DNA of 64,000 nt from assembly GCA_944342025.1 (NCBI GenBank), contig CALVMD010000002.1, forward strand, positions 1-64,000, in the 5' to 3' direction. Source of the DNA: an uncultured Clostridia bacterium. GTDB lineage: Bacteria; Bacillota; Clostridia; Christensenellales; Borkfalkiaceae. The position numbers were made by a program, and so were the translations under genes. The notes under the pieces were generated by a model that saw nothing but the letters and a program-made list of their open reading frames with translations, searched no databases and was not told the origin of the DNA. This document shows, in pieces, positions 1-64,000 of this stretch (the first letter of the stretch is position 1; each line of letters opens with the position of its first letter).

Positions 1-32
1 CAACGAAAAAAATTATCGGTTTTTTTGCCCTT

Positions 33-335
33 TCAGTGCCCGCAGTCGTGCGGAAGGCGCAATTTATCCCACGACGAGACGTAAACGTCCCCCGCCTTTT
101 CGAAACCGAACCGAGCGAGATCGGCGCCCCATTCGTCCCGTGCCGCAACGCGCGGGACAAAGTCGTTCATGCATTTATTGACGAGCGTGCGCAGCATCAG
201 CTCTTTCTGCGGGCAGCAAGGGTCGCATACGAGCGCCCCTTCCTCTGACAGCCCGCCGCCGTATTCGCCTTTTCCGTCAGACAAGACGAAATAAAAGCGA
301 AACCCATCTTTTTTTCGCGATAAAACGGATAACAT
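33..335 (-). CDS. small hypothetical protein (about 100 aa)
   Basis: Unrecognised soluble protein. It has no signal peptide or membrane segment. It contains a CDPCC motif near residue 38 and ends in a Cys/His-bearing tail (HDCGH). I chose the ATG at 335 because an extended -10 box (TGCTATAAT) ends only 6 bases upstream, so the TTG at 353 would lie inside the promoter. The transcript would then be essentially leaderless. It is divergent from the PAP2 gene. The reading frame is well kept and uses the same codons as its neighbours, so I think it is real, but no function can be given. Confidence 0.55.
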   Translation of the reverse strand: MLSVLSRKKDGFRFYFVLSDGKGEYGGGLSEEGALVCDPCCPQKELMLRTLVNKCMNDFVPRVAARDEWGADLARFGFEKAGDVYVSSWDKLRLPHDCGH

Positions 336-342
336 GCGCCTA

Positions 343-378
343 TTATAGCACAAAATATTTCCGATTGCAAAAAAACAC
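343..378 (-). promoter_or_regulatory. promoter of the small hypothetical gene, leaderless arrangement
   Basis: On the minus strand TTGCAA is followed after 17 bases by TATAAT, with a TGC extension just before the -10. The ATG follows 6 bases after the -10, about where transcription should begin. Confidence 0.6.
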
Positions 379-398
379 TGTACCGCCGCGCCCTTTTG

Positions 399-407
399 TG
401 GTATAAT
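399..407 (+). promoter_or_regulatory. extended -10 promoter of the PAP2 gene
   Basis: TGGTATAAT at 399-407 with a weak -35 around 379-384. The gene starts at 444 after a GGAAG ribosome-binding site at 429-433. It is back-to-back with the leaderless promoter on the other strand. Confidence 0.5.
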
Positions 408-443
408 TTTTTCTGCTATATCGGATAAGGAAGAGCAAATTGA

Positions 444-1292
444 ATGGACGCGATCATTTTACAGGCGTTTGAGAATATCCGCTGCGGGTTCCTCGACCTT
501 TTTTTCAGCATATTTACCCTGCTCGGAGAAGAATTCGTCATCGCGGGCATCATCGCCGTCATCTACGTATGTTTCAGCAAAGATCTCGGCGAAAGGGCCC
601 TTGTGACCGTGATGTCGGCGAGTTGCATCACGACGGGTGTCAAGAGCGCGGTGCGCCGCCTCCGCCCTTACGCCGCGGGCACGGTGAGCAGGGTGGACAA
701 TCTCCTGACGGCCGACTTGGACCCCGACATGTCTTTCCCGAGCGGTCACGCGACGGCATCGGGCGGTTTTTTCGCGGCACTGTCCATCAAATTCAGAAAG
801 GCGTACGTCATCGCTCCGTCCGCCGTATTCGTTTTGCTGGTCGCCCTGTCGCGGCTTTACCTGGGCGTGCATTACCCTTCCGACGTGCTGGCGGGGCTCG
901 CCGTGGGCATCGGCATGGCGTTTGTCTGGCACATCGTCTATCACGGGTTTTACCATATCCGCCACATCATTTACCTCGTATTCGCGGCGCTCTCTTTCAT
1001 CCTGCTGCTTATCCCCGCGACACAGACCGAATCTATGTACGAGATCTCCGCGATCGCGCTGGCGAGCGCGATCGGACTGATCGTCGAAGACCGGTTCATC
1101 CGTTTCGGAAACACCGACAAATGGTGGAAGCGCGGTATCCGCTTAGGGCTGACGATCGCGGTCGCCGCAATACCGTACCTGCTCCTTTCGCTGCTGCCCG
1201 ATCTTTTGTGGTACAAATTTTTACAGTATTTCGTGACCATCCTCGTCACGATCGTGGGAGTGCCCTTTCTCATCAAGATCTTCCATATCTGA
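444..1292 (+). CDS. PAP2-family membrane phosphatase
   Basis: Integral membrane lipid phosphatase of the PAP2 superfamily. It probably dephosphorylates undecaprenyl pyrophosphate or a phosphatidate-type lipid on the outer face of the membrane. All three signature motifs are present: K67-x6-RP (KSAVRRLRP), PSGH at 99-102, and SRLYLGVHYPSD around 136-147 with the catalytic His at 143. There are about six hydrophobic segments, and the C-terminal half (after residue 160) consists of extra membrane helices beyond the core. Its 282 aa are longer than a minimal PAP2. The gene is monocistronic: it has its own promoter and a Rho-independent terminator right after the stop. Substrate cannot be read from the sequence. 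Confidence 0.88.
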   Translation: MDAIILQAFENIRCGFLDLFFSIFTLLGEEFVIAGIIAVIYVCFSKDLGERALVTVMSASCITTGVKSAVRRLRPYAAGTVSRVDNLLTADLDPDMSFPSGHATASGGFFAALSIKFRKAYVIAPSAVFVLLVALSRLYLGVHYPSDVLAGLAVGIGMAFVWHIVYHGFYHIRHIIYLVFAALSFILLLIPATQTESMYEISAIALASAIGLIVEDRFIRFGNTDKWWKRGIRLGLTIAVAAIPYLLLSLLPDLLWYKFLQYFVTILVTIVGVPFLIKIFHI

Positions 1293-1306
1293 GCGCCTTT
1301 GCGCTC

Positions 1307-1332
1307 CGCCCGCCCGGTGCGGGCGTTTTTTT
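1307..1332 (+). terminator. Rho-independent terminator of the PAP2 gene
   Basis: 7-bp GC stem (CGCCCGC/GCGGGCG) with a 5-base loop, followed by seven T. Confidence 0.85.
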
Positions 1333-1362
1333 GCGCTATTTTCGTGCGCGGTGCGAAAAGCG

Positions 1363-1390
1363 TTGACTTTTTCCGCCAAAACAGTAAAAT
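1363..1390 (+). promoter_or_regulatory. glyQS promoter
   Basis: TTGACT at 1363-1368, 16-base spacer, TAAAAT at 1385-1390. The gene starts at 1430 after GAGG at 1417-1420. The leader is about 30 bases, too short for a T-box. Confidence 0.65.
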
Positions 1391-1429
1391 TATATTGTTG
1401 AAAGAGAAATATGACAGAGGTATTTTCTT

Positions 1430-2809
1430 ATGGCTGACAAAAGAGCGGTTACGATGGACAAGATCGTGAACCTTTGCAAAGCGCGCGGCATCATTTTCCC
1501 CGGCAGCGAAATTTACGGCGGCATGGGCAACACCTGGGACTACGGCCCCGTGGGCGTGGAGATCAAAAACAACATCAAGCGCGCCTGGTGGAGGAAGTTC
1601 GTGCAGGAGAGCGACAATTCTTACGGCGTCGACGCGGCGATCCTCATGAATTCGCGCGTGTGGGAGGCGAGCGGGCACACCGCGTCTTTCACCGACCCGA
1701 AAATGGACTGCAAGGAGTGCAAGGCGCGTTTCCGCGCGGATAACCTGATCGAGGCGCATTCCAAGGGCAAAGTCAACCCCGACACGATGACCAACGAAGA
1801 GATGGAGGCGTACATCGCCGAACATAAAGTCGCCTGCCCCAACTGCGGAAAGCACAACTGGACGCCTATCCGTACCTTCAACCTGATGTTCGAGACCTCC
1901 CGCGGCGTAACCGACGAGAGCCAGAACAAGATCTATCTCCGCCCCGAAACGGCGCAGGGCGAATTCGTCAACTTCCTGAACGTGCAGCGCACCACCCGCG
2001 CGAAGGTGCCCTTCGGCATCGCACAGATCGGCAAGGCGTTCCGCAACGAGATCACGCCCGGCAACTTCATCTTCCGCACCATCGAATTCGAGCAGATGGA
2101 ACACCAGTGGTTCTGCAAGGAAGGCACCGACCTCGAATATTACGAAGAATATAAACAGAAGGCGAAGAATTTCCTTCTCGGCCTCGGCTTCAAGGAAGAG
2201 CACCTGCGCTTTAAAGACCACGACAAATTGGCGCACTACGCGAAATCGGCGTGCGATATCCAGTATCTCTTCCCGATGGGCTGGTCGGAACTCAACGGCA
2301 TCCACGACCGCACCGACTACGACCTTTCGCGCCATCAGGAATATTCGGGCAAGAACATGAACTACCTTGACCCGACAACGGGCGAGCACTATATCCCCTA
2401 CGTCGTCGAATACTCCATCGGCGCCGACCGCCTGATGCTGGCGGTGCTGTGCGAGGCGTACGAAGAGGAAGAACTGGAAGGCGGCGACGTGCGCACCGTG
2501 ATGCACTTCCACCCCGCGCTGGCAGCTTATAAAGCGGCCGTCCTGCCCCTGCAAAAGAATCTCGGCGAGAAGGCGCGCGAAGTGTACAAAACGCTCTCCA
2601 AAAAGTTTATGGTCACCTACGACGAAGCGGGCTCGATCGGCAAGCGCTACCGCCGTCAGGACGAGATCGGCACACCCTTCTGCGTCACCATCGACTTCGA
2701 CACGCTGGAAAACAACTCCGTCACCGTCCGCGACCGCGACACGATGGCGCAGATCCGGCTCGATATCGACGAGATCGCGGCATACATCGAAAAATCGCTC
2801 GAACACTGA
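1430..2809 (+). CDS. glyQS: glycyl-tRNA synthetase, single-chain (alpha2) type
   Basis: Charges tRNA-Gly with glycine in the cytosol; class II aminoacyl-tRNA synthetase. At 459 aa it matches the usual Firmicutes/eukaryote-like dimeric enzyme rather than the two-subunit GlyQ/GlyS. Motif 2 (FRNE, 204-207, followed by the EFEQME stretch) and motif 3 (GADR, about 333) are intact. Zinc-ligand-like cysteines occur at 94, 97, 136 and 139. The C-terminal anticodon-binding domain begins near residue 365. The start is fixed by a GAGG box 9 bases upstream. It stands alone between two terminators. Confidence 0.97.
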   Translation: MADKRAVTMDKIVNLCKARGIIFPGSEIYGGMGNTWDYGPVGVEIKNNIKRAWWRKFVQESDNSYGVDAAILMNSRVWEASGHTASFTDPKMDCKECKARFRADNLIEAHSKGKVNPDTMTNEEMEAYIAEHKVACPNCGKHNWTPIRTFNLMFETSRGVTDESQNKIYLRPETAQGEFVNFLNVQRTTRAKVPFGIAQIGKAFRNEITPGNFIFRTIEFEQMEHQWFCKEGTDLEYYEEYKQKAKNFLLGLGFKEEHLRFKDHDKLAHYAKSACDIQYLFPMGWSELNGIHDRTDYDLSRHQEYSGKNMNYLDPTTGEHYIPYVVEYSIGADRLMLAVLCEAYEEEELEGGDVRTVMHFHPALAAYKAAVLPLQKNLGEKAREVYKTLSKKFMVTYDEAGSIGKRYRRQDEIGTPFCVTIDFDTLENNSVTVRDRDTMAQIRLDIDEIAAYIEKSLEH

Positions 2810-2818
2810 AAAAATACC

Positions 2819-2898
2819 GCCGCGCGGCGAAGGGTATTGCCGCGCGGCAACCGCAAAGGCGGCTTTCCCGATCATCGGGAAAGCCGCCTTCTTTTTTT
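2819..2898 (+). terminator. glyQS terminator, convergent with nfnB, plus a palindrome
   Basis: A perfect long inverted repeat (arms 2856-2872 and 2874-2890, with about 15 bp able to pair) is followed by CTTTTTTT. Just upstream lies a second 10-bp perfect inverted repeat (2819-2828/2839-2848). The main hairpin could also stop transcripts arriving from the minus strand. Confidence 0.9.
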
Positions 2899-2919
2899 AT
2901 ATCCGTTTTATTTACGCTC

Positions 2920-4314
2920 TTATACCGATTTTGCACGGATCTCGGCGTCGATCGCCTCGGCGGCGGATTTGCCCGCGCCCATCGCCAGAATAACGGTCGC
3001 CGCGCCCGTCACGGCATCGCCGCCCGCATAGACATGCGCAGCCGACGTTTTGCCGTGTTCGTCCGCGATGATGCCGCCCCATTTCTGCGTTTCAAGCCCC
3101 TTCGTCGTATTCTTGATCAGGGGGTTCGGAGACGTGCCCAGTGCCATGATCACCGCGTCGCAGTCGATTCTGAACTCGCTCCCTTCCTTTACGACGGGGC
3201 GGCGCCTTCCGGATGCGTCCGGCTCGCCCAGCTCCATCTCCACGCACGTCATGCCCGCGACCATGCCGTTTTCCCCTTCCAGGATCTCGGTCGGGTTGGT
3301 GAGGAATTTAAAGACGATCCCCTCCTCTTCGGCATGCTCCACTTCCTCCGCACGGGCGGGAAGTTCCGCGCGCGAACGGCGGTAGACGATGTACACTTCC
3401 TCCGCGCCGAGGCGCTTTGCACAGCGCGCCGCATCCATCGCGACGTTGCCGCCGCCGACGACGGCGACCCGCTTTGCGTGCAGCACGGGGGTGCGCGAAT
3501 CCTCTTTATACGCTTTCATCAGGTTGACGCGGGTGAGGAATTCGTTGGCGGAATAGACGCTTTTCAGATTTTCGCCCGGGATGTTCATGAAACGGGGAAG
3601 CCCCGCGCCGCTGCCGATAAACACCGCCTCGAACCCGTATTCTCCGATCAGCTCGTCGACGGACAGAACGCGTCCGATGACCATGTTCGTCTCGATCTTC
3701 ACGCCGAGCGCCTTTAAGTTGTCCACTTCTTTCTGTACGATCGCCTTGGGGAGGCGGAATTCGGGAATGCCGTACACGAGAACGCCGCCCGCAACGTGCA
3801 GAGCCTCAAATACGGTCACATCGTAGCCGCGCTTGGCAAGATCGCCCGCGCAGGTCAGCCCCGCGGGACCGCTGCCGACGACGGCGACTTTATGCCCGTT
3901 CGGCTCCGCCTTGACAGGAAGATCGCAGCTGTTCGCGTTGTGCCAATCGGCGACGAACCGCTCGAGCCTGCCGATGGCGACAGGTTCCCCCTTGATCCCG
4001 CGCACGCATTTCTGCTCGCACTGACTTTCCTGCGGGCAGACCCTGCCGCAGACGGCGGGGAGGGAACTCGTCTCCTGAATGATCCGGTACGCCGCCTCGA
4101 ACTCGCCCTCGGCGACCTTTGCGATGAACTCGGGGATACGGACGCGCACGGGACAACCGCCCATGCACGGCTTGTTTTTGCAGTTCAGACAGCGCTTTGC
4201 CTCGTCTATGGCCGTTTCTGCAGTGTACCCGAACGTCACTTCGTAAAAATTTTTATTCCTTACATCCGGTTCCTGTGCGGGCATCGGATTTTTTTTCAAA
4301 GACATATTCGGCAT
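2920..4314 (-). CDS. nfnB: NADPH-binding flavoprotein subunit, NfnB / GltA-like
   Basis: Large subunit of a ferredoxin-dependent NADH:NADP+ transhydrogenase or of a GltA-type (small glutamate synthase subunit) oxidoreductase. The N-terminal domain carries two [4Fe-4S] cysteine sets: CxxCxxxxCxxxC near residues 42-54 and a second around 89-105. Two Rossmann folds follow, one for FAD (VVGSGPAGLTCAG near 148) and one for NADPH (VVGGGNVAMDAA near 285). The ATG at 4314 lies 8 bases from AAGGAG, whereas the ATG at 4320 is only 2 bases away. It follows nfnA by 58 bases. The pairing with an NfnA-like FAD/[2Fe-2S] protein supports Nfn over a glutamate synthase subunit. Confidence 0.85.
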   Translation of the reverse strand: MPNMSLKKNPMPAQEPDVRNKNFYEVTFGYTAETAIDEAKRCLNCKNKPCMGGCPVRVRIPEFIAKVAEGEFEAAYRIIQETSSLPAVCGRVCPQESQCEQKCVRGIKGEPVAIGRLERFVADWHNANSCDLPVKAEPNGHKVAVVGSGPAGLTCAGDLAKRGYDVTVFEALHVAGGVLVYGIPEFRLPKAIVQKEVDNLKALGVKIETNMVIGRVLSVDELIGEYGFEAVFIGSGAGLPRFMNIPGENLKSVYSANEFLTRVNLMKAYKEDSRTPVLHAKRVAVVGGGNVAMDAARCAKRLGAEEVYIVYRRSRAELPARAEEVEHAEEEGIVFKFLTNPTEILEGENGMVAGMTCVEMELGEPDASGRRRPVVKEGSEFRIDCDAVIMALGTSPNPLIKNTTKGLETQKWGGIIADEHGKTSAAHVYAGGDAVTGAATVILAMGAGKSAAEAIDAEIRAKSV

Positions 4315-4372
4315 TATCATAACTCCTTTTTCCTGCGATCCGCTCTCCTTATCCGCAACAGACCACCACCGA

Positions 4373-5224
4373 TCAGTTTTTCAACCCGTCCGCTTTTTTG
4401 AAGAGGTTGCACGCCTTTTCGCGCTCTTTCGCCTCGAACTCTCTGTATGTAGACGCACGCTTTAAAATCTCGTCGTAATCCACTTCATGCCCGTCAAAGT
4501 CGGGCCCGTCCACGCAGGCAAATTTCGTTTTCCCCGCGACGGTCAGGCGGCAGCAGCCGCACATGCCCGTTCCGTCGATCATGATCGGGTTCATGCTGAC
4601 GACCGTCTTGATCCCGTACTGTTTGGTAAGAAGCGAGACGAATTTCATCATGACGACGGGGCCGATGGCGATCACCTCGTCGTAGCGGTTACCTGCCTCG
4701 ATGAGCGCTTTGAGCGCGTCGGTGACAAGCCCCTTTTCCCCGTAACTCCCGTCGTCGGTCATCATCTTGAAGACGTCGGACGCCGCCTTAAACTCCTCTT
4801 CGAGGATGACGAGATCTTTATTGCGGAACCCGACCACCGCATGCACCTCCGCGCCGAGGGCGTGCAGTTTTTTTGCGACGGGATAGGCGATGGCGCAGCC
4901 CACGCCGCCCCCTACTACGGCAACCTTTTTCAGACCGTCCGTATGCGACGGCTCGCCCAAAGGCCCGACAAAATCCTGAATGTATTCGCCTTCCTGCAAA
5001 TGATTGAGGCGCTCGGTCGTGCCGCCCACGATCTGAAAAATGATGGTGACGGTCCCCTTCTCCCTGTCATAATCGGCGACGGTGAGCGGAATGCGCTCGC
5101 CCTCTTCGTCCACCCGCAGAATGATGAACTGCCCCGGCTCCGCCTTGCGGGCGATAAAGGGCGCGTCCACCTCCATCAGCGTGACGGTGGGATTCAGCTC
5201 TCTCTTTCTGACGATCTTATACAT
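4373..5224 (-). CDS. nfnA: FAD/[2Fe-2S] electron-transfer subunit, NfnA-like
   Basis: Small subunit partner of the downstream NfnB-like protein, in the ferredoxin-NADP reductase / PyrK-like family. The N-terminal beta barrel binds FAD (motif RIPLTVADYD near residue 64). The NAD-binding Rossmann domain starts at VAVVGGGVGCA, about residue 101. The C-terminal [2Fe-2S] site has CGCC (about 220-223) plus a later Cys before DGPDFDGHEVD. In characterised NfnAB this subunit handles NADH while NfnB handles NADPH and ferredoxin, balancing redox in fermenting anaerobes. At 283 aa it is normal for the family. GAGG and GGAAAG lie just upstream of the ATG. Confidence 0.85.
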   Translation of the reverse strand: MYKIVRKRELNPTVTLMEVDAPFIARKAEPGQFIILRVDEEGERIPLTVADYDREKGTVTIIFQIVGGTTERLNHLQEGEYIQDFVGPLGEPSHTDGLKKVAVVGGGVGCAIAYPVAKKLHALGAEVHAVVGFRNKDLVILEEEFKAASDVFKMMTDDGSYGEKGLVTDALKALIEAGNRYDEVIAIGPVVMMKFVSLLTKQYGIKTVVSMNPIMIDGTGMCGCCRLTVAGKTKFACVDGPDFDGHEVDYDEILKRASTYREFEAKEREKACNLFKKADGLKN

Positions 5225-5380
5225 ATCTTTCCAACCTCATATGATCGCTGCGCCGATACGGTACGCAGCGCACTTTATTATAACGGACGCCCCGCATTTA
5301 TACAAGCATTTTATCCGCCGTTTGAAAAAATTACGGTATTAGAATTTATTATGGCGCCTGCGCACATGCGCACGCGAACA

Positions 5381-5411
5381 AAGAAAGGCCGCCCGCGGCT
5401 GTGCCGCGGGC
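5381..5411 (-). terminator. probable terminator after the aldolase-like gene
   Basis: Perfect 9-bp arms (GCCCGCGGC/GCCGCGGGC at 5391-5399/5403-5411), followed on the minus strand by GGCCTTTCTTTG. The T-tract is imperfect. Confidence 0.5.
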
Positions 5412-5433
5412 AAACGATGCGGCACGGGGCCGC

Positions 5434-6414
5434 TCAGTCTTTTTCCAGCAAGGCGCGGTGAAACGCCTCGTAATCGGTATTGCCCTCGCGCACACAGGCG
5501 ATCGCGGAGGACGGGTGCATGTTCAGCCTGCCCGTGAGAAGGTACGGAACGTCGTACCCCCAGACGACGCCCTGCTCGCGCAGCGGGAGCATGTAATCGG
5601 TGATAAAGCGCAGGACAGGCGGCAGATGATACTTCGGATTTTTCAAAAATCCGAGCAAAAGCTCCGTCGAGCAATTGCCCGCGCCGCGTCCCATGCCGTT
5701 CACGGTGCAGTCGAGCAGGCTCGCGCCCCAGCTGGCCGCCTCGATGGTGTTGCCGAACGCCAACTGCTGATTGTTGTGCGCATGCACGCCGATGCTCTTT
5801 TTATATTTTTCGCCCGCTTCGAGATATTTGAGCGTGAGCCTTGCGACCTGCTCGGGATAGAGCGAGCCGTAACTGTCTACCAGATAAATGCAGTCCGCAG
5901 GGCTTTGCCCCAGCATTTCGAGGGCAGCGTCGATCTCTTCGTCCCGCGCTTTAGAAACGGCCATCACGTTGACCGCCGTCTCGTACCCCTTTTTCGAGCA
6001 ATATTCGAGCATTTCGATGGCTGCGGGGATCTCGGTGATATAACAGGCGATGCGCACCATGTCGATGACGCTGTTCTTCTTTTCGCCGATGTCCCTGCGA
6101 AAATCCGTCCTGCCGACATCCGCCATGACGGACAGTTTCATGTCCGATTTGTTTTCCCCGACGATCGCGCGCACGTCCTCTTCGTCGCAGAATTTATATT
6201 TCCCGAATTTTGACGGGTCGAACATGGCTTTGGACGCCTTGTAACCCATCTCCATATAATCGACGCCCGCGGCGACGTTCATCCGATAGAGCGCCCCCGC
6301 AAACTCGTCGGTAAATCCGAAATTGTTGCACAGCCCTCCGTCGCGGAGCGTCGCGTCCAACACCTTGATATCGGGACGGAAGGATAATAACGAACCTTTG
6401 CGTTTGACTTCCAT
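5434..6414 (-). CDS. HMG-CoA-lyase-like aldolase (DRE-TIM barrel)
   Basis: Metal-dependent TIM-barrel carbon-carbon lyase or synthase of the HMGL/4-hydroxy-2-oxovalerate aldolase family, 326 aa. The DATLRDGG signature sits near residue 20. HAHNNQ (metal-binding His pair) is near 213, and the NGMGRGAGN glycine-rich loop is near 242. There is no acyl-CoA regulatory domain like that of LeuA. The closest described role would be cleavage of a 4-hydroxy-2-oxoacid, but the expected partner dehydrogenase (DmpF/MhpF type) is not adjacent, so the substrate is open. AAGGAG lies 6 bases before the ATG. Upstream lies the long palindromic region; it is separated from nfnA by a likely terminator. Confidence 0.72.
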   Translation of the reverse strand: MEVKRKGSLLSFRPDIKVLDATLRDGGLCNNFGFTDEFAGALYRMNVAAGVDYMEMGYKASKAMFDPSKFGKYKFCDEEDVRAIVGENKSDMKLSVMADVGRTDFRRDIGEKKNSVIDMVRIACYITEIPAAIEMLEYCSKKGYETAVNVMAVSKARDEEIDAALEMLGQSPADCIYLVDSYGSLYPEQVARLTLKYLEAGEKYKKSIGVHAHNNQQLAFGNTIEAASWGASLLDCTVNGMGRGAGNCSTELLLGFLKNPKYHLPPVLRFITDYMLPLREQGVVWGYDVPYLLTGRLNMHPSSAIACVREGNTDYEAFHRALLEKD

Positions 6415-6432
6415 AAAAACTCCTTATAAAAA

Positions 6433-6634
6433 CTCGCGTAAATCTCGGCGTGCTGACGCCTGCGATTTACTGCGAGCCGAGGGGAAACCCGAACAGCTTT
6501 CCCCTCTGTCCGCGTCACAACAAGGCGACGGAGGGCAGGCGGCGCGCAAAACTTGCCGCCAAGCCCTCATACACTTGTTGCTCCTCTTCCCCAAAAATCT
6601 CACATCGCTACGCGCGTTGCGATTTTCGGGGACC
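6433..6634. other. array of four strong hairpins, possible structured RNA or dispersed repeat
   Basis: Gene-free stretch with successive inverted repeats. H1 is 6433-6476, with stem segments CTCGC, TAAATC and GGCGT paired to their complements. H2 is 6479-6506 (GAGGGGAAA/TTTCCCCTC). H3 spans about 6519-6580, with nested arms CAACAAG, GAGGGC and GGCGGC. H4 is about 6590-6634 (arms CCCCAAAAATC and GATTTTCGGGG). On the minus strand it would form most of the leader of the aldolase-like gene. Short frames crossing it look non-coding. It could be a structured RNA, a repeat family, or both; I do not recognise it. Confidence 0.5.
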
Positions 6635-6639
6635 CCGTT

Positions 6640-6872
6640 TATTTAAGGGCACGCTTATCATAAAATCGCGGACATTCACCCTTTCCGTAAGGCAATAGAT
6701 TACCAAATTGAGTGAAAAAGCGTGGTTTTTGCTTTTTCGCAATATCATTTCAACAATCGCTTGCGTTTCCGAAAATCGCACTTTTCGGAAAAAGCCCCCG
6801 ATTTGCCGCGATGAGCGGCTTGCCGAAAAAGAGTGAATGCGAAAATTGCTATAATAGATAAGCCCTTAAATA
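6640..6872. mobile_element. MITE-like element, 233 bp, imperfect terminal inverted repeats
   Basis: The ends carry a perfect 11-bp inverted repeat, TATTTAAGGGC (6640-6650) and GCCCTTAAATA (6862-6872). The similarity extends imperfectly for about 45-50 bases inward (TTATC.. and CATTCACYCTTT blocks match on both sides). Both ends begin with TA, which would fit TA target duplication of the IS630/mariner type. Inside is a 9-bp-stem hairpin (6767-6790) and no coding frame. The interior is more AT-rich than the flanking genes. No transposase is present, so it would be non-autonomous. Confidence 0.5.
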
Positions 6873-6884
6873 TTTTCGCAGAGA

Positions 6885-6917
6885 GAAAAACATTGCAGAG
6901 CCGACCTTCATGTCGGC
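6885..6917 (-). terminator. likely terminator of the his operon
   Basis: GCCGAC/GTCGGC hairpin at 6900-6917. On the minus strand it is followed by TCTGCAATGTTTTTC. It lies 78 bases past the hisIE stop. Confidence 0.45.
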
Positions 6918-6994
6918 GAACAATGGTTGTCTCTCAGATCACGGCGTTTCGCAGTGCCTTTGCGCGAGAAACGCGTGAACCCTTTCGCGAGTTT

Positions 6995-7594
6995 TCAATG
7001 CCTGTTTTTCAGTTCCGTGCAGACGTCGGAAAGTTTGACCCCCGCGTCCGCAAGCAAAACGAGCGTATGATAAAAAAGGTCGGCGCATTCGCCCACGATC
7101 TCCTCTTTGTTCCCGTTTTTGGCGGCGATCACAAGCTCCACCGCCTCTTCCCCCGTCTTTTTGGCGATCTTGTCCACGCCCTTGCCGAACAGGTATGCCG
7201 TATAACTGCCTTCTTCGGGATTTTGCTTTCTGTCCTCGACGATGCGCTGCAGCTGCCCCAGCATCTCCGCGCCCGCGCCGCAATCCTTTACGGGCGTATA
7301 AAAACAGGTATAATTGCCCGTATGGCACGCCGCGCCCGTCTGTTCGACCTTCAAAAGGACGCAGTCTCTGTCGCAATCGAGGTATACGCCGCGCACCTTT
7401 TGCAGATGCCCGCTTTCCTCGCCTTTCTTCCACAGTTTTTGGCGCGAACGGCTCCAATAGTGCGCGTAGCCCGTTTCCAGCGTCTTCCGGTACGCCTCTT
7501 CGTTCATGTATGCCTGCATGAGCACTTCGCCGCTCTCGAAGTCCTGCGCGATCGCACAGACCAGACCGTGCGCGTTGAATTTCAGCTCTTCCAT
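6995..7594 (-). CDS. hisIE: bifunctional phosphoribosyl-AMP cyclohydrolase / phosphoribosyl-ATP pyrophosphatase
   Basis: Second and third steps of histidine synthesis: removal of pyrophosphate from PR-ATP and opening of the adenine ring of PR-AMP. The N-terminal HisI domain (residues 1-105) has the [16 protein letters not shown] motif and a DCDRD metal site, plus the zinc-binding Cys of CHTGNYTCF. The C-terminal HisE domain (about 112-199) has the EEAVELVIA acidic helix. The 199 aa match the usual fused form. It is the last gene of the operon, starting 4 bases after hisF, with AAGGAG upstream. Confidence 0.95.
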
Positions 7595-7598
7595 ATGA

Positions 7599-8360
7599 TT
7601 AAACTCTCCTTACGGGAATGCCGCGCGCCGCGAGGTATTCCTTCAAGTCTTTCATTTCGATCTCCCCGAAATGGAACAGCGACGCCGCGAGCGCCGCGTC
7701 CGCCTTTCCCTCCGTCAGAACGTCGGCAAAATCCTGCATCTTTCCCGCCCCGCCCGAGGCGATGACGGGCACGTTGACCGCCTCGGCCGCGCGCCGCGTA
7801 AGTTCGAGATCGTAGCCCGATTTCGTGCCGTCTCTGTCCATGCTGGTCAGAAGCACCTCGCCCGCGCCGAGAGAGACCGCCCTTTCGATCCATTCGACGG
7901 CGTCCAGCCCCGTATTCACCCTGCCGCCGTTGAGGTATACGTCCCAGGAGCCCCTGCCGTTTTTCTTCGCGTCCACCGCAAGAACGACGCACTGTGCGCC
8001 GAATTTTGCCGACGCCTCCGCGATGAGGTCGGGATTTTTGATCGCGGCCGAATTGACGGCGATCTTATCCGCGCCCGCCGACAGAAGGAGCCTGAAATCT
8101 TCCGCCGTGCGGATGCCGCCCCCGACCGTCAGCGGGATAAAGACCTGTTCGCTGGCGCGGTGCAGGATATCGACGGCCGTCTTTCTGCCGTCGCTCGACG
8201 CAGTGATATCCAGAAAGACAATCTCGTCCGCCCCGATCTTGTCGTACGCCTTGGCGATCTCGACGGGATCGCCCGCGTCCACGAGGTTGACGAAATTTAC
8301 GCCCTTTACCACCCTGCCCTTGTCGATGTCAAGGCAGGGAATAATCCGTTTCGAAAGCAT
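7599..8360 (-). CDS. hisF: imidazole glycerol phosphate synthase, cyclase subunit
   Basis: Uses ammonia delivered by HisH to turn PRFAR into imidazole glycerol phosphate and AICAR. It is a TIM barrel with two half-barrel repeats. The catalytic Asp of [14 protein letters not shown] near residue 11 and that of [15 protein letters not shown] near 176 are both present. The ATG at 8360 is preceded by AAGGAGG at optimal spacing; the in-frame extension further upstream has none. 253 aa is standard. It partners with hisH two genes upstream. Confidence 0.96.
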
Positions 8361-8433
8361 GGTTCCTCCTTCCGCGCAAAACGCCGCCCGCAAAACTGCC
8401 GGACGGCGGCCCTTTTCGCTCCCGTGCGCCCGT

Positions 8434-9150
8434 TCAGCGCGCCGCGCACGCTTTCAGAGCCTCTTTCAGGTCGATCGCGCCCTCGTAGAGCGATTTGCCG
8501 AGCACCGCGCCGTAAACGCCGCTTTCCGCAAGCGCCGAAAGGTCCTTCATCGACGCGACGCCGCCCGACGCGATGACGTTCAGCCCCGTCTCTTTCTGCA
8601 TGCGCACCGTCTCCGATATATTGGCGCCCTGCATCGCGCCGTCTTTGGAAATGTCGGTAAACAGCGCGCACGTTATGCCCATTTTCTTACATTTTTTTCC
8701 GAAGGATACGGCGGAGACGTCCGTCGTTTCCGTCCAGCCCCTGACCGCGAGCATGCCGCCCTTCGCGTCGATCCCCGCCACGATCTTCTCTTTATACCGG
8801 AACGCGGCGAGCGCGAACGCGTCGGGATCGGAAACGGCCATCGTGCCGACGACCACCCTGTCCGCCCCTGCGGAAAGGCGCCTCTCGATGTCTTCCGCGC
8901 GGCGGAGCCCGCCGCCGCTCTGTACCTTTACGCCGAAGCGTTTTTTGATTTCGGAAATAACGGGGTCGATACCGCTCTCCCCCGAAAACGCGCCCGACAG
9001 GTCGACCACGTGCAGCCATTCGGCGCCCGCCTCCGCCCATTTTTCGGCAAATGCGATCGGGTCGCCGTAATCGGTCACGGCGTTTTTATCGCCCTTATAC
9101 AGGCGGACCGCCCTACCGTTCAGAATATCGATCGCGGGAAACAGGATCAT
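8434..9150 (-). CDS. hisA: ProFAR isomerase
   Basis: Isomerises ProFAR to PRFAR, the substrate of HisH/HisF. Phosphate-binding TIM barrel, 238 aa. The general-base Asp is in [13 protein letters not shown] near residue 8, and the acid Asp is in [14 protein letters not shown] near 129. The structural relation to hisF is visible in both halves. A 73-base gap to hisF carries only the hisF ribosome-binding site. AAGGAGG precedes the ATG. Confidence 0.95.
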
Positions 9151-9197
9151 CGCTTTCCTCCTTATACCGGTAAATATTTCCTAAGAGCGCCGGCGCG

Positions 9198-9785
9198 CTA
9201 CATCCGGCAGAAATTTCTGAGAAGTTTCAGTCCCGCCTCGCCGCTCTTTTCCGGGTGGAACTGCACGCCGTAAACGTTGCCCGCATACACCGCGGAAGGA
9301 TATGTGACGAAGTATTCCGTCCTGGCGCAGGCAAACCCGTCGGGGCAGTCGGCGCGGTAACTGTGAACGAAATAAAAGCTCGTCCCCTCCGCTATGCCGT
9401 CGAACAGGGGCGTCCTGAGTCCGAAAACGCCGTTCCAGCCGATCTGCGGGATCTTGCCCTCGGAAAAGCGCACGACCTGCCCTTTGACAAAGCCCAGTCC
9501 TGCCGTTTCGCCCTCTTCGAAGCTCTTTTCCAACAGAAACTGCATGCCTAAGCAGATCCCCAGAATCTTGGTATCGCGGGCGCGCTCCTTTACGTAAGCG
9601 GCGAGCCCCGTGCGTTCCATTTCCGCCATACCCGCGGCGAACGAACCGACACCGGGAAGAATGAGCTTTTCGCAGCCGTCGAGGGTACTTTTCTCCCCCG
9701 AAACGACCGCCTTTTCGCCGAGATATTCCAAGGCCTTCTGCACCGAACGCAGATTGCCCATGCCGTAATCGAGGATGCCGATCAA
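9198..9785 (-). CDS. hisH: imidazole glycerol phosphate synthase, glutamine amidotransferase subunit
   Basis: Class I glutaminase that feeds ammonia to HisF. The nucleophile Cys is in GICLGMQFL near residue 78. The catalytic His-x-Glu pair is in VQFHPEKSG near 175. The start is TTG at 9785, with AGGAG about 8 bases upstream, and no better ATG fits the conserved MIGILDYGMGN start. It begins one base after the hisB stop, so translation is probably coupled. Confidence 0.94.
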   Translation of the reverse strand: MIGILDYGMGNLRSVQKALEYLGEKAVVSGEKSTLDGCEKLILPGVGSFAAGMAEMERTGLAAYVKERARDTKILGICLGMQFLLEKSFEEGETAGLGFVKGQVVRFSEGKIPQIGWNGVFGLRTPLFDGIAEGTSFYFVHSYRADCPDGFACARTEYFVTYPSAVYAGNVYGVQFHPEKSGEAGLKLLRNFCRM

Positions 9786-9786
9786 T

Positions 9787-10362
9787 TTACAGTACTCCTT
9801 TGGACGAGGGTACCCTGTCCGACACGATCTTTACCGCATCCTGCACGCATTTTGCGAACGCTTTGAAGATCGCCTCCGCCTCGTGATGGAGGTTGCCGCC
9901 TTTGAGAAGATCGATATACAGGTTGACCCCCGCGTTGAACGCGAACGCACGCATGAACTCTTCGACGAGTTCCGCATCGAATTCGCCGATCTTCCCGCTC
10001 ATCTTCTTTTCAAAATTGAGGAAAGGCCTGCCGCTGATGTCCAGCGCGACGAGCGCGGCGCATTCGTCCATCGGCACGACGCGGTCGGAAAACCTGGCGA
10101 TCCCCTTTTTATCGCCGAGCGCCGCCTGAAACGCCTTTCCGAGACAGATGCCCACGTCTTCGACGCTGTGATGAAAGTCGACTTCTGTATCCCCTTCGCA
10201 CCGCACGGTGAGATCTGCGCCCGAATGCACGCTGAAAAGTTCGAGCATGTGATTGAAAAAGCCCACGCCCGTGTCGACGGAAGGGCGGCCTTTCCCGTCC
10301 AGGTCGAGTTTCAGGTAAATTTTCGTCTCCCGCGTATCGCGGGAAATTTCCGCCGTTCTCAT
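9787..10362 (-). CDS. hisB: imidazoleglycerol-phosphate dehydratase
   Basis: Dehydrates imidazole glycerol phosphate to imidazole acetol phosphate using Mn2+. The metal-binding histidine motifs are present in two pseudo-repeats: FFNHMLELF and DFHHSVEDVG near residues 35-71, and GGNLHHEAEAIFKAFA near 160. At 191 aa it is the monofunctional form, so the histidinol phosphatase half of the E. coli fusion is absent and must be encoded elsewhere. ATGA overlap with the hisD stop. Confidence 0.95.
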   Translation of the reverse strand: MRTAEISRDTRETKIYLKLDLDGKGRPSVDTGVGFFNHMLELFSVHSGADLTVRCEGDTEVDFHHSVEDVGICLGKAFQAALGDKKGIARFSDRVVPMDECAALVALDISGRPFLNFEKKMSGKIGEFDAELVEEFMRAFAFNAGVNLYIDLLKGGNLHHEAEAIFKAFAKCVQDAVKIVSDRVPSSKGVL

Positions 10363-11645
10363 GACTTATCCCCCTTTGCGCGAAGGCGCACCGCATTGGC
10401 GTGCGCGTGCAGCCCCTCCGCCTCGGCAAGGCGGACGACGTCGTCCGCGTCCTCTCTGACTGCCTGTTCGCTGTATTTTATAACGCTCATCTTCCTGAGA
10501 AAGATGTCGCGGTTCAGAACCTCGAAAAAGCGCGCCGTGCCGCCCGTGGGCAGCGTGTGATTCGGCCCCGCAAAATAGTCGCCGAGCGGTTCGCTCGTCC
10601 AGCGGCCCAAAAACACGGCGCCCGCGTTCCTGATCTTGGGCAAGAGCCCGTCGCAGTTTTCCGCCGCGATCTCGAGGTGTTCGGGCGCGATCTTGTTGGC
10701 GAGCGCGCACGCCTCGTCGAGATCTCCGACCAGAATGATGCCGCCCGCGTTTTCCACGGAATATGAGGCGATCTCCGAACGGGGAAGGGCGGCAAGCTGT
10801 TTTTCCACTTCCGCCTGCACCTTTTCCGCAAACGCACGGTCGTCGGTGAGGAGAATGGAACGGGCGCGCCTGTCGTGCTCTGCCTGAGACAGAACGTCCG
10901 CCGCCACGAAGGCGGGATCCTGTTTTCCGTCGGCGATGATCAGGATTTCGGAAGGCCCCGCAAGCATGTCGATGCCGACCTTGCCGTACACCTCTTTTTT
11001 TGCAAGCGTGACGTAAATGTTGCCCGGCCCCGCAATGACGTCCACTTCGGGCACGCTCTCCGTGCCGTACGCGAGGGCGGCGATCGCCTGTGCGCCGCCC
11101 GCCTTGATGATCTTTTCCGCGCCGCAGAGATCTGCCGCAACGATCACGGCGGGATGTACCCTGCCGCCCTTGGCGGGCGTCGCCACATAGATATGTTCTA
11201 CCCCCGCCGCCTTTGCGGGCAGAACGCCCATCATGACCGAACTGAAAAGGGGCGCGGTGCCGCCGGGCACATAAATGCCCGCCCGCTCCACCGCGCGCAC
11301 GGCATAACCCGTCGTACGGCCGCTTTTAGTGCGGATATCCTCTTTTACGGGATTTCTGCTGTGATAGGCGAGAATGTTTTCCGCCGCCTTTTTCATGGAG
11401 ACGACGAGCTGTTCGTCCAGGCAGGCGTACGCCGCGTCGATCTCTTCGCGCGTGACGAAGAGATTGTCCGCGCACAGCTTGCTGCCGTCGAATTTTTCGC
11501 AGTACGAAAAGAGCGCCGCATCGCCGCCCTCTCTGACGGCGCGCACGATCTCGCGGACGGCGGCGGCGACCTCTTCGTCGTCGAACCCGCCCCGCGCAAG
11601 GATGGGCGCGGCTTCCCTTTCGTTTTCAAAGATCCTGAATTTCAT
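10359..11645 (-). CDS. hisD: histidinol dehydrogenase
   Basis: Zinc- and NAD-dependent four-electron oxidation of L-histidinol to histidine, the last step of the pathway. It shows the GPSEILIIAD block (about 235) and the metal/substrate block EHDRRARSILLT (about 263), with APEHLEI near 330 and GPNHTLPTGG near 375. The ATG at 11645 is better spaced (about 7 bases) from GGAG than the in-frame ATG at 11651, which overlaps the hisG stop as ATGA. 428 aa is standard. Confidence 0.95.
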   Translation of the reverse strand: MKFRIFENEREAAPILARGGFDDEEVAAAVREIVRAVREGGDAALFSYCEKFDGSKLCADNLFVTREEIDAAYACLDEQLVVSMKKAAENILAYHSRNPVKEDIRTKSGRTTGYAVRAVERAGIYVPGGTAPLFSSVMMGVLPAKAAGVEHIYVATPAKGGRVHPAVIVAADLCGAEKIIKAGGAQAIAALAYGTESVPEVDVIAGPGNIYVTLAKKEVYGKVGIDMLAGPSEILIIADGKQDPAFVAADVLSQAEHDRRARSILLTDDRAFAEKVQAEVEKQLAALPRSEIASYSVENAGGIILVGDLDEACALANKIAPEHLEIAAENCDGLLPKIRNAGAVFLGRWTSEPLGDYFAGPNHTLPTGGTARFFEVLNRDIFLRKMSVIKYSEQAVREDADDVVRLAEAEGLHAHANAVRLRAKGDKS

Positions 11646-11647
11646 CG

Positions 11648-12274
11648 TCATTCTCCGATGTGTTTTTTCATTTCCGCAAGAAGGGGCAGAATCTCCGCCG
11701 CCTTGGTTTTCAGGCTGACTTTGTTGGCGACGAGGCGCGCCGAGATGTCGAACACTTCTTCCAGCACCGCCAGCCCGTTCGCGCGGAGAGTGCCGCCCGA
11801 CTGCACGATATCGAAGATGACGTCCGAAAGCCCCGTGAGCGGCGCAAGCTCGATGGAACCGTGCAGGGGGATGATCTCCACGTCTTCCCCGCGGGAATAA
11901 TAAAGTTTTTTCGCCGTGTTGACGTACTTGGTCGCGACGCGCAGGCGGGGTTTGCCGAGATGTCCCTTCATTTCGGGAAATCCCGCCACGCACAGCCTGC
12001 ACTTTTCAAATCCGAGATCGAGCATTTCATACAGGTCTGCGCCCGCTTCGAGCAGCGTATCCTTGCCCGCGACGCCGATGTCCGCGATCCCGTATTCCAC
12101 ATAAGTCGGAACGTCGGTCGGTTTTACGAAGAAAAAGCGGAACTTTTTATCCGGCGTTTCGAGGACGAGTTTCCTCGTCTCCTCTTTCAGAATCTCGGCA
12201 CGGATGCCGCACCGCACGAAAAGGTCTGCGCACGAATCGGCGAGACGCCCCTTTGCAAGCGCTACGTTCAGCAT
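11648..12274 (-). CDS. hisG: ATP phosphoribosyltransferase, short form
   Basis: First committed step of histidine synthesis, condensing ATP with PRPP. It is the short form (208 aa) without the C-terminal His-feedback domain, so it should work as a hetero-octamer with HisZ, encoded directly upstream. The PRPP-binding motif DVIFDIVQSGGTLRANGL is near residue 150. The start ATG (12272-12274) overlaps the hisZ stop (12268-12270), consistent with coupled synthesis of the two subunits. Confidence 0.95.
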   Translation of the reverse strand: MLNVALAKGRLADSCADLFVRCGIRAEILKEETRKLVLETPDKKFRFFFVKPTDVPTYVEYGIADIGVAGKDTLLEAGADLYEMLDLGFEKCRLCVAGFPEMKGHLGKPRLRVATKYVNTAKKLYYSRGEDVEIIPLHGSIELAPLTGLSDVIFDIVQSGGTLRANGLAVLEEVFDISARLVANKVSLKTKAAEILPLLAEMKKHIGE

Positions 12275-13251
12275 TGCTTTGCACCCCCTTTTCCGATCGC
12301 GCTGAGCGCCCTGCCCATGCCGACGGCGAATCCGACCGCCGTGAGGTCGCGCCCGAACTGCGCGCACAGCCCGTCGTACCGCCCGCCCGAAAGGACGGGC
12401 GCGCCCACGCCCTCGGCAAGTCCGGTAAAGACCATGCCCGAATAATAAGACAGGCTCTTGACCGTGCCGAGGTCGAAAGAAACGTGTTCCGCCGCCCCCG
12501 TCTCCGCAAGATAAGCGTACACTTTTTTGAGATGTTCCAAAGCCGAAAGCGCAAGCGCGTTGTCGGTCAGTTTTTCCGCGCGCGATAAAACTTCCGCCCC
12601 GCCGAACAGGGACGGCAGCGCCAGAAGGGCCGCCTGCGCCCGCTCGCTCGCGCCGCTATGGCGGAGCGCGATCTCGACGTTCACTTCGTCCTTCGCGTTG
12701 ATATAGCCGCGCAGCTCTTCCGCCGCCTCTTCCGAAAGGCCGCTGCCCTCCAAAAGCCCTTTATAAAATCCGACGTGCCCGATGTCGATGATAAAATCCT
12801 TTACCCCGACCGCTTTCAGGCATTCGGCGGCAAACGCCACAACGTACGCGTCGGAACGCGCTCCCGCTTCCCCGAAGATCTCCACGCCCGCCTGCGCCAC
12901 TTCCCGTTCGGAATTGCCGCCTGCGGAAAAATCGTAAATATTGGAAAAATAACACAGGCGCGCCCGCTCCCCGTGCAGCTTGGTCGCCGCGATGCGGGCG
13001 CAGGCGAGCGTCATGTCCGGCCTAAGGACGATGAGTTTTCCGTCTTTGTCCGTCATTTTGAACATTTTCGATTGTTCCACCGCGCTCTCGATGCCCGCGA
13101 ACGTGTCGTAATATTCCAGCCCGGCCGTACGGACGAAGGAAAAGCCTTCCGCCAAAAACTTTCCGCGCAGAGCCGCCTCCGCCCCGTCAAGGGCGCGGCA
13201 CTCGTCGGGCAGGATGTCCCTGACCCCCTGAGGGAGTTTGAAATATGCCAT
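12268..13251 (-). CDS. hisZ: ATP phosphoribosyltransferase regulatory subunit, HisRS-like
   Basis: Paralogue of histidyl-tRNA synthetase that binds histidine and controls the short HisG. It keeps the class II fold blocks (LPQGVRDILPDE at the N-terminus, LRPDMTLACARIAA near 85, the SGGRYDGLCAQFG block near 295) but lacks the C-terminal anticodon-binding domain, ending at 327 aa. GGGAG lies 6 bases before the ATG at 13251. First gene of the his operon; a strong promoter and a palindrome lie upstream. Confidence 0.92.
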   Translation of the reverse strand: MAYFKLPQGVRDILPDECRALDGAEAALRGKFLAEGFSFVRTAGLEYYDTFAGIESAVEQSKMFKMTDKDGKLIVLRPDMTLACARIAATKLHGERARLCYFSNIYDFSAGGNSEREVAQAGVEIFGEAGARSDAYVVAFAAECLKAVGVKDFIIDIGHVGFYKGLLEGSGLSEEAAEELRGYINAKDEVNVEIALRHSGASERAQAALLALPSLFGGAEVLSRAEKLTDNALALSALEHLKKVYAYLAETGAAEHVSFDLGTVKSLSYYSGMVFTGLAEGVGAPVLSGGRYDGLCAQFGRDLTAVGFAVGMGRALSAIGKGGAKQC

Positions 13252-13282
13252 GCGTGTCTCCCGATTATGCAAAATTCATACG

Positions 13283-13306
13283 TTTATGCATATTTTTTTG
13301 CATAAA
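13283..13306. promoter_or_regulatory. candidate operator in the his leader
   Basis: Perfect 8-bp inverted repeat TTTATGCA - 8 bases - TGCATAAA, between the his promoter and hisZ. A third, similar half-site (ATTATGCA) lies at 13264-13271. It sits within the first ~50 transcribed bases, a position suited to a repressor. A small GGCGC/GCGCC hairpin lies just upstream. Which regulator binds is unknown. Confidence 0.5.
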
Positions 13307-13332
13307 ACGCGGCGCAAAGCGCCTTTTTGTAT

Positions 13333-13362
13333 ATTTTAACATTTTTATGCACGGTCTGTCAA
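13333..13362 (-). promoter_or_regulatory. his operon promoter
   Basis: On the minus strand TTGACA (13357-13362) with TAAAAT 18 bases away (TTAAAA at 17). The only good promoter seen for the eight-gene operon. Confidence 0.7.
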
Positions 13363-13404
13363 TGATATCCCGCGCACAGACGAAAAGATTGCGCGCGGAA
13401 TGCG

Positions 13405-15408
13405 TCAATTTAAGACGACCTCTTTGAGGCTCTCGTACTTTTTGAGGGCAAATTCGCGCAAAAGGGCGTTTTCGCCGCCGGCAAACGCCTCGTCGACCAG
13501 CTTTCTCGCCTCGAAAATGACTTCGGGCGGATACCTGAGGTTTCGGATCTCGCTTAAAACCCTGCCGCTCTGGCGCGTACCGAGAAAATCGCCGCCGCCG
13601 CGCATTTTCAAATCGTATTCGGCGATCCTGAACCCGTCCGTGTTCTGTTTGATGACGGCAAGCCGCTCCCTCGCATCCTCGCTGTCCGAACCGCAGAGGA
13701 GAAAACAATAACTCTTTTTGTTCCCGCGCCCCACGCGCCCGCGCAATTGATGCAGCTGAGAAAGACCGAACCGCTCGGCGTTGTAGATGACCATGATGGT
13801 CGCGTCGGGCACGTCGATCCCGACCTCTATGACCGTCGTCGAAACGAGGCAGTCGTATTTTTTTTCTTTGAATGCGGACATGATCTCCGCCTTCTCTTTG
13901 TCCTTCATCTTGCCGTGCAGAAGGGCGAACCGCACGCGGGGCAGGCGGTTTTTCAGCTCGTCGAAAAGCTCGGTCACGCTCATGAGCGAACCCTCGTCGT
14001 CCCCCTCGATCTTGGGGCAGACGAAATAGCTCTGATTCCCCTTTTTCGCCTCCTGCCCGATGTATTCGAGCATGTCGTCGTATTTGCGGTACGGTACGAC
14101 GGCGGTGACGATCTCGGCGCGCGCCTTGGGCTTATCTTTGATCTCAGAGATGTCGAGATCTCCGTAAAAGATGAGGGACAGCGTGCGCGGTATGGGCGTC
14201 GCGGACATGACGAGCATGTCGGCGCCTCCTCCCTTTTCGCCGAGGGCGTTCCGCTGCGCCACGCCGAAACGGTGCTGTTCGTCGCACACGCACAGGGCGA
14301 GGTCTTTGAACGCGACGTCGCCCTGGATGACGGCGTGCGTGCCGCACACGATCCGCGTTTCGCCCGACAAAAGCCCCTTTTTGATTTCACGCTTTTCCTT
14401 TGCGGGCGTAGAACCTGCCAGAAACGCGCTGCCGTATTCGGGGAACATTTTCTGAATGAGACGGAAATTCTGCTCGGCGAGCACCTCCGTCGGCGCGATG
14501 AACGCCGCCTGATAGCCGCTTTTTACCGCCATGAACACGGCCGCCAGCGCGACCGCCGTCTTGCCGCTTCCCACATCGCCCTGCAACAGCCTGTTCATGC
14601 GGGAGGGCGATTTCAGGTTCTCGTAAATGTCGTTGACGGCGCGCTTCTGCCCGTCCGTAAATTCGAAGGGAAAGCGGGCGCAGAACCCTTTCACGTCTTC
14701 CGCCGTGCAGGAATAGCGGCGCACGCGCACGTCGTCTTTATCCCCTTTCAGATAGCGGAACGCGGACAAAAGGATAAAATACTCTTCGAGCGCGATGCGC
14801 GCCGCCGCGGCGTCCTTCGCCTCGAGCGAGGGCGGGTCGTGAATGTCGCGGTACGCCCCCGCGAGGGAAGAAAGGGCGTATTTCTGCACGATCTTGGGCG
14901 GGATGACCGTCTGCGGCAGGCAGACTTTAAGCGCGGCCGAAACCGCGTCGCGCACGGCGCGCTGGGTGAGCGAACCTTTCAGCGAATAGACGGGGACCAC
15001 CCCTTTCAGACGGTAATTTTTATCCAGCGGCTCGAAGGACGGGTTGACCATCGATACGGACCCGTACTTGTTCTGCACCCTGCCGTAAAAGAGATATTCC
15101 CCTTCTTTGAGCTTCTGCTTTACGTAGGGCGCGTTGAACCAGACGGCAGAAAAAAGCTCACCGTCCTGATCGCACCAGACCTTGACAAAGCTGCGCCTGC
15201 CCGTATACACCGTCTGCGGCGGCGAGGCGATGCGGCAGGAAATCAGCACGACGTCGTTATGATAACACGCCGAAAGCCTGACCCTGTGCGTGAGATCGAG
15301 ATAACTTCTCGGATAAAACCGCACGAGGTCTTCGGGCGTAAAAACATTCAGTTTATTGAGGTCTTTTTCCCTCTTTTCGGAAATACCCCGAAGATCGGTC
15401 AGTTTCAA
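13405..15408 (-). CDS. recG: ATP-dependent DNA helicase RecG
   Basis: Rescues stalled replication forks by reversing them and processing Holliday junctions. The N-terminal wedge/OB domain covers roughly residues 1-240, followed by SF2 helicase motifs: QGDVGSGKT (Walker A, about 275), DEQHRFGV (motif II, about 375) and the QLHQLRGRVGRG motif (about 565). The start is TTG at 15408: GGAGGG lies 6 bases upstream and the protein then begins LKLTDLRGI, as RecG proteins do. 667 aa is normal. A terminator separates it from fakA upstream. Confidence 0.95.
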   Translation of the reverse strand: MKLTDLRGISEKREKDLNKLNVFTPEDLVRFYPRSYLDLTHRVRLSACYHNDVVLISCRIASPPQTVYTGRRSFVKVWCDQDGELFSAVWFNAPYVKQKLKEGEYLFYGRVQNKYGSVSMVNPSFEPLDKNYRLKGVVPVYSLKGSLTQRAVRDAVSAALKVCLPQTVIPPKIVQKYALSSLAGAYRDIHDPPSLEAKDAAAARIALEEYFILLSAFRYLKGDKDDVRVRRYSCTAEDVKGFCARFPFEFTDGQKRAVNDIYENLKSPSRMNRLLQGDVGSGKTAVALAAVFMAVKSGYQAAFIAPTEVLAEQNFRLIQKMFPEYGSAFLAGSTPAKEKREIKKGLLSGETRIVCGTHAVIQGDVAFKDLALCVCDEQHRFGVAQRNALGEKGGGADMLVMSATPIPRTLSLIFYGDLDISEIKDKPKARAEIVTAVVPYRKYDDMLEYIGQEAKKGNQSYFVCPKIEGDDEGSLMSVTELFDELKNRLPRVRFALLHGKMKDKEKAEIMSAFKEKKYDCLVSTTVIEVGIDVPDATIMVIYNAERFGLSQLHQLRGRVGRGNKKSYCFLLCGSDSEDARERLAVIKQNTDGFRIAEYDLKMRGGGDFLGTRQSGRVLSEIRNLRYPPEVIFEARKLVDEAFAGGENALLREFALKKYESLKEVVLN

Positions 15409-15479
15409 ACCACACCCTCCTCTGTGCCTGCCGCGGACTCCGCGCGCGGCGCACCGCAAACAATTCCTCCGCACTTTAT

Positions 15480-15510
15480 CAAAAAACGGCGGGTAATTTC
15501 GCCCCGCCGT
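15480..15510 (-). terminator. terminator between fakA and recG
   Basis: 8-bp arms (ACGGCGGG/CCCGCCGT), then TTTTTT on the minus strand. recG therefore needs read-through or its own promoter. Confidence 0.8.
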
Positions 15511-15524
15511 ATGATCTTCCGTTT

Positions 15525-17168
15525 TTATTCAAGCGATACTATATAATAATAGATAGGCTGGCCGCCGTAGTGGAAATCCACGTCGCAGTCCGGGAACTGT
15601 TCGGCAACTTTCGCGGCGAGCGCCTCGGCGTCCTCTTCCGACACGTCTTTGCCGTAATAAAGAGTGATGATCTCGTGCATGCTCTCTTTCAGTCTGCCGA
15701 TAAGCGCGAGCAGCGTTTCGTCCACCGTTTCTCCCTTGGCGAGGATCTTTTTGTCGTCGAGGCCGATAATGTCTCCTTCTTTCAGGTTAAAGCCGTTGAC
15801 GGACGTCGAACGCACGGCATAAGTGACCTGCCCCGCCTTTACGTTGTCCATCGAATGGATCATATCCGTCTTGTTTTCTTCCGCGCTTACCTCTGCATTG
15901 AACGCGAGCGCCGCGGCAAACCCCTGCGGGATGTTTTTGGTCGGAATGACGTGGATCGTACGGTTGGTGACGAGCGCCTTCGCCTGTTCCGCCGCAAGGA
16001 TGATGTTTTTGTTGTTCGGGAACACGAAAACGTGTTCCGCGTTGATCTTCTGCACGGCGGCGGCGATGTCGTTCGCGCTGGGGTTCATCGTCTGCCCGCC
16101 CTCGATCACGCCGTCTACGAGAAGGTCTTTGAAAATGGCGGCAATGCCGTCGCCCGCGCAGACCGCGAGCATACCCATCTCTTTCTTTTCCGCCTCGCGC
16201 TTGGCGCGCAGGGCGCGGTTCTGTTCGAGCATGTTCTCGATCTTCACGCGGTCGAGTTCCCCGAGTTCCACCGCATATTGCAGCGCCTGGCCCGGATTAT
16301 TCGTGTGCACGTGCACTTTTACAAGTTCAAGATCGCCGATGCAGATAACAGAATCGCCGATCGCCATCAGCTTTTCTTTGAGTTTGTCGATATCCGCTAG
16401 CGTCGTCTGTTTTTTCAGGTTGATCACGAAAAACTCGGTGCAATAGGCAAATTCGATCTCTCCGAGATCGAGGTTGATGATGTCGGAATTGTCGCCGAAT
16501 ACGTCTTCGTCTGTTTTGGCAGACGCGTCGAGCACGGCGTCTTCGGCGACTTCTTCGCCGCTTGCGACAGACAAAAAGCCCCTGTATACGCACAAAAGCC
16601 CCATGCCGCCCGAATCGACAACGCCCGCTTTTTTCAGAACGGGCAAAAGTTCAGGCGTCTTCGCGAGGGCTTCTTCGCCCTTGGCGATGACGTCGGTCAG
16701 AAAAACTTTGAAATCTCTGTATTTGGGCGCCGCGGATTTTGCAAATTCGCTCATCATGCGCGCCACGGTAAGCATTGTGCCCTCTTTGGGCTTGGATACG
16801 GCGGAATAGGCGACCTTCGTGCCGTTTTCCATCGCCCTGGCAAAAGCTTTTATGGTGATCTCTTCGTAATTTTTGATCTCCGAACACATGCCTCGGAAAA
16901 GCTGGGACAAAATAACGCCCGAATTTCCTCTGGCTCCTTTCAGCGCGCCCTTCGAAACGGCATCGCAAAGTTCGGACAGGCGGTTGGAAGAACACATGCC
17001 GAGTTCTTTTACCGCGGATTGTATGGTAAGGGACATATTCGTGCCCGTGTCTCCGTCGGGAACGGGGAACACGTTCAGAGAGTCCACCTTTGTTCTGTTT
17101 ATTTCAAGCACCTTGGCGCCCGAAATGATCATCTTTCGGAATTCGGTGCCGCTGACCGTTTTTGGCAT
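15525..17168 (-). CDS. fakA: fatty acid kinase subunit FakA / YloV (DhaL domain)
   Basis: ATP-binding subunit of the fatty acid kinase, which phosphorylates exogenous fatty acids carried by FakB (DegV-fold) partners for phospholipid synthesis. The N-terminal DhaL domain has the Mg-ATP motif NVFPVPDGDTGTNM (about 32-45) and the GARGNSGVILSQ loop near 98. A middle domain and a C-terminal DegV-like domain follow. At 547 aa it matches FakA. No fakB gene is present in the window. It follows asp23 by 29 bases, the order typical of Firmicutes (L28, Asp23, YloV, RecG). Confidence 0.88.
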   Translation of the reverse strand: MPKTVSGTEFRKMIISGAKVLEINRTKVDSLNVFPVPDGDTGTNMSLTIQSAVKELGMCSSNRLSELCDAVSKGALKGARGNSGVILSQLFRGMCSEIKNYEEITIKAFARAMENGTKVAYSAVSKPKEGTMLTVARMMSEFAKSAAPKYRDFKVFLTDVIAKGEEALAKTPELLPVLKKAGVVDSGGMGLLCVYRGFLSVASGEEVAEDAVLDASAKTDEDVFGDNSDIINLDLGEIEFAYCTEFFVINLKKQTTLADIDKLKEKLMAIGDSVICIGDLELVKVHVHTNNPGQALQYAVELGELDRVKIENMLEQNRALRAKREAEKKEMGMLAVCAGDGIAAIFKDLLVDGVIEGGQTMNPSANDIAAAVQKINAEHVFVFPNNKNIILAAEQAKALVTNRTIHVIPTKNIPQGFAAALAFNAEVSAEENKTDMIHSMDNVKAGQVTYAVRSTSVNGFNLKEGDIIGLDDKKILAKGETVDETLLALIGRLKESMHEIITLYYGKDVSEEDAEALAAKVAEQFPDCDVDFHYGGQPIYYYIVSLE

Positions 17169-17197
17169 GAAAAAAAATCACTCCTTTCTGAAGGGGG

Positions 17198-17548
17198 TCA
17201 CAGTTTGACCCCGATGATATTGACGTTGACCGTGTCAACGATCATACCCGTAAATTTCTCGACTCTGTATTTCACGCTCTCTTTAAGCGACTCGGCGACC
17301 GCATTGATAGAGACGCCGAATTTGATGATGACATATACGTCGATATAGATGCGGTCCCCGACGGTGGTGACTTTCACGCCCCGGCCCTGCGGGCTCTTGT
17401 TGAAAAGTTCGGAAAGGCTGTCCGTAAAACGGCGCGAAACGGTTTCGACGATGCCGTAACATTCCATCGCCGCCTGAGACGCGACCTTTGCGATCGCAAG
17501 GTCGGAAATCGTGATCTTTCCGTAGGCATTACTCGTATTTACTGACAT
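17198..17548 (-). CDS. Asp23/Gls24 family envelope stress protein
   Basis: Small (116 aa) protein with an Asp23/DUF322 domain. It has the AKVASQAAMECYGIVE block near 20 and the long amphipathic C-terminal part VIIKFGVSINAVAESLKE. Members often sit at the membrane and are linked to envelope stress. First gene of the asp23-fakA unit, with its own promoter and GGGAG before the ATG. Divergent from rpmB, the order conserved in many Firmicutes. Confidence 0.88.
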   Translation of the reverse strand: MSVNTSNAYGKITISDLAIAKVASQAAMECYGIVETVSRRFTDSLSELFNKSPQGRGVKVTTVGDRIYIDVYVIIKFGVSINAVAESLKESVKYRVEKFTGMIVDTVNVNIIGVKL

Positions 17549-17573
17549 AAAAGTTCACTCCCGTATCACACAT

Positions 17574-17602
17574 ATTTTATACTATTTTCTCTTCTTTTGC
17601 AA
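17574..17602 (-). promoter_or_regulatory. asp23-fakA promoter
   Basis: On the minus strand TTGCAA (17597-17602), 17 bases, TAAAAT (17574-17579). Confidence 0.6.
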
Positions 17603-17673
17603 GAGAAATACGAATTGCGCGGACAATATTTTTTTAATTTCGCAATTTTTTGCCCGAATACGCGCAAAAACGA

Positions 17674-17702
17674 TTGATTTTTTTTTCATCTTTTGCTATA
17701 TT
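17674..17702 (+). promoter_or_regulatory. rpmB promoter
   Basis: TTGATT (17674-17679), 17 bases, TATATT (17697-17702) with a TGC extension. The 65-base leader has GCTCGCTTGAGC followed by GGGGCGCTTTTTTT, which might act as an attenuator. Confidence 0.6.
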
Positions 17703-17775
17703 ATTACTGCTCGCTTGAGCGGGGCGCTTTTTTTGTGCGCTCATTTTTAAACGATTACATCCGTGGAGGTGCCAT

Positions 17776-17964
17776 ATGTCGAGAGTTTGCAGCGTATGCA
17801 ATAAAGGTCAGAATTCCGGCAACAACGTGAGCCACAGCAACCGCAAGACGAGAAGAACGTTCAAAGCCAACGTGCAGAAAGTTAAGATCGTAAAAGACGG
17901 AAAAGTGGAATCCGCGTATGTGTGCGCGCGTTGTCTGAAAAGCGACAAAGTAGAACGCGCTTAA
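17776..17964 (+). CDS. rpmB: 50S ribosomal protein L28
   Basis: Large-subunit ribosomal protein, 62 aa, basic. It shows the zinc-ribbon type with CSVCNKG at the N-terminus and CARCLKS at the C-terminus (two CxxC pairs), so it is the Zn-binding (C+) version. GGAGGTG precedes the ATG. Stands alone between its promoter and terminator. Confidence 0.96.
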
Positions 17965-17980
17965 ATTTTATTGCAAAACG

Positions 17981-18013
17981 GCGCTCCGAACCATGTTCGG
18001 GGCGCTTATTTTT
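17981..18013 (+). terminator. rpmB terminator
   Basis: 11-bp stem with one wobble pair (17981-17991/17995-18005), CAT loop, then TTATTTTT. Confidence 0.85.
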
Positions 18014-18065
18014 GACTCTTTTTTTCCGCGCCGCCCTCGCTGCCGGCGCGGCCGCCTTTACGGCA

Positions 18066-18344
18066 TCAGAGAGCAAACGCCAATCCCGCCGCCAGCGCCG
18101 CCTGCCACAAAAGCCCGACAATGCCGATAAACCAAAAATACCAATGTCGCGTTTTATGACGGAAAACGAGCATGCCCGCGAGCGCGCCGACCGCGCCGCC
18201 GAAAAACGAAAGCAGCAGCAGGACTTTTTCGGGAATGCGCCACATTCCTCTCTTTGCCTTGAACTTGTCCGCACCGTACACGATGAACGCCGCAACGCTC
18301 GCCGCAGCGTAAAATACGAGAATGCCGATGAGAAGAGCCTTCAT
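18066..18344 (-). CDS. DUF1294 membrane protein
   Basis: Small (92 aa) protein with three hydrophobic segments. It has the family pattern: YGADKFKAKRGMWRIPE after the first helix, then a glycine-rich second helix (FFGGAVGALAGM) and FRHKTRH before the last helix. Function of DUF1294 is unknown. The ATG at 18344 is 6 bases from GAGGG. No obvious partner: rpmB is convergent and the polysaccharide locus lies upstream behind a hairpin. Confidence 0.85.
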   Translation of the reverse strand: MKALLIGILVFYAAASVAAFIVYGADKFKAKRGMWRIPEKVLLLLSFFGGAVGALAGMLVFRHKTRHWYFWFIGIVGLLWQAALAAGLAFAL

Positions 18345-18486
18345 AACCATCCCTCTTGGTTTGTTTTTCCGATCCCGCGCAATCACGCCGCCTCAATTCT
18401 TTGCCCGATCCCGCGCGGCCTTTCAAATCACGCCTTTATTATACTCTCTCGGCGCCGTAAAGTCAACAAAAGCGACAATACGCAAA

Positions 18487-18515
18487 CGCCCGCCCGAACG
18501 GTGTTCGGGCGGGCG
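18487..18515. terminator. GC-rich hairpin at the end of the rfbD operon
   Basis: 13-bp perfect arms (18487-18499/18503-18515) with a 3-base loop. T-runs are short on both sides. It lies 7 bases past the rfbD stop on the minus strand. Confidence 0.7.
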
Positions 18516-18521
18516 GAATTT

Positions 18522-19394
18522 TTATTCGGGAATGACGGCGGAGAGCGCCTCTTTCCATTCGCGAAACCCGTTCATGCCGCACGATTTGAGGCGGGCGTTT
18601 TCCAGAACGGAATACGCGGGGCGCACGGCCGGCGCGGGAAATTCCGCCGCAGCGCAAGGGACGACTTCGGTCCCGGGGCAGAAAAGCCGCACGATCTCGC
18701 GAGCGAATTCGTAGCGGGAACACGACCCTTCGCAAGTCGCATGAAAAACGCCGCGCAGATCTTCCGCCGCGAGCCGCAACATGTGCCATGCGACGTCTTC
18801 CGCAAACGTCGGCGTCCCGAACTGATCGGACGCCGCCCGCACGACCCCGCGCGAAGACGCGATGCGGCGCACGGTGTCGATAAAGCTGCCGCCCGTTCTG
18901 CCGTACAACCACGCGGTGCGGAGAATCACAGCCCCCGGAAGGGCCGCCAAAACAAGCTTTTCCCCCTCCAATTTCGATCTGCCGTAAACATTGAGCGGGG
19001 CACAGCCGTCTTCCTCCGTATACGGCAAACGTTTTTTTCCGTCAAACACATAATCGGTGGAGACATGCACGAGTTTCCCTCCGCGCTCCGCCATGGCCGC
19101 CGCCAGGTTTTCCGCCCCGTGCGCGTTGACGGCAAAGGCACGGGCGGGATCCGACTCCGCACCGTCCACGTCGGTATACGCCGCGCAGTTGAAAACGATC
19201 CCGATTTTATTCCCTCTGCAAAAGGAGAAAACTGCTTCCCGATCGGCAATATCCAGTTGCGCCGACGAGGGAGCAAACACATTGTCTTGTCCGGAAACGA
19301 AGGGAGACCCGCCGAAAGGCGTTTTTCCGCTCTCCAAAAACCGCGCAAGTTGGGCGCCCAGCCTGCCGCGGGCGCCCGCTATGAGGATTTTCAT
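18522..19394 (-). CDS. rfbD: dTDP-4-dehydrorhamnose reductase
   Basis: NADPH-dependent last step of dTDP-L-rhamnose synthesis. Rossmann motif GARGRLG at residues 7-13, the STDYVFDG block near 121, and catalytic YGRSK (Tyr/Lys) near 143. 290 aa. It is the last gene of the minus-strand polysaccharide operon and overlaps the preceding gene by ATGA. Its separation from rfbACB by export genes suggests rhamnose is built into the exported polymer. GAGGAG upstream. Confidence 0.94.
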   Translation of the reverse strand: MKILIAGARGRLGAQLARFLESGKTPFGGSPFVSGQDNVFAPSSAQLDIADREAVFSFCRGNKIGIVFNCAAYTDVDGAESDPARAFAVNAHGAENLAAAMAERGGKLVHVSTDYVFDGKKRLPYTEEDGCAPLNVYGRSKLEGEKLVLAALPGAVILRTAWLYGRTGGSFIDTVRRIASSRGVVRAASDQFGTPTFAEDVAWHMLRLAAEDLRGVFHATCEGSCSRYEFAREIVRLFCPGTEVVPCAAAEFPAPAVRPAYSVLENARLKSCGMNGFREWKEALSAVIPE

Positions 19395-20011
19395 GCTTTT
19401 TTCTCCTCTCCCGCAGGCGGCCCGCCCGCAGGAGCGCCGACCGGCTCGCTTTCCAACTCATAATCGGGCGGCCGTTGCAAACCGAACAAAGCGCGCGTGA
19501 CACAGCACACGACGATCATCGCGATAAATCGCGCCCAGGAGAATTCGAACTGATAGTCGTTCACGATGAGGGTAAATCCCTCGATCCTGCCGCCCGCTTC
19601 ACCCGCAAGATCGATGCTGACATAGCTCACGCTGCCGTCGATGTAGCTGTTCTTCGCGCCGCTGACAAGGCTGACCGTCTTATCCTCGCGGCTGGAATCG
19701 AAAAACGCCGTGACGGAAACGACCCCGTCCGATTCGAACAGAGCGCGCGCCGTATTCAGCTCGAATCCCAGTCCCATGAGCTCGAAGCTCCCCTCTTCGG
19801 CCGTGAGCACAACGGCTCCGTCCTCGACGGTACAGCCCTTCAGTGTATCGGGATTGATCGATTCCGCCGTGAACAGGCGCGTCTCGTCGGCGCGCCAGCC
19901 AAGCGCCACCGTGACGGGTTTAAAGTTGAAAGCGCACACTTCCAGCACCGCCGCGATCGCGGCGACGACAAATACGAAGACGACGCGCTTTATGATCTTT
20001 TTCTTTTTCAT
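19391..20011 (-). CDS. unrecognised two-TM membrane protein in the polysaccharide operon
   Basis: 206 aa. N-terminal membrane helix (VVFVFVVAAIAAVLEVCAF, about 11-29), then a predicted extracytoplasmic domain of roughly 120 residues rich in beta-type sequence, then a second helix (FIAMIVVCCVTRALFGL). A Pro/Glu-rich cytoplasmic tail (PAGGPPAGEE) follows. I do not recognise the family. Its position between the ABC exporter ATPase and rfbD, with an ATGA overlap to rfbD, suggests a job in modifying, sensing or anchoring the exported glycan. Confidence 0.75.
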   Translation of the reverse strand: MKKKKIIKRVVFVFVVAAIAAVLEVCAFNFKPVTVALGWRADETRLFTAESINPDTLKGCTVEDGAVVLTAEEGSFELMGLGFELNTARALFESDGVVSVTAFFDSSREDKTVSLVSGAKNSYIDGSVSYVSIDLAGEAGGRIEGFTLIVNDYQFEFSWARFIAMIVVCCVTRALFGLQRPPDYELESEPVGAPAGGPPAGEEKKA

Positions 20012-20020
20012 GAATGCGCC

Positions 20021-20755
20021 TTACTTTTTTACATATTCGAGGTACGCCTTCGTCACCTCGTCGGGAGAACCGTCCATGCGGATCTTCCCTTTGTCCAACC
20101 AGATACAGCGGTTGCATATGTCGCGCGCCGTATTCATGTTGTGCGTGACCATGACCAGGATCTTGGCGACGTTGACGAGCTCTTTCATGCGACGGGTCGC
20201 TTTTCCGATAAAGCCCGCATCGCCCGCGGCGAACACCTCATCCAAAAGCAGAATGTCCGGCATGATCGCCGTGGATGTGGAAAATGCCAGGCGCACGTAC
20301 ATGCCCGAAGAATAATATTTGACGGGCATGTTCAGAAATTCTCCGAGTTCGGAAAAATCGGCGATCTCGCGCATCTTCGCCTTGATCTCTTTGGGCTTTA
20401 ATCCGAGCATCAGGCCGCGCAGATACATGTTGTCCCAGCCGGTCTGTTCCTGTTCGAACCCCATAGACAGCTCGAACATGTTCGAAATGCGTCCTTCCAC
20501 CGTCAGTTTGCCGCCCGAAGGCTTATAAACGCCCGCTATGACCTTCAAAAAAGTGCTCTTGCCCGCGCCGTTGTGTCCGACGACGGCGACCCGTTCCCCC
20601 TCGCGGATCGTGAGGTTGATATGGTCAAGCGCGTGAACGGTCGCGTCTTCATAGCGATTGAATTGATTGCTCCCGGGCACGATGATGTCTTTCAGCCGGC
20701 GTTCGTGCCACACTTTGAAGACGAGATCGGTGTCTTCCATCTTGATGATGCTCAT
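20021..20755 (-). CDS. polysaccharide ABC exporter, ATP-binding subunit (Wzt/TagH type)
   Basis: Powers export of a lipid-linked glycan across the membrane. Walker A is GHNGAGKST near residue 68, the signature is YSSGMYVRLAF near 146, and Walker B is DILLLDEVFAAGD near 163. The long N-terminal stretch before Walker A (RYEDATVHALDHINLTI) is typical of the Wzt/TagH family. There is no C-terminal carbohydrate-binding domain (244 aa), so the substrate is probably recognised independently of an O-antigen-type tag. Start chosen at the ATG 20755 after GAGGTGG; a GTG lies two codons upstream. Confidence 0.93.
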   Translation of the reverse strand: MSIIKMEDTDLVFKVWHERRLKDIIVPGSNQFNRYEDATVHALDHINLTIREGERVAVVGHNGAGKSTFLKVIAGVYKPSGGKLTVEGRISNMFELSMGFEQEQTGWDNMYLRGLMLGLKPKEIKAKMREIADFSELGEFLNMPVKYYSSGMYVRLAFSTSTAIMPDILLLDEVFAAGDAGFIGKATRRMKELVNVAKILVMVTHNMNTARDICNRCIWLDKGKIRMDGSPDEVTKAYLEYVKK

Positions 20756-20762
20756 TGCCACC

Positions 20763-21548
20763 TCACAACTTGAACGCGATCTTCCAGCGCGCGGCGTTGA
20801 CCAGGACTACGCCGAGCGCAAACACGACGAGCGTAATGCCGACCGCGACCAGATAGGTATCCGCAGACGGAATGCCGCCGAGCAGTGGCTGTTTCACGAC
20901 GTCGAGAATGTAATAGAAGGGATTCAGCCGATATACGAGGGCAAAGCGCTCGCCGAGCTGCGACGGCTGATAGATGATCGGCGTGAGATAAAAGAACGCT
21001 TGCATGACGAGCGTCTGGAAAGGCTGATAGTCGCGCACGAACAGGTTCGCGACGGCCGCGATCTGCGCCAGCCCCCAGGAAAAAACGAAGATGATGAGAA
21101 GCCCCGGCACGATCATGAGCATCTCCGGTCCGAAATTCTGCGGCTGCAACACGAGGTAAACGACGTAAAACGCCATGATGCTGTACAGAAGATTGATGAA
21201 ATCCACGCAGACTTTGCGCAGAGGGAAAACCTGCGGATGCACGCGCAGCTGTTTGAGATACCCCTCCGCCTGGATAAACGCGTTCGTGCTCGATTCGGCG
21301 GAAGAGCGGATAAACGTCCAAGGATTCAGTCCCGCGAACAGCATGGGGATCCAGATCTTGACGTCGCGGTGGAACAAAATGGCGTACACCGATCCGATAA
21401 TGACCGAAAGGGCGAGCGGCGTGATGATGGACCACAGCACGCCGAGAAGAGAGCGGCGGTATTTCGAGCGCAGATCGCGCCCGACGAAACTGAACAGAAT
21501 ATAGCGATTTTCCCACAACCCTTTGAAATAACCGCTTTGCTTTGTCAT
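20763..21548 (-). CDS. polysaccharide ABC exporter, permease subunit (Wzm/TagG type)
   Basis: 261 aa ABC-2-type permease with about six membrane helices and a cytoplasmic N-terminus (the DLRSKYRRSLLGVLWSII motif near 25 is typical of the TagG/Wzm family). Forms the channel for the glycan with the ATPase encoded 7 bases downstream. AAAGGAG before the ATG. The pair indicates ABC-dependent export, in contrast to the O-antigen ligase-like protein at the other end of the locus. Confidence 0.93.
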   Translation of the reverse strand: MTKQSGYFKGLWENRYILFSFVGRDLRSKYRRSLLGVLWSIITPLALSVIIGSVYAILFHRDVKIWIPMLFAGLNPWTFIRSSAESSTNAFIQAEGYLKQLRVHPQVFPLRKVCVDFINLLYSIMAFYVVYLVLQPQNFGPEMLMIVPGLLIIFVFSWGLAQIAAVANLFVRDYQPFQTLVMQAFFYLTPIIYQPSQLGERFALVYRLNPFYYILDVVKQPLLGGIPSADTYLVAVGITLVVFALGVVLVNAARWKIAFKL

Positions 21549-21550
21549 GT

Positions 21551-22504
21551 TTACTCCTTTTCTTTGCCCGGCGAACGAGACGGGCGGGCACGGTATGCGC
21601 CCAATGCAAACAAAAACCTGAACGCGAGCGTTTCCGCCCCGCTCTGCCTGTACGCTTTGCCGCGGAAGGCATATTTTACACGCCGACAGAACCCCGAAGC
21701 GCCGAGAAAGCGCTCCGCCTCCCGCAGATACTCTTCTTTCAGCCGATCCCTGAACCGCGTGCAGAATGCCTGCAATTGCAGCGTCATCGCGCGGCCGCGC
21801 CCCGCGCGGAGATAGCCGAGTTTTTTCGCTGCGCCCTTTCCTCCGCCGGATGCCCCCACCGCGTTTTTTCCGTGCTGGCGGTACAGCACCTGCGGAACGT
21901 CATCGTACAGAACTTTTCCGAACGCGGTTGCCGCGAGCAGGATCCAATGGTCGTAACTTAAAATCCCCTCGGAAAAGGTGCCCTTTATGAGTCTGAGGAG
22001 GGGCGCATTGAATACCATCGTATGCCCCGAACACACGTTCTGGATCATCGCGTTGTAAAAATCGACCCCGCGTTTGGGATACGGAAGGACGCGGCTTTCG
22101 GAAAGATCTTCGCTTGCAAGGCACAAAACGCCCGAATAGAGAAGGGGGCCGCCCTCCTCCCTGCCGAAAAACTCCGCCGCCCGCACGAACTTTCCGGGCA
22201 GCCACACGTCGTCCTGATCGCACAGGGCATAGTAATCGAAGTCCTCTTCCGCCCCGTCGATCAGCGAAAAAAAGCTCGCGTTATAGCCGATATTTTCGCC
22301 GAACAGCACCTCGAACCCGCACCGCTTTGCATACTCCGACAAAATGGCGCGCGTGCCGTCGCCCGACCCGTCGTCGCGGATGCGGACGGTGTAAGAGAAG
22401 CCGCCGCCGAGCGCGAGCAGGCTGTCCAGCTGTTCGCGGAGATATTTTTCTCCGTTGTACGCGGAGAGCAGAATAAGAACGCGTTTCTTATCGTTTTGAA
22501 CCAT
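21551..22504 (-). CDS. family 2 glycosyltransferase, rhamnosyltransferase-like
   Basis: 317 aa, soluble. GT-A fold: ILLSAYNGEKYLREQLDSL at the N-terminus, DDGSGDGT near 45, and ALCDQDDVWLPGK near 90 (the DQDD metal/substrate motif typical of rhamnosyltransferases such as RfbF/RgpB). It adds a sugar, probably rhamnose from dTDP-rhamnose, to a growing lipid-linked glycan in the cytoplasm. The start overlaps the 3' end of rfbB by 17 bases; upstream in-frame sequence is rfbB read in another frame. Confidence 0.88.
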   Translation of the reverse strand: MVQNDKKRVLILLSAYNGEKYLREQLDSLLALGGGFSYTVRIRDDGSGDGTRAILSEYAKRCGFEVLFGENIGYNASFFSLIDGAEEDFDYYALCDQDDVWLPGKFVRAAEFFGREEGGPLLYSGVLCLASEDLSESRVLPYPKRGVDFYNAMIQNVCSGHTMVFNAPLLRLIKGTFSEGILSYDHWILLAATAFGKVLYDDVPQVLYRQHGKNAVGASGGGKGAAKKLGYLRAGRGRAMTLQLQAFCTRFRDRLKEEYLREAERFLGASGFCRRVKYAFRGKAYRQSGAETLAFRFLFALGAYRARPSRSPGKEKE

Positions 22505-23501
22505 AAAACTCTTTATTATACGCCCGATAGCTCCCGTCGAGGATGCCCTTCCACCATTCTTCGTGCGAAAGATACCACGCGACGGTCCTCTGCAGTCCCT
22601 CTTCGAAAGGGACTTTCGGCGCCCATCCGAGCGATTCCGCGAAGGACGGATCGATTGCATACCGCAGGTCGTGCCCCGGCCTGTCCGCGACGAACGTATA
22701 TTCCCCTTTCCCGACAGCGGAAATGAGGGCGCGGACCACCTCTAAATTCGAGCGTTCGCACCGCCCGCCGACGTTGTAGACCCTGCCCGGCTCGCCCTTT
22801 TGCAGGATCAGGCGGATCGCCGCACAGTGATCTTCCGCGAACAGCCAGTCCCTGACGTTCTCCCCCGTGCCGTACACGGGCACAGGCTCGCCGCGAAGGA
22901 TATGCGTGAGCGCGAGCGGGATGAGCTTTTCGGGAAACTGAAACGGCCCGTAATTGTTGGAACAGCGCGACAGCGTGACGGGCAGACCGTACGTGCGGGA
23001 ATATGCGAGCGCGAGAAGGTCTGCCGACGCTTTGGACGCCGAATAGGGAGAAGAGGGGCGCAGCGGACTGTCTTCCGTGAACGCGTCGCCCTTTCCGCCG
23101 AGCGGGAGATCGCCGTACACCTCGTCCGTCGAGACCTGATGAAAGCGGACGTTCCCGTACTTTCTGCATGCATCCAGAAGAACGCCGACGCCCGAAACGT
23201 TCGTCTTTAAAAAGACGGACGGGTGCGCGATCGATCTGTCCACATGACTTTCCGCAGCAAAATTGATCACGGCGTCGGGCGACTCTTTCCGAAACACCTC
23301 TTCGACGTCCTTTTTGCAGGCGATGTCGCCCCGATAAAAACGGAAGCGCGGATCTTTCAGCGCCCCCGAAAGGGTATGCATATTGCCCGCATAGGTAAGT
23401 TTATCCATGCAGACGATCTCGTCCGCACGATTTTCGCGCAGGGCGCAGGCGATAAAATTGCCGCCGATAAAGCCCGCGCCTCCCGTCACGAGTATCTTCA
23501 T
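22488..23501 (-). CDS. rfbB: dTDP-glucose 4,6-dehydratase
   Basis: Second step of dTDP-rhamnose synthesis, an NAD-bound SDR enzyme of 337 aa. GGAGFIGGNF at 7-16, the STDEVYGDL active-site block near 130, catalytic YSASKAS near 160 and RCSNNYGPFQFPEK near 190 are all present. ATGA overlap with rfbC. Confidence 0.96.
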   Translation of the reverse strand: MKILVTGGAGFIGGNFIACALRENRADEIVCMDKLTYAGNMHTLSGALKDPRFRFYRGDIACKKDVEEVFRKESPDAVINFAAESHVDRSIAHPSVFLKTNVSGVGVLLDACRKYGNVRFHQVSTDEVYGDLPLGGKGDAFTEDSPLRPSSPYSASKASADLLALAYSRTYGLPVTLSRCSNNYGPFQFPEKLIPLALTHILRGEPVPVYGTGENVRDWLFAEDHCAAIRLILQKGEPGRVYNVGGRCERSNLEVVRALISAVGKGEYTFVADRPGHDLRYAIDPSFAESLGWAPKVPFEEGLQRTVAWYLSHEEWWKGILDGSYRAYNKEFYGSKR

Positions 23502-24055
23502 GGCGCCTCCTGAAAATAAACGGCGCTCCCGTCGAAAAAGGGCGCCGCCGCGTCTTTTTCCGAGATCACCCTGACCTTGACCGGCCAGCGTATGCCGAGA
23601 ACGGGATCGTCCCAGCGGATGCTCCCCTCGCTCCCGGGCGCATAAAAATTGTCCGTTTTATACAAAAATTCGACGTTGTCCGTCAAAGTGAGAAACCCGT
23701 GCGCAAGCCCGCGCGGAAGGAGCAATTGCAGGCGGTTTTCCGCCGAAAGCTCCGCCGAGATCCATTTCAGATAGGAAGGAGAGTTTTTCCGCAGGTCGAC
23801 GGCAACGTCGAATACGGCGCCTCGGACGCACCGCACGAGTTTCGCCTGCGCAGCCGCGCCCCGCTGGAAATGAAGCCCGCGCAGCGTGCCCTTTTCCGCG
23901 GAAAAGGAATGATTGTCCTGCACAAAATCGTAAAAGAGCCCCGACCTTTCCGCTTCGGCCCTGTTCCAGCTCTCGTAAAACCAGCCGCGCGCGTCGCCGA
24001 ACACTTTGGGTTTTACGAGGAACGCTCCCTCTATTTCCGTACGGATGAATTTCAT
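23498..24055 (-). CDS. rfbC: dTDP-4-dehydrorhamnose 3,5-epimerase
   Basis: Cupin-fold epimerase, third step of the pathway, 185 aa. It shows the DNHSFSAEKGTLRGLHFQ block (catalytic His) near 48-65, LVRCVRGAVFDVAVDLR near 73 and the PRGLAHGFLTL motif near 114. GAGGCG lies 6 bases before the ATG. Confidence 0.95.
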   Translation of the reverse strand: MKFIRTEIEGAFLVKPKVFGDARGWFYESWNRAEAERSGLFYDFVQDNHSFSAEKGTLRGLHFQRGAAAQAKLVRCVRGAVFDVAVDLRKNSPSYLKWISAELSAENRLQLLLPRGLAHGFLTLTDNVEFLYKTDNFYAPGSEGSIRWDDPVLGIRWPVKVRVISEKDAAAPFFDGSAVYFQEAP

Positions 24056-24065
24056 TTTCTACGCC

Positions 24066-24950
24066 TCAATAGATGATCCTGCCCTGCAACACGCGCAGAA
24101 GGTGCCTGCCGTATTCCGAATTGCCGCACGCCTCCGCCGCGGCGGCAAGCGCCTCTTTGCCGATCCACCCGTTTTTATAGGCGATCTCTTCGGGCGCGGA
24201 AATGACGATCCCCTGCCGTTCCTGCACGGCGCGGACAAATCCCGCCGCCTCGTACAGGCTTTCGACCGTGCCCGCGTCCATCCACGCATAACCGCGGCCC
24301 ATGACCTCCACGCGCAGATCGCCCGCCGCAAGATAAGCGAGGTTGAGATCGGTGATCTCGTATTCCCCGCGGGCAGAGGGCAGCAGCCCCTTTGCAAACT
24401 CCGACGCCCGCCCGTCATAAAAATACAGTCCCGTCACCGCGTAATCGGATTTGGGAGACGCGGGCTTTTCCTCGATGGACAGGGCGCGGCCGTCTTTGCC
24501 GAACTCCACCACGCCGAACCGCTGCGGATCGCGCACGCCGTAGGCAAATACCGTCGCTTTCCCCCGTTCCGCTTCTGCGGCCGCCTTTTTCAGGAGCCGT
24601 TTCAGCCCGCTGCCGTAAAAGATATTGTCGCCGAGGATCATCGCCGCAGGCTCGCCGCCGAGGAATTCTTCCCCGATCGTGAACGCCTGCGCGAGCCCCT
24701 CCGGCTTCTCCTGCACGGCATACGAAAGGGACAGTCCCAGCCGCTCCCCGCCGCCCAAAAGGCTGCGGAAACTGCCGATGTCCTGCGGAGACGATATGAT
24801 GAGGATCTCCCGTATCCCCGCCAGCATCAGGACGGACAGCGGATAATAGATCATCGGTTTGTCGTACACGGGCAGAAGCTGTTTGGACGTGACGATTGTC
24901 AGCGGAGCCAAACGCGTTCCCGCGCCCCCCGCAAGGACGATCCCTTTCAT
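24066..24950 (-). CDS. rfbA: glucose-1-phosphate thymidylyltransferase
   Basis: Makes dTDP-glucose from Glc-1-P and dTTP, first step of dTDP-rhamnose synthesis. Nucleotidyltransferase signature [13 protein letters not shown] at 6-18, [17 protein letters not shown] near 24 and [11 protein letters not shown] near 107. 294 aa, normal. First gene of the eight-gene minus-strand polysaccharide operon; GGAGG and a clear promoter lie upstream. Confidence 0.96.
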
Positions 24951-25280
24951 CCGCTACCTCCTTCGGCCACTGCCGCACACTTTTTATAATTTTAACATAA
25001 CATACATGCAAAGTCAATCTTTTGCGCGGATTACTTGCTCTGCATGGAATTTTATAACAAATATCTGCATATTCTTTAAATTTTCTTCAGTTTTTGACAA
25101 AATTACCACTAATAAATATAAAAAATTGCATTAAAAAAGTTGTCATACGATTTTTTAAGTGTTATAATAAAGACAAGAAAAGATAAACAGGCTTTCGGTA
25201 AAGCATCCGGACCGCACACGGCAAGGGCCGCGACGAGTTCGGAAGATCGGTATGGGTCCCTCCGGACAGTGGAGAAAATT
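24951..25280. promoter_or_regulatory. divergent promoter region of the polysaccharide locus with structured leader
   Basis: AT-rich 330-base spacer. Minus: TTGACT (25012-25017), 17 bases, TAAAAT (24989-24994), serving rfbA. Plus: TTGTCA (25140-25145), 17 bases, TATAAT (25163-25168), serving the phosphoglycosyl transferase. The plus transcript has a leader of about 105 bases that turns GC-rich from 25200, with complementary segments around TCCGGACC (25206-25213) and TCCGGAC (near 25260). It may fold into a regulatory structure; I could not match it to a known riboswitch. Confidence 0.55.
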
Positions 25281-25970
25281 ATGAACAGAACATACATCCG
25301 TTTGAAATATACGGTAGACTTTTTTATCGCGCTCGTCGCGCTGATCGCGGCAAGCCCCATCTTCATCGCCGTCGCCATCGCGATCAAGGCGGAAGACGGC
25401 GGACAGGTGATCTTCAAACAGCTGCGCACCGGCAAACAGGGCAAAAAATTCTACTGTTACAAATTCCGTTCGATGAAGAGTACGGACGTCTCTTTCGACA
25501 AAGAGCATCCCGTCATCTCCAAGAGGAACGAAAACGTGACCAAAGTCGGAAAGTTCATCCGCAAATTCAAGATCGACGAACTTCCGCAACTTCTGAACAT
25601 CATCAAGGGCGACATGTGTTTCATCGCGCCCCGCCCCCTGCTCCCCGTATACGATTCCGATTACGCGGACTGGGAACTGATCAAATTCGAAATGCGCCCC
25701 GGCCTTACGGGCCTCGGACAGGTGAGCGGCAACGGCTACCTTTCCATCCCCGACCGGAAATATTACGACGCCTACTATGTGATGCACGCATCGCTTTGGC
25801 TGGACATCAAAATCTTTTTCAAGACGGTCTTCCTCGTGTTTGCGGGGGAAAAGCGCTTCCTGCGCCCCGTGACCGAACAGCAGTACGCGATGCTCAAACG
25901 CGAAATCAAGATCCACTACTCTTCCAACGCGATCATCTGCGCGGAGCTGAAGCTGCGCGCGGCGAAATGA
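25281..25970 (+). CDS. undecaprenyl-phosphate sugar-1-phosphate transferase (monotopic PGT)
   Basis: Starts glycan assembly by moving a sugar-1-phosphate from a nucleotide sugar to undecaprenyl phosphate. 229 aa with one N-terminal re-entrant membrane segment (VDFFIALVALIAASPIFIAV). Signature blocks: YKFRSM near 64, IRKFKIDELPQLLNIIKGDM with the catalytic Asp-Glu pair near 100, and PRPLLPVY near 120. Short form without the WbaP/WcaJ N-terminal domains. The start is set by GGAG about 6 bases upstream. Followed immediately by a GT4. Confidence 0.92.
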   Translation: MNRTYIRLKYTVDFFIALVALIAASPIFIAVAIAIKAEDGGQVIFKQLRTGKQGKKFYCYKFRSMKSTDVSFDKEHPVISKRNENVTKVGKFIRKFKIDELPQLLNIIKGDMCFIAPRPLLPVYDSDYADWELIKFEMRPGLTGLGQVSGNGYLSIPDRKYYDAYYVMHASLWLDIKIFFKTVFLVFAGEKRFLRPVTEQQYAMLKREIKIHYSSNAIICAELKLRAAK

Positions 25971-25979
25971 GTGATTTTT

Positions 25980-27086
25980 ATGAACGACCGGATCAGAATA
26001 CTGCAGATTATAGGCAACGCTCGCCTCGGCGGCGTTGCCTCTTGTTTACTCAACTACCTGGCCGCGGCCGACAGGTCTGAATTTTGTTTTGACTTTGCGA
26101 CATACGGCGAAAGCCCGTTCGACGGTGCCGCAAGAACGCTCGAACCGGAAACGCGCATCCACGCGATCCCGCGGCTGGACAGGCACCCCGTTGCGGCGAT
26201 GCGCGCGATCAAAAAGATCTGCCTAGAGAACGATTACGCCGCCGTGCATTCGCACATGACCACCCTGTCCGCGCTCGCCCTGCCGCCCGCGGCGTCGGCG
26301 GGGGTGCCGCTGCGCATCTGCCACGCGCACAGCGCGTTCGACAAGAACTCCGACCACTACACGGTGAAAAAGCTGCTGCGTCCCTTTGCCGCCGCCAAAG
26401 CCAACAAGCTGATGGCGTGCAGCCGCCACGCCGCCGAAAACCTGTTCGGAAAGCGCGCAGACGAGGCGTACATCCTGCCCGACGCGATCGACCTGTCCCG
26501 CTTTGACTGCACGGATGAAGGCCGCGACGCCGCACGGCAGGCGCTCGGCATAAACGGGCGTCTCATCCTCTTTGTCGGGCGGTTCGCCTATCAGAAAAAC
26601 CTGCCTTTTCTTCTCAAAGCCTTCCGCGAAGGGCTGAAAACGAAGGATATGACCCTCGCCCTCGTCGGAGACGGCGCGGAAAAAGAAGCGCTGAAAACCC
26701 TCGCCGTTTCGCTGGGGATCGAAAACAGGGTGCGCTTTGTACCGCCGTGCGATCCCGCGCCGTGGTACAAGGCCGCAGACGTCTTTTGCCTGCCTTCCCG
26801 CTACGAAGGGCTGGGGATGGTCGCGATCGAGGCGCAGGCGGCGGGAACCCCCTGCATCCTCTCGGACAAAGTGCCCGAAGAGGCGGACGTGAGCGGCGGA
26901 TGCACCTTTTTGCCCGCCGAAACCGAGCGCGACGCCGCGCTTTGGGGCGCGGAAATGGCGAAAGACGCGCCGCGCATACGGGACGCGCGCCAGAAAGCGG
27001 CGGACGCGGGCTACGACATCGGACGAGAAGCGCACAATTTGACCGACTTTTATCGGACGGCGCTCAAAGAACTGCATATTTTATAA
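25980..27086 (+). CDS. family 4 glycosyltransferase
   Basis: 368 aa, GT-B fold. Gly-rich N-terminal loop (GNARLGGVASCLLNYL near 12), HSHMTTLSAL near 90, the donor-binding block FVGRFAYQKNLPFLLKAF near 195, and SRYEGLGMVAIEAQAAGTP near 278 (the conserved E-x7-E of GT4). Likely adds the second sugar to the lipid-linked primer made by the adjacent PGT. A GTG directly after the preceding stop (25971) is an alternative start; neither has a strong ribosome-binding site, so translation may be coupled. Confidence 0.88.
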   Translation: MNDRIRILQIIGNARLGGVASCLLNYLAAADRSEFCFDFATYGESPFDGAARTLEPETRIHAIPRLDRHPVAAMRAIKKICLENDYAAVHSHMTTLSALALPPAASAGVPLRICHAHSAFDKNSDHYTVKKLLRPFAAAKANKLMACSRHAAENLFGKRADEAYILPDAIDLSRFDCTDEGRDAARQALGINGRLILFVGRFAYQKNLPFLLKAFREGLKTKDMTLALVGDGAEKEALKTLAVSLGIENRVRFVPPCDPAPWYKAADVFCLPSRYEGLGMVAIEAQAAGTPCILSDKVPEEADVSGGCTFLPAETERDAALWGAEMAKDAPRIRDARQKAADAGYDIGREAHNLTDFYRTALKELHIL

Positions 27087-27095
27087 AGAACTTAT

Positions 27096-27136
27096 AAAAA
27101 CGGCTTTCCCGCCCGATTGCGGAAAAGCCGTTTTTT
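27096..27136. terminator. bidirectional terminator between convergent genes
   Basis: AAAAACGGCTTTCC paired with GGAAAAGCCGTTTTTT around an 11-base loop. T-runs on both strands serve the GT4 gene and the ligase-like gene. Confidence 0.88.
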
Positions 27137-27140
27137 AATT

Positions 27141-28646
27141 TCATGTCTGATCTCCGTTTTCTTTTTCCTGCGGCGAAGGGGCGCTTTGCTCCTCTTCACC
27201 TTGCTCCGCTTCTTCCTGCTCCGTTCCCCGGCTCTGCACGGACGACTGCTCCCTTTCCGTAAACAGCAGAAATACGGAATAGACGAGCGCATGGAAGACG
27301 TGGAACATGTGATTATCCAAAAGAGCGAGGCCAAGGATCAGGCAGAGGACGCTGATATAAAAGAGCCTGTCAAACGTGAATCCCCTGCGGCACGCCGCAA
27401 GGGCGACCTGTACGAAATGGAAGACGAGCGCCGCAAACCCGACGATGCCGCAGCTTGCGATCAGTTGGATAAAGATGTTGTGATACAGGTCGGGGAAAAC
27501 CCAGTTCGCGACCTCGTACGACCAATCGGGCGCGATCGGTTCGTAAAACCCCACGCCGAAGATCGGCGCACGGAGAAAATTGCGGATGCCGTTTTCCCAG
27601 ATGAAAAAGCGGCCCGAATCGCTGAACCCGCGCTCGAAAAAGACGGCGAACAGATCGCGAAGTTTCTCCCAAAAAACCGCGGCAACGGCCGCCGCGATGA
27701 GGACACAGGCGCAGTTGACGAGGCGCGCAAACGTGCGCACGGGCGAGCGTTTAACGCTCAGATAGACGGCGACGGCTACGAGCGCGACCGCCCCGACGAG
27801 CGCGGCCGAACGGCTGAGCGTGAGAAGGACGCACCCGTAAAGGAAAAACCCGAGGATGTAAAATGCCCAGCCGTGCCGGCATTTATAACTCAAATAGAAG
27901 GGCGCGGGCAAAAATGCCGCAAGATATCCGCCGATGTTGTTGCTCATCCCCCACCCCGCGATCAGGAGATCTTTATTGATGGAACCGTCCTCGATCACCC
28001 CGTCAAACAGCAGGATCTTGAAAAGCTGCAGGCAGATGACCGCCGACGCGAGCACGAGGAGATAAGCCATGTATTTACCCTGCCCTTCACGCCGTTTCAG
28101 AGTATTGAAAAAGAAAATGTACATGGCGAAGAAGGAGAGCGCGAACAGGACGCCCAAAAAGAGGTCGGCGGCGGTGTATCCCGAAAAAAAGGCTCCGTTC
28201 AACAAAAAAGCGGCGGTCAGCGCCGCGATGCTCCACTTGTACGCGCTCTTGCCGCGGAAAAAATTGTTCCCGCCCCGCCACACGATCATGCGGTAGACGA
28301 AAGCCGAAACGCCGATGACGCCGAGCACGGACAGAGCGATCAGAACGGGCATGGAGTTGAGGTATTCCGAATTATACGGCGGCTGAGGGGTATGCCGCCA
28401 GCTCATGCCGAACATGACCAGAACGAGCGGCACCAAGATCGACCGGGTATCTTCGGCGAACAGGCACGCAAAGACGATGACAGCCGCCGTCAGATAAAAA
28501 AAGGCGATCTCCAATCCCGTGAGGGAAGAGATCAAAGCGAGCGCGGCATAGACGGGAGGATAATAATACCCGTCCAGAAAGCGCAATATCTTCTGCATCA
28601 CAGTCCGCTGCGCGAACGCCGCCGACCTCTCTTTCAGTGCCGTCAT
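27141..28646 (-). CDS. O-antigen ligase / Wzy-like polymerase family membrane protein
   Basis: About 501 aa with roughly 12 hydrophobic helices. A periplasmic-type loop near residues 360-390 (DSGRFFIWENGIRNFLRAP, then DLYHNIFIQLIASCG) carries the conserved Arg and His of the Wzy_C/WaaL family. The C-terminal tail is Glu/Gln-rich and charged. It would polymerise or transfer glycans on the outer face of the membrane. The start is uncertain: the ATG at 28646 follows GGGGGCGG but spacing is poor. Its presence beside an ABC exporter suggests two glycan pathways, or ligation of the polymer to another acceptor. Confidence 0.8.
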   Translation of the reverse strand: MTALKERSAAFAQRTVMQKILRFLDGYYYPPVYAALALISSLTGLEIAFFYLTAAVIVFACLFAEDTRSILVPLVLVMFGMSWRHTPQPPYNSEYLNSMPVLIALSVLGVIGVSAFVYRMIVWRGGNNFFRGKSAYKWSIAALTAAFLLNGAFFSGYTAADLFLGVLFALSFFAMYIFFFNTLKRREGQGKYMAYLLVLASAVICLQLFKILLFDGVIEDGSINKDLLIAGWGMSNNIGGYLAAFLPAPFYLSYKCRHGWAFYILGFFLYGCVLLTLSRSAALVGAVALVAVAVYLSVKRSPVRTFARLVNCACVLIAAAVAAVFWEKLRDLFAVFFERGFSDSGRFFIWENGIRNFLRAPIFGVGFYEPIAPDWSYEVANWVFPDLYHNIFIQLIASCGIVGFAALVFHFVQVALAACRRGFTFDRLFYISVLCLILGLALLDNHMFHVFHALVYSVFLLFTEREQSSVQSRGTEQEEAEQGEEEQSAPSPQEKENGDQT

Positions 28647-28722
28647 GACCGCCCCCGACCGCAAACATGCGGTTTTTTTTAATTATACAACTTTTACCCC
28701 GATTCGGCAACCCTTTGGCGGT

Positions 28723-29388
28723 TCAGGCATCGTATTTTGCCATCATTTTGAGAAGAGCCGCCAGAATATCGTTGAGCGCACGGCACTCGGAAACGCCGAG
28801 CGCGCCCTTGTCCTTATAAATGCGCAAAAGTTCGCACATTTTATCCGACTCCAGCCTGTCGCCCGCGCCGAGCGGCAAGGTGCGCAGGCGCTCCGCGACG
28901 GACAGCGCGTAATCGATGCGCACGTCGTCCCTCGGGCGGGGCGGAGCGTCCTCCCCGTCCGTAAAGCAGTCCACTTTTCTCGGCGCGGGCGCAAGCGGCG
29001 GCGCCGAAAATTCCTCTTCCTCATCCAATGCGGGCAGCGGCGGCCGCTTTTTCTTTTTCGGCTTTTCGGTCCGCGGGCGGAAGAGACACAGCCCGCCGTA
29101 CAGCGCGAGATCCAGCGCCGCCTGCGCGAGCGCGGCGGCGACAAACAGGAACAGCGGCTCTGCCCCTCCGAATACGGAAAAGGCGGAAAAAAGGAGCATG
29201 CAGGCGCCCGACAGGCACAAAAACCAGGCCTTAGAACGGGCGCGCAAACCCTTTGCCGCCGCCAAAACGATGGCCGCACACAAAAACGCCGCAAACGGCG
29301 CGGCAAAAAGAGTAACCGACACAGCTTCGCGGACGCATGCGGGCAGCCCGCCGCATGCGTCCGCGAGGCGCAGAAGAAATTTTGCCAT
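28723..29388 (-). CDS. unrecognised membrane protein downstream of addA
   Basis: 221 aa. About three hydrophobic segments in the first 115 residues, then a Lys-rich stretch and a Pro/Glu-rich linker (DEEEEFSAPPLAPAPR). A cytoplasmic helical domain of about 75 residues (IDYALSVAERLRTLPLG ... ALNDILAALLKMMAKYDA) follows. The family is not recognised. It starts 69 bases after the addA stop and may be co-transcribed. The ATG at 29388 begins the conserved-looking MAKFLLRLADACG; only a weak GGGG lies upstream. Confidence 0.7.
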   Translation of the reverse strand: MAKFLLRLADACGGLPACVREAVSVTLFAAPFAAFLCAAIVLAAAKGLRARSKAWFLCLSGACMLLFSAFSVFGGAEPLFLFVAAALAQAALDLALYGGLCLFRPRTEKPKKKKRPPLPALDEEEEFSAPPLAPAPRKVDCFTDGEDAPPRPRDDVRIDYALSVAERLRTLPLGAGDRLESDKMCELLRIYKDKGALGVSECRALNDILAALLKMMAKYDA

Positions 29389-29456
29389 AACAAAACCCCG
29401 CAAACGTACTGCCTTGATTATACCCCGCACGGGTGCGCGGTTTGCGGAAACTTTTG

Positions 29457-32400
29457 TCAGATCTTATCCGATTGTGCCGAAACCTGCGGCAGTTCGACGA
29501 CTTCGCCCCGCAGGATATTGACGAGCACGGTGCGGACTTCGGATATGCCGGGCGCCCGCCGCGCCGCCGCCGCATAGATCTTCAGCTGGGGCGCATAGTG
29601 TGCGGCGAGCCTGTCCGCAGAGAGAGAGGAATATTTATAATCGACGATCACGCACCGTTCCCCTTTTACCGCCATCAGGTCGATGACGCCCTGCACGAGC
29701 ACACAGTCTTCCGACGGCGTCCCGTACAGCTCGGAAGCGGGCACGTTCAGAAGAAATTCGCGTTCCCTGTACAGCGTATATCCCCGCAGGGAAGAAAACA
29801 CGGGCAACGCCAGAATGGCGCGCAATTTGTCTTCGTTCAGAAGGGCCGCAGAAGCGGGATCCTCTTCGGAAAGCTCCCGCAAAACGCGCGCGATCTCCGC
29901 ATCTTTCGGCGCGAAAAAGTCCGCACGCTCCAAAAACGCGTGATACGCGGTGCCCGTGGCGGCGTCGGCGGAGGGGAGTTTTTCCTCTTCCACGAGGGGC
30001 GGCTCCGCGTAAAAGGTCTCGCCTCGCTCCCGCAAAACGGCGCTGGCGGAAGTCTTGACAGGCAAATCCAGGCTCCCTTCAAAGGGATAGGGTGCGCGGT
30101 AACGCCTGAGAACCTCGCGCTTTGCCTCCCCGTCGGGGGCGCCCAGAGTGAACACCCGCTCGGAAAAGGCGGGCAGCTCCCGCTCCTCGCTCTCTGAAAA
30201 ATATCCGTCCAGCGAGGCAAAATCAATAAAGTCGGCAAAGCATGACGCCTCGGGCACGCGGAAGAGGTCGAATTCTTTTTTGTCGGCAAACATCAGGTGC
30301 AGGCTGTACTCGGCGCGCGTCGCCGCAACGTACAGCAGGCGCATTTCGTCTTCGGCGCGTTTTTTGGTGAGGCGCACCCGCACGACGCGGCGCAAAAGAG
30401 TATCTTTCTGTCGGAAAGATTCAAAGTCGTACGCCCACGGCGCAACCCCCCACTCCTCGTCGAAGAGGAGATCCCCCTTCATGTCTTCGCCCGAAAAACG
30501 GTCGTTCATGCCCGCGACGACGACGACGGGAAATTCCAGTCCCTTAGAGGCGTGCATAGTCATGACTTTGACGGCGTTTTCGCCGCCGCTTTCGGAATAT
30601 CCGACCCTGTACCCGCCCGTTTTCAATTTTTCCAAAAACTCGGAAACGCTCAGTTCCCCCGCCTCGGCGATGAGCCGCATGACGCGCGCCAGCCGCTCCG
30701 CTCCGCAGCTTTGCGAGAGCAATGCGACCTGCAGGTCGGTCTCGGACAGGATCTGCGCCATGATCTCGGCGGCGCTCCTGACCCCCGAAAGGAGGCGGAA
30801 CCTGTCCGCAAGCGCGAAGAACTTTTTCAGCTTTTCCGCAAGCGCGTCGCCCCCGCGGCGCGCGTATTCCGAACACGCCGCAGAGAAAGAAGCGTCCGCC
30901 TTGGACGACGCCCTGATCTTCGCAAGTTCCGCGTCCGTCACCCCGCCGACCGCGCTTTTCAGCGCGGCGGCGAGAGGGATGTCCTGCTCGGCATTGTCGA
31001 TGTATTTGAGGATCTCGATCATCGTTTTGACTTCGGCGTAGTCGCAGATATTGTACTCGGCGGAAGACGCGACGGGCACGCCGCGCTTTACCAGTTCCGC
31101 GATGATGCGCTCGGCTTTCGCCGTTTTGCCGCGCGTGAGAACGGCGATGTCCTTGAAATCGATCTTGACCTCATTGCCCGAAGAGGGGTCGTACCGCGCC
31201 AAAGACAGCTCTTCGGCGATGACGGAAGCGATGCGCGCCCCTTCGGCGCTCTCCTCCCTGCCCGCGTCGTCGAGGTGATCGGCGACCGAATAGACGTCCG
31301 CCTCTTCCTTTTCCGCCTTTTCCGCTTTGGGAACGAGGTCGAAACGCACCCGTCCCGCCCCTTTCGGATAGACGCCGCCGTCCTGCATGAGGGAACTTCC
31401 CGCATAATCGATAGAACAGGTCTCGCGGGTCATGCACGCGGAGAAGATTTTATTGACCGCATCGAGGACGGCGCCGCCGCTGCGGAAATTGCCGTTGAGT
31501 TCGAGCGCGCGCCCTTGTGCTTTCAACTCGTCGTATTTGCGCGTGAAAAACGCCGCGCTGCATCCGCGGAAACCGTAAATGGACTGCTTGGCGTCGCCGA
31601 CCATGAACACGTTTTCGCCCGAAACGAGGGACAAGATCTCTTCCTGCACGGGATTGACGTCCTGATACTCGTCCACGAACACGTGCGTGTATTTTCCGCG
31701 CACCTCGCCTTGCACTTCGCCGAGGCGCAAAAGGGCCAGACACTTGTGTTCGAGATCCGAAAAGTCGAGAACGCCCGCGCGTTTTTTGAGCTTTTCATAC
31801 TCTTTGTCGAACGCGAGAAGGACGCGGGAAAATGCCGAGGCGACTTCCCCCGCGGAAAAAAACGCCTCTTTCGCGCCCGCTTCCGGCTCCCCTTCCAACG
31901 CGCCGCGTATGCCTTCCACAAGCTCTTTCATCGCCGCCATCCGCCCGTCCAGCGCGAGGGCATCCGCCCTCCCCGCGTTTTTCAGCTTTGTGTTGACGGG
32001 CTTGGGAGGAAGGGCGGCATTCGCAGCCTCCGCCGCGGCGAATAGATTTTCCGCATGCAGGACGGCGCGCGCAAAATCGGCGCGCGCGGTGCAGAAATCG
32101 ACGTGCTTTTGCGTCATCAGCCCTTCCCGCACGAAATCTTCCGTCTCAGCCAGGGCGCGCTCCGCCTCGGCAAGGAGTTTTTCCGCACGCTGCCCGACGG
32201 GCGCAAACGCCTCTTCCGCCAGACGCGAAAACCCTTCTTCGGTATACAGCGAAGGGATACCCTCTAAAAATGTTTCGTAATCGGCGCGGGAAGAGACCTT
32301 TTCGTACCCTTCCGACAGCAAATTTTGCAGGCGCGAAAATCCGCGGCTGCCCGCATACGCGCGGCAAAGGAGGGCGAAATCGGCATTTCCCTCGGAAATC

Positions 32401-32843
32401 AGCCGCTCCGTAAGCCCGTCCAGCGCGCGCTTTTTGAGTTTGCCCGTTTCCGCCTCTTCCGCGATGCGGAAACTGCCGTCCGCGCCGATGCGGTAAAAAT
32501 GGCGGCGTATGACGTTGGCGCAAAAGGAATGCAGCGTGCAGATGTCGGACGTGTTCACCTCGAAGAGCTGTTCTTTGAGGCGGCGGCGCTTCGCCCCGTC
32601 CGCTTCTTCGCCGATGCGGACGGCGAGCGCCTTTTTCAGCCGTTCCTTCATTTCCGCCGCGGCGAGGTTGGTAAACGTGACCGCGAGGACGGACGGCACT
32701 TCCGCCCTGCCGCTCAGGATGAGGGCGATGATCTTTTCGATCATGACGAACGTCTTGCCGCTGCCCGCCGACGCGGAGACGAGAATCTCACCTTCGGCAT
32801 CGATCGCCGCCCGCTGTTCGGGCGTGGGCGTTCTTCCGCTCAT
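29457..32843 (-). CDS. addA: ATP-dependent helicase/nuclease subunit A
   Basis: Motor and nuclease subunit of the AddAB complex, which resects double-strand breaks for RecA. UvrD-type SF1 helicase: Q-motif TPEQRAAIDAE, Walker A ASAGSGKT near 32, Walker B VDEYQDVNPVQ near 390, and the MTMHASKGLEFPVV motif near 765. The C-terminal PD-(D/E)XK nuclease domain has GVIDLMAV and VDYKYSS near 1080. 1128 aa, slightly shorter than the B. subtilis protein. ATGA overlap with addB. Confidence 0.95.
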   Translation of the reverse strand: MSGRTPTPEQRAAIDAEGEILVSASAGSGKTFVMIEKIIALILSGRAEVPSVLAVTFTNLAAAEMKERLKKALAVRIGEEADGAKRRRLKEQLFEVNTSDICTLHSFCANVIRRHFYRIGADGSFRIAEEAETGKLKKRALDGLTERLISEGNADFALLCRAYAGSRGFSRLQNLLSEGYEKVSSRADYETFLEGIPSLYTEEGFSRLAEEAFAPVGQRAEKLLAEAERALAETEDFVREGLMTQKHVDFCTARADFARAVLHAENLFAAAEAANAALPPKPVNTKLKNAGRADALALDGRMAAMKELVEGIRGALEGEPEAGAKEAFFSAGEVASAFSRVLLAFDKEYEKLKKRAGVLDFSDLEHKCLALLRLGEVQGEVRGKYTHVFVDEYQDVNPVQEEILSLVSGENVFMVGDAKQSIYGFRGCSAAFFTRKYDELKAQGRALELNGNFRSGGAVLDAVNKIFSACMTRETCSIDYAGSSLMQDGGVYPKGAGRVRFDLVPKAEKAEKEEADVYSVADHLDDAGREESAEGARIASVIAEELSLARYDPSSGNEVKIDFKDIAVLTRGKTAKAERIIAELVKRGVPVASSAEYNICDYAEVKTMIEILKYIDNAEQDIPLAAALKSAVGGVTDAELAKIRASSKADASFSAACSEYARRGGDALAEKLKKFFALADRFRLLSGVRSAAEIMAQILSETDLQVALLSQSCGAERLARVMRLIAEAGELSVSEFLEKLKTGGYRVGYSESGGENAVKVMTMHASKGLEFPVVVVAGMNDRFSGEDMKGDLLFDEEWGVAPWAYDFESFRQKDTLLRRVVRVRLTKKRAEDEMRLLYVAATRAEYSLHLMFADKKEFDLFRVPEASCFADFIDFASLDGYFSESEERELPAFSERVFTLGAPDGEAKREVLRRYRAPYPFEGSLDLPVKTSASAVLRERGETFYAEPPLVEEEKLPSADAATGTAYHAFLERADFFAPKDAEIARVLRELSEEDPASAALLNEDKLRAILALPVFSSLRGYTLYREREFLLNVPASELYGTPSEDCVLVQGVIDLMAVKGERCVIVDYKYSSLSADRLAAHYAPQLKIYAAAARRAPGISEVRTVLVNILRGEVVELPQVSAQSDKI

Positions 32844-35800
32844 TTGCCTTTCCTCCTCTTTACGATGTTCACGATGTCCGCGCTGTCGGTCGCGCCCGCC
32901 TCGCGCGGTGCGCCGTCAAACCCGCACAGCCCGCCGTACGGGCAGTAGTCGCATGCGCCCGCGTACGGAGAGGGCGCGATACAGCCCGCGCGCGTCTCCT
33001 TGACGAAATTGCGCGCAACCAGGACGGAATATTCCATAAAGTCCTCAAAATCTTCCTCCGTCATCGACTTTTTGCTCTTTTTGCCGAAATAGGCGTCGAT
33101 ATAGCGGCTCTTCGCGCCCTGCTCGATCCCCTTTTCGCTCATGGCGACGACCCTGTCTTCCCCGACCGTATACCCCTGCATGCGGAACGGGCTGTCTTTA
33201 TCTTCGCCGCTGAACGAAACGCGCGCGGGGAAATAATACGCGCCCGCCATCTTCCTGCCGCGGGACACGGCGTACAGATACAGTTCGAGCTGCAATTTTC
33301 TGCCCGTATAATAGCTCTTCGCGCTCACTTCGAAGGCGCCCGTCTTGTAGTCGACGACGCGCATGTACTCCCCGCAGGCGTCGATGCGGTCGATCTTGCC
33401 CGCAAGGCGGACAGGCTTTTCGCCCCCTTCCAGGATCACGCTCGCAAACGGAGAATCGGGATAGCCGAACGTCTTTTCGGCGCCGAATACGGAAAAATCC
33501 GAATTTTTTAATTGCCTGTACACGTTCAGGCCGACGATGATCGTTTCATTGACCAGAGAGCCCGCCGAATATCCGCCTGCGCGGGTGTCTTTCAGGTACA
33601 CGTACGGCGGCTCGGACAGCAGTTTTTCCGCTCTCGTATGCAGAAATGCAACGCACTCCTCTTCAGAACCGATCGAACCGATCCCGTCCGCGAGGGCGTG
33701 CAGAACGTCGTGCAGATAGTTGCCCGTATCCAACGGGCGCACGCTCTGCTCTTCGCGCTCTTTCAGGAGCAGCCCCCTCTCGGCAAAGTTGCGGTACGGA
33801 CAATTGAAATACCCCTCCGCGAGCGTGGGCGCCACGGTGCGCTTGCCCTTGAAGATGACGTCCGCCGCCTCGGGCACGAACCTGGGCGGGCGCTCCGCAA
33901 ACAGCGGAGAACGCACGTCTTCCCCCTTTTCTTCGAGCGCGGCAAAAAGCCCCGAATGGGCGGAAAAATCGCTCCGCCCGCGGCGGTACTCGTCCGCGCG
34001 GGTCAGAAGTTCGCGAAGAGCGGGGATTTTTTCGCTTGCAACGCATGCGAGATAACGGGTAAACGCCGCGCCGTCGGTGCGCTCCGAACGCTCGAGCGCG
34101 CCGCGGCTGAGAACGCCGAGCGGCCTGCCCCCGAGGGAAAAAGCCGTGCGGATAAAATCGACCGTCTCGCTCTTTTTGCACTCTTTGCCCCCCGCCGAGA
34201 GCGGATAGGTATAATACGCCCGTTCCGTAAACCCGCAGAGGGAGAGCGCCGTGTTTTCAAGGGCGCGCGCGTTGACTTCGCGGATCTTCGGCTCGATCTC
34301 CACTTTCAGAGAGCGCAGCCTGTCTATGTCTCGGTCGGAAATCAGCGCCGTATCCGCGCCGGAAGGCGGCACGTCGGACGTCAGGCGGGAAGCAAACAGC
34401 ACCTTGGACGCGGGCTTTTTGCTCTCGGAAAGGCTGCCGACGAACACCGCGTCGAGCGTCTGCGGTATGAGAGAGATCTCGACGCTTGCGAAGCTCTCCG
34501 ACAGGAGCGCGGCAAACTCTTCCGCGCGCAGCGGCTCGCCCGAAGAGAGCGACTCCGCTTCGGAAAGCACCTTTTCGCACGTCTCGGCGCCGCGGGACAT
34601 GAAGGCGCTCTCGGCCGCATACCCCGCGTCCGCAAGGCGGGACGCCAGGTCGCCCTGCACTTTTTCCGCCCCGAAATCGGCCATAACCGCGCGGAGGCGC
34701 GCGCAGAACCGTGCCGCCGTCGCGACGGATTCGGCGCCGTCGAACGCGGACAGAAATTTTTCGCGCAGCGCCGTGAGAACGAGCGTGTCGTCCCCCTGAT
34801 CGGGAATCGGCTTTTTCACCCCGCCGCGGTAATTGGCGTAGCGCAGAAGATAATTCCGATACAGATCGCGCGAGGCGTGCGGCTCGGCAAAAAAGTCGCT
34901 GCCGACGAAAGCGCACACCTCTTCGGGCGCAAACCCTTCCGCCAGGACGCGCAGCCACAAGAGGAGAAATTTACAGAGAGGATGCTTGTCCGCGCTCCGC
35001 TTCACGTCCGAAAAATACGGGATCCTGTACTCGGAGAAGATCTTTTCCAAAAGCACGGCATAATCCTTCGGGTCGGACATAAGCAGGGAAATATCGCGAA
35101 AACGAACGCCGTTGTCGCACACTTCCTTTTTGATCATGGCGGCGATGAAGGAAAGTTCGTCGTCCGCGTCCGCCGCCTCGTATACGTGCACCGCGCCCGT
35201 TTCGAGGGGTTCTTTCGCCTGCCCGGGGCTGAAAACGCCCGTGCGCACCCGCTCCGCCTCCGGCGGGAGCGAGGAAGGGAGCCAGACCGTTTCGCACTCC
35301 GCACCCGCGGCGCGGCAGTATTTCTCGAAGGCACGCGCCGCCTCCAGGGTATAGACGTCCTCTTTTCCCCCGACGAAAACGCCCGCGACGCTGTGCGCGG
35401 AACGGACGGCGGCGAAGATCCCTTCCGCCGCCTGGCGGGTAAAGGAAGTAAAACCCGCAAACACGACGTCCGAGCCCGCAACGCCGCCCTTTTTCGCAGA
35501 CATCGCGGCGGGCAGGAGCGCCAGAACGCCGCTCTCATCAAGATATCCGCGGCCGAGAAACGCAAGGTACTCCCTGTACACGAGGGCGATGTCGGCAAGT
35601 TTTTCGGCAAGATTCCCCGAAACCTCCGCGGCAGAAGATTCGAGCATTTCGGGCGTGACGAGAGCGGCGCGGAGCTGGGCAACCGTCTCGTATAAGCTGC
35701 CCGCGGCGCCCGCAGGGTTTTTCCCGAAACAGCGGAGCTTATCCGCATTTTTCGCCGCTATGCCGCCGATAACGAGCACAGAACCCTGCTTGGACAGGAC

Positions 35801-36007
35801 GCGCTGCCGCTTTTCGGCGCGCAAAAAGCGCGCGAACGTCGTGACTGACGTCGCGAAGGTGACGCCCTTCGCCAAAGCTACGGCGCGCTCCGCCTCGAGG
35901 GTAAGCCTGTCCTCGCAGAATATGACCGTTTTGCGCTCTTCGGGCAATCCCGCCAGCCACCGCAAAAGTTCCGTGACCGTGGGCGCCAGATAAATCCTGA
36001 CACGCAT
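32840..36007 (-). CDS. addB: ATP-dependent helicase/nuclease subunit B
   Basis: Partner of AddA. 1055 aa. The C-terminal nuclease domain has GKIDRIDACG and VVDYKTGAF near 915. Fe-S cysteines fit the family pattern: one upstream (FNCPYRNF, about 755) and three in ACDYCPYGGLC near the end. Unlike B. subtilis AddB, the N-terminus (MRVRIYLAPTVTELLRWL) shows no GxxGxGK[ST] Walker A, so the helicase-like half looks inactive for ATP binding. The ATG at 36007 has GGGAG 7 bases upstream; the longer frame has none. Confidence 0.9.
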   Translation of the reverse strand: MRVRIYLAPTVTELLRWLAGLPEERKTVIFCEDRLTLEAERAVALAKGVTFATSVTTFARFLRAEKRQRVLSKQGSVLVIGGIAAKNADKLRCFGKNPAGAAGSLYETVAQLRAALVTPEMLESSAAEVSGNLAEKLADIALVYREYLAFLGRGYLDESGVLALLPAAMSAKKGGVAGSDVVFAGFTSFTRQAAEGIFAAVRSAHSVAGVFVGGKEDVYTLEAARAFEKYCRAAGAECETVWLPSSLPPEAERVRTGVFSPGQAKEPLETGAVHVYEAADADDELSFIAAMIKKEVCDNGVRFRDISLLMSDPKDYAVLLEKIFSEYRIPYFSDVKRSADKHPLCKFLLLWLRVLAEGFAPEEVCAFVGSDFFAEPHASRDLYRNYLLRYANYRGGVKKPIPDQGDDTLVLTALREKFLSAFDGAESVATAARFCARLRAVMADFGAEKVQGDLASRLADAGYAAESAFMSRGAETCEKVLSEAESLSSGEPLRAEEFAALLSESFASVEISLIPQTLDAVFVGSLSESKKPASKVLFASRLTSDVPPSGADTALISDRDIDRLRSLKVEIEPKIREVNARALENTALSLCGFTERAYYTYPLSAGGKECKKSETVDFIRTAFSLGGRPLGVLSRGALERSERTDGAAFTRYLACVASEKIPALRELLTRADEYRRGRSDFSAHSGLFAALEEKGEDVRSPLFAERPPRFVPEAADVIFKGKRTVAPTLAEGYFNCPYRNFAERGLLLKEREEQSVRPLDTGNYLHDVLHALADGIGSIGSEEECVAFLHTRAEKLLSEPPYVYLKDTRAGGYSAGSLVNETIIVGLNVYRQLKNSDFSVFGAEKTFGYPDSPFASVILEGGEKPVRLAGKIDRIDACGEYMRVVDYKTGAFEVSAKSYYTGRKLQLELYLYAVSRGRKMAGAYYFPARVSFSGEDKDSPFRMQGYTVGEDRVVAMSEKGIEQGAKSRYIDAYFGKKSKKSMTEEDFEDFMEYSVLVARNFVKETRAGCIAPSPYAGACDYCPYGGLCGFDGAPREAGATDSADIVNIVKRRKGK

Positions 36008-36111
36008 ATAAACTCCCGCGCCCGCGATGTGCACGGGCGGCATCTGTCCGTATTTTTTTTCAGTATAGCATATTTTTCTCTTTTTTTTAAGTAATTTTCA
36101 CCTTTTTTGTT

Positions 36112-36160
36112 TTTACAAAAGTCAGCTTTTATGTTATACTGTAAAAGTAACTTTTGTAAA
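36112..36160. promoter_or_regulatory. lipoprotein promoter flanked by AAAAGT/ACTTTT inverted repeats
   Basis: TTTACA (36112-36117), 17 bases, TATACT (36135-36140) on the plus strand. A perfect 11-bp inverted repeat brackets the core: TTTACAAAAGT (36112-36122) and ACTTTTGTAAA (36150-36160). A further AAAAGT-A-ACTTTT palindrome lies over the transcription start. Operator-like; the divergent addB promoter region is adjacent. Confidence 0.6.
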
Positions 36161-36179
36161 TTACGGAGTATTCGTTGCA

Positions 36180-37250
36180 ATGAAAAAGAAACTTACGGCG
36201 GCCGCTTTGCTGCTGACGGGCGTTTTTGCCTTTGCGGCCTGTTCCTCGCGCGTTCCCGTAACGCTGACGCGCAACTGGAACGTAAACACGACGGCGGCAT
36301 ACGATAATACTTTTTATGAACGGCTCGTATACGACGTGCGCTACACCGAGCCCGAAGCGAGCCTCAACGGCCTGCATTACGAAAACGTGGAGGGATCTTA
36401 CACCGTGACGACGGAGGCGGACGACTACTACCGCGCGTCGGACAACCTGACCGTCAACCAGGCCTACCGCATGGAGACCGTACTCACCTTCAGCGCGGAC
36501 ATCGTCAACAGCGACGGCGAAACCGTCTATTCGTTCGGAGGCGACTCGGGCGTACCCGCAGATTCCGTGGTCACGACCGTATATTTTCGCGATATCGGCG
36601 ATGAAATGCGCCCCTTGGAAAGCCGCGTAGAGACATATTCGCATACGCCCATGCAGAACGGCAACATCGCCGTATACAAATACACGGCGACGGTGGAATA
36701 CTCTTCCAACGCAGGCAGCGCGGACATCGAAACGGTCGATCTTTCCGAAGAGATCACCGAAATTGCCGAGGACGAAGACCGCGCGTATGTCGGCACCTTC
36801 ACCGACGGAGCATATTCTCTCTCTTCCCTGACCGAAGATTATTCCTGTTTTGACAACGCGCAGCTGCTGTTCACGGTGCGCGGACTGGATTTTTCGGAAG
36901 GCGATTCGCATACGGTAACAGCGGTCAGCGGTTCGGGCGGCGCGATGCACCTGACCTTGTCCTGCACAGAGACCGTGAGCTCGAACTATTCTTTCACGCT
37001 GGACGGCGCGCCGATCGCAGAAGACGAAGAAGGCGCCCCCGTTTCGACCAACGTCGTGACGTTTTCCTTGCGGAGCGGCACGCAGACGCTCGGCGTAACG
37101 CATACCGTACGATACGCGGCAAAGAGCTCGACCGCCTCGCAAAACACTTACCGCAACCTGCCCATGCGTATCGAAACGCCCATGTCCTATTCGATGGGTA
37201 CCCTGCTGTACGTATTGCAGAGCGCCGAACACACCGCACTTGCGGAATAA
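36180..37250 (+). CDS. predicted lipoprotein of unknown function
   Basis: 356 aa. Signal peptide with lipobox FAAC (Cys about 21), so it should be lipid-anchored on the outside of the membrane. The mature part is rich in Thr, Ser, Glu and Asp with repeated beta-type strands and no recognised catalytic motif. Monocistronic: operator-bearing promoter upstream, GGAG about 10 bases before the ATG, strong terminator downstream. The family was not recognised. The palindromic promoter suggests tight regulation. Confidence 0.85.
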   Translation: MKKKLTAAALLLTGVFAFAACSSRVPVTLTRNWNVNTTAAYDNTFYERLVYDVRYTEPEASLNGLHYENVEGSYTVTTEADDYYRASDNLTVNQAYRMETVLTFSADIVNSDGETVYSFGGDSGVPADSVVTTVYFRDIGDEMRPLESRVETYSHTPMQNGNIAVYKYTATVEYSSNAGSADIETVDLSEEITEIAEDEDRAYVGTFTDGAYSLSSLTEDYSCFDNAQLLFTVRGLDFSEGDSHTVTAVSGSGGAMHLTLSCTETVSSNYSFTLDGAPIAEDEEGAPVSTNVVTFSLRSGTQTLGVTHTVRYAAKSSTASQNTYRNLPMRIETPMSYSMGTLLYVLQSAEHTALAE

Positions 37251-37269
37251 AAAGCTTTCAAAAATCTTT

Positions 37270-37301
37270 GCCGCCGTTTGTTCTCAACGGCGGCTTTTTT
37301 T
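37270..37301 (+). terminator. lipoprotein gene terminator
   Basis: 8-bp arms GCCGCCGT/ACGGCGGC, 9-base loop, seven T. Confidence 0.88.
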
Positions 37302-37346
37302 CGTACAAAGGAGCGCTGTCCCGCGCCGCGCCCGCCCGAAGCGTGC

Positions 37347-37381
37347 AAAAGCGCTCCGCACTTTCCGTGCGGAGCGCTTTT
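37347..37381. terminator. terminator of the M18 aminopeptidase gene (bidirectional form)
   Basis: AAAAGCGCTCCGCAC paired perfectly with GTGCGGAGCGCTTTT over a 5-base loop, just past the aminopeptidase stop on the minus strand. Confidence 0.8.
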
Positions 37382-37392
37382 CGATCTTCCGA

Positions 37393-38793
37393 TCATTTCA
37401 TGAAAGCGAGAAACGCCTTATAATTGCTGTACAGGTCCGCCTTGGAGATCAGCTCCCAAGGCGCATGCATGGAAATGACGGGGACGCCGAGATCGACCGT
37501 GTCGATATTCAGCTTTGCCAAATACATGGCGACCGTGCCGCCGCCGCCCGCGTCCACTTTGCCGAGTTCCGCCGTCTGCCAGACGACCCCCTCTCTTGCA
37601 AACATCTGCCGCACTTCGCCCACAAATTCGGCACTGGCATCATTGGAGCCGCTCTTGCCGCGCGAACCCGTAAATTTGCACATGCAGGTGCCGCAGGAAA
37701 GCATGGCCGAGTTCATGCGCTCGTATACGCCCGCAAAATTCGGATCGTACGCCGCCGTCACGTCGGACGAAAGGCATTTGGACGCATAGCGCACCTTGCG
37801 GAAAGAAGCGCCGAGACAGGAGCAGATCTCTTCCATCAGATCTTCGTAGATCTTGCACTGCATGCCCGTCGTGCCTTCGCTGCCGATCTCCTCTTTATCG
37901 ACGAGCATGGCAAGGACGGTATGTTCGCTCTCGCCGTTCAAAACGGCCGTCAGTGCGGGATAGGCGCAAACCCTGTCGTCGTGGCCGTACGCGCCGATCA
38001 GAGCGCGGTCAAAGCCGACGTCGCGCGCGGAAAACGCGGGAACGGCGGAAATCTCCGCCGAAAGGAAATCCTCTTCGCACATGCCGTATTTCTCGTTCAG
38101 AATCTTCAGGACGGTCAGTTTGAGTTTGTTTTTCACCTCGTCGTCGGGATACGGCAGTCCGCCGACGACTACGTTGAGCTGTTCGCCCTCGATGATCTTG
38201 CCGGCCTTGCCCGCCATCTGCTCCGCGCCGAGATGAGGAAGGAGATCGTCGATATAAAAGACGGGGTCTCGGGGATCTTCGCCCACCCTGATCTCCGCTT
38301 TGCTGCCGTCTTTGAGCACGACCGCGCCGTGCAGGGCGAGCGGGATCGCCGTCCACTGATATTTTTTGATGCCGCCGTAATAATGCGTTTTCAAAAAGCA
38401 CATCCCCGCCTCTTCATACAGAGGGTTCTGCTTGACGTCGATGCGGGGCGCATCGATGTGCGACGCGATGATGCGCATGCCGTCCGTTTCGAGATCTTTG
38501 GTCCCGACGCGGAAAACGACGACGCTTTTCCCGCGGTTGACAAAGTATTTTTTATCGCCCGCAGCGAGCGGATCGCCGAAACGGAACTCGGTAAATCCGT
38601 GTTCTTTTGCCATTCTCACGGCCTCCGCGCACGCCTCGCGCTCGGTTTTCGCCGCGTCGAGAAACGCCTTATACCCTTCGGCATACCCGAACATCTCTTT
38701 GCGCTCCTCTTCGGAAGCGGTTTCAAAATAATTCTTCTTTTCGTAAGCAAGCTCGTCGTAGCGCGCCTGCCCTTTGCTCTTCTTGTCAGACAT
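37393..38793 (-). CDS. M18 family aminopeptidase
   Basis: Cytosolic zinc aminopeptidase with probable preference for acidic or neutral N-terminal residues, 466 aa. Metal-site blocks visible: IIASHIDAPRIDVK (His/Asp) near 106, DKEEIGSEGTTGM (Glu pair) near 300, and a C-terminal GVPVISMHAPWELISK (His) near 440. No signal peptide. Start chosen at the ATG 38793 after a purine-rich GGAGAGAAGAG; a long upstream in-frame extension has no family similarity. Monocistronic, likely housekeeping peptide recycling. Confidence 0.92.
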   Translation of the reverse strand: MSDKKSKGQARYDELAYEKKNYFETASEEERKEMFGYAEGYKAFLDAAKTEREACAEAVRMAKEHGFTEFRFGDPLAAGDKKYFVNRGKSVVVFRVGTKDLETDGMRIIASHIDAPRIDVKQNPLYEEAGMCFLKTHYYGGIKKYQWTAIPLALHGAVVLKDGSKAEIRVGEDPRDPVFYIDDLLPHLGAEQMAGKAGKIIEGEQLNVVVGGLPYPDDEVKNKLKLTVLKILNEKYGMCEEDFLSAEISAVPAFSARDVGFDRALIGAYGHDDRVCAYPALTAVLNGESEHTVLAMLVDKEEIGSEGTTGMQCKIYEDLMEEICSCLGASFRKVRYASKCLSSDVTAAYDPNFAGVYERMNSAMLSCGTCMCKFTGSRGKSGSNDASAEFVGEVRQMFAREGVVWQTAELGKVDAGGGGTVAMYLAKLNIDTVDLGVPVISMHAPWELISKADLYSNYKAFLAFMK

Positions 38794-39124
38794 AGAACTC
38801 TTCTCTCCGGTAAAAATTTGTCGGGGCGCACACGGAAATCCCCGCAAACGCCTTATCCAGTCTATCATATTCCGCGGAAAAAAGCAAACGCTTGCGAACG
38901 TCCCGACAATAAGAGAAACGCGGTAAATCCGTCCGGCGCAAAATCTTCTCTGCCTGTCAGAAAAAAATGCGGCAAGGCGCAAACCTCGAGCCCTGCCGCA
39001 TCGATATTCATAATATCCGCCCCGCTGATCTGCCGGCATCCGCTTCAACGATATGCCGCGCGCTGCGGTTACAAAATGATCCGCACGGCACACGCAAAAC
39101 CGGACAATGTCCACAAATCACCGT
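38794..39124. other. 331-base intergenic region
   Basis: Contains the upstream region of the aminopeptidase gene near 38870 (poor -35, possible TAGACT -10). It also holds the terminator at 38961-39000 and the trailing 3' region of the GT2 gene. No coding frame with a ribosome-binding site was seen. Confidence 0.5.
38961..39000 (-). terminator. terminator downstream of the GT2 gene
   Basis: TGCGGCA..GGC paired with GCC..TGCCGCA (38968-39000), followed on the minus strand by seven T. Confidence 0.8.
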
Positions 39125-40552
39125 TCAGCGTTTTTGCGTACGCAGCTGCTTTATGTTTTTCCTCTCCTGCCGTACGGCGGTGCGCCCTCCGTTTCGCACG
39201 GCGGAAAGATCTTTCATTTCCTCGATCCGCGCGTCCACCGTATGCGGAACTTTTTTCCATGCGATCTTTTTAAACAGCGCAATAAAAGAGAGAGGCAAAA
39301 ACGCCGCCATAAAAATCGGAAAGGTAAAGCAATAAAAGATTTGCCTCCCGAGCGGCAACGGGATCGTGCGATGCTTACGTATCACGACGACCGCCGCATT
39401 GAAAACCGCGATCAGATACAGGACAAGAAACGCGATCCCCGCCGACGGCAGCGCCGATCCCAAGAACCACTGCGACAATCTGCCGCCGCCTATCCCATAA
39501 ACATCTATCGCCTGCAGCGCAATGCTTGCGATCGTCCATAAAAAAGTAAAAATCGGCAGCGGGCAAATATGGACGAACATCTCGAATTTAATGGGGCTGA
39601 ACCCCGCCCGCAAAGTTTTTTTCAAATTTTTTACGCCGTACTTTGCATAGCACTCGTGCATCCCGCGGCACCAGCGCAGCCGCTGGCGGCAAGACGCTTT
39701 CATCGTTTCGGGTTGTTCGTCGTAAAAGACGGCGTTTTCGTTATATCCTATCTTTATTTTTTTCTGCGCACAGTCGACGGAAAATTCAATATCTTCCGTC
39801 ATGGTATGATACGGCCAACCGCCCAACTCTCTGATCAGCCGCATCGAAACATAAAAGCCCGTGCCCGATACATACGTCCCGAGGCCTAAAGCGGCTCTTG
39901 AATGATGGATCAGCGCACTTTCACGATAAAACATATAGGACGATCCGGCGGCCACCCAATTCGCCCGTACGTTTTTAGACGCCCTGTATGAAGCCGCAAC
40001 GGCAAAGCCTTTATCGAACAATTTATTCATTTCCGCCGTATACTCGGCGTCTAAAAGATTGTCCGCATCGAAAATGAATACCGCATCGAAACATTCCTCT
40101 CCGTAATCTCGCATGATCCGCTTCAACGCATAATCCAGTGCATAGCTTTTTCCCTTTTGCTCGGACGCCCTTTCGAAAACGACGGCGCCCCTCTCGCGCG
40201 CGATCCGTGCCGTTTCGTCTGTGCAATTATCGGCACAGACGAATATCCGCATGAGCTCTTGAGGATAATTTTGTGTTTTTATGCTGTCGATCAGATTCCC
40301 GATAACGCTTTCTTCGTCGTGCGCACAGATCAGATAAGCAAATTTATGCTGAACGGCAGCGGCGGCATATTTTTTTACTTTCGTAAACAACCCGCATACC
40401 GCATAAAAATTCTGATGAAAGTAAGCAATGAACGCAATGCAGGAGACGACTGCGTTCAAAACGAGCAGGGTTTTTAAAAAAGCATCCGCCCCGACGGGAA
40501 AACCGCCGAACAGAACCCTTAAAACTGCCGTAAGCAACCTGTTGCCGAGCAT
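39125..40552 (-). CDS. membrane-bound processive family 2 glycosyltransferase
   Basis: 475 aa. N-terminal membrane helices, a cytoplasmic GT-A domain with FIFDADNLLDAEY (DxD) near 157, TEDIEF near 245, and QRLRWCRG (Q/RxxRW) near 282. C-terminal membrane helices and a basic tail follow. The layout fits hyaluronan/chitin synthase-like or ceramide-glucosyltransferase-like enzymes, which make and export a glycan or glycolipid. GAGGAAGAG before the ATG and an extended -10 (TGCTATACT) upstream. The area is visibly more AT-rich than the core genes. Substrate unknown. Confidence 0.85.
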   Translation of the reverse strand: MLGNRLLTAVLRVLFGGFPVGADAFLKTLLVLNAVVSCIAFIAYFHQNFYAVCGLFTKVKKYAAAAVQHKFAYLICAHDEESVIGNLIDSIKTQNYPQELMRIFVCADNCTDETARIARERGAVVFERASEQKGKSYALDYALKRIMRDYGEECFDAVFIFDADNLLDAEYTAEMNKLFDKGFAVAASYRASKNVRANWVAAGSSYMFYRESALIHHSRAALGLGTYVSGTGFYVSMRLIRELGGWPYHTMTEDIEFSVDCAQKKIKIGYNENAVFYDEQPETMKASCRQRLRWCRGMHECYAKYGVKNLKKTLRAGFSPIKFEMFVHICPLPIFTFLWTIASIALQAIDVYGIGGGRLSQWFLGSALPSAGIAFLVLYLIAVFNAAVVVIRKHRTIPLPLGRQIFYCFTFPIFMAAFLPLSFIALFKKIAWKKVPHTVDARIEEMKDLSAVRNGGRTAVRQERKNIKQLRTQKR

Positions 40553-40641
40553 ATTGACTCTTCCTCTTTTGCCGATTTCGGTTTCAGTATAGCACGGCAG
40601 TTTTAACTGAACATTAAATAAATGTTAAGCAAATTTAAACT

Positions 40642-41300
40642 TTAACGCCGCCTGAACGGAAAAACCGAATGATCTCTGTCCTTCAGCGGAAGGCGGTCTC
40701 TGATGCTCGTCGCCATATCCTCCGGCTGCATCTCGCACCTGTGTCCGGCATCTTCGTCCAAATAATCATAACCGAACAGAATGAGATCCTTTTCCTGCGA
40801 TATGATCTGCGCGGCGGCCTCGCCTATAAAGTTGCGTTCGTCCTGTACACCCTCGAAAAGCCCATTGCAAGGGGAATAAAGAAAAAAAGCCACGATATAT
40901 CTTTTCGAAAGCAGAAAAACATGGCCGTCGCGAAAGCCATTGCCGCCGCGGTATGCCCCGACGGGAAAGAATATCCGCCCGCAGACAACCTGTCTGCCTC
41001 TGCCCAATATGCATAAAAAACCGACGTTTCGTCGGTAAACGGCCGAGCGCGGCCGACTATGTTTTTCAGCAAAACCTCGGTAAGCAAAACGCTTGCCGCC
41101 AATGCGATCAAAGCCGCGCAGCCCGCTTTTCGCGTTCCTCTGAAAGCGAGCATGGCGAGCGAAACCGCGATAAAAATTGCGCCGCCGTTCGCCGCAACGA
41201 TCAGCGTACGAAGGACGGGCGTCAAAACGCTGCCGCATTTGACTTTTAACGCATGCGCCAATGTCGCGAACCAAACATCGATTTGAAAAACCCGGATCAT
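40642..41300 (-). pseudogene. broken PAP2 phosphatase with an out-of-frame tail
   Basis: The reading frame from the ATG at 41300 encodes 158 aa of a PAP2 phosphatase. LKNIVGRARPF (K-x6-RP) lies near 102 and FPSGHTAAAM near 133. It then ends at 40824 right after FSRVYRTNATL, without the GVH...D of motif 3. A different frame stays open from about 40845 to 40642 and reads as plausible protein (FIGEAAAQIISQEKDLILFG ... HSVFPFRRR). This looks like a deletion or frameshift joining the PAP2 N-terminus to foreign or scrambled sequence. The catalytic His of motif 3 is missing, so activity is unlikely. GGGAAGG precedes the ATG. Confidence 0.6.
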
Positions 41301-41313
41301 TTTCCCTTCCCGA

Positions 41314-41345
41314 AATTAAAAGTTCGGCTACATTGTAGCCGAACT
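41314..41345 (-). terminator. terminator after the response regulator gene
   Basis: 11-bp perfect arms AGTTCGGCTAC/GTAGCCGAACT (41321-41331/41335-41345), then TTTAATT on the minus strand. It separates the regulator pair from the PAP2 remnant. Confidence 0.75.
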
Positions 41346-41406
41346 GTTTAAACGGAAAGTAAATCTTCCTTTAATTGCATTTAAATTTTCACGGCAGACT
41401 ATCCTT

Positions 41407-42093
41407 TCAAACAAAACGATACCCCGCCCCGCGCACAGTCGTGATGTGCTTCGGAACGGACGGATCGTCTTCAAGTTTTTCGCGCAGTCTGTTGATATGT
41501 ACGGCGACGGTAGAGTTGTCCCCCAAAGCCTCCATGCCCCAGATCTTGACATACAGGTCTTCCCTGCTGAACAATATGCCCCGGTTTGTCATAAAGAAAA
41601 CGAGAAGCTCATATTCCTTGTTTTTGAGCTCTATTTCGCTTCCCCTTTTGTAAACTCTGTGCGCGGCCGTATTCACGGTTATATCCCCCGCCGTCAATAC
41701 GGCGGTTTCCTTTTCTCCGTTTTCGCTCAACCGTCTGAATTGCGCAATATGCGCCTTCACCCTGGCAACGAGTACAGACGGAGAAAACGGCTTTTCGATA
41801 TAATCGTCCGCGCCCAGGCCGAGCCCTCGGATCTTATCCAAATCGGTAATTTTCGCCGTTACCATGAGAATGGGGACTTTCGTTTTATCGCGGATCCTGC
41901 GGCATATCTCCAATCCGTCTATGCCGGGAAGCATCAGATCGAGCAGGATCAGATCGTATTTTCCGTTCGTTGCCGCAAAGAGTCCGCCGTTCCCGTCGCT
42001 CTGTATATCCACCGAATATCCGCTGAGTGCCAGATAATCCTTTTCGATTTCGGCAATATCCGCATCGTCCTCAATGATCAAAATTCGTTCCAT
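41407..42093 (-). CDS. OmpR-family response regulator
   Basis: 228 aa. Receiver domain with the phospho-acceptor Asp in LILLDLMLPGIDGLE near residue 54, the conserved TAKITD (Thr/Ser) near 83 and a Lys in EKPFSP near 105. The C-terminal winged-helix DNA-binding domain (about 130-228) ends with TVRGAGYRF. Three bases after it begins the histidine kinase frame upstream, so the two are co-expressed. Likely targets are the nearby envelope genes, but no binding site can be assigned. Confidence 0.93.
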   Translation of the reverse strand: MERILIIEDDADIAEIEKDYLALSGYSVDIQSDGNGGLFAATNGKYDLILLDLMLPGIDGLEICRRIRDKTKVPILMVTAKITDLDKIRGLGLGADDYIEKPFSPSVLVARVKAHIAQFRRLSENGEKETAVLTAGDITVNTAAHRVYKRGSEIELKNKEYELLVFFMTNRGILFSREDLYVKIWGMEALGDNSTVAVHINRLREKLEDDPSVPKHITTVRGAGYRFV

Positions 42094-42096
42094 ATC

Positions 42097-43503
42097 TTAA
42101 AAAACCGCGCGAACGGTCAAACCTCCCTGTTCGTTCTTGCAGGCGGACACTTCTCCGCCGGCAGCCGTAATAATTTTTTTTACGATGGCAAGTCCCAGTC
42201 CGTTGCCGCTTTCCGTCATTGTCCGTGCGCGGTCCGCCCTGTAAAAAGCCTCAAAAAGATGCGGCAGGTCTTCGTCTGAAACGCCCTGCCCGTCGTCCGA
42301 AAAGGCAAGCACCGTTTTGCCATCCGAACAGTGCAGATCGATTCGCAGCCGGCCTTCTGCACCGTTTTTGTATTTGAGCGAGTTGTCGGCAATGTTTACG
42401 AGCAAACGGCTGAAATCCGCCGCAGATACTTTCAGCTTCGGCACCGATTCTCCCAAATAATAAATTTGCAGCCCTTTATTGCGATATTCTTCGCCGTTTG
42501 CCGCGATAAAATTTTTGATCTCCGCATCGGGCAAAACGCTCTCGTTTACGTTTGAAAGTTCATATTCGCTCTTTGTCAATACGATCATTTTCGTCACGAG
42601 CGCATTGATCTCGTCGCACTTTCTCCGTATCACTTTCAAATAACGCTGCCGCTTCTCCTGCGTATCCGCCACGCCGTCGCACAGTCCTTCGACATAGCCG
42701 ATGATCGAAGTAAGCGGAGATTTTATATCATGCGTGATGCCGACGATCAGCATTTGACGGCTGTTTTCCTCATCCTTCAGCATTTCGACGGAATTTTTGA
42801 GCTTTTCGGTCATCGTGTTGAACTCATCGATCGCGGGTCTGAATTCGTCGTTTTCGTCATATTCGATGCGGTAACCGAGATTGCCCGACGCGACTTCCCG
42901 CGCACCCGCAAGCAATTTATCCAGCGGCTGTTCGATTTTGTGAAAAACGAAGCGAGAAAGCAGCCTGTTTGCAAAGATGATACAGATGATCACGAGGATA
43001 AGAAGGCCGAAGACCATAACGGCCAACACAGTTTCCAATGCCTGTTCGGGCATCGCAGAATAATTGCAAAAAATGGCGATCTCCAATGTCCTGCCGTCCA
43101 GCAAAAGTTCAGCCGTGTATAACTGCCGTACTCCGTTTGACACGAAAACGCCCTTTTCGCCCTCACTCATCGCCAGCAGTTCTTCATCCGACGCGTTATA
43201 ATTTCCCGTTTCATATACGGTATTTCCGTTTTCCGAAATTACGATGCGAAGATCGGATTGCCCAGCCGAATCCACGAGAGCATTCAAACTGTCCGACGGC
43301 GAATCGCTGCCGAGACTCTCTTCTATCAGACCGACAATCTCGTCTTTATGATCATAAAAGCGCTCTTCGCCGAAACGAAAATCGTCGCTGTTCAGCATCG
43401 AAAAAAGAATGACGAGAAACACGATCCCCGCCGCAAGCACTACCGCAACGGGGATAAGGAGCATGAGCAAATTAGAAACGGCAAGCCGTCTTTTGATATT
43501 CAT
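42097..43503 (-). CDS. membrane sensor histidine kinase
   Basis: About 468 aa. TM1 near residue 15, an extracytoplasmic sensor of about 130 residues, TM2 near 165-190 (LAVMVFGLLILVIICIIFA), HAMP, HisKA with the phospho-His in GITHDIKSPLTSIIGY near 257, and HATPase_c with NIADNSLKYK, DDGQGVSDEDLPHLF and GNGLGLAI boxes. The start is uncertain between the ATGs at 43503 and 43509; GGGGTGG lies upstream. It phosphorylates the adjacent OmpR-type regulator. The extracellular sensor is not a recognised domain; the stimulus is unknown. Confidence 0.92.
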   Translation of the reverse strand: MNIKRRLAVSNLLMLLIPVAVVLAAGIVFLVILFSMLNSDDFRFGEERFYDHKDEIVGLIEESLGSDSPSDSLNALVDSAGQSDLRIVISENGNTVYETGNYNASDEELLAMSEGEKGVFVSNGVRQLYTAELLLDGRTLEIAIFCNYSAMPEQALETVLAVMVFGLLILVIICIIFANRLLSRFVFHKIEQPLDKLLAGAREVASGNLGYRIEYDENDEFRPAIDEFNTMTEKLKNSVEMLKDEENSRQMLIVGITHDIKSPLTSIIGYVEGLCDGVADTQEKRQRYLKVIRRKCDEINALVTKMIVLTKSEYELSNVNESVLPDAEIKNFIAANGEEYRNKGLQIYYLGESVPKLKVSAADFSRLLVNIADNSLKYKNGAEGRLRIDLHCSDGKTVLAFSDDGQGVSDEDLPHLFEAFYRADRARTMTESGNGLGLAIVKKIITAAGGEVSACKNEQGGLTVRAVF

Positions 43504-43611
43504 CTTCATAAGCCACCCCGCTATCATTATACACGAAAAAAAAGACAATCTCTATAAACTTACGATAAATTTTTTACATTTTCCTTTTTTTTCCATGCCT
43601 GCATTCGTATT

Positions 43612-43818
43612 TTACGAAAAAACAGGAGACGGCGATGTCTGCCGCAGACAATAAAACGCCGAGAAAGGCGCACCCCGGACAATAGAGCATGTCCGTGAAC
43701 GGTCAACATTCATTCTTTCTGCATTGAAAAACATAATCACGACCGAACCGAGATCTCTTTCTCCCCCCGAATTGACCGATACTGTTTCTTCCGGCTGTTT
43801 TCGCCTTCTTTGTTCCAT
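43612..43818 (-). CDS. 68-aa protein of unknown function with a strong promoter
   Basis: Basic N-terminus (MEQRRRKQPEET), no clear membrane helix, C-terminal part with SIVRGAPFSAFYCLRQ. No family recognised. What makes it credible is the control region: TTGACA, 16 bases, TATAAT, then GGAGG 7 bases before the ATG. The gene is upstream of the histidine kinase and in the same direction. It could be a short regulator, a toxin-like or host-interacting peptide, or the decayed start of a longer gene, since other frames at its 3' end also stay open. Confidence 0.5.
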   Translation of the reverse strand: MEQRRRKQPEETVSVNSGGERDLGSVVIMFFNAERMNVDRSRTCSIVRGAPFSAFYCLRQTSPSPVFS

Positions 43819-43846
43819 ATCGTTTTCCTCCGCAATGAACGGGCAA

Positions 43847-43874
43847 ATTATAATGCACGCACTTAAACTGTCAA
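43847..43874 (-). promoter_or_regulatory. near-consensus promoter of the 68-aa gene
   Basis: On the minus strand TTGACA (43869-43874), 16 bases, TATAAT (43847-43852). Confidence 0.75.
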
Positions 43875-43941
43875 GGCGATAAAGTTTAACGGACAATCAA
43901 ATTTAATTAAACAACATTTTATCGGGTTTGCTCCGCAAAAC

Positions 43942-43972
43942 AACAAAAAAAGAGCGCATTCCTGCGCTCTTT
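43942..43972 (-). terminator. terminator of the DtxR-family gene
   Basis: AAAGAGCGC/GCGCTCTTT arms over 6 bases, followed on the minus strand by TTTTTTTG. Confidence 0.85.
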
Positions 43973-43980
43973 TTATCCGT

Positions 43981-44355
43981 TTATTGTTCAATAAATTTTT
44001 TGAACACCGTCATCATGTCATCGGACACGACATGCTCGATGCGGCAGGCATTCTCTTCGGCAAGTTCGGGATTTGCCCCGATTTTGTTGAGAGCCGCTGT
44101 CAGAATCTTATGCCTTTCATAGATCCCTTCCGCTTTTTTTCTGCCTGAATCCGTGAATTCTATATCGCCCGTAGCGGCATCGATCGCGATATACCCTTTC
44201 TTTTTTAGAAGATTTACGCCGCGCGAAACGCTGGATTTTACATAGCCGAGCTCATCGCATACGTCCACCGCGCGCACACTTGCCTTTTTGCAATGAAGCA
44301 AAAGGATCGTTTCAAGATACATTTCTTCCGATTCCCGTATTCTTTTAACGGCCAT
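43981..44355 (-). CDS. DtxR/MntR-family metal-dependent repressor
   Basis: 124 aa. N-terminal winged helix-turn-helix (SVRAVDVCDELGYVKSSVSRGVNLL, about 26-50) and a dimerisation/metal-binding domain (YERHKILTAALNKIG with Glu/His ligands near 79-82; ENACRIEHVVSDDM near 101-114). There is no C-terminal SH3-like domain, as in MntR. It should repress metal-uptake genes when Fe2+ or Mn2+ is bound; no such transporter is in the window. Own promoter and terminator. GAGGAAAGG precedes the ATG. Confidence 0.9.
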   Translation of the reverse strand: MAVKRIRESEEMYLETILLLHCKKASVRAVDVCDELGYVKSSVSRGVNLLKKKGYIAIDAATGDIEFTDSGRKKAEGIYERHKILTAALNKIGANPELAEENACRIEHVVSDDMMTVFKKFIEQ

Positions 44356-44385
44356 ATGCGGTTCCTTTCCTCACATTTTTTATCC

Positions 44386-44414
44386 ATTATAACCGATTCA
44401 ACGGAAAAAGTAAA
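44386..44414 (-). promoter_or_regulatory. promoter of the DtxR-family gene
   Basis: On the minus strand TTTACT (44409-44414), 17 bases, TATAAT (44386-44391). Confidence 0.65.
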
Positions 44415-44483
44415 GAAAATCTTTTGCGGCACAAAAGCATATTACGATCATTACATTCTGCGAACACTATCTGTCGTTTTTCA

Positions 44484-44570
44484 CATATCCAAGCAAACCA
44501 GGCGAGTCAAAAAATGCCTGTTCTTGCATTGCAAAGCCGACAATGAAGTCGACTGTCAGATTTGGATATG
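44484..44570. repeat. 87-bp segment bounded by a 9-bp inverted repeat
   Basis: CATATCCAA (44484-44492) and TTGGATATG (44562-44570), with smaller repeats inside (AGGC..GCCT). No coding frame with a start signal. It lies in the 463-base gap 44356-44818, beside the rlmD 3'-end fragment, and may be a remnant of a mobile element end. Confidence 0.35.
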
Positions 44571-44583
44571 AAACCTAAAAAGC

Positions 44584-44618
44584 AAGAAAAAAGGCTGAAA
44601 AGTATCGTTTTCAGCCTT
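44584..44618 (-). terminator. terminator behind the rlmD 3'-end fragment
   Basis: AAGGCTGAAAA paired with TTTTCAGCCTT; on the minus strand it is followed by TTTTTTCTT. It would have ended the original rlmD transcript. Confidence 0.75.
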
Positions 44619-44637
44619 AAAAATTGCAGTTCTTATG

Positions 44638-44697
44638 GATTTTTTCGTTCCAACATCACCAGCGTTTCCACGTGGTGCAAGACTACAAAAGGTCTCA
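44638..44697 (-). pseudogene. orphan 3'-end fragment of an rlmD/rumA-type gene
   Basis: One minus-strand frame reads FVVLHHVETLVMLERKNP then stop. The part HVETLVMLERK is almost the same as the last residues of the intact RlmD encoded at 45766 (HVETLICLERK), but the DNA is clearly diverged. It is followed at once by a strong terminator on the same strand. Only about 12 codons match. The simplest reading is an rlmD 3' end left behind when an element integrated there. Confidence 0.5.
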
Positions 44698-44734
44698 AAA
44701 ACGCCCGTTTTCAAAGGGTGAAACTATAAAAATA

Positions 44735-44763
44735 TTGACAAGCCGTGCGATGTATGTTATAAT
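44735..44763 (+). promoter_or_regulatory. perfect consensus promoter of the island lipoprotein
   Basis: TTGACA (44735-44740), 17 bases, TATAAT (44758-44763): an exact sigma-A consensus. Confidence 0.85.
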
Positions 44764-44818
44764 GCGCCTAATATCAGGTTGCCTTCTCGGAAGGAGAGGG
44801 CGGATAAGGAGGGCATGT

Positions 44819-45541
44819 ATGAAAAAAGTTGTAATTACCGCCATCGGCACGTTGATGCTTTCTTCCGTGTTGCTGTTATCCGTCGGATGCGGGGGGAGAT
44901 TAGTTAGTACCCCTTTGTATGGTAAGACGGTCACGTTCACGGGGAAAACCATGCCCGTCGATTGGGACGGGCAGACGGGTGCGGGATATGCCGACGGGGA
45001 GTCGGAAACTCCCGTGGGCGATCTGATCGAAAAGTATTTTGAAGAGATCGATTGGGACTTCACCAATGAATGCGATAACTACGATATTCTCGGAGGTTTG
45101 CAGGAAGAGGACAAGGCAAGCCCCGAAGCGTTCATGGCATATATCGATACCGTCGTGCAGGAGCGCGGCATCTATGCCGGGTTGGAGGGCGCGACGGTCA
45201 CCGTGGGGAGCAAGAGCGATGAGGTCGAGGTGGTCTTTTCTGCTCCCGACGGCAATGAATATCGCTATATGTGCACCGATACTTCCCCGGATCGGGACGG
45301 AACGGTGTTGTCGAGCGAAATGCTGTCGGGCGAAAATTGGAGCGGCAACGCAAGTTTTGCGACTTCCTGGAACGGCGTAAGGGAGTATTTTTGGATGAAC
45401 GTTCCGGATGTCGCCCCGCCCATGGGGATCAGTCTTCCCGTTTCCGTCATTTTGTATGATTATGAAAGCGACGGCGCTGGCGGCGGGTCGGGGACCTCGC
45501 TGGTGGAGATCAGGATCCTGGCAGAAACCACAATCGAATGA
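44819..45541 (+). CDS. predicted lipoprotein between the rlmD ends
   Basis: 240 aa. Signal peptide and lipobox (LSVGC, Cys about 24). The mature part has a FEEIDWDFTNECDNYDI acidic stretch and Trp/Asn/Gly-rich beta-type sequence (GENWSGNASFATSWNG). No recognised domain. AAGGAGG lies 5 bases before the ATG, and the promoter is an exact consensus, so strong expression is expected. It is the only complete gene between the intact rlmD and the orphan rlmD 3' end, which suggests cargo of a decayed element. Confidence 0.82.
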   Translation: MKKVVITAIGTLMLSSVLLLSVGCGGRLVSTPLYGKTVTFTGKTMPVDWDGQTGAGYADGESETPVGDLIEKYFEEIDWDFTNECDNYDILGGLQEEDKASPEAFMAYIDTVVQERGIYAGLEGATVTVGSKSDEVEVVFSAPDGNEYRYMCTDTSPDRDGTVLSSEMLSGENWSGNASFATSWNGVREYFWMNVPDVAPPMGISLPVSVILYDYESDGAGGGSGTSLVEIRILAETTIE

Positions 45542-45596
45542 CACGCCTGCTTCATCGGAACAGAACGACAATAAATCAGCCCGCGGATAACAGCTG

Positions 45597-45707
45597 ATGG
45601 GCGAGGTCAATTCCAACGCCTTTTTCGGCACGTTCGAGCGTGTGACAAAAATCAACTCTGCAAGGCGCTATGCGGAGTATATCGTTGCAGCCATGTCCGC
45701 ACAATGA
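45597..45707 (+). CDS. possible 36-aa peptide or gene remnant
   Basis: Frame MGEVNSNAFFGTFERVTKIN onward, ending AAMSAQ, followed directly by a terminator hairpin. No ribosome-binding site is visible. It may be the C-terminal remnant of a lost gene. No family recognised. Confidence 0.25.
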   Translation: MGEVNSNAFFGTFERVTKINSARRYAEYIVAAMSAQ

Positions 45708-45717
45708 ACATTTCAAA

Positions 45718-45745
45718 GGGGCTTCCTTCGGGGAGCCCTTTTTTT
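45718..45745 (+). terminator. plus-strand terminator before rlmD
   Basis: GGGCTTCC..GGGGAGCCC hairpin (45718-45737), then eight T. Confidence 0.8.
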
Positions 45746-45765
45746 CTATGGTCGGCGGCTTTGCA

Positions 45766-47187
45766 TTATTTCCGTTCGAGACAAATTAGTGTCTCAACAT
45801 GTTTCGTCTGAGGGAACATATCGAACGGCTGTACAGACACCACGTTGTAAAATCCCTGCTCAGACGAATAGTCCGCATTCTTTTTCAGCTCCGCCCCCTC
45901 TTCTTTCAGCGCACCCGTCAGAATGCCGACGTCACGCGCCATCGTTGCGGGATTGCAGGAGATCATCGCAATGTGTCGGATCCCTGAAGACAAAACAGCT
46001 TTGAGCGTACTGCGGTCCACTCCCTTTCTGGGTGGATCGACAAGGAGAAATGTCTTGTCGGGAGAAATTTTCTCCATGAGCCCAGGCAAAACATCTTCGA
46101 CTTTGCCGCAAAAATTCGTCATCTTGTCGTCCAATTTATTATAAAATTTCAGCGATTCGGCACATTCGTGCGCCTCTTTGACGATCTCGATACCGTATGC
46201 CTTGCCGAGCGACCTTGCCAACATTGCCGTAAGAAGTCCGCCGCCGCTGTACGCGTTGACGGCAACCTCCGCCCCGCACTGCGCCGCATAGCGAACCGCC
46301 CTGTCATAGAGTTTCCGACACACGCCCGAATTGACCTGCATGAAAGTATTCGGTCCCGCCTCGAAGCGGATGCCGCACTCGGATGCAGTATAACGAGCTT
46401 CTCCGGAGACCAGTTCGAATTTTTCACCGAAAACGGTGTTCGCATCTTTGGTGTTGACATTATGCCAGAGAGTCACGCGATTGAATCTTTCTGCAAGCAT
46501 GGCAGAAAGCGCCTCTTTTTCAGGAAGTTCTTCCGTGTAGGTCACCGCCGTGACGATAAACGAGCCTTCCACTTCACGAACGACGATATGGCGAAGAACG
46601 CCGCGGCGAACAGTCTCATCATATCCGCGCACGCCGTATTTGGATATGTACTTTTTGAAAACAGAGATCACATCGCCCGCCCATGACGGATGTATCGGAC
46701 AACGGTCGACGGGGACGATCCGATGGCTCCGCTCGGCATAAAAACCGATCACGGTATTCCCCTTCGAATCGACACCGACGGGAACCTGCAACTTATTCCT
46801 GTATTCGAACTGATGCTCGCTTTTCACGGTCAACGGCACTTCCATGTCGATCCCGGCGATTTTGCGAAGCGCATCCTGCACCGTTTTGCTTTTCAGTTTC
46901 AGCTGTGCGCCGTACCGCAAATGCTGCAACTGACAGCCCCCGCATTTCGTAAATACGGGACAACGTGCGCGCACCCGCTCGTCGGCAGGAGTCAAAATCT
47001 CCAGCGCCTTCGCATATCCGATGCGGCCTTTGACTTTCAGCGCCTTGAATTTGACTTTTTCTCCCACAACGGTAAACGGGGCGAAAAACACCGTTTCGCC
47101 CCTGTGAACGATCCCCTCTCCGTTAGATCCGAAAGATTCGACCGTGCCCGTAAATTCAAAATTCTTTCCCGTAACAACTCTCTCCAC
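45766..47187 (-). CDS. rlmD: 23S rRNA (uracil-C5)-methyltransferase, RlmD/RumA type
   Basis: S-adenosylmethionine-dependent methylation of a uracil in 23S rRNA (U1939 in E. coli). N-terminal TRAM domain (1-60), Fe-S cysteines C-x5-CGGC near 75-85 plus a later one, AdoMet core near 300 (VNAYSGGGLLTAML), and the catalytic motif LVDPPRKGVDR, with the nucleophilic Cys in ISCNPATMARD near 410. The start is GTG at 47187 with GGGAG 6 bases upstream. The 3' end is more AT-rich than the rest and differs from the orphan fragment at 44.6 kb. Confidence 0.93.
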   Translation of the reverse strand: MERVVTGKNFEFTGTVESFGSNGEGIVHRGETVFFAPFTVVGEKVKFKALKVKGRIGYAKALEILTPADERVRARCPVFTKCGGCQLQHLRYGAQLKLKSKTVQDALRKIAGIDMEVPLTVKSEHQFEYRNKLQVPVGVDSKGNTVIGFYAERSHRIVPVDRCPIHPSWAGDVISVFKKYISKYGVRGYDETVRRGVLRHIVVREVEGSFIVTAVTYTEELPEKEALSAMLAERFNRVTLWHNVNTKDANTVFGEKFELVSGEARYTASECGIRFEAGPNTFMQVNSGVCRKLYDRAVRYAAQCGAEVAVNAYSGGGLLTAMLARSLGKAYGIEIVKEAHECAESLKFYNKLDDKMTNFCGKVEDVLPGLMEKISPDKTFLLVDPPRKGVDRSTLKAVLSSGIRHIAMISCNPATMARDVGILTGALKEEGAELKKNADYSSEQGFYNVVSVQPFDMFPQTKHVETLICLERK

Positions 47188-47208
47188 GATTCTCTCCCAA
47201 CAGCACCG

Positions 47209-47919
47209 CTACTGCCCGTCTTCTCCGCTGTTCCCCATATTGCGGTCCTCGCCGTTTCCTCTGTTATTTCCCTCGGACGGTCCGTCCGTATCTTTTCTCT
47301 CATCCTCTCCGCGCGGCGACATTTCGCCGAAAACCTCGTCTACGTCGTCGCGATAACCTGTCCCGCGCACGCTTTTTCCGCCTTTCGCTCCGCCGCTGCG
47401 GTCCACTTTCGAAACATAAAAATTTACAAGCAGCTGTGCCTTTCGCATCAGCCAATCGTACAGAATGAACAGAGCCGCGCCGCCGACGATCAAAATGGGA
47501 TACGCCCAGACCTCCAGCCATTCGTACGCGACCTGAAACAGATTGCTGAACAGCGCCCACGACGCGCACAGCATTCCGACAAACCACGCTGCCTTGACCG
47601 CCCATGCGACCCACTTATTGATCCTCCACTTTTCCTGAAAAGAGTTGACGAGCGGATGCAATCCGAAAAAGACGATGAACGGAAACAATTTATAGAACAT
47701 CGCAATGCCGCCGAACGGCAGGCATAAAAGCGCCGTTGCGACATAAGCCAAAAACCCGCCCGCGCGGAAATTTTTGGCAAGGGGCAGCATGAGCGCGATT
47801 TCCGCAAAAATGTACCCCGAAATGAGGATAAAGCTCACGTTCATGCCGATCGCCATGAACACGGTCGCCAATGCGCACGAGAGCGCGGCAAGGGCGATCG
47901 AAAAAGATTTCTTTTTCAT
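47209..47919 (-). CDS. unrecognised multi-pass membrane protein with acidic tail
   Basis: 236 aa. About five to six hydrophobic helices in residues 5-165, resembling ECF-transporter S components or DUF2232-type proteins in outline only. A cytoplasmic tail of about 65 residues rich in Gly, Asp, Glu and Arg (GEMSPRGEDERKDTDGPSEG) follows. Start at the ATG 47919 or 47925; no clear ribosome-binding site. It begins 32 bases after the J-like gene in the same direction, so it probably belongs to the same unit. Confidence 0.75.
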   Translation of the reverse strand: MKKKSFSIALAALSCALATVFMAIGMNVSFILISGYIFAEIALMLPLAKNFRAGGFLAYVATALLCLPFGGIAMFYKLFPFIVFFGLHPLVNSFQEKWRINKWVAWAVKAAWFVGMLCASWALFSNLFQVAYEWLEVWAYPILIVGGAALFILYDWLMRKAQLLVNFYVSKVDRSGGAKGGKSVRGTGYRDDVDEVFGEMSPRGEDERKDTDGPSEGNNRGNGEDRNMGNSGEDGQ

Positions 47920-47950
47920 GATCATTTGTGCGCAAAGCGCCGGATGCGGA

Positions 47951-48589
47951 CTATCTGCAGCCGCAGCAAGCGTTCATAAAGCAATTCAGGCACATATTGC
48001 AGGCACAACAAGTCGCGCACTGTTCGCACAGTCCTCCGCCGCCCATCTGCTGATTTTCATAATCGGGCTGGGCGCCCGCATTGCCCTGCGCCTCTTGGGC
48101 GCCGCCCTGCGTTGTTTCGGCCTTCTTTTTGTCATACTCGATTTTTTCTTTGAGTTTATTGTAAGAAGTCCTGTATTTTTCGTTGGACGGATCCATCTGC
48201 ATGGCGATCTCGAGCTGTTTTTTGCTCTCGTTCATCCAGTTTTTGCGATAGAACACGACCGATTGCAGGTAATGCCATTCCGCAGGGCGCTCGTTGAACT
48301 CATCGAGCGCGGACTGAGCCTCGGCAAATTTGCCCTCGCGGATAAGCTGATCCACTTTGTTATACGCAGATCCCATATCGCCCGTCGCCCGACGCTCGCT
48401 GCGCTCAGACATGATCTCATTATACGCCACGTCGATGCGGTTGAGCATTTTTGCGGCTTCATTGCCCGCCTCGCCTTCCAAAAATCTGTCTTCTGAATAT
48501 TTCTTTTTGAGAGCATTGTACCGTTCGGTGATCTGCTCGTCGGTCATCTCTTCGGTGACGCCCAAAAGCTCGTAATATTTATTGTTCAT
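47951..48589 (-). CDS. J-domain-like / TPR protein with Cys-rich C-terminus, HPD missing
   Basis: 212 aa. Residues 1-70 look like a J-domain (YYELLGVTEEMTDEQITERYNALKK), but the diagnostic HPD is absent, so it should not stimulate Hsp70 normally. Residues about 75-150 form TPR-like helices (GKFAEAQSALDEFNERPAEW and KKQLEIAMQMDPSNEKYR). After a Gln/Gly linker the last 26 residues hold nine cysteines (LCEQCATCCACNMCLNCF, then NACCGC), suggesting metal or Fe-S binding or palmitoylation-like anchoring. It sits between a DUF5685 gene and a membrane protein gene. Confidence 0.82.
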   Translation of the reverse strand: MNNKYYELLGVTEEMTDEQITERYNALKKKYSEDRFLEGEAGNEAAKMLNRIDVAYNEIMSERSERRATGDMGSAYNKVDQLIREGKFAEAQSALDEFNERPAEWHYLQSVVFYRKNWMNESKKQLEIAMQMDPSNEKYRTSYNKLKEKIEYDKKKAETTQGGAQEAQGNAGAQPDYENQQMGGGGLCEQCATCCACNMCLNCFMNACCGCR

Positions 48590-48611
48590 CTATTTTCCTT
48601 CGGCTAACGCC

Positions 48612-49490
48612 TTATCTGAGTTTTATTTTTGTCGGTTTGACCTTTTTATGACACCCGCAGGTGACGCGCTTTGTCGCAGCAGGCAACCCCCGTAAGATGA
48701 TATTGTCCGTCAGGTCTCGGTTGAAATAGAACTTTATGTTTTTCAGACTTTCCGCATTTTCCGCGAACACGCTCTTGAACACGAAATCCACTTCTTCCGC
48801 GTTCTTTTCCAGCATTTTTTCGCGTACAGATTCGCCGAACGCGGCATAAAACGGATTATAATTTTTCTTTTTTACGTCTTTATCGTAATCGTCCAGCGCG
48901 TCGATGAGGTATACCCATTTCCCGATCCCGTAAAAGAGATCGCGCGTATATTGCGTCGCAAACTCTTCGCCCAAACAATAATCGGACAGGTCCGCGATCA
49001 TCATGCCGAACGGATCCGCCGCCCTGTCGAGGCTGGCGCAGTTTTCCTTTTCCAATTTTCTGAGATGTTCCATATGCCGCGCGATGATCTCTGCCGCACG
49101 AGGATGCAGCGCTTTGGCTTTTTTGAATCCTTTTTTGAAAAAAGAGCGGGAAAATCTGCCCTTGTTTTCATCTTCGATGTCATCGGTCAGTTTATAATAG
49201 GTGAGCGCCGTATTCAGACAGGCGACGGTACGCGTGATGTCGTCGTCGTCTGCGATCGGGCGCTTTACGAACGGATGCGCGGCACAGCGCCGGCTTTTGA
49301 TCGTAACGTCGGTATTCTTTATATTGTGCAGCAGGGCCGACAAAAATGTCATGTCATACGAAAGAGCCAGCCTGGCCGTCTGCCCGCAGCAGCGCCCGAT
49401 GCTCTTGCACAGGCCGCAATACATCGCCTTGTATAAGAGCCCGTCTTTCACGTACATATAGGGAATATCCGGTTGGATATAGCCGAACAT
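48612..49490 (-). CDS. DUF5685 family protein, with Asp-rich motifs like a class I isoprenoid synthase
   Basis: 292 aa, predicted all-helical. N-terminal YCGLCKSIGRCCG (Cys 25, 28, 34, 35) and C-terminal CGCH (278-281). Two aspartate-rich motifs, DDIED at 103-107 and DALDDYDKD at 197-205, lie on likely helices about 95 residues apart. That is the arrangement by which squalene/phytoene-synthase-type enzymes bind Mg-diphosphate. The resemblance is my inference from motifs; DUF5685 has no assigned function that I know. The start at 49490 uses the GGAG located at the end of trpS. Confidence 0.85.
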   Translation of the reverse strand: MFGYIQPDIPYMYVKDGLLYKAMYCGLCKSIGRCCGQTARLALSYDMTFLSALLHNIKNTDVTIKSRRCAAHPFVKRPIADDDDITRTVACLNTALTYYKLTDDIEDENKGRFSRSFFKKGFKKAKALHPRAAEIIARHMEHLRKLEKENCASLDRAADPFGMMIADLSDYCLGEEFATQYTRDLFYGIGKWVYLIDALDDYDKDVKKKNYNPFYAAFGESVREKMLEKNAEEVDFVFKSVFAENAESLKNIKFYFNRDLTDNIILRGLPAATKRVTCGCHKKVKPTKIKLR

Positions 49491-49492
49491 GA

Positions 49493-50497
49493 TTATTCTC
49501 CCTGATAAAATCCGACCTTTCTGTAAACCTTGGAAAGCGTCCTGCGCGCGATGCGGGATGCCGCCTCCGCGCCCTTTTTCATCACATCGTTCAGGAACTG
49601 CTTGTCTTTGAGGATGCGCGCCTTTTCTTCCTGCATGGGGACCAGCACGTCGGCGATCGCCTCGCCCACGGCAACTTTGAAATCGCCGTACCCTTTGCCC
49701 GCAAATTCGCGCTCGGTCTCTTCCGCGCTTTTGCCGGTAAACGCACCGTAGATCGCAATGAGATTGGAAACTCCCGGCTTGTCCTCGGCGGCGCGCACTT
49801 CGTTGCCGCTGTCGGTAACGGCGCGCTTGCACTTGCGGATGATCGTATCCTTATCGTCGGACAAAGTGATAAATCCGTTCGGATTTTCGTCCGACTTGCT
49901 CATCTTTTTGGTCGGGTCTGCAAGGCTCATGATCTTTGCGCCGCTTCCCTTGGGGATAAACGGCTCCGGCACCGTAAAGGTATCGCTGTAACGATTGTTG
50001 AAGCGGATCGCGAGGTCGCGCGTGAGCTCGAGGTGCTGTTTCTGATCCGCACCGACGGGCACAAGCGCCGCCTGATACAGCAGAATGTCGGATGCCATGA
50101 GGACGGGATAATCCATCAGACCCATATTCACGTTGTCGGCATGGCGGGCGCTCTTATCTTTGAACTGCGTCATGCGGGAAAGCTCCCCGGGATATGCGAT
50201 CGTATTGAGCACCCAGGTAAGTTCGCAGTGGGCGGGAACGTGCGACTGCACGAAAAGCACACACTTCTCCGGATCGATGCCGCAGGCGATGAACAGCGCC
50301 ATCAGCTCGAGCGTGTTGCGTCTGAGCGCGGCGGGCTCCTGTTTTACCGTGATGGCATGCAAATCCGCCACCGCATAGATACAGTCGTGTTCGTCCTGCA
50401 AACGGACAAAATTGCGGATCGCGCCGATATAGTTGCCGATCGTGACGGCGCCGCTCGGCTGTACCGCAGAAAACAACTTTTTCTTTTCTTCTCCCAT
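49493..50497 (-). CDS. trpS: tryptophanyl-tRNA synthetase
   Basis: Class I synthetase, 334 aa, cytosolic. HIGH-like signature PSGAVTIGNYIGA at 13-25 and KMSKSDENP near 197. The start at 50497 gives the conserved N-terminus (KKLFSAVQPSG) with GGGG upstream. Its stop overlaps the ribosome-binding site of the DUF5685 gene, so translation of the two is linked. No T-box leader is present despite the family's frequent use of one. Confidence 0.95.
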   Translation of the reverse strand: MGEEKKKLFSAVQPSGAVTIGNYIGAIRNFVRLQDEHDCIYAVADLHAITVKQEPAALRRNTLELMALFIACGIDPEKCVLFVQSHVPAHCELTWVLNTIAYPGELSRMTQFKDKSARHADNVNMGLMDYPVLMASDILLYQAALVPVGADQKQHLELTRDLAIRFNNRYSDTFTVPEPFIPKGSGAKIMSLADPTKKMSKSDENPNGFITLSDDKDTIIRKCKRAVTDSGNEVRAAEDKPGVSNLIAIYGAFTGKSAEETEREFAGKGYGDFKVAVGEAIADVLVPMQEEKARILKDKQFLNDVMKKGAEAASRIARRTLSKVYRKVGFYQGE

Positions 50498-50549
50498 CTC
50501 TTGCACCCCGGCGGCGATACCGCCTTTTATATTCCGATATTCGTAATCA

Positions 50550-50578
50550 AGTATAACACAACGCCCGGGAAAAAGCAA
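50550..50578 (-). promoter_or_regulatory. trpS promoter
   Basis: On the minus strand TTGCTT (50573-50578), 17 bases, TATACT (50550-50555). Leader about 45 bases. Confidence 0.55.
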
Positions 50579-50702
50579 TTAACTGGCTGCCCATACGTTT
50601 CAAAATTCACCGTTTCCGCCTTTTTTTTCACCGTTTTATTACGAAAAACCGCATCGCCGGGACAAGAGATCGCTTCAAAAATTTTTTCGCGGACGATCGC
50701 AG

Positions 50703-50746
50703 AAAAAAAACGGCCCGCACGCCTTATATGAAAAGGCGTGCGGGCC
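50703..50746 (-). terminator. terminator of the sigma/anti-sigma operon
   Basis: 14-bp perfect GC-rich arms (50712-50725/50733-50746), followed on the minus strand by GTTTTTTTT. Confidence 0.9.
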
Positions 50747-50765
50747 GCACCCGTCTTTACGTCTC

Positions 50766-51500
50766 TTATTCAAAGCTGTTGTCAATAATGGATACGGCGT
50801 CATCCACTTTCTTCTCCCCCGCCGTCGCAAGCGTCAGATTATACGAATAGTTTCCGTGTGAAAAGTAAAGCATCGAACGCTCTTCCGCCGGCTCGCGTTT
50901 AATAAAATACGTAGCGTTTTTACCGTCGTAACGTCCGCCCAGATCTTTATAATCGTCCAGCCTGTCAAAGACAATGTCCCCGACCTCGACGTACAACCAA
51001 GCCGCAATGCCGCCGTTTGCGGTATACTCCACATAATATACGACTGCTTCGTCCGTCCCTTCCGGGTTTTCTTTTAAAAAATATTCTTTGTAAGCAGTCA
51101 CGCTGTCTTCTTCAATAAAAGGAAGGAATTCTTTTTCCGTATAGACGGCCGTCTTTTCCGTCAGCTGCGCGCTGTTGACGCGGCCATATCCGTCGATGGC
51201 CAGCGTGCCGGTTCCTCCCGCCCCGCTTATGAAATACCACAAAAGCAGGATCACCGCAGCCAAAAGAAAAAGCCCTGCCGCACATGCAATGACGAGATTG
51301 CGGGAACTCATTCCGCCGCAAGAGTCCGACGAACCGCCCGCCTTAACGGGGACAGGAACTCTTGCCCCGGCCCGTACCGTACCGTCGCCTTCCAAAACGC
51401 GCTTCGCTTCTCTCGTTATGTCGGCAGAAGGGCGCTCCCCTCCTTCGACATAAGCCCTGAAAAGGGCATCCAGGTTTTTATCTTTATCGTATCTGCTCAT
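50766..51500 (-). CDS. membrane-anchored protein, probable anti-sigma factor
   Basis: 244 aa. Cytoplasmic N-terminus of about 70 residues (DALFRAYVEGGERPSADITREAKRVL, an alpha-helical anti-sigma-like region), one membrane helix near 72-93 (LVIACAAGLFLLAAVILLLWYF), then an extracytoplasmic domain. It lacks the HxxxCxxC zinc motif of ZAS anti-sigma factors. Identification rests on position: it begins 34 bases after the stop of an ECF sigma gene, as anti-sigma genes usually do, and has the expected topology. The outer domain may sense envelope state. Confidence 0.65.
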   Translation of the reverse strand: MSRYDKDKNLDALFRAYVEGGERPSADITREAKRVLEGDGTVRAGARVPVPVKAGGSSDSCGGMSSRNLVIACAAGLFLLAAVILLLWYFISGAGGTGTLAIDGYGRVNSAQLTEKTAVYTEKEFLPFIEEDSVTAYKEYFLKENPEGTDEAVVYYVEYTANGGIAAWLYVEVGDIVFDRLDDYKDLGGRYDGKNATYFIKREPAEERSMLYFSHGNYSYNLTLATAGEKKVDDAVSIIDNSFE

Positions 51501-51534
51501 AACAAACCCCTTATTATAAAAACATCAAACGAAC

Positions 51535-52086
51535 TCAATTTGTCCACGGGTCCGCAAGCATTTTTTTCATGAACGCTTCCGCTTTTAAAATCTCTTTCGA
51601 AACATAAGACTTCGACCTGCCTACCTCTTTGGCGATCTCGCGCACGGACATGTCGAGAAAATACTTCATATAGACCATCTGCCTGACGACGGGCGGAGAA
51701 AGCGCATCCATCATCTTTTCGACCAACACGTGGCGGGCGGTGCGCTCTTCGGTGTCTGTGCCGTCGGAAATGTGACAAAATTCGTCGAGATTGAGTGTGC
51801 CGACGTTTTTCTCCCGTTTCAGAAAATTCAGCGCGGTGTTCCGCACGATCCGGCAGATCCACGCATAGCCGTTCGTCCCCGGCTTATACTTGCCGATATA
51901 CCGGACGATCTTGACGAAACTTTCCTGCACGACGTCTTCCGCAAGAAATACGTCCTTGACAACGCCTTTGGCGACAAAAAGCATGGTCTTACCCATGCAT
52001 TCGTACAGCTGATCGACGCCCGAAGGATCGCCGGCAGCGATCTGCCCGAGAGCATATTCAATTTTTTCATACAAATCGCCGTTCAT
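51535..52086 (-). CDS. ECF-type RNA polymerase sigma factor
   Basis: 183 aa. Sigma region 2 around 20-90 (AEDVVQESFVKIVRYIGKYKPGTNGYAWICRIVRNTALNFLKR, the classic ECF core) and region 4 around 125-175 (MSVREIAKEVGRSKSYVSKEIL helix-turn-helix). It directs transcription of a regulon controlled by the downstream membrane protein. Start placed at the ATG 52086 after AGAGG; an ATG at 52110 overlaps the -10 box and would be leaderless. Its divergent neighbour is a membrane glycosyltransferase, a plausible target. Confidence 0.9.
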   Translation of the reverse strand: MNGDLYEKIEYALGQIAAGDPSGVDQLYECMGKTMLFVAKGVVKDVFLAEDVVQESFVKIVRYIGKYKPGTNGYAWICRIVRNTALNFLKREKNVGTLNLDEFCHISDGTDTEERTARHVLVEKMMDALSPPVVRQMVYMKYFLDMSVREIAKEVGRSKSYVSKEILKAEAFMKKMLADPWTN

Positions 52087-52108
52087 AAAACCTCTGTCTT
52101 GCTTGGTC

Positions 52109-52137
52109 ATTATATCACAAACCTTGCCGCGATGCAA
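52109..52137 (-). promoter_or_regulatory. sigma factor gene promoter
   Basis: On the minus strand TTGCAT (52132-52137), 17 bases, TATAAT (52109-52114). Confidence 0.65.
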
Positions 52138-52235
52138 TGCCGACGCGCCGCACGGTGAAAAAATCAAAAAAATTTCACAAAACAGTGGACAATCCCACGG
52201 AACGGACTGTTTGTATTGTAGCAGCTTATGAAAAT

Positions 52236-52272
52236 AAAGGAGGCGCGCCCGACTGCGGGCGCAACGATCATG
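52236..52272 (+). promoter_or_regulatory. ribosome-binding site separated from the start codon by a hairpin
   Basis: AAAGGAGG (52236-52243), then a perfect 7-bp stem GCGCCCG/CGGGCGC (52245-52251/52256-52262), then ATG at 52270. The linear gap is 26 bases, too long. With the hairpin folded the gap is about 8, which is ideal. Confidence 0.55.
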
Positions 52273-53910
52273 AAAAAAAGACCCACACTGTACATCATCA
52301 TTCTCTCCGCATGGCTCTGCTGTACGGCGCTTCTGATCTATTCGCTGGTGCGCATCGCAACGGGACTGACGGAGTACAGCCCCGTGCGCACCGCATTCAT
52401 CATTGCCTTGCTCTCCGTAAACACCGCCGTCCTTGCCATACTCTGGCTGGGCAGCATAAAGGATTTTACGTTTTCGGCGGCTTATGTCATTTTGCGGAAA
52501 AAACTGGACAGACAGTACAAACAGATCGACGAATTTTCCTACATCCCCGACCCTGCCCCCAGATTCCTGCTGCTGTACTGCACCTGCAACGATTTCAATG
52601 CCAAGGCGCTTTCCGAATGCAGGAAACAAAACTATCCGAATTTTAAAACGGTCATCCTGGACGACAGCAGCGACCCTCAATACAAAAAAGAGATCGACCG
52701 TTACAGATTCCATCACAGAAACGTCGAAGTGGTGCGCCGCGCCGACCGCACGGGTTATAAGGCGGGAAATCTGAACCATTACCTGAAAGGAAGGGCGGAT
52801 TACGATTATTTCGTCGTTTTGGACAGCGATGAGATCATACCGCCCGATTACATCGAAAAAGTCATCAAATATTTCAACTACGACCCGAAATGCGGCGCGG
52901 TGCAGGCAAAACACACCGCTCAGCGGGGAGAAAATGTCTTTCAGCGTCTGATGGGTCTGTGCGTCGGGAGCAACGGCACGACCACACAGGTCATCAAAAA
53001 CTTTTACGGCGCCAACGCACTGATCGGGCACGGCATGACGATCAGCCGCGCCTGTTACGAGGCGACGGGAGGTTTCCCCTTAGTCGTGGCGGAAGACATC
53101 TCCTTCGCCGTCGACATCAAAAACGCGGGAATGAATATCATCTACGCGCCCGACATTCTCTGCAAGGAAGAATTCCCCGTCAGCTATGTGTCCCTGAAAA
53201 AACGGCAGTGCAAATGGACGCAGGGCAACCTCGAATACATGAAAAAATACGGCAAACAGATCGGACGGTCGAAAATGAGCTGGTTTGAAAAACTGGACAT
53301 CAGACTGTCGCATTACAGCCTGCCGATCGTGCCCGTGCTCAGCTTCCTTTTGACCGTATGCACCGTTGCGCTGGGATTTTTGGGCTATCCCGTGATCCGC
53401 TACTCGCTCGCGATCTATTGCGTCATGATCCTTTTCCTGTGTTCGCCGATGATCCCGGATCTTTTCGTATACAGAAAAGACAGGAATTTCTTTATGCTCC
53501 TGCCCTATTTCATCGTCAACATCGCAACTTATGCATCGCTTGCCCCGATGATGCTCAAAACGGTATTTCTAGGCGCATGCGGGAAAAAAGCCGTCTTTTT
53601 GGTGACGCCCAAGCAATCGCAGAAATACTCCGTCAAAGAGATGTTCCGATACTCCTGGGACTCCGTCGTCTTTGCCGTGCTCGTGGGAGTACTTGCCTTT
53701 TTCGCGTGCGGGAGCATCCTGCCGGTGATCTTCATCGTCGCAGGCTGCCTGCTCGCACCGCTCATCATTGCCCTCTCGAATTTCCGTCTCCCCGAAAGCA
53801 GGGCGGCACGGAAAAAGGTCAAAGCCGGCACGCAGGACGATGCGGCACCCCTTCCGCTGCGCAGAACGTCGAGAAGAAGCAAGGCCCTGCCCCTTCCCTT
53901 AGATGTATGA
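52270..53910 (+). CDS. membrane processive family 2 glycosyltransferase (cellulose-synthase-like)
   Basis: 546 aa. Two N-terminal helices (about 5-28 and 40-60) and a cytoplasmic GT-A domain with ILDDSSD near 130, VVLDSDEIIPPDY (DxD) near 182, AEDISF near 278 and RQCKWTQGN (variant of Q/RxxRW) near 315. Four or more C-terminal helices and a basic tail follow. Predicted to make and extrude a polysaccharide. The in-frame ATG at 52228 lacks a ribosome-binding site, so the ATG at 52270 is preferred. It is divergent from the ECF sigma pair and different from the GT2 at 39-40 kb. Confidence 0.87.
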   Translation: MKKRPTLYIIILSAWLCCTALLIYSLVRIATGLTEYSPVRTAFIIALLSVNTAVLAILWLGSIKDFTFSAAYVILRKKLDRQYKQIDEFSYIPDPAPRFLLLYCTCNDFNAKALSECRKQNYPNFKTVILDDSSDPQYKKEIDRYRFHHRNVEVVRRADRTGYKAGNLNHYLKGRADYDYFVVLDSDEIIPPDYIEKVIKYFNYDPKCGAVQAKHTAQRGENVFQRLMGLCVGSNGTTTQVIKNFYGANALIGHGMTISRACYEATGGFPLVVAEDISFAVDIKNAGMNIIYAPDILCKEEFPVSYVSLKKRQCKWTQGNLEYMKKYGKQIGRSKMSWFEKLDIRLSHYSLPIVPVLSFLLTVCTVALGFLGYPVIRYSLAIYCVMILFLCSPMIPDLFVYRKDRNFFMLLPYFIVNIATYASLAPMMLKTVFLGACGKKAVFLVTPKQSQKYSVKEMFRYSWDSVVFAVLVGVLAFFACGSILPVIFIVAGCLLAPLIIALSNFRLPESRAARKKVKAGTQDDAAPLPLRRTSRRSKALPLPLDV

Positions 53911-53925
53911 TCTGCCAATACACGG

Positions 53926-54001
53926 AAAATAAATACCCGACGGCTTAGCCGGCGGGTATTTATTTTATTGCGACAAGCGCCCGCGCTTTCGGCGCGGGCG
54001 C
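53926..54001. terminator. double terminator between convergent genes
   Basis: First hairpin AAATAAATACCCG/CGGGTATTTATTTT (53926-53966), with T-rich arms usable from both strands. A second GC hairpin (9-bp arms, 53975-54001) lies next to the thrC stop. Confidence 0.85.
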
Positions 54002-54009
54002 AGTTTTTA

Positions 54010-55500
54010 TCATTTTTTCGGCTGTGCGAATTTCAGCACTTCGGCATACAATTTATCTTTATCCGCAACGATGTTGAAGCGGACGGGCTTGTCCCTGAGC
54101 CCCGACAGGCTCTTGGGCACTTTCATCGCCGTCGTGATATTGAGATGCTTGATCGCCTTGAAACTGTCCTTGATGTCGTTGCCCGTGAGCGAATACATCA
54201 CGTCCTGCGGGAACTTGTACGGGCTTGCCGTGGAAACGACGACCATCGGCGTGTCGTGATCCTTCGCCTTTTCCATATAATTCGCCGCGGCATACATCGC
54301 ACAGGCGGTGTGCGTATCCATCGGATACTGATATTCTTCGAAAAACTCGTAGATCGTTTCGACCGTTTCGTCCTCGCCGCAGTAATCGGCATAAAAGAGT
54401 TCGGAAAGCGCCTCTTTTTCCTCGTCGTAGATCTCGTATACACCCTCTTGTTTGAGTTTTTCCATGCGCAGGGCGATCCGCTTGGGCTCGCGCCCCGAAA
54501 GTTCGAACAACAGCCGCTCGAGATTGCTGGAAATGAGGATGTCCATGGACGGGGACATCGTCTTGTAAAATTCGCGCCGCCTGTCGTACACGCCCGTGCG
54601 GATAAAATCGGTCAGCACGTTGTTTTTATTGGATGCGCAGACGAGCTTTCCGACGGGCAGCCCCATGCGCTTTGCGTAATAAGCAGCCAAAATATTGCCG
54701 AAATTGCCCGTCGGCACGGCAAAATTCACTTTTTCTCCCATTTCGATCTGCCCGGACGAGACAAGATCGAGATAAGCGGAAAAATAATAGGCGATCTGCG
54801 GGGCAAGCCTGCCGAAATTGATGGAATTCGCCGAAGAAAGAATATACCCGCGCTTTTTCAGCTCTTCCTTGCAGTCTTCGCTCGTAAAGATCTCTTTCAC
54901 CGCACTCTGGCAGGCGTCGAAATTACTCTTGACGGCGACGACGCAGACGTTGTTCCCCTCCTGCGTAGCCATCTGCAATTTCTGCATCTTGCTCACGCCC
55001 TCGTTGGGGTAAAAGACCATGACTTTCACGCCCGGCGCATTTTTAAATCCTTCGAGCGCCGCTTTGCCCGTATCGCCGCTGGTCGCAACGAGGATAAGAA
55101 CGTCCTCTTTTACGCCGCAGATGTCGCATCCCTTGCGAAGAAGGTACGGCAGGAGCGTAAGGGCGAGGTCTTTGAACGCGCACGTGGGACCGTGGAACAG
55201 TTCGAGCATATACAAAGACGAATCGATCTTGACGAGCGGCGCAGCGTCCCCTTCGTCAAACTGCGCATATGCCTTTTCGCAGGCCTCTTTCAGGCCGTCG
55301 AAATCGTAATCGTCGAGATATTTGTGCAGAACGGTCGCCGCGCGCTCGGCATAGCTCATCGAAAGCATCCGCTCCAGTTCTTCCTTAGAGACCTCGGGAA
55401 AACATTCGGGCACGAAAAGCCCTCCGTCGGACGCGATCCCCTGCGCGATCGCCTGTGCGCCCGTAGCCGTATCATTCCCCCTGGTGCTGATGAATTTCAT
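54010..55500 (-). CDS. thrC: threonine synthase
   Basis: PLP enzyme converting O-phosphohomoserine to threonine. 496 aa, the longer class with an N-terminal extension (MKFISTRGNDTATGAQAIAQ) typical of the E. coli/fungal-like form. The PLP lysine is in GPTCAFKDLALTL near 110. The phosphate-binding loop is VPTGNFGNILAAYYAK near 265, and ATSGDTGKAALEGF is near 143. It stands alone; hom and thrB are not in the window. Start fixed by the conserved N-terminus. Confidence 0.95.
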   Translation of the reverse strand: MKFISTRGNDTATGAQAIAQGIASDGGLFVPECFPEVSKEELERMLSMSYAERAATVLHKYLDDYDFDGLKEACEKAYAQFDEGDAAPLVKIDSSLYMLELFHGPTCAFKDLALTLLPYLLRKGCDICGVKEDVLILVATSGDTGKAALEGFKNAPGVKVMVFYPNEGVSKMQKLQMATQEGNNVCVVAVKSNFDACQSAVKEIFTSEDCKEELKKRGYILSSANSINFGRLAPQIAYYFSAYLDLVSSGQIEMGEKVNFAVPTGNFGNILAAYYAKRMGLPVGKLVCASNKNNVLTDFIRTGVYDRRREFYKTMSPSMDILISSNLERLLFELSGREPKRIALRMEKLKQEGVYEIYDEEKEALSELFYADYCGEDETVETIYEFFEEYQYPMDTHTACAMYAAANYMEKAKDHDTPMVVVSTASPYKFPQDVMYSLTGNDIKDSFKAIKHLNITTAMKVPKSLSGLRDKPVRFNIVADKDKLYAEVLKFAQPKK

Positions 55501-55582
55501 ACTTCCTCCTGCCGTGCGGCCAAAACAATTTCAGCGCAAACGCCCTCCCCCTTACGGGGAAGGGCGGCCGCGTCTATTCTGT

Positions 55583-55990
55583 TCAGATATATTTTTTTAC
55601 GAAATCGGGCAGCTCTTCTTTCGAGCAGCTGCAAGTGACATAAATGCTGAGACTGTTCGTCTCGGCAAGTTTATCGAGCATATAATAGAACGTCGCCATG
55701 TCCTTGATGTCCTTGCCCGCGATGCGCGCCGCGCCGTCGATAAAGAGATACTCATTGTCGTTGTTTGCCGCAACGGCACCCTTGACGAAACCGCACAGCG
55801 CCTCTTCGCCCGCAATATCGTAGTCCTCCGTGTCGATCAGCCGAATATCCCTGTGCAGGTCGTACATGTAGCGCTTGGTATTGGTAATAAAGATCATATG
55901 CCCTTTTGCGGACGCGACTTTGCCGTTTGCCTCGTCGATGATGATTTTCGTCTTGCCCGTACCTTTGGGACCGTAAATAACTTTGAGCAT
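55583..55990 (-). CDS. small P-loop ATP/GTP-binding protein
   Basis: 135 aa. Walker A GPKGTGKT at about 7-14 and a Walker B-like LFIDGAARI near 88; C-terminal SCSKEELPDFVKKYI. Small ABC/AAA-like or KTI12-like single-domain fold; function not known. Start chosen at the ATG 55990 because GGAGG lies 6 bases upstream. It is encoded just upstream of thrC in the same direction but separated by a GC hairpin (about 55542-55567), so co-transcription is uncertain. Confidence 0.8.
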   Translation of the reverse strand: MLKVIYGPKGTGKTKIIIDEANGKVASAKGHMIFITNTKRYMYDLHRDIRLIDTEDYDIAGEEALCGFVKGAVAANNDNEYLFIDGAARIAGKDIKDMATFYYMLDKLAETNSLSIYVTCSCSKEELPDFVKKYI

Positions 55991-56118
55991 TGGAACCTCC
56001 GTCAATTTTCTTGGTATCTCTATTTTAAACTATTTTTTTGATTCTTTCAATACCTTTTCGAAAGTTTTTGCGATTATTTTGAAATATTTTGCGAAAGGCC
56101 TGTGAAACCGGCGCCCGT

Positions 56119-57528
56119 TTACTTGCTCGCGCGGTTCACCCTGCCGAACGCGACAAATTCGCGGTGGCGATCCTGGTCGATGGTGCGGATCATATTGTCC
56201 AACTCATCGTCGCCGAGTACGGTATTGCGCCCGCCCGCGTATTCCTCGTCGATGATCTCCTTCATCGACGCGACGAGGGCGTCCTTTTTATCGATCCTGT
56301 GCCCTTCCGCCAGGCAATAATAGTCGTTGATCCAGTACGCAATGCCCGCAAGGCCGCTCGCATTGTTGATGGAAACGCGCGCGGGACGGTTGAGCAGTTT
56401 TTCGGTGTCGAAAATGTTGTAGATCTCGGGATCTTTGAGCATGCCGTCCGCATGGATGCCCGCGCGGGTCGCGTTGAACGCGCGGCCGACAAAAGGAGTC
56501 ATGGGCGGGATGATGTAACCGAGCTCGTCTTCGAAATAGCGCGCGATGTCCGTGACGGCGGTAAAATCCATGCCGTCGTCCGTGCCGCGCAGCGAAGCGT
56601 ACTCCATCGCCATCGCCTCGAGAGGGCAGTTGCCCGTGCGTTCGCCGATGCCGAGGAGAGAGCAGTTGACCGCGCTCGCACCGTACAGCCACGCCGTGGC
56701 TGCATTGGAAACGACTTTATAGAAATCGTTGTGGCCGTGCCATTCGAGCATTTCGCTGGGCACCTCGGCATGGTGATGCAGGCCGTACACGATGCCCTGC
56801 ACGCTGCGGGGAAGCGAGGTGCCGGGATAGTTGACCCCGAAGCCCATCGTGTCGCACATGCGGATCTTGACGGGGATGCCGCTCTCGCGCGAAAGTTTCA
56901 TCAGTTCGTTCGCGAAGGGTACGACAAACCCGTAAAAATCGGCGCGGGTTATGTCTTCGAAGTGGCAGCGCGGCTTGATGCCGTGCGAGAGCGCGCTCTT
57001 GACGATGCCGAGGTACTTATCCATCGCCTGCGCACGGGTCAGGTTCATCTTTTTGAAGATGTGATAGTCGGAACAGCTGACCAGGATCCCCGTTTCCGCC
57101 ACGCCCGCCTCTTTGACGAGTTCGAAATCCTTTTCGTTGGCGCGGATCCACGTGGTGATCTCAGGAAATTTCAGCCCCAGATCCTGACAGGCTTTGAGCG
57201 CGGCGCGGTCCTTTTCGCTGTACAGGAAAAATTCGCTCTGACGGACGATCCCCTTCGGCCCGCCGAGGCGCGACATCAACTTATACAGATCGACGATCTG
57301 CTGCACCGTAAAAGGAGAGGTGGACTGCTGCCCGTCGCGGAAAGTCGTATCGGTGATCCAGATCTCCGCGGGCATATCCATCGGTACATGGCGGTAGTTG
57401 AATACGACTTTCGGAACTTCGTCATACGGATACAGATCGCGGAAAAGTTCGGGATCTTTCACGTCCTGCAATTCGTAATGATAAATATCTTCTTCCAGCA
57501 GATTTTTCTTTTTATCGAAATAAATCAC
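56119..57528 (-). CDS. LeuA/homocitrate-synthase family enzyme, probable Re-citrate synthase
   Basis: 469 aa DRE-TIM-barrel acyl-CoA condensing enzyme. DTTFRDGQQS near 60, HGHNDFYK (metal His pair) near 265, and NCSLLGIGERTGNCPLEAM near 288. It lacks the LeuA C-terminal leucine-binding domain. The length, the N-terminal extension and the linkage 3 bases downstream of an aspartate aminotransferase fit the Re-face citrate synthase of anaerobic Clostridia, which joins acetyl-CoA and oxaloacetate to start glutamate synthesis. Homocitrate synthase is the main alternative; the sequence alone does not settle it. Confidence 0.7.
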   Translation of the reverse strand: MIYFDKKKNLLEEDIYHYELQDVKDPELFRDLYPYDEVPKVVFNYRHVPMDMPAEIWITDTTFRDGQQSTSPFTVQQIVDLYKLMSRLGGPKGIVRQSEFFLYSEKDRAALKACQDLGLKFPEITTWIRANEKDFELVKEAGVAETGILVSCSDYHIFKKMNLTRAQAMDKYLGIVKSALSHGIKPRCHFEDITRADFYGFVVPFANELMKLSRESGIPVKIRMCDTMGFGVNYPGTSLPRSVQGIVYGLHHHAEVPSEMLEWHGHNDFYKVVSNAATAWLYGASAVNCSLLGIGERTGNCPLEAMAMEYASLRGTDDGMDFTAVTDIARYFEDELGYIIPPMTPFVGRAFNATRAGIHADGMLKDPEIYNIFDTEKLLNRPARVSINNASGLAGIAYWINDYYCLAEGHRIDKKDALVASMKEIIDEEYAGGRNTVLGDDELDNMIRTIDQDRHREFVAFGRVNRASK

Positions 57529-57531
57529 GGC

Positions 57532-58722
57532 CTAAAAGACCTCCTTGACGAAGGATTCGATCCTGTCGAGCCCCTCCGCAATGTCCTCTTTGGAAATGGC
57601 GTAAGAGAGGCGGACGCACTCGTCGTCGCCGAACGCAATGCCGGGAACGACGGCGACGCCCTTTTCGAGCAGCATGTCGGCAACGTCCATGGACCCGTTG
57701 ATCTTTCTGCCGTTGAAGCGCTTGCCGTACAGCTTGTCGACAACGAGCATGATATAGAACGCGCCGTCCGGTTCGATGCAGTCGAGCCCCTCGATCGCAC
57801 GGATGCGCTCGATCATGAACTTTCTCCTGTCGTTGAAGATGCCGCGCATCTTTATAAGCTCCTCTTCGCTGCCGTTCAACGCCGCGAGCGTAGCATACTG
57901 CGAAACGGTGGAAGGGTTGCTCGTGGCATGGCTCTGGAAAGAGTCGATCGCCTTCGCAACGTCCTTGGGCGCCGCCAACCAGCCGATGCGCCAGCCGGTC
58001 ATGGCGTACGTCTTTGAAACGCCGTCGATGACGACGGTATGCTCTTTGACCTTTTCGCTCACGCGCGCGATGGAGAAATGCTGCACGCCGTCATAGATGA
58101 GCTTGGAATAGATCTCGTCGGAGATCACCCAGATGCCCGCTTCTTCGACCACTTTGCCGATGGCGCGGATCTCCTCTTCGGTATACACGGCGCCCGTAGG
58201 ATTGGACGGAGAATTGAATACGAGGAGTTTGGTCTTGGGCGTGATCGCCTTTTTGAGATCATCGGGGCTGATCTTGAAATGATTTTCCTTGCGCCCCTCG
58301 ACGAACACGCTCTTGCCGCCGCACACTTTGACGACTTCGGGATAGGTCAGCCAATACGGCGCGGGGATAATGACTTCGTCCCCGTCCTCGACGAGGGCGA
58401 ACATCGCGTTGAAAATGGAGTGTTTCGCTCCCGACGAGACGACGATCTGAGACATGTCGTAGTCGAGGCCCTGTTCCTCCTTGAGTTTTGCCGCGATCTT
58501 TTTGCGAAGTTCGGGAAGGCCCGAAGAGGGCGTGTACTTTGTATAACCTTTATCGAGGGCGTCTTTGGCGGCGTCGATGATGTGCTGAGGCGTGTTGAAA
58601 TCGGGTTCGCCTGCGCCGAAGCCGATGACGGACTTCCCTTCCGCTTTCATCGCCTTGGCTTTCGCGGTGATGGCAAGAGTCAGGGAGGGAGAGATGGATG
58701 AGATCCTCTTTGTCGTGTTCAT
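57532..58722 (-). CDS. aspC: aspartate aminotransferase, class I
   Basis: PLP-dependent exchange of amino groups between aspartate/2-oxoglutarate and oxaloacetate/glutamate. 396 aa. The PLP lysine is in DGVSKTYAMTGWRIGWLAAP near 232; NSPSNPTGAVY is near 165 and SDEIYSKLIYDG near 198. The ATG at 58722 has GAGG about 9 bases upstream. Directly followed by the citrate-synthase-like gene. The two together link oxaloacetate to glutamate and aspartate. Confidence 0.93.
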   Translation of the reverse strand: MNTTKRISSISPSLTLAITAKAKAMKAEGKSVIGFGAGEPDFNTPQHIIDAAKDALDKGYTKYTPSSGLPELRKKIAAKLKEEQGLDYDMSQIVVSSGAKHSIFNAMFALVEDGDEVIIPAPYWLTYPEVVKVCGGKSVFVEGRKENHFKISPDDLKKAITPKTKLLVFNSPSNPTGAVYTEEEIRAIGKVVEEAGIWVISDEIYSKLIYDGVQHFSIARVSEKVKEHTVVIDGVSKTYAMTGWRIGWLAAPKDVAKAIDSFQSHATSNPSTVSQYATLAALNGSEEELIKMRGIFNDRRKFMIERIRAIEGLDCIEPDGAFYIMLVVDKLYGKRFNGRKINGSMDVADMLLEKGVAVVPGIAFGDDECVRLSYAISKEDIAEGLDRIESFVKEVF

Positions 58723-58818
58723 GATCATATACCTCGTTTAAATTTTTTCTTTCGGTTGGCCGCCTCTCGTAAAGGGAAACGATTTTATGATTTTCCGCCT
58801 TGCCCGGGCGGAATCCGG

Positions 58819-59892
58819 TCAGAGGTCGCTTTCGGACGAAAGTTTTGCCTCTCTGTCGGCGATGGCAAGGCTTTCGAGCATGCCGCCGATGTCGCCCATG
58901 ATAAAGCTGTCCAAAGAATACAGCGTCAGCCCGATCCGGTGATCGGTGACCCTGTTCTGCGGGAAATTATAGGTGCGGATGCGCTCGCTCCTGTCGCCCG
59001 TACCCACCTGGCTCTTGCGGTTTTCCGCATAGTCGCTCTGATATTTGCTGTTATAATAATCGTAAAGGCGGCTTTTGAGCACTTTCATCGCCTTTTCGCG
59101 GTTTTTGATCTGCGAGCGTTCGTCCTGACAGGTCACGACGATGCCCGTGGGAAGATGGGTAATGCGGATGCAGCTCTCCGTCTTGTTGATGTGCTGGCCG
59201 CCCGCGCCGCCCGACCGATAGGTGTCGATCTTGAGGTCTTTTTCGTTGATCTCCACTTCCACGTCTTCGGGCTCGGGCAGCACCGCCACCGTGACGGTAG
59301 ACGTATGCACGCGCCCCTGCGATTCCGTTTCGGGCACCCGCTGCACGCGGTGCACGCCGCTCTCGAATTTGAGTTTGCTGTATACGCCTTTCCCCGAAAC
59401 GGTGAACACGACCTCTTTCATGCCGCCCAGCTCCGTCTCGCTCAGATCGATGATCTCCGTCTTCCAGCGCATGCTCTCGGCATAGCGGCAGTACATGTTG
59501 TAAAGGTCCGCCGCGAACAGACTCGCCTCGTCGCCGCCCGCGCCGCCGCGGATCTCCATGACGACGTTTCTCTCGTCGTTTTTGTCTTTCGGCAGGAGCA
59601 AAATGCGCAGCTCGCCGTGTATCCCCGCAAGTTTTTCTTTGAGAGCGTACCCCTCCTCGGTGAGAAGGTCGCGCATTTCGCGGTCTTCCTCCCCCTCGGC
59701 GGCGGCAAAGGCGTCGTTCATTTCCCTTTCCGTCTTTTTATATTCGAGGTACTTTTCCGCCGTCTCCGCGATGTCCGCATGCTCTTTTGCGCATTGCGTC
59801 CACTTTTCCGGCTGGGATATGACCGCGGGGTCTGCCATCTCTTCCGAAAGCTTGCGGTATTTTTCTAAAATGTCTTCTAATTTTTTCAGCAT
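58819..59892 (-). CDS. prfA: peptide chain release factor 1
   Basis: Recognises UAA/UAG and triggers peptide release. 357 aa. The GGQ loop is in SGGAGGQHINKTES near 226-239, preceded by the acidic domain. The GGQ glutamine is the site methylated by PrmC, encoded immediately upstream. Start ATG at 59892 (a TTG two codons upstream is possible). Coupled to prmC with a 9-base gap, a functional pairing common in bacteria, although here prmC precedes prfA. Confidence 0.95.
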   Translation of the reverse strand: MLKKLEDILEKYRKLSEEMADPAVISQPEKWTQCAKEHADIAETAEKYLEYKKTEREMNDAFAAAEGEEDREMRDLLTEEGYALKEKLAGIHGELRILLLPKDKNDERNVVMEIRGGAGGDEASLFAADLYNMYCRYAESMRWKTEIIDLSETELGGMKEVVFTVSGKGVYSKLKFESGVHRVQRVPETESQGRVHTSTVTVAVLPEPEDVEVEINEKDLKIDTYRSGGAGGQHINKTESCIRITHLPTGIVVTCQDERSQIKNREKAMKVLKSRLYDYYNSKYQSDYAENRKSQVGTGDRSERIRTYNFPQNRVTDHRIGLTLYSLDSFIMGDIGGMLESLAIADREAKLSSESDL

Positions 59893-59901
59893 ATCCAAAA
59901 A

Positions 59902-61758
59902 TCAAGCCTGCGCCCGGCGCAGTTTTGCAACGACGATGCGGTCATTTCCGTCGTAATCGCGGAAAACTTCGGTGTCGAACGCGTCCGCAAACATCTCCGC
60001 GACCGCGCCGCCCTGCCCCGCGCCGCATTCCATGAAGAGCGTACCGCCTTCGCAAAGGTGCGCGGGCGCCTCAACGCGCAGGCGGCGGTAGAAATCCAGC
60101 CCGTCCGCTCCCCCGTCCAGCGCGGAAAGGGGCTCGTACTCGCGGATCTCCCTTTGCAGGGCCGCTATATCTTCGTGCCGTATATAGGGCGGATTGCACG
60201 CGATGACGTCGAATTTTTCCGCAATGTCCGAAAGCAGGTCGCTCTCGTAAAAGGTCACGGGAGCGCCGTTTGCGTCTGCGTTCTCCCTTGCAAGCGAAAG
60301 TGCGTCCGCGCTGACGTCCGAAGCAAAAACGCGCACATGTTTCCCCTGCTTTTCCGTTTCTTTTGCCACGGCGACGGCAATGCAGCCGCTGCCCGTGCAT
60401 AAATCGAGCACGCTGTCTCCGTCCTTCAATGCGGCGACGACCTTTTCCGTCAGAAGCTCCGTTTCGGGCCGGGGAATGAGCGCACGCCCGTCCGTTTTGA
60501 TCTCGTAACCGTAAAAATTCGTTCCGCCGAGAACGTACCACAGAGGCTTTCCGCGCATACGTTCGCCCGAAAGGCGGTCCAGTTCGCGCACTTTGCTCGG
60601 TACGAGCATTTCGTCCGACGAAGAAAGCCCGCTGCGCGGCACACCCGTTTTGAGCGAGACCAGCCATTCCGCGTCGCTTTCGTCGATGCCCTTTTCGGCA
60701 AAGAGCGTTTTCAGCTCTTCGGTATAATGCTTGACCGACTTCGAAACGGTGAAATCCGTCTCGGGAACAGCGGGATCGGCGTCCATTTCGTACGCTTTTT
60801 TGAACGCGGCGATGGCGACTTCGAGCATGTCCTCGGTCGGCTCGCGGGTCGTCAGTTTTTGCAGCGCGAACCCGGGCGCTTTTATGGGAAGAAAGATCTT
60901 GCTCTGCGTTTTTGCAAGAAGTTTCAGAACTTCGTACGAAAGCCCCGCCACAACGGGCAGGAACAAGATCTTGACCGCGAACTGGATGAGGAAATTGACG
61001 ACCCTTCCGTAGACAAAAAAGTCGAGATACTCGTCGCAGACCCAGTTGACGACGGAAAAGACGACGATGCTGACCGCCATGACGAGAAAGAGAAAAGTCG
61101 TACCGCAGCGGTCATGGATGCGGGAACATTTTTTCGCGTTTTCGGGCGTAAGCTCCATGCCCTTTTCGAAACAGGTGATCGTCTTATGCTCGGCGCCGTG
61201 GTACATGAACACGCGGCGGATGTCCCTCATCGCCGTAATGGCGACGATATACAGGATAAAGATCACGAGGCGGAATCCGCCCTGGATCAGATTGTAACCG
61301 ATGCTGTACCGCCTGAGCCAGCTGCCGGAATCGACGAGAAGATCGGCAAACACGATGGGAAGAACGATGAACAGCCCCACCGCCAGCACCACGCCCAACA
61401 GCGTCGCGATAAAAGAGATGAACGCCATCAGATCGATGTGCAGTTTCTCTTTGCACCATTTTTCAAACCTGGTCGGTTCGCCCTCGTCCCCGTACACGGC
61501 GGCGCTGCGCATTAAGATCTTCGATCCCGTGACGAGGGAGGAAACGAAATTGACAACCCCGCGGACAACGGGGATCTTTGCGACGCGTTTCATGCCCTCG
61601 GACGTATTCAGGCGGCGGCTCTCGATCTGGATGTTTCCTTCGGGATCCCTGACGGCCGTGGCGTACGCCGTTCTGCCGCGCATCATGACCCCTTCGAGCA
61701 CCGCCTGCCCGCCGATATAGGTACGGTTTTCTTTCTTTTTCTTCTTTTCTTTCCCCAT
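59902..61758 (-). CDS. prmC: DUF1385 membrane domain fused to PrmC release-factor methyltransferase
   Basis: 618 aa in one frame. Residues 1-325 are a DUF1385 (YqhQ-like) protein: IGGQAVLEGVMMRG near 15, several membrane helices, and YHGAEHKTITCFEKG near 187. A short acidic linker is followed from about 339 by a complete PrmC: helical N-terminal domain, LDLCTGSGCIAVAVAK, and catalytic NPPYI. PrmC methylates the Gln of the GGQ motif in RF1. In many Firmicutes these are neighbouring separate genes. No stop or internal ribosome-binding site was seen at the junction near 60745. ATG 61758 follows GGAG by 6 bases. Confidence 0.9.
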   Translation of the reverse strand: MGKEKKKKKENRTYIGGQAVLEGVMMRGRTAYATAVRDPEGNIQIESRRLNTSEGMKRVAKIPVVRGVVNFVSSLVTGSKILMRSAAVYGDEGEPTRFEKWCKEKLHIDLMAFISFIATLLGVVLAVGLFIVLPIVFADLLVDSGSWLRRYSIGYNLIQGGFRLVIFILYIVAITAMRDIRRVFMYHGAEHKTITCFEKGMELTPENAKKCSRIHDRCGTTFLFLVMAVSIVVFSVVNWVCDEYLDFFVYGRVVNFLIQFAVKILFLPVVAGLSYEVLKLLAKTQSKIFLPIKAPGFALQKLTTREPTEDMLEVAIAAFKKAYEMDADPAVPETDFTVSKSVKHYTEELKTLFAEKGIDESDAEWLVSLKTGVPRSGLSSSDEMLVPSKVRELDRLSGERMRGKPLWYVLGGTNFYGYEIKTDGRALIPRPETELLTEKVVAALKDGDSVLDLCTGSGCIAVAVAKETEKQGKHVRVFASDVSADALSLARENADANGAPVTFYESDLLSDIAEKFDVIACNPPYIRHEDIAALQREIREYEPLSALDGGADGLDFYRRLRVEAPAHLCEGGTLFMECGAGQGGAVAEMFADAFDTEVFRDYDGNDRIVVAKLRRAQA

Positions 61759-61836
61759 GCAAAGCTCCGAATGCACAAATTGTCCTAAAAAAGAAAATCA
61801 GCCCCAAGCAAACACTTAGAGCTGAAAACGCAAAAT

Positions 61837-62040
61837 CTAAATTCCGTATCTTTTTTTGAACTTATCGACTCTGCCGCCTGTGTCAACGAGCTTCTGTCTG
61901 CCTGTGAAAAAGGGATGGCACTTACTGCAAATATCCACTTTCATGGTATCGCCTTTTTTCGTGGTGCCCGTTTTGAACGTGGCGCCGCAAGCACAGGTAA
62001 CGGTGACCTCGTGATAATCGGGATGTATATCGGGTTTCAT
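61837..62040 (-). CDS. rpmE: 50S ribosomal protein L31
   Basis: 67 aa, zinc-binding (C+) type: CACG near 16-19 and CSKCHPF near 37-43 supply the cysteines. Large-subunit protein at the central protuberance. GAGAGGTG before the ATG. First gene of the rpmE / DUF1385-prmC / prfA group, the usual Firmicutes order. Confidence 0.96.
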
Positions 62041-62082
62041 GTTTTCACCTCTCTATGCGTACTTTCTTTAAGATGCTGATTT

Positions 62083-62111
62083 ATTATATCTTATTTTTAT
62101 TGACAAGTCAA
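62083..62111 (-). promoter_or_regulatory. rpmE promoter
   Basis: On the minus strand TTGACT (62106-62111), 17 bases, TATAAT (62083-62088). Confidence 0.75.
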
Positions 62112-62248
62112 TCAGAAATTTGCTCCGAACGAAAAATTTTTTATACAGATGCGCAAACTTTAACGTGGCGAAAGGCTTTCGCCGGCACGGGAACGCACTT
62201 TTTGGCTTTTCCACATCGCTGCTTCGGCCTTTTTTGTGCGTTTTTTAC

Positions 62249-62277
62249 TTGCCATCCGTTCAAGATTGCTATATAAT
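62249..62277 (+). promoter_or_regulatory. promoter of the MDR dehydrogenase gene
   Basis: TTGCCA (62249-62254), 17 bases, TATAAT (62272-62277). Confidence 0.65.
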
Positions 62278-62308
62278 TGACTGTAAACTGATCTATTGCG
62301 AGGATGTC

Positions 62309-63328
62309 ATGAAGATCTGGAAACTGCTTTCACCCAAAACACTGACGGAGGAAGAGAGACCCGACAGCATATCCGCACCGACGCAGGCGAAAGTCAAGGT
62401 CACCAAAGTCCTGCTCGCCTATCCCGAGATCCGCGCCTATACGGGCGCATCGGGCGTGCGCTTTCCGCGCGTTCCCGGCATGTTTGCCGTGGGGGTCGTG
62501 ACCGAAACGGGAGAAGGCTGCGTAGCCGTTGAAAAAAATTCGCGCGTATACCTGAACGGGACTTACGCGTGCGGCGAATGCGCCGAATGCAGAAAGGGAA
62601 ACGAAAGCGGATGCCTCTCGCCCGTCATCTCGGGCGTCGACCGCGACGGGTTTCTCCGCGACTTTGTGGTAGCGGAAGAGGCGCACCTGTTTCCGCTGCC
62701 CCCTTCCGTCGGCGACGACATAGCGCTGTATGCGGGACTCGTTTCCCTTTGCGAAGACATCATAGACAAACTGGACGTACCGAAAGGCACGCACGTCGCC
62801 GTGGTGGGCGCGGGAGAAACGGGGAACATCCTGTCGCAACTGCTCATCTATCACCAGGCTGTCCCCATCCTCATCGACGAGAGCGAGGATAAACTTGCCG
62901 TGGCGGCAAAATGCGGCGTGTACTACACTCTTAAAGCGGACGAAGACCTCATGGAAAATTTGTCCCAGATCACGGGCGGCAGAATGGCGGAAGGGTGCGT
63001 ATTCACCTCGTTTTGCGGCCTTTCGCCCGACCTGCCCTTTGAGATCACGGCAAAGCGCGGGAAAGTCATTTATGCGGGCATGGAATTTCCCGAAATGACC
63101 GTGCACTTGAAAAAAGCGCTGGACAAAGAGATTTCCGTGACGGGCGCGACGCGCGGATATGCGCAGTGCGCTGCCGCGATCAACCTGCTCGTGAATAAGG
63201 CGGTCGACTTCAAACCCCTGCTCGCGGCGGAAGCGAATGCCGCAGACATACCGAAGCTGTTCGCCTCGAACGCGGAAATTTTGGAAAAAGAAAAAAGAGT
63301 CCCCCTGACCATCGTCAACATGATCTGA
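62309..63328 (+). CDS. zinc-type medium-chain dehydrogenase/reductase
   Basis: 339 aa. N-terminal GroES-like domain with the structural-zinc cysteines (ACGECAECRKGNESGC, near 88-103) and a Rossmann domain (VAVVGAGETGNILSQLL near 168). The catalytic zinc site is degenerate: the expected early Cys-His pair (CGxDxH) is not visible, since the segment reads YPEIRAYTGASGVRFPRVPG. It may therefore use a different ligand set or be a reductase-like relative. Substrate unknown. GAGG lies 5 bases before the ATG at 62309. Followed 34 bases later by the cardiolipin synthase gene. Confidence 0.8.
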   Translation: MKIWKLLSPKTLTEEERPDSISAPTQAKVKVTKVLLAYPEIRAYTGASGVRFPRVPGMFAVGVVTETGEGCVAVEKNSRVYLNGTYACGECAECRKGNESGCLSPVISGVDRDGFLRDFVVAEEAHLFPLPPSVGDDIALYAGLVSLCEDIIDKLDVPKGTHVAVVGAGETGNILSQLLIYHQAVPILIDESEDKLAVAAKCGVYYTLKADEDLMENLSQITGGRMAEGCVFTSFCGLSPDLPFEITAKRGKVIYAGMEFPEMTVHLKKALDKEISVTGATRGYAQCAAAINLLVNKAVDFKPLLAAEANAADIPKLFASNAEILEKEKRVPLTIVNMI

Positions 63329-63362
63329 TCCTTCGGCGCCCGAGCGCACACAAAACCTGAAA

Positions 63363-64000
63363 ATGCGTAAATTTTTCAAATTACTGACGAGCAAATTTTT
63401 TATCGTGGCACTGCTCCTGTTGGCGGAACTCGCCATCGTGCCCGCCACGCTCATTTGGCTGTCGCTGCAATTTCCTGCGGTGGGTACCTATGTGAGCTTC
63501 TTTTTCGGCGTCATCGACGTTATACTCGTCCTTTACATCATCAATTCCGAGATCAACGGAGAATACAAGATTGCCTGGATCGTGCCGATCCTGCTCATCC
63601 CTCCCGTCGGGGCATTCCTCTTTCTCATTTTCAGGAGAAGGAAAGCGCCGCGCAGAAAGCTGCAAAAACAGCTCATGCACGAACTGCCTCAGATCAAAAA
63701 ATTGTACGAGCGTCAACCCGACGCCGACTGCAAATTTTTGGAAATGGGCGGATTTGCGCAGCAGTGCGCCGAATTTGTGCGCAAAGAGAGCGCCATGCCC
63801 GCCAGCGACTGCTATGAATACAAATACTTTTCTTCGGGCGAGGAGTACGGCGCCTGGTTGGAAAAAGAACTGGCTCAGGCGGAAAAATTTATATTTTTGG
63901 AATACTTCGTCATTTCCGAAGGTAAATTCTGGGACAGAGTGCACAAGATCCTCAAAGAAAAAGCGGATGCGGGCGTAGACGTGCGCGTCATTTACGACGA
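63363..64000 (+). CDS. cls: cardiolipin synthase, N-terminal part (gene runs off the window)
   Basis: Phospholipase-D-family enzyme joining phosphatidylglycerols to cardiolipin at the membrane. 212 codons are visible. Two membrane helices (about 10-36 and 40-60) form the PLDc_N region, then a short charged loop (FRRRKAPRRKLQKQL). The catalytic domain begins with YKYFSSGEEYGAWLEKEL and FIFLEYFVISEGKFWDRVHKIL, the usual Cls sequence before the first HKD motif, which lies beyond the end. No strong ribosome-binding site is seen; translation may follow the dehydrogenase gene. Confidence 0.9.
   Translation, partial: MRKFFKLLTSKFFIVALLLLAELAIVPATLIWLSLQFPAVGTYVSFFFGVIDVILVLYIINSEINGEYKIAWIVPILLIPPVGAFLFLIFRRRKAPRRKLQKQLMHELPQIKKLYERQPDADCKFLEMGGFAQQCAEFVRKESAMPASDCYEYKYFSSGEEYGAWLEKELAQAEKFIFLEYFVISEGKFWDRVHKILKEKADAGVDVRVIYD

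Follow-up and report, generated by a model that had tools for sequence, protein, structure and literature searches.

A conserved operon encodes DUF5685, a protein family with a predicted isoprenoid synthase fold, and a cysteine-tailed J/TPR protein

The DNA considered here is a window of 64,000 nucleotides from an uncultured Clostridia bacterium (contig CALVMD010000002.1 of assembly GCA_944342025.1). Its reverse strand carries a gene of the DUF5685 family (PF18937; E 3.8e-74, 249.9 bits), with a coding frame at 48615-49490 and a stop codon at 48612-48614. The initial annotation, made from the sequence alone, had read this gene as a DUF5685 protein of about 290 aa with two aspartate-rich motifs, and the positions that it gave for both motifs are exact. 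A J-like protein with a TPR-like part and a cysteine tail is encoded immediately downstream, followed by an integral membrane protein (Table 1). The DnaJ score of the J-like partner, 26.6 bits, lies narrowly below the cut-off of 27.8, and its match to the HMM of the TPR+tail family has an E-value of 1.2e-19. No RNA structure was found at the junction between the DUF5685 and J genes (z -0.18).

Table 1. Coordinates of the features of the operon in the window and of the PF00348 subfamily genes in divergent loci
Feature	Position	Strand	Remark
DUF5685 (PF18937) gene, 292 aa	48612..49490	-	isoprenoid-synthase fold predicted
CGLC, residues 25-28, invariant Cys pair, first helix	49407..49418	-	putative metal site with C69/H72
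CAAH, residues 69-72, on predicted beta hairpin	49275..49286	-	C69 in 151/152 relatives, H72 in 112/152
Asp motif I (DDIED at residues 103-107), DxxxD across the family	49170..49184	-	closes predicted helix 84-108
Asp motif II (DALDDYDKD at residues 197-205), DxxxDxxxD across the family	48876..48902	-	end of predicted helix 180-200, into 202-207
Gene for J-like domain, TPR-like part and cysteine tail, 212 aa; HPD replaced by SED	47951..48589	-	DnaJ E 6.5e-6
Cys-rich C-terminal tail of partner, 10 Cys in last 25 residues	47954..48028	-	tail conserved in relatives
Gene for integral membrane protein, divergent within the RibU-like family (ECF S-component fold)	47209..47925	-	family HMM E 2.2e-42
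PF00348 subfamily members	L162:8599-9561, L164:4959-6140, L166:252-1310, L167:5118-6167		L165 in two pieces

Both Asp motifs are conserved across DUF5685. A first alignment held 71 sequences (the window protein and 70 from the same class), and conservation was counted over the 152 relatives that remained of 180 after a 90% identity filter. D103, D197 and D201 are found in all 152, D107 in 150 and D205 in 131, the remaining 21 having N at position 205; the five Asp are present together in 129 relatives. Conservation of this order in the alignment is not due to chance. The second D of DDIED, D104, is kept in just 65 relatives, so that motif I is best described as DxxxD. Other core positions include G3, Y24 and E147 (151 each) and G190 (152), and, around motif II, Y194 (152), A198 (146) and N212 (151). 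Where four N-terminal cysteines had been claimed, the window protein has six up to residue 91 (25, 28, 34, 35, 69 and 91); three of them, C25, C28 and C69, are conserved in 151 relatives each, with one gap. A C-terminal CGCH that had also been pointed out is indeed present, at residues 278-281, but it is variable in the family, C278 being found in 11 of the 152.

An AlphaFold model of DUF5685, built from a 66-sequence alignment, has a pLDDT of 94.2 and a pTM of 0.91. When it was compared with the PDB by Foldseek, the best 50 of 478 matches (E <= 10) were all isoprenoid synthases by title, with probabilities of 0.99-1.00, the titles 'ACP-HEPS2' and 'PcIDS1' being taken as their names suggest. 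MoeN5 comes first among these 50, followed by heptaprenyl, octaprenyl, geranylgeranyl and related diphosphate synthases. Their E-values, 2.3e-3 to 4.9e-2 with none <= 1e-3, and their TM scores by query length, 0.40-0.60, are modest and point to a distant match; other folds are absent among the best 50 of 478. In the model, three helices separate the helix closed by motif I from that closed by motif II, an arrangement that fits the canonical order of isoprenoid synthases. The isoprenoid synthase bundle proposed in the initial annotation is thus recovered in the prediction, although the protein is not all-helical as had been claimed: a beta hairpin at residues 64-80 (strands 64-69 and 72-80), which bears C69 and H72, is a feature beyond the canonical bundle. 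Sequence searches do not place the family. DUF5685 is the sole Pfam match of the window protein at E <= 1 and at E <= 10, with no profile of a known superfamily; no isoprenoid synthase family is found among 25 of the 64 Pfam families matched by 66 DUF5685 members, and a sequence-profile search of the PDB gave 9 matches at E <= 10, of which 0 are isoprenoid synthases and several are designed helical proteins. The predicted fold and the conserved Asp motifs together support the placement of DUF5685 in the class I isoprenoid synthase superfamily, as a family not previously recognised.

The initial annotation had gone further and proposed the head-to-head, squalene/phytoene type of synthase (SQS/PSY). 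This subtype is not supported by the data: SQS/PSY enzymes are missing from the best 50 of 478 fold matches, PF00494 has no match in the window protein or anywhere in the window genome, and the hhalign P-value is 0.015. DUF5685 profiles were compared with sets of SQS/PSY (3, then 14 sequences), PF00348 (25) and DUF2600 (20), and the P-value against SQS/PSY moved from 0.0017 with 3 sequences to 0.015 with 14. In the comparison with 71 DUF5685 sequences, run alongside 18 control families, the isoprenoid sets reached P 0.0017-0.0065, as against 0.014 for the best control, the J partner, and at least 0.056 for the other 17. With 180 DUF5685 sequences and four of these controls, the J partner (P 0.0098) outscored the isoprenoid sets (0.015, 0.027 and 0.1). 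Since larger sets erase the gap between isoprenoid families and controls, the profiles are not used here as evidence of membership.

At the level of the motifs, DUF5685 resembles two groups of enzymes in part. Like MoeN5 and the long-chain trans-prenyl diphosphate synthases of PF00348, which are the closest in fold among the best 50 of 478 matches, it has two Asp motifs; unlike them, it has no PF00348 match, carries DxxxDxxxD in place of DDxxD, and has the added Cys-bearing beta hairpin. It resembles SQS/PSY in the DxxxD of motif I and in motif II, whose acidic residues form an i, i+4, i+8 triad; YNP comes next, in the place of the Y-x-P of SQS/PSY, and a low-stringency hhalign alignment with the 14-sequence set (P 0.015) puts both motifs in register. 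The triad reads D-x3-D-x3-D against N-x3-D-x3-D in three SQS/PSY sequences, thus opening with D rather than N, it is preceded by Y rather than Q, and the profile match is non-significant. Such a triad differs from the DDxxD of chain-elongating enzymes. In terpene synthases, a motif of the triad type holds a metal of the same diphosphate. A triad of this type would suit the ionisation of one prenyl diphosphate for a non-diphosphate acceptor.

The genomic context was surveyed in 131 loci of at least 7 kb, reduced to 122 by dereplication at 85% DUF5685 identity, a sample in which many related genomes remain. A J/TPR partner lies next to DUF5685 on the same strand in 114 of the 122 loci, and an integral membrane gene comes third in 89, all among these 114 (92 by profile). 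A member of the third-gene family (L088:5838-6386) was modelled, and its first five Foldseek matches are ECF S-components, with the title TmRibU in four cases (probability 0.97-1.00, E 0.06-0.34), a fold that differs from that obtained for DUF5685 run in the same way. DUF5685 thus opens a conserved operon with a Cys-tailed J/TPR protein and a RibU-like membrane protein. The initial annotation had linked the gene both to trpS and to the Cys-rich J-like protein. The latter link proved to be the important one; a trpS homologue is near in only 4 of the 122 loci, and this association is local and incidental. A link to rlmD, found in 2 of the 122 loci, was likewise set aside as local.

Within the partner, the DnaJ profile is found in 36 and the TPR_2 profile in 30 of the 37 proteins scanned, and HPD is present in 107 of 116. 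At least 4 Cys lie within the last 45 residues in 113 of the 116; the final residue is Cys in 88, and 78 end in CC. A typical tail reads C-x2-C-x2-L-x-C-A-D-x-C-C-E-C-x-G-G-D-L-I-x-C-C. The J domain is absent and the tail kept in three loci (L163, L168 and L169), and in genus g103 (L265-L268, L273) the partner is a TPR+tail frame of 134-155 aa that lacks a J domain and lies about 9-19 kb from DUF5685 in four genomes and on another contig in G146. As judged from these sequences, what stays constant in the partner is the tail rather than the J domain. The 8 of 122 loci that have no match to the TPR+tail profile are of several kinds. For L050 the tail gene lies elsewhere in the same genome (L269), and in L162 the DUF5685 frame itself carries a Cys-rich tail extension. 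A different small Cys-tailed protein is found in the cluster in L164, L165 and L167, and one of the same kind was found for L166 in L288. Finally, L171 has a partial DUF5685 with an internal stop, and in L089 the contig ends 174 bases after DUF5685.

Two other accounts of the tail were considered and rejected. The end of the gene that encodes the tail is overlapped in another frame by the third gene in 15 of 113 tails (e.g. L266:15258-15288 and L078:2672-2729). For most loci, such overlap was discarded as the cause of the conserved tail, as 64 of 75 tails of the GGDxIxCC type have no overlapping third ORF, including 8 with no third gene in the fetched stretch. Trp was discarded as the acceptor, being present in the last 25 residues of just 50 of 113 tails; Cys is the constant feature.

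The distribution of the two families largely coincides. In the class to which the window belongs, 159 of 291 sampled genomes have DUF5685 at E <= 0.001, with 157 above the cut-off. It is also found in 33 of 299 genomes of the phylum and, of 14 named control genomes, in that of Thermotoga maritima alone. Among the 291 class genomes, with the tail called at E <= 1e-9, 144 have both DUF5685 and the TPR+tail family, 15 DUF5685 only, 4 the tail only and 128 neither; Fisher values for this co-occurrence ignore phylogeny. The four tail-only genomes comprise two that are 61-65% complete, one (G090) whose match covers positions 2-78 of 112 and stops short of the tail, and one (G233) with a poor tail. 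On the DUF5685 side, three genomes that are 99-100% complete (G024, G051 and G262) have no match to the tail family, and no Cys-tailed frame within the 3.7-3.9 kb around the gene. In two further loci, L295 (G003) and L296 (G123), the N-terminal part of DUF5685 is missing, the first match being at profile position 78, and the gene is probably disrupted; L295 also has extra sequence inside the frame.

Taken together, these observations lead to a tentative preferred reading, to which a probability of roughly 0.38 is given: DUF5685 would act on a prenyl diphosphate in a Mg-dependent manner and attach the lipid to the cysteine tail of its partner. Mg2+ would be held by the Asp motifs, which would ionise a single allylic prenyl diphosphate; the prenyl group would then pass to a Cys of the C-terminal string and tether the partner, as a co-chaperone that recruits Hsp70, to the membrane, in analogy to the lipidated cysteine string protein. 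The C25/C28/C69 site may bind a metal, either in a structural role or in activating the acceptor thiol, and may lie far from the Asp motifs. The two halves of this reading differ in strength: Mg2+-diphosphate chemistry is quite probable, and prenyl transfer to the tail is a more speculative step that may well prove wrong. The constancy of the tail where the J domain is lost, the co-occurrence of DUF5685 and tail, and the frequent Cys or CC ends count for lipidation of the tail. The three nearly complete genomes with DUF5685 and no tail family count against the tail as substrate, and the modest Foldseek E-values and non-significant profile comparison also weigh against the reading.

A somewhat unlikely alternative is that DUF5685 is a small-molecule prenyl or terpene synthase, acting by head-to-head or another condensation. 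The J/Hsp70 partner would then be a folding chaperone dedicated to it, comparable to the DnaJ-zinc-finger protein ORANGE, which plant phytoene synthase requires. Both Asp motifs are intact, which is also the case in enzymes that take two diphosphate substrates, the spacing of motif II and the register of the low-stringency alignment recall SQS/PSY, and prenyl diphosphate synthases make up most of the best 50 of 478 fold matches; moreover, Hsp70 is near DUF5685 in 6 of the 122 loci and an ispH homologue in 13, the latter possibly through shared synteny. However, SQS/PSY enzymes are themselves missing from those 50 matches, the 122 neighbourhoods contain no homologue of SQS/PSY, DUF2600, UppS, ispD or ispF at the thresholds used, and the conservation of the partner sits in its Cys tail rather than in the J domain. 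In one locus (L146:9953-12100), the ispH near DUF5685 is a fusion with S1 domains, Pfam recognising both LytB and S1.

The strongest contextual evidence tying DUF5685 to isoprenoid chemistry is a ComQ-like neighbour. A PF00348 homologue occurs in 5 of the 122 neighbourhoods (L162 and L164-L167), all within a group of nine divergent loci from outside the class. All five proteins have an intact first Asp motif and NDxNN as the second, while among the 29 readable of 30 ordinary PF00348 homologues from class genomes the second motif is DDxxD in 28 and DDxxN in 1. These proteins, which also have a conserved C-terminal WFW, form an undescribed PF00348 subfamily. Three of the five loci contain Hsp70 (two Hsp70 genes each in L164 and L167, L167 having GrpE as well), which was not found within the stretch in L162 and L165. 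Taken together, L288 and L166 (G343) give the order GrpE, Hsp70, small Cys-tailed protein, unknown, PF00348 and a DUF2232-type membrane protein; some unrelated genes come next, and then DUF5685 on the opposite strand. The divergent clusters have a DUF2232-type membrane protein in place of the RibU-like gene (one member tested). ComQ has only the second Asp of its second motif left; it prenylates a peptide encoded alongside and needs its first motif (PMC5331326). In the lineages of the five divergent loci, DUF5685 thus belongs to one cluster with a Cys-tailed protein and a probable prenyltransferase whose acceptor is not a diphosphate, accompanied by Hsp70 in three of them.

The ComQ-like family is found in 6 of 299 phylum genomes, 5 of which have DUF5685, a hypergeometric value of 6.8e-5 that is partly circular, as four of the six genomes supplied the query and the fifth was an already known neighbour. 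In the sixth (G555, 87% complete), DUF5685 was not found, and the ComQ-like gene is flanked by Hsp70 and a membrane gene; its contig has 3,280 bases. Such a second enzyme could itself be the catalyst, DUF5685 then having the fold but no transferase activity and binding, sensing or delivering a prenyl diphosphate within a membrane chaperone complex that includes the RibU-like protein, where its role would be regulatory or that of a scaffold. Precedent for a non-catalytic partner exists in the small subunit of a heteromeric prenyl synthase, but that subunit has no Asp motif (PMC7839719), whereas DUF5685 keeps its motifs. In addition, the ComQ-like family was found in 0 of 291 class genomes at E <= 1e-60 (a search with no positive control shown), 159 of which have DUF5685. 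A purely non-catalytic role is improbable.

The cysteines lend themselves to yet another interpretation, as a Cys-rich tail could equally bind metal. The operon would then serve metal or Fe-S handling by the tail and by C25/C28/C69, with the fold recruited for another diphosphate or for a structural role. J proteins serve Fe-S assembly elsewhere, and the Cys triad is invariant. In one locus (L266:7182-11937), DUF5685 and the TPR+Cys-tail gene are separated by SUF genes, of which a SufBD-domain and a class V aminotransferase gene were identified by Pfam and the rest by eye; in Pusillibacter faecalis, RseC lies upstream. This explanation is nevertheless improbable: it leaves the two conserved Asp motifs and the ComQ-like neighbour unexplained, and a SUF neighbourhood was identified in a single locus.

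For the preferred reading, lipidation of the tail by DUF5685, several known systems offer partial parallels. ComQ and PalQ also have an isoprenoid synthase fold and are encoded beside a protein with a candidate acceptor C-terminus (PMC5331326, PMC10853753). The degeneracy of the second motif is shared with ComQ by the PF00348 neighbour of the five divergent loci and not by DUF5685, which retains both Asp motifs, and this intact motif II counts against a peptide prenyltransferase of the ComQ type. So does the acceptor: all characterised trans-IDS-like peptide prenyltransferases target Trp, according to a 2026 review (PMC13290415), and enzymes known to act on peptides thus speak against S-prenylation of a tail in which Trp is inconstant. 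A likeness by motif pattern alone is offered by the UbiA membrane prenyltransferases, whose NDxxDxxxD and DxxxD (PMC7839719) resemble motifs II and I of DUF5685; their acceptor is aromatic and not a diphosphate, and unlike DUF5685 they are membrane-embedded. The partner, for its part, recalls by analogy only the cysteine string protein (CSP alpha, DNAJC5), which combines a J domain with a Cys string and is palmitoylated and membrane-bound (PMC10903463); the bacterial partner differs in having TPR and in carrying the string at its extreme C-terminus.

The source of an allylic donor also bears on the proposal. PF00348 is found in 29 of 31 class genomes and UppS in 6 of 6 genomes examined, including G000, G213, G005 and G124. 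PF00348 was not found in the window genome (G000, 78% complete) or in a 98%-complete relative (G213), both of which have DUF5685, and this counts against the preferred reading. The idea that DUF5685 generally stands in for an absent FPP synthase was rejected, PF00348 being absent also from G005 and G124, which both lack DUF5685. UppS without a detectable PF00348 trans-prenyl synthase is thus the situation in three genomes that are 98-100% complete (G213, G005 and G124), and the same holds for G000.

In its most extended form, the proposal becomes one of bacterial cysteine S-prenylation. DUF5685, joined in certain lineages by a second enzyme of ComQ-like type, would prenylate the C-terminal cysteine string of the J/TPR protein, and the modified tail would anchor an Hsp70-recruiting co-chaperone to the membrane, as in lipidated cysteine string protein. 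This would be a counterpart of that protein made by enzymes unrelated to eukaryotic protein prenyltransferases, a scenario that is attractive but doubtful. Should DUF5685 be an isoprenoid enzyme, Clostridia would have a widespread isoprenoid function that has escaped notice. Should the Cys tail be its substrate, bacterial protein S-prenylation would proceed by a new route, and trans-IDS-like prenyltransferases would reach beyond Trp, the target of all those characterised (PMC13290415). In the open-licence PMC literature, DUF5685 was found in one paper, as a name in a list, and no mention of PF18937 was found. Open-licence PMC titles and abstract beginnings gave no report of a prenylated bacterial cysteine-string J protein or of bacterial S-prenylation by an isoprenoid synthase fold. 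New here are the conserved operon of DUF5685 with the Cys-tailed J/TPR and RibU-like proteins, and the ComQ-like neighbour in five divergent loci.

Finally, one locus outside the 122 (L239, NZ_AP023421.1, Pusillibacter faecalis) has ispD and ispF about 5 kb upstream. Its DUF5685 and J-domain genes are carried by an element of 504 kb that is recorded as a conjugative plasmid. Besides ispD and ispF, this element also has cdaA and core genes, def, fmt and gmk among them.
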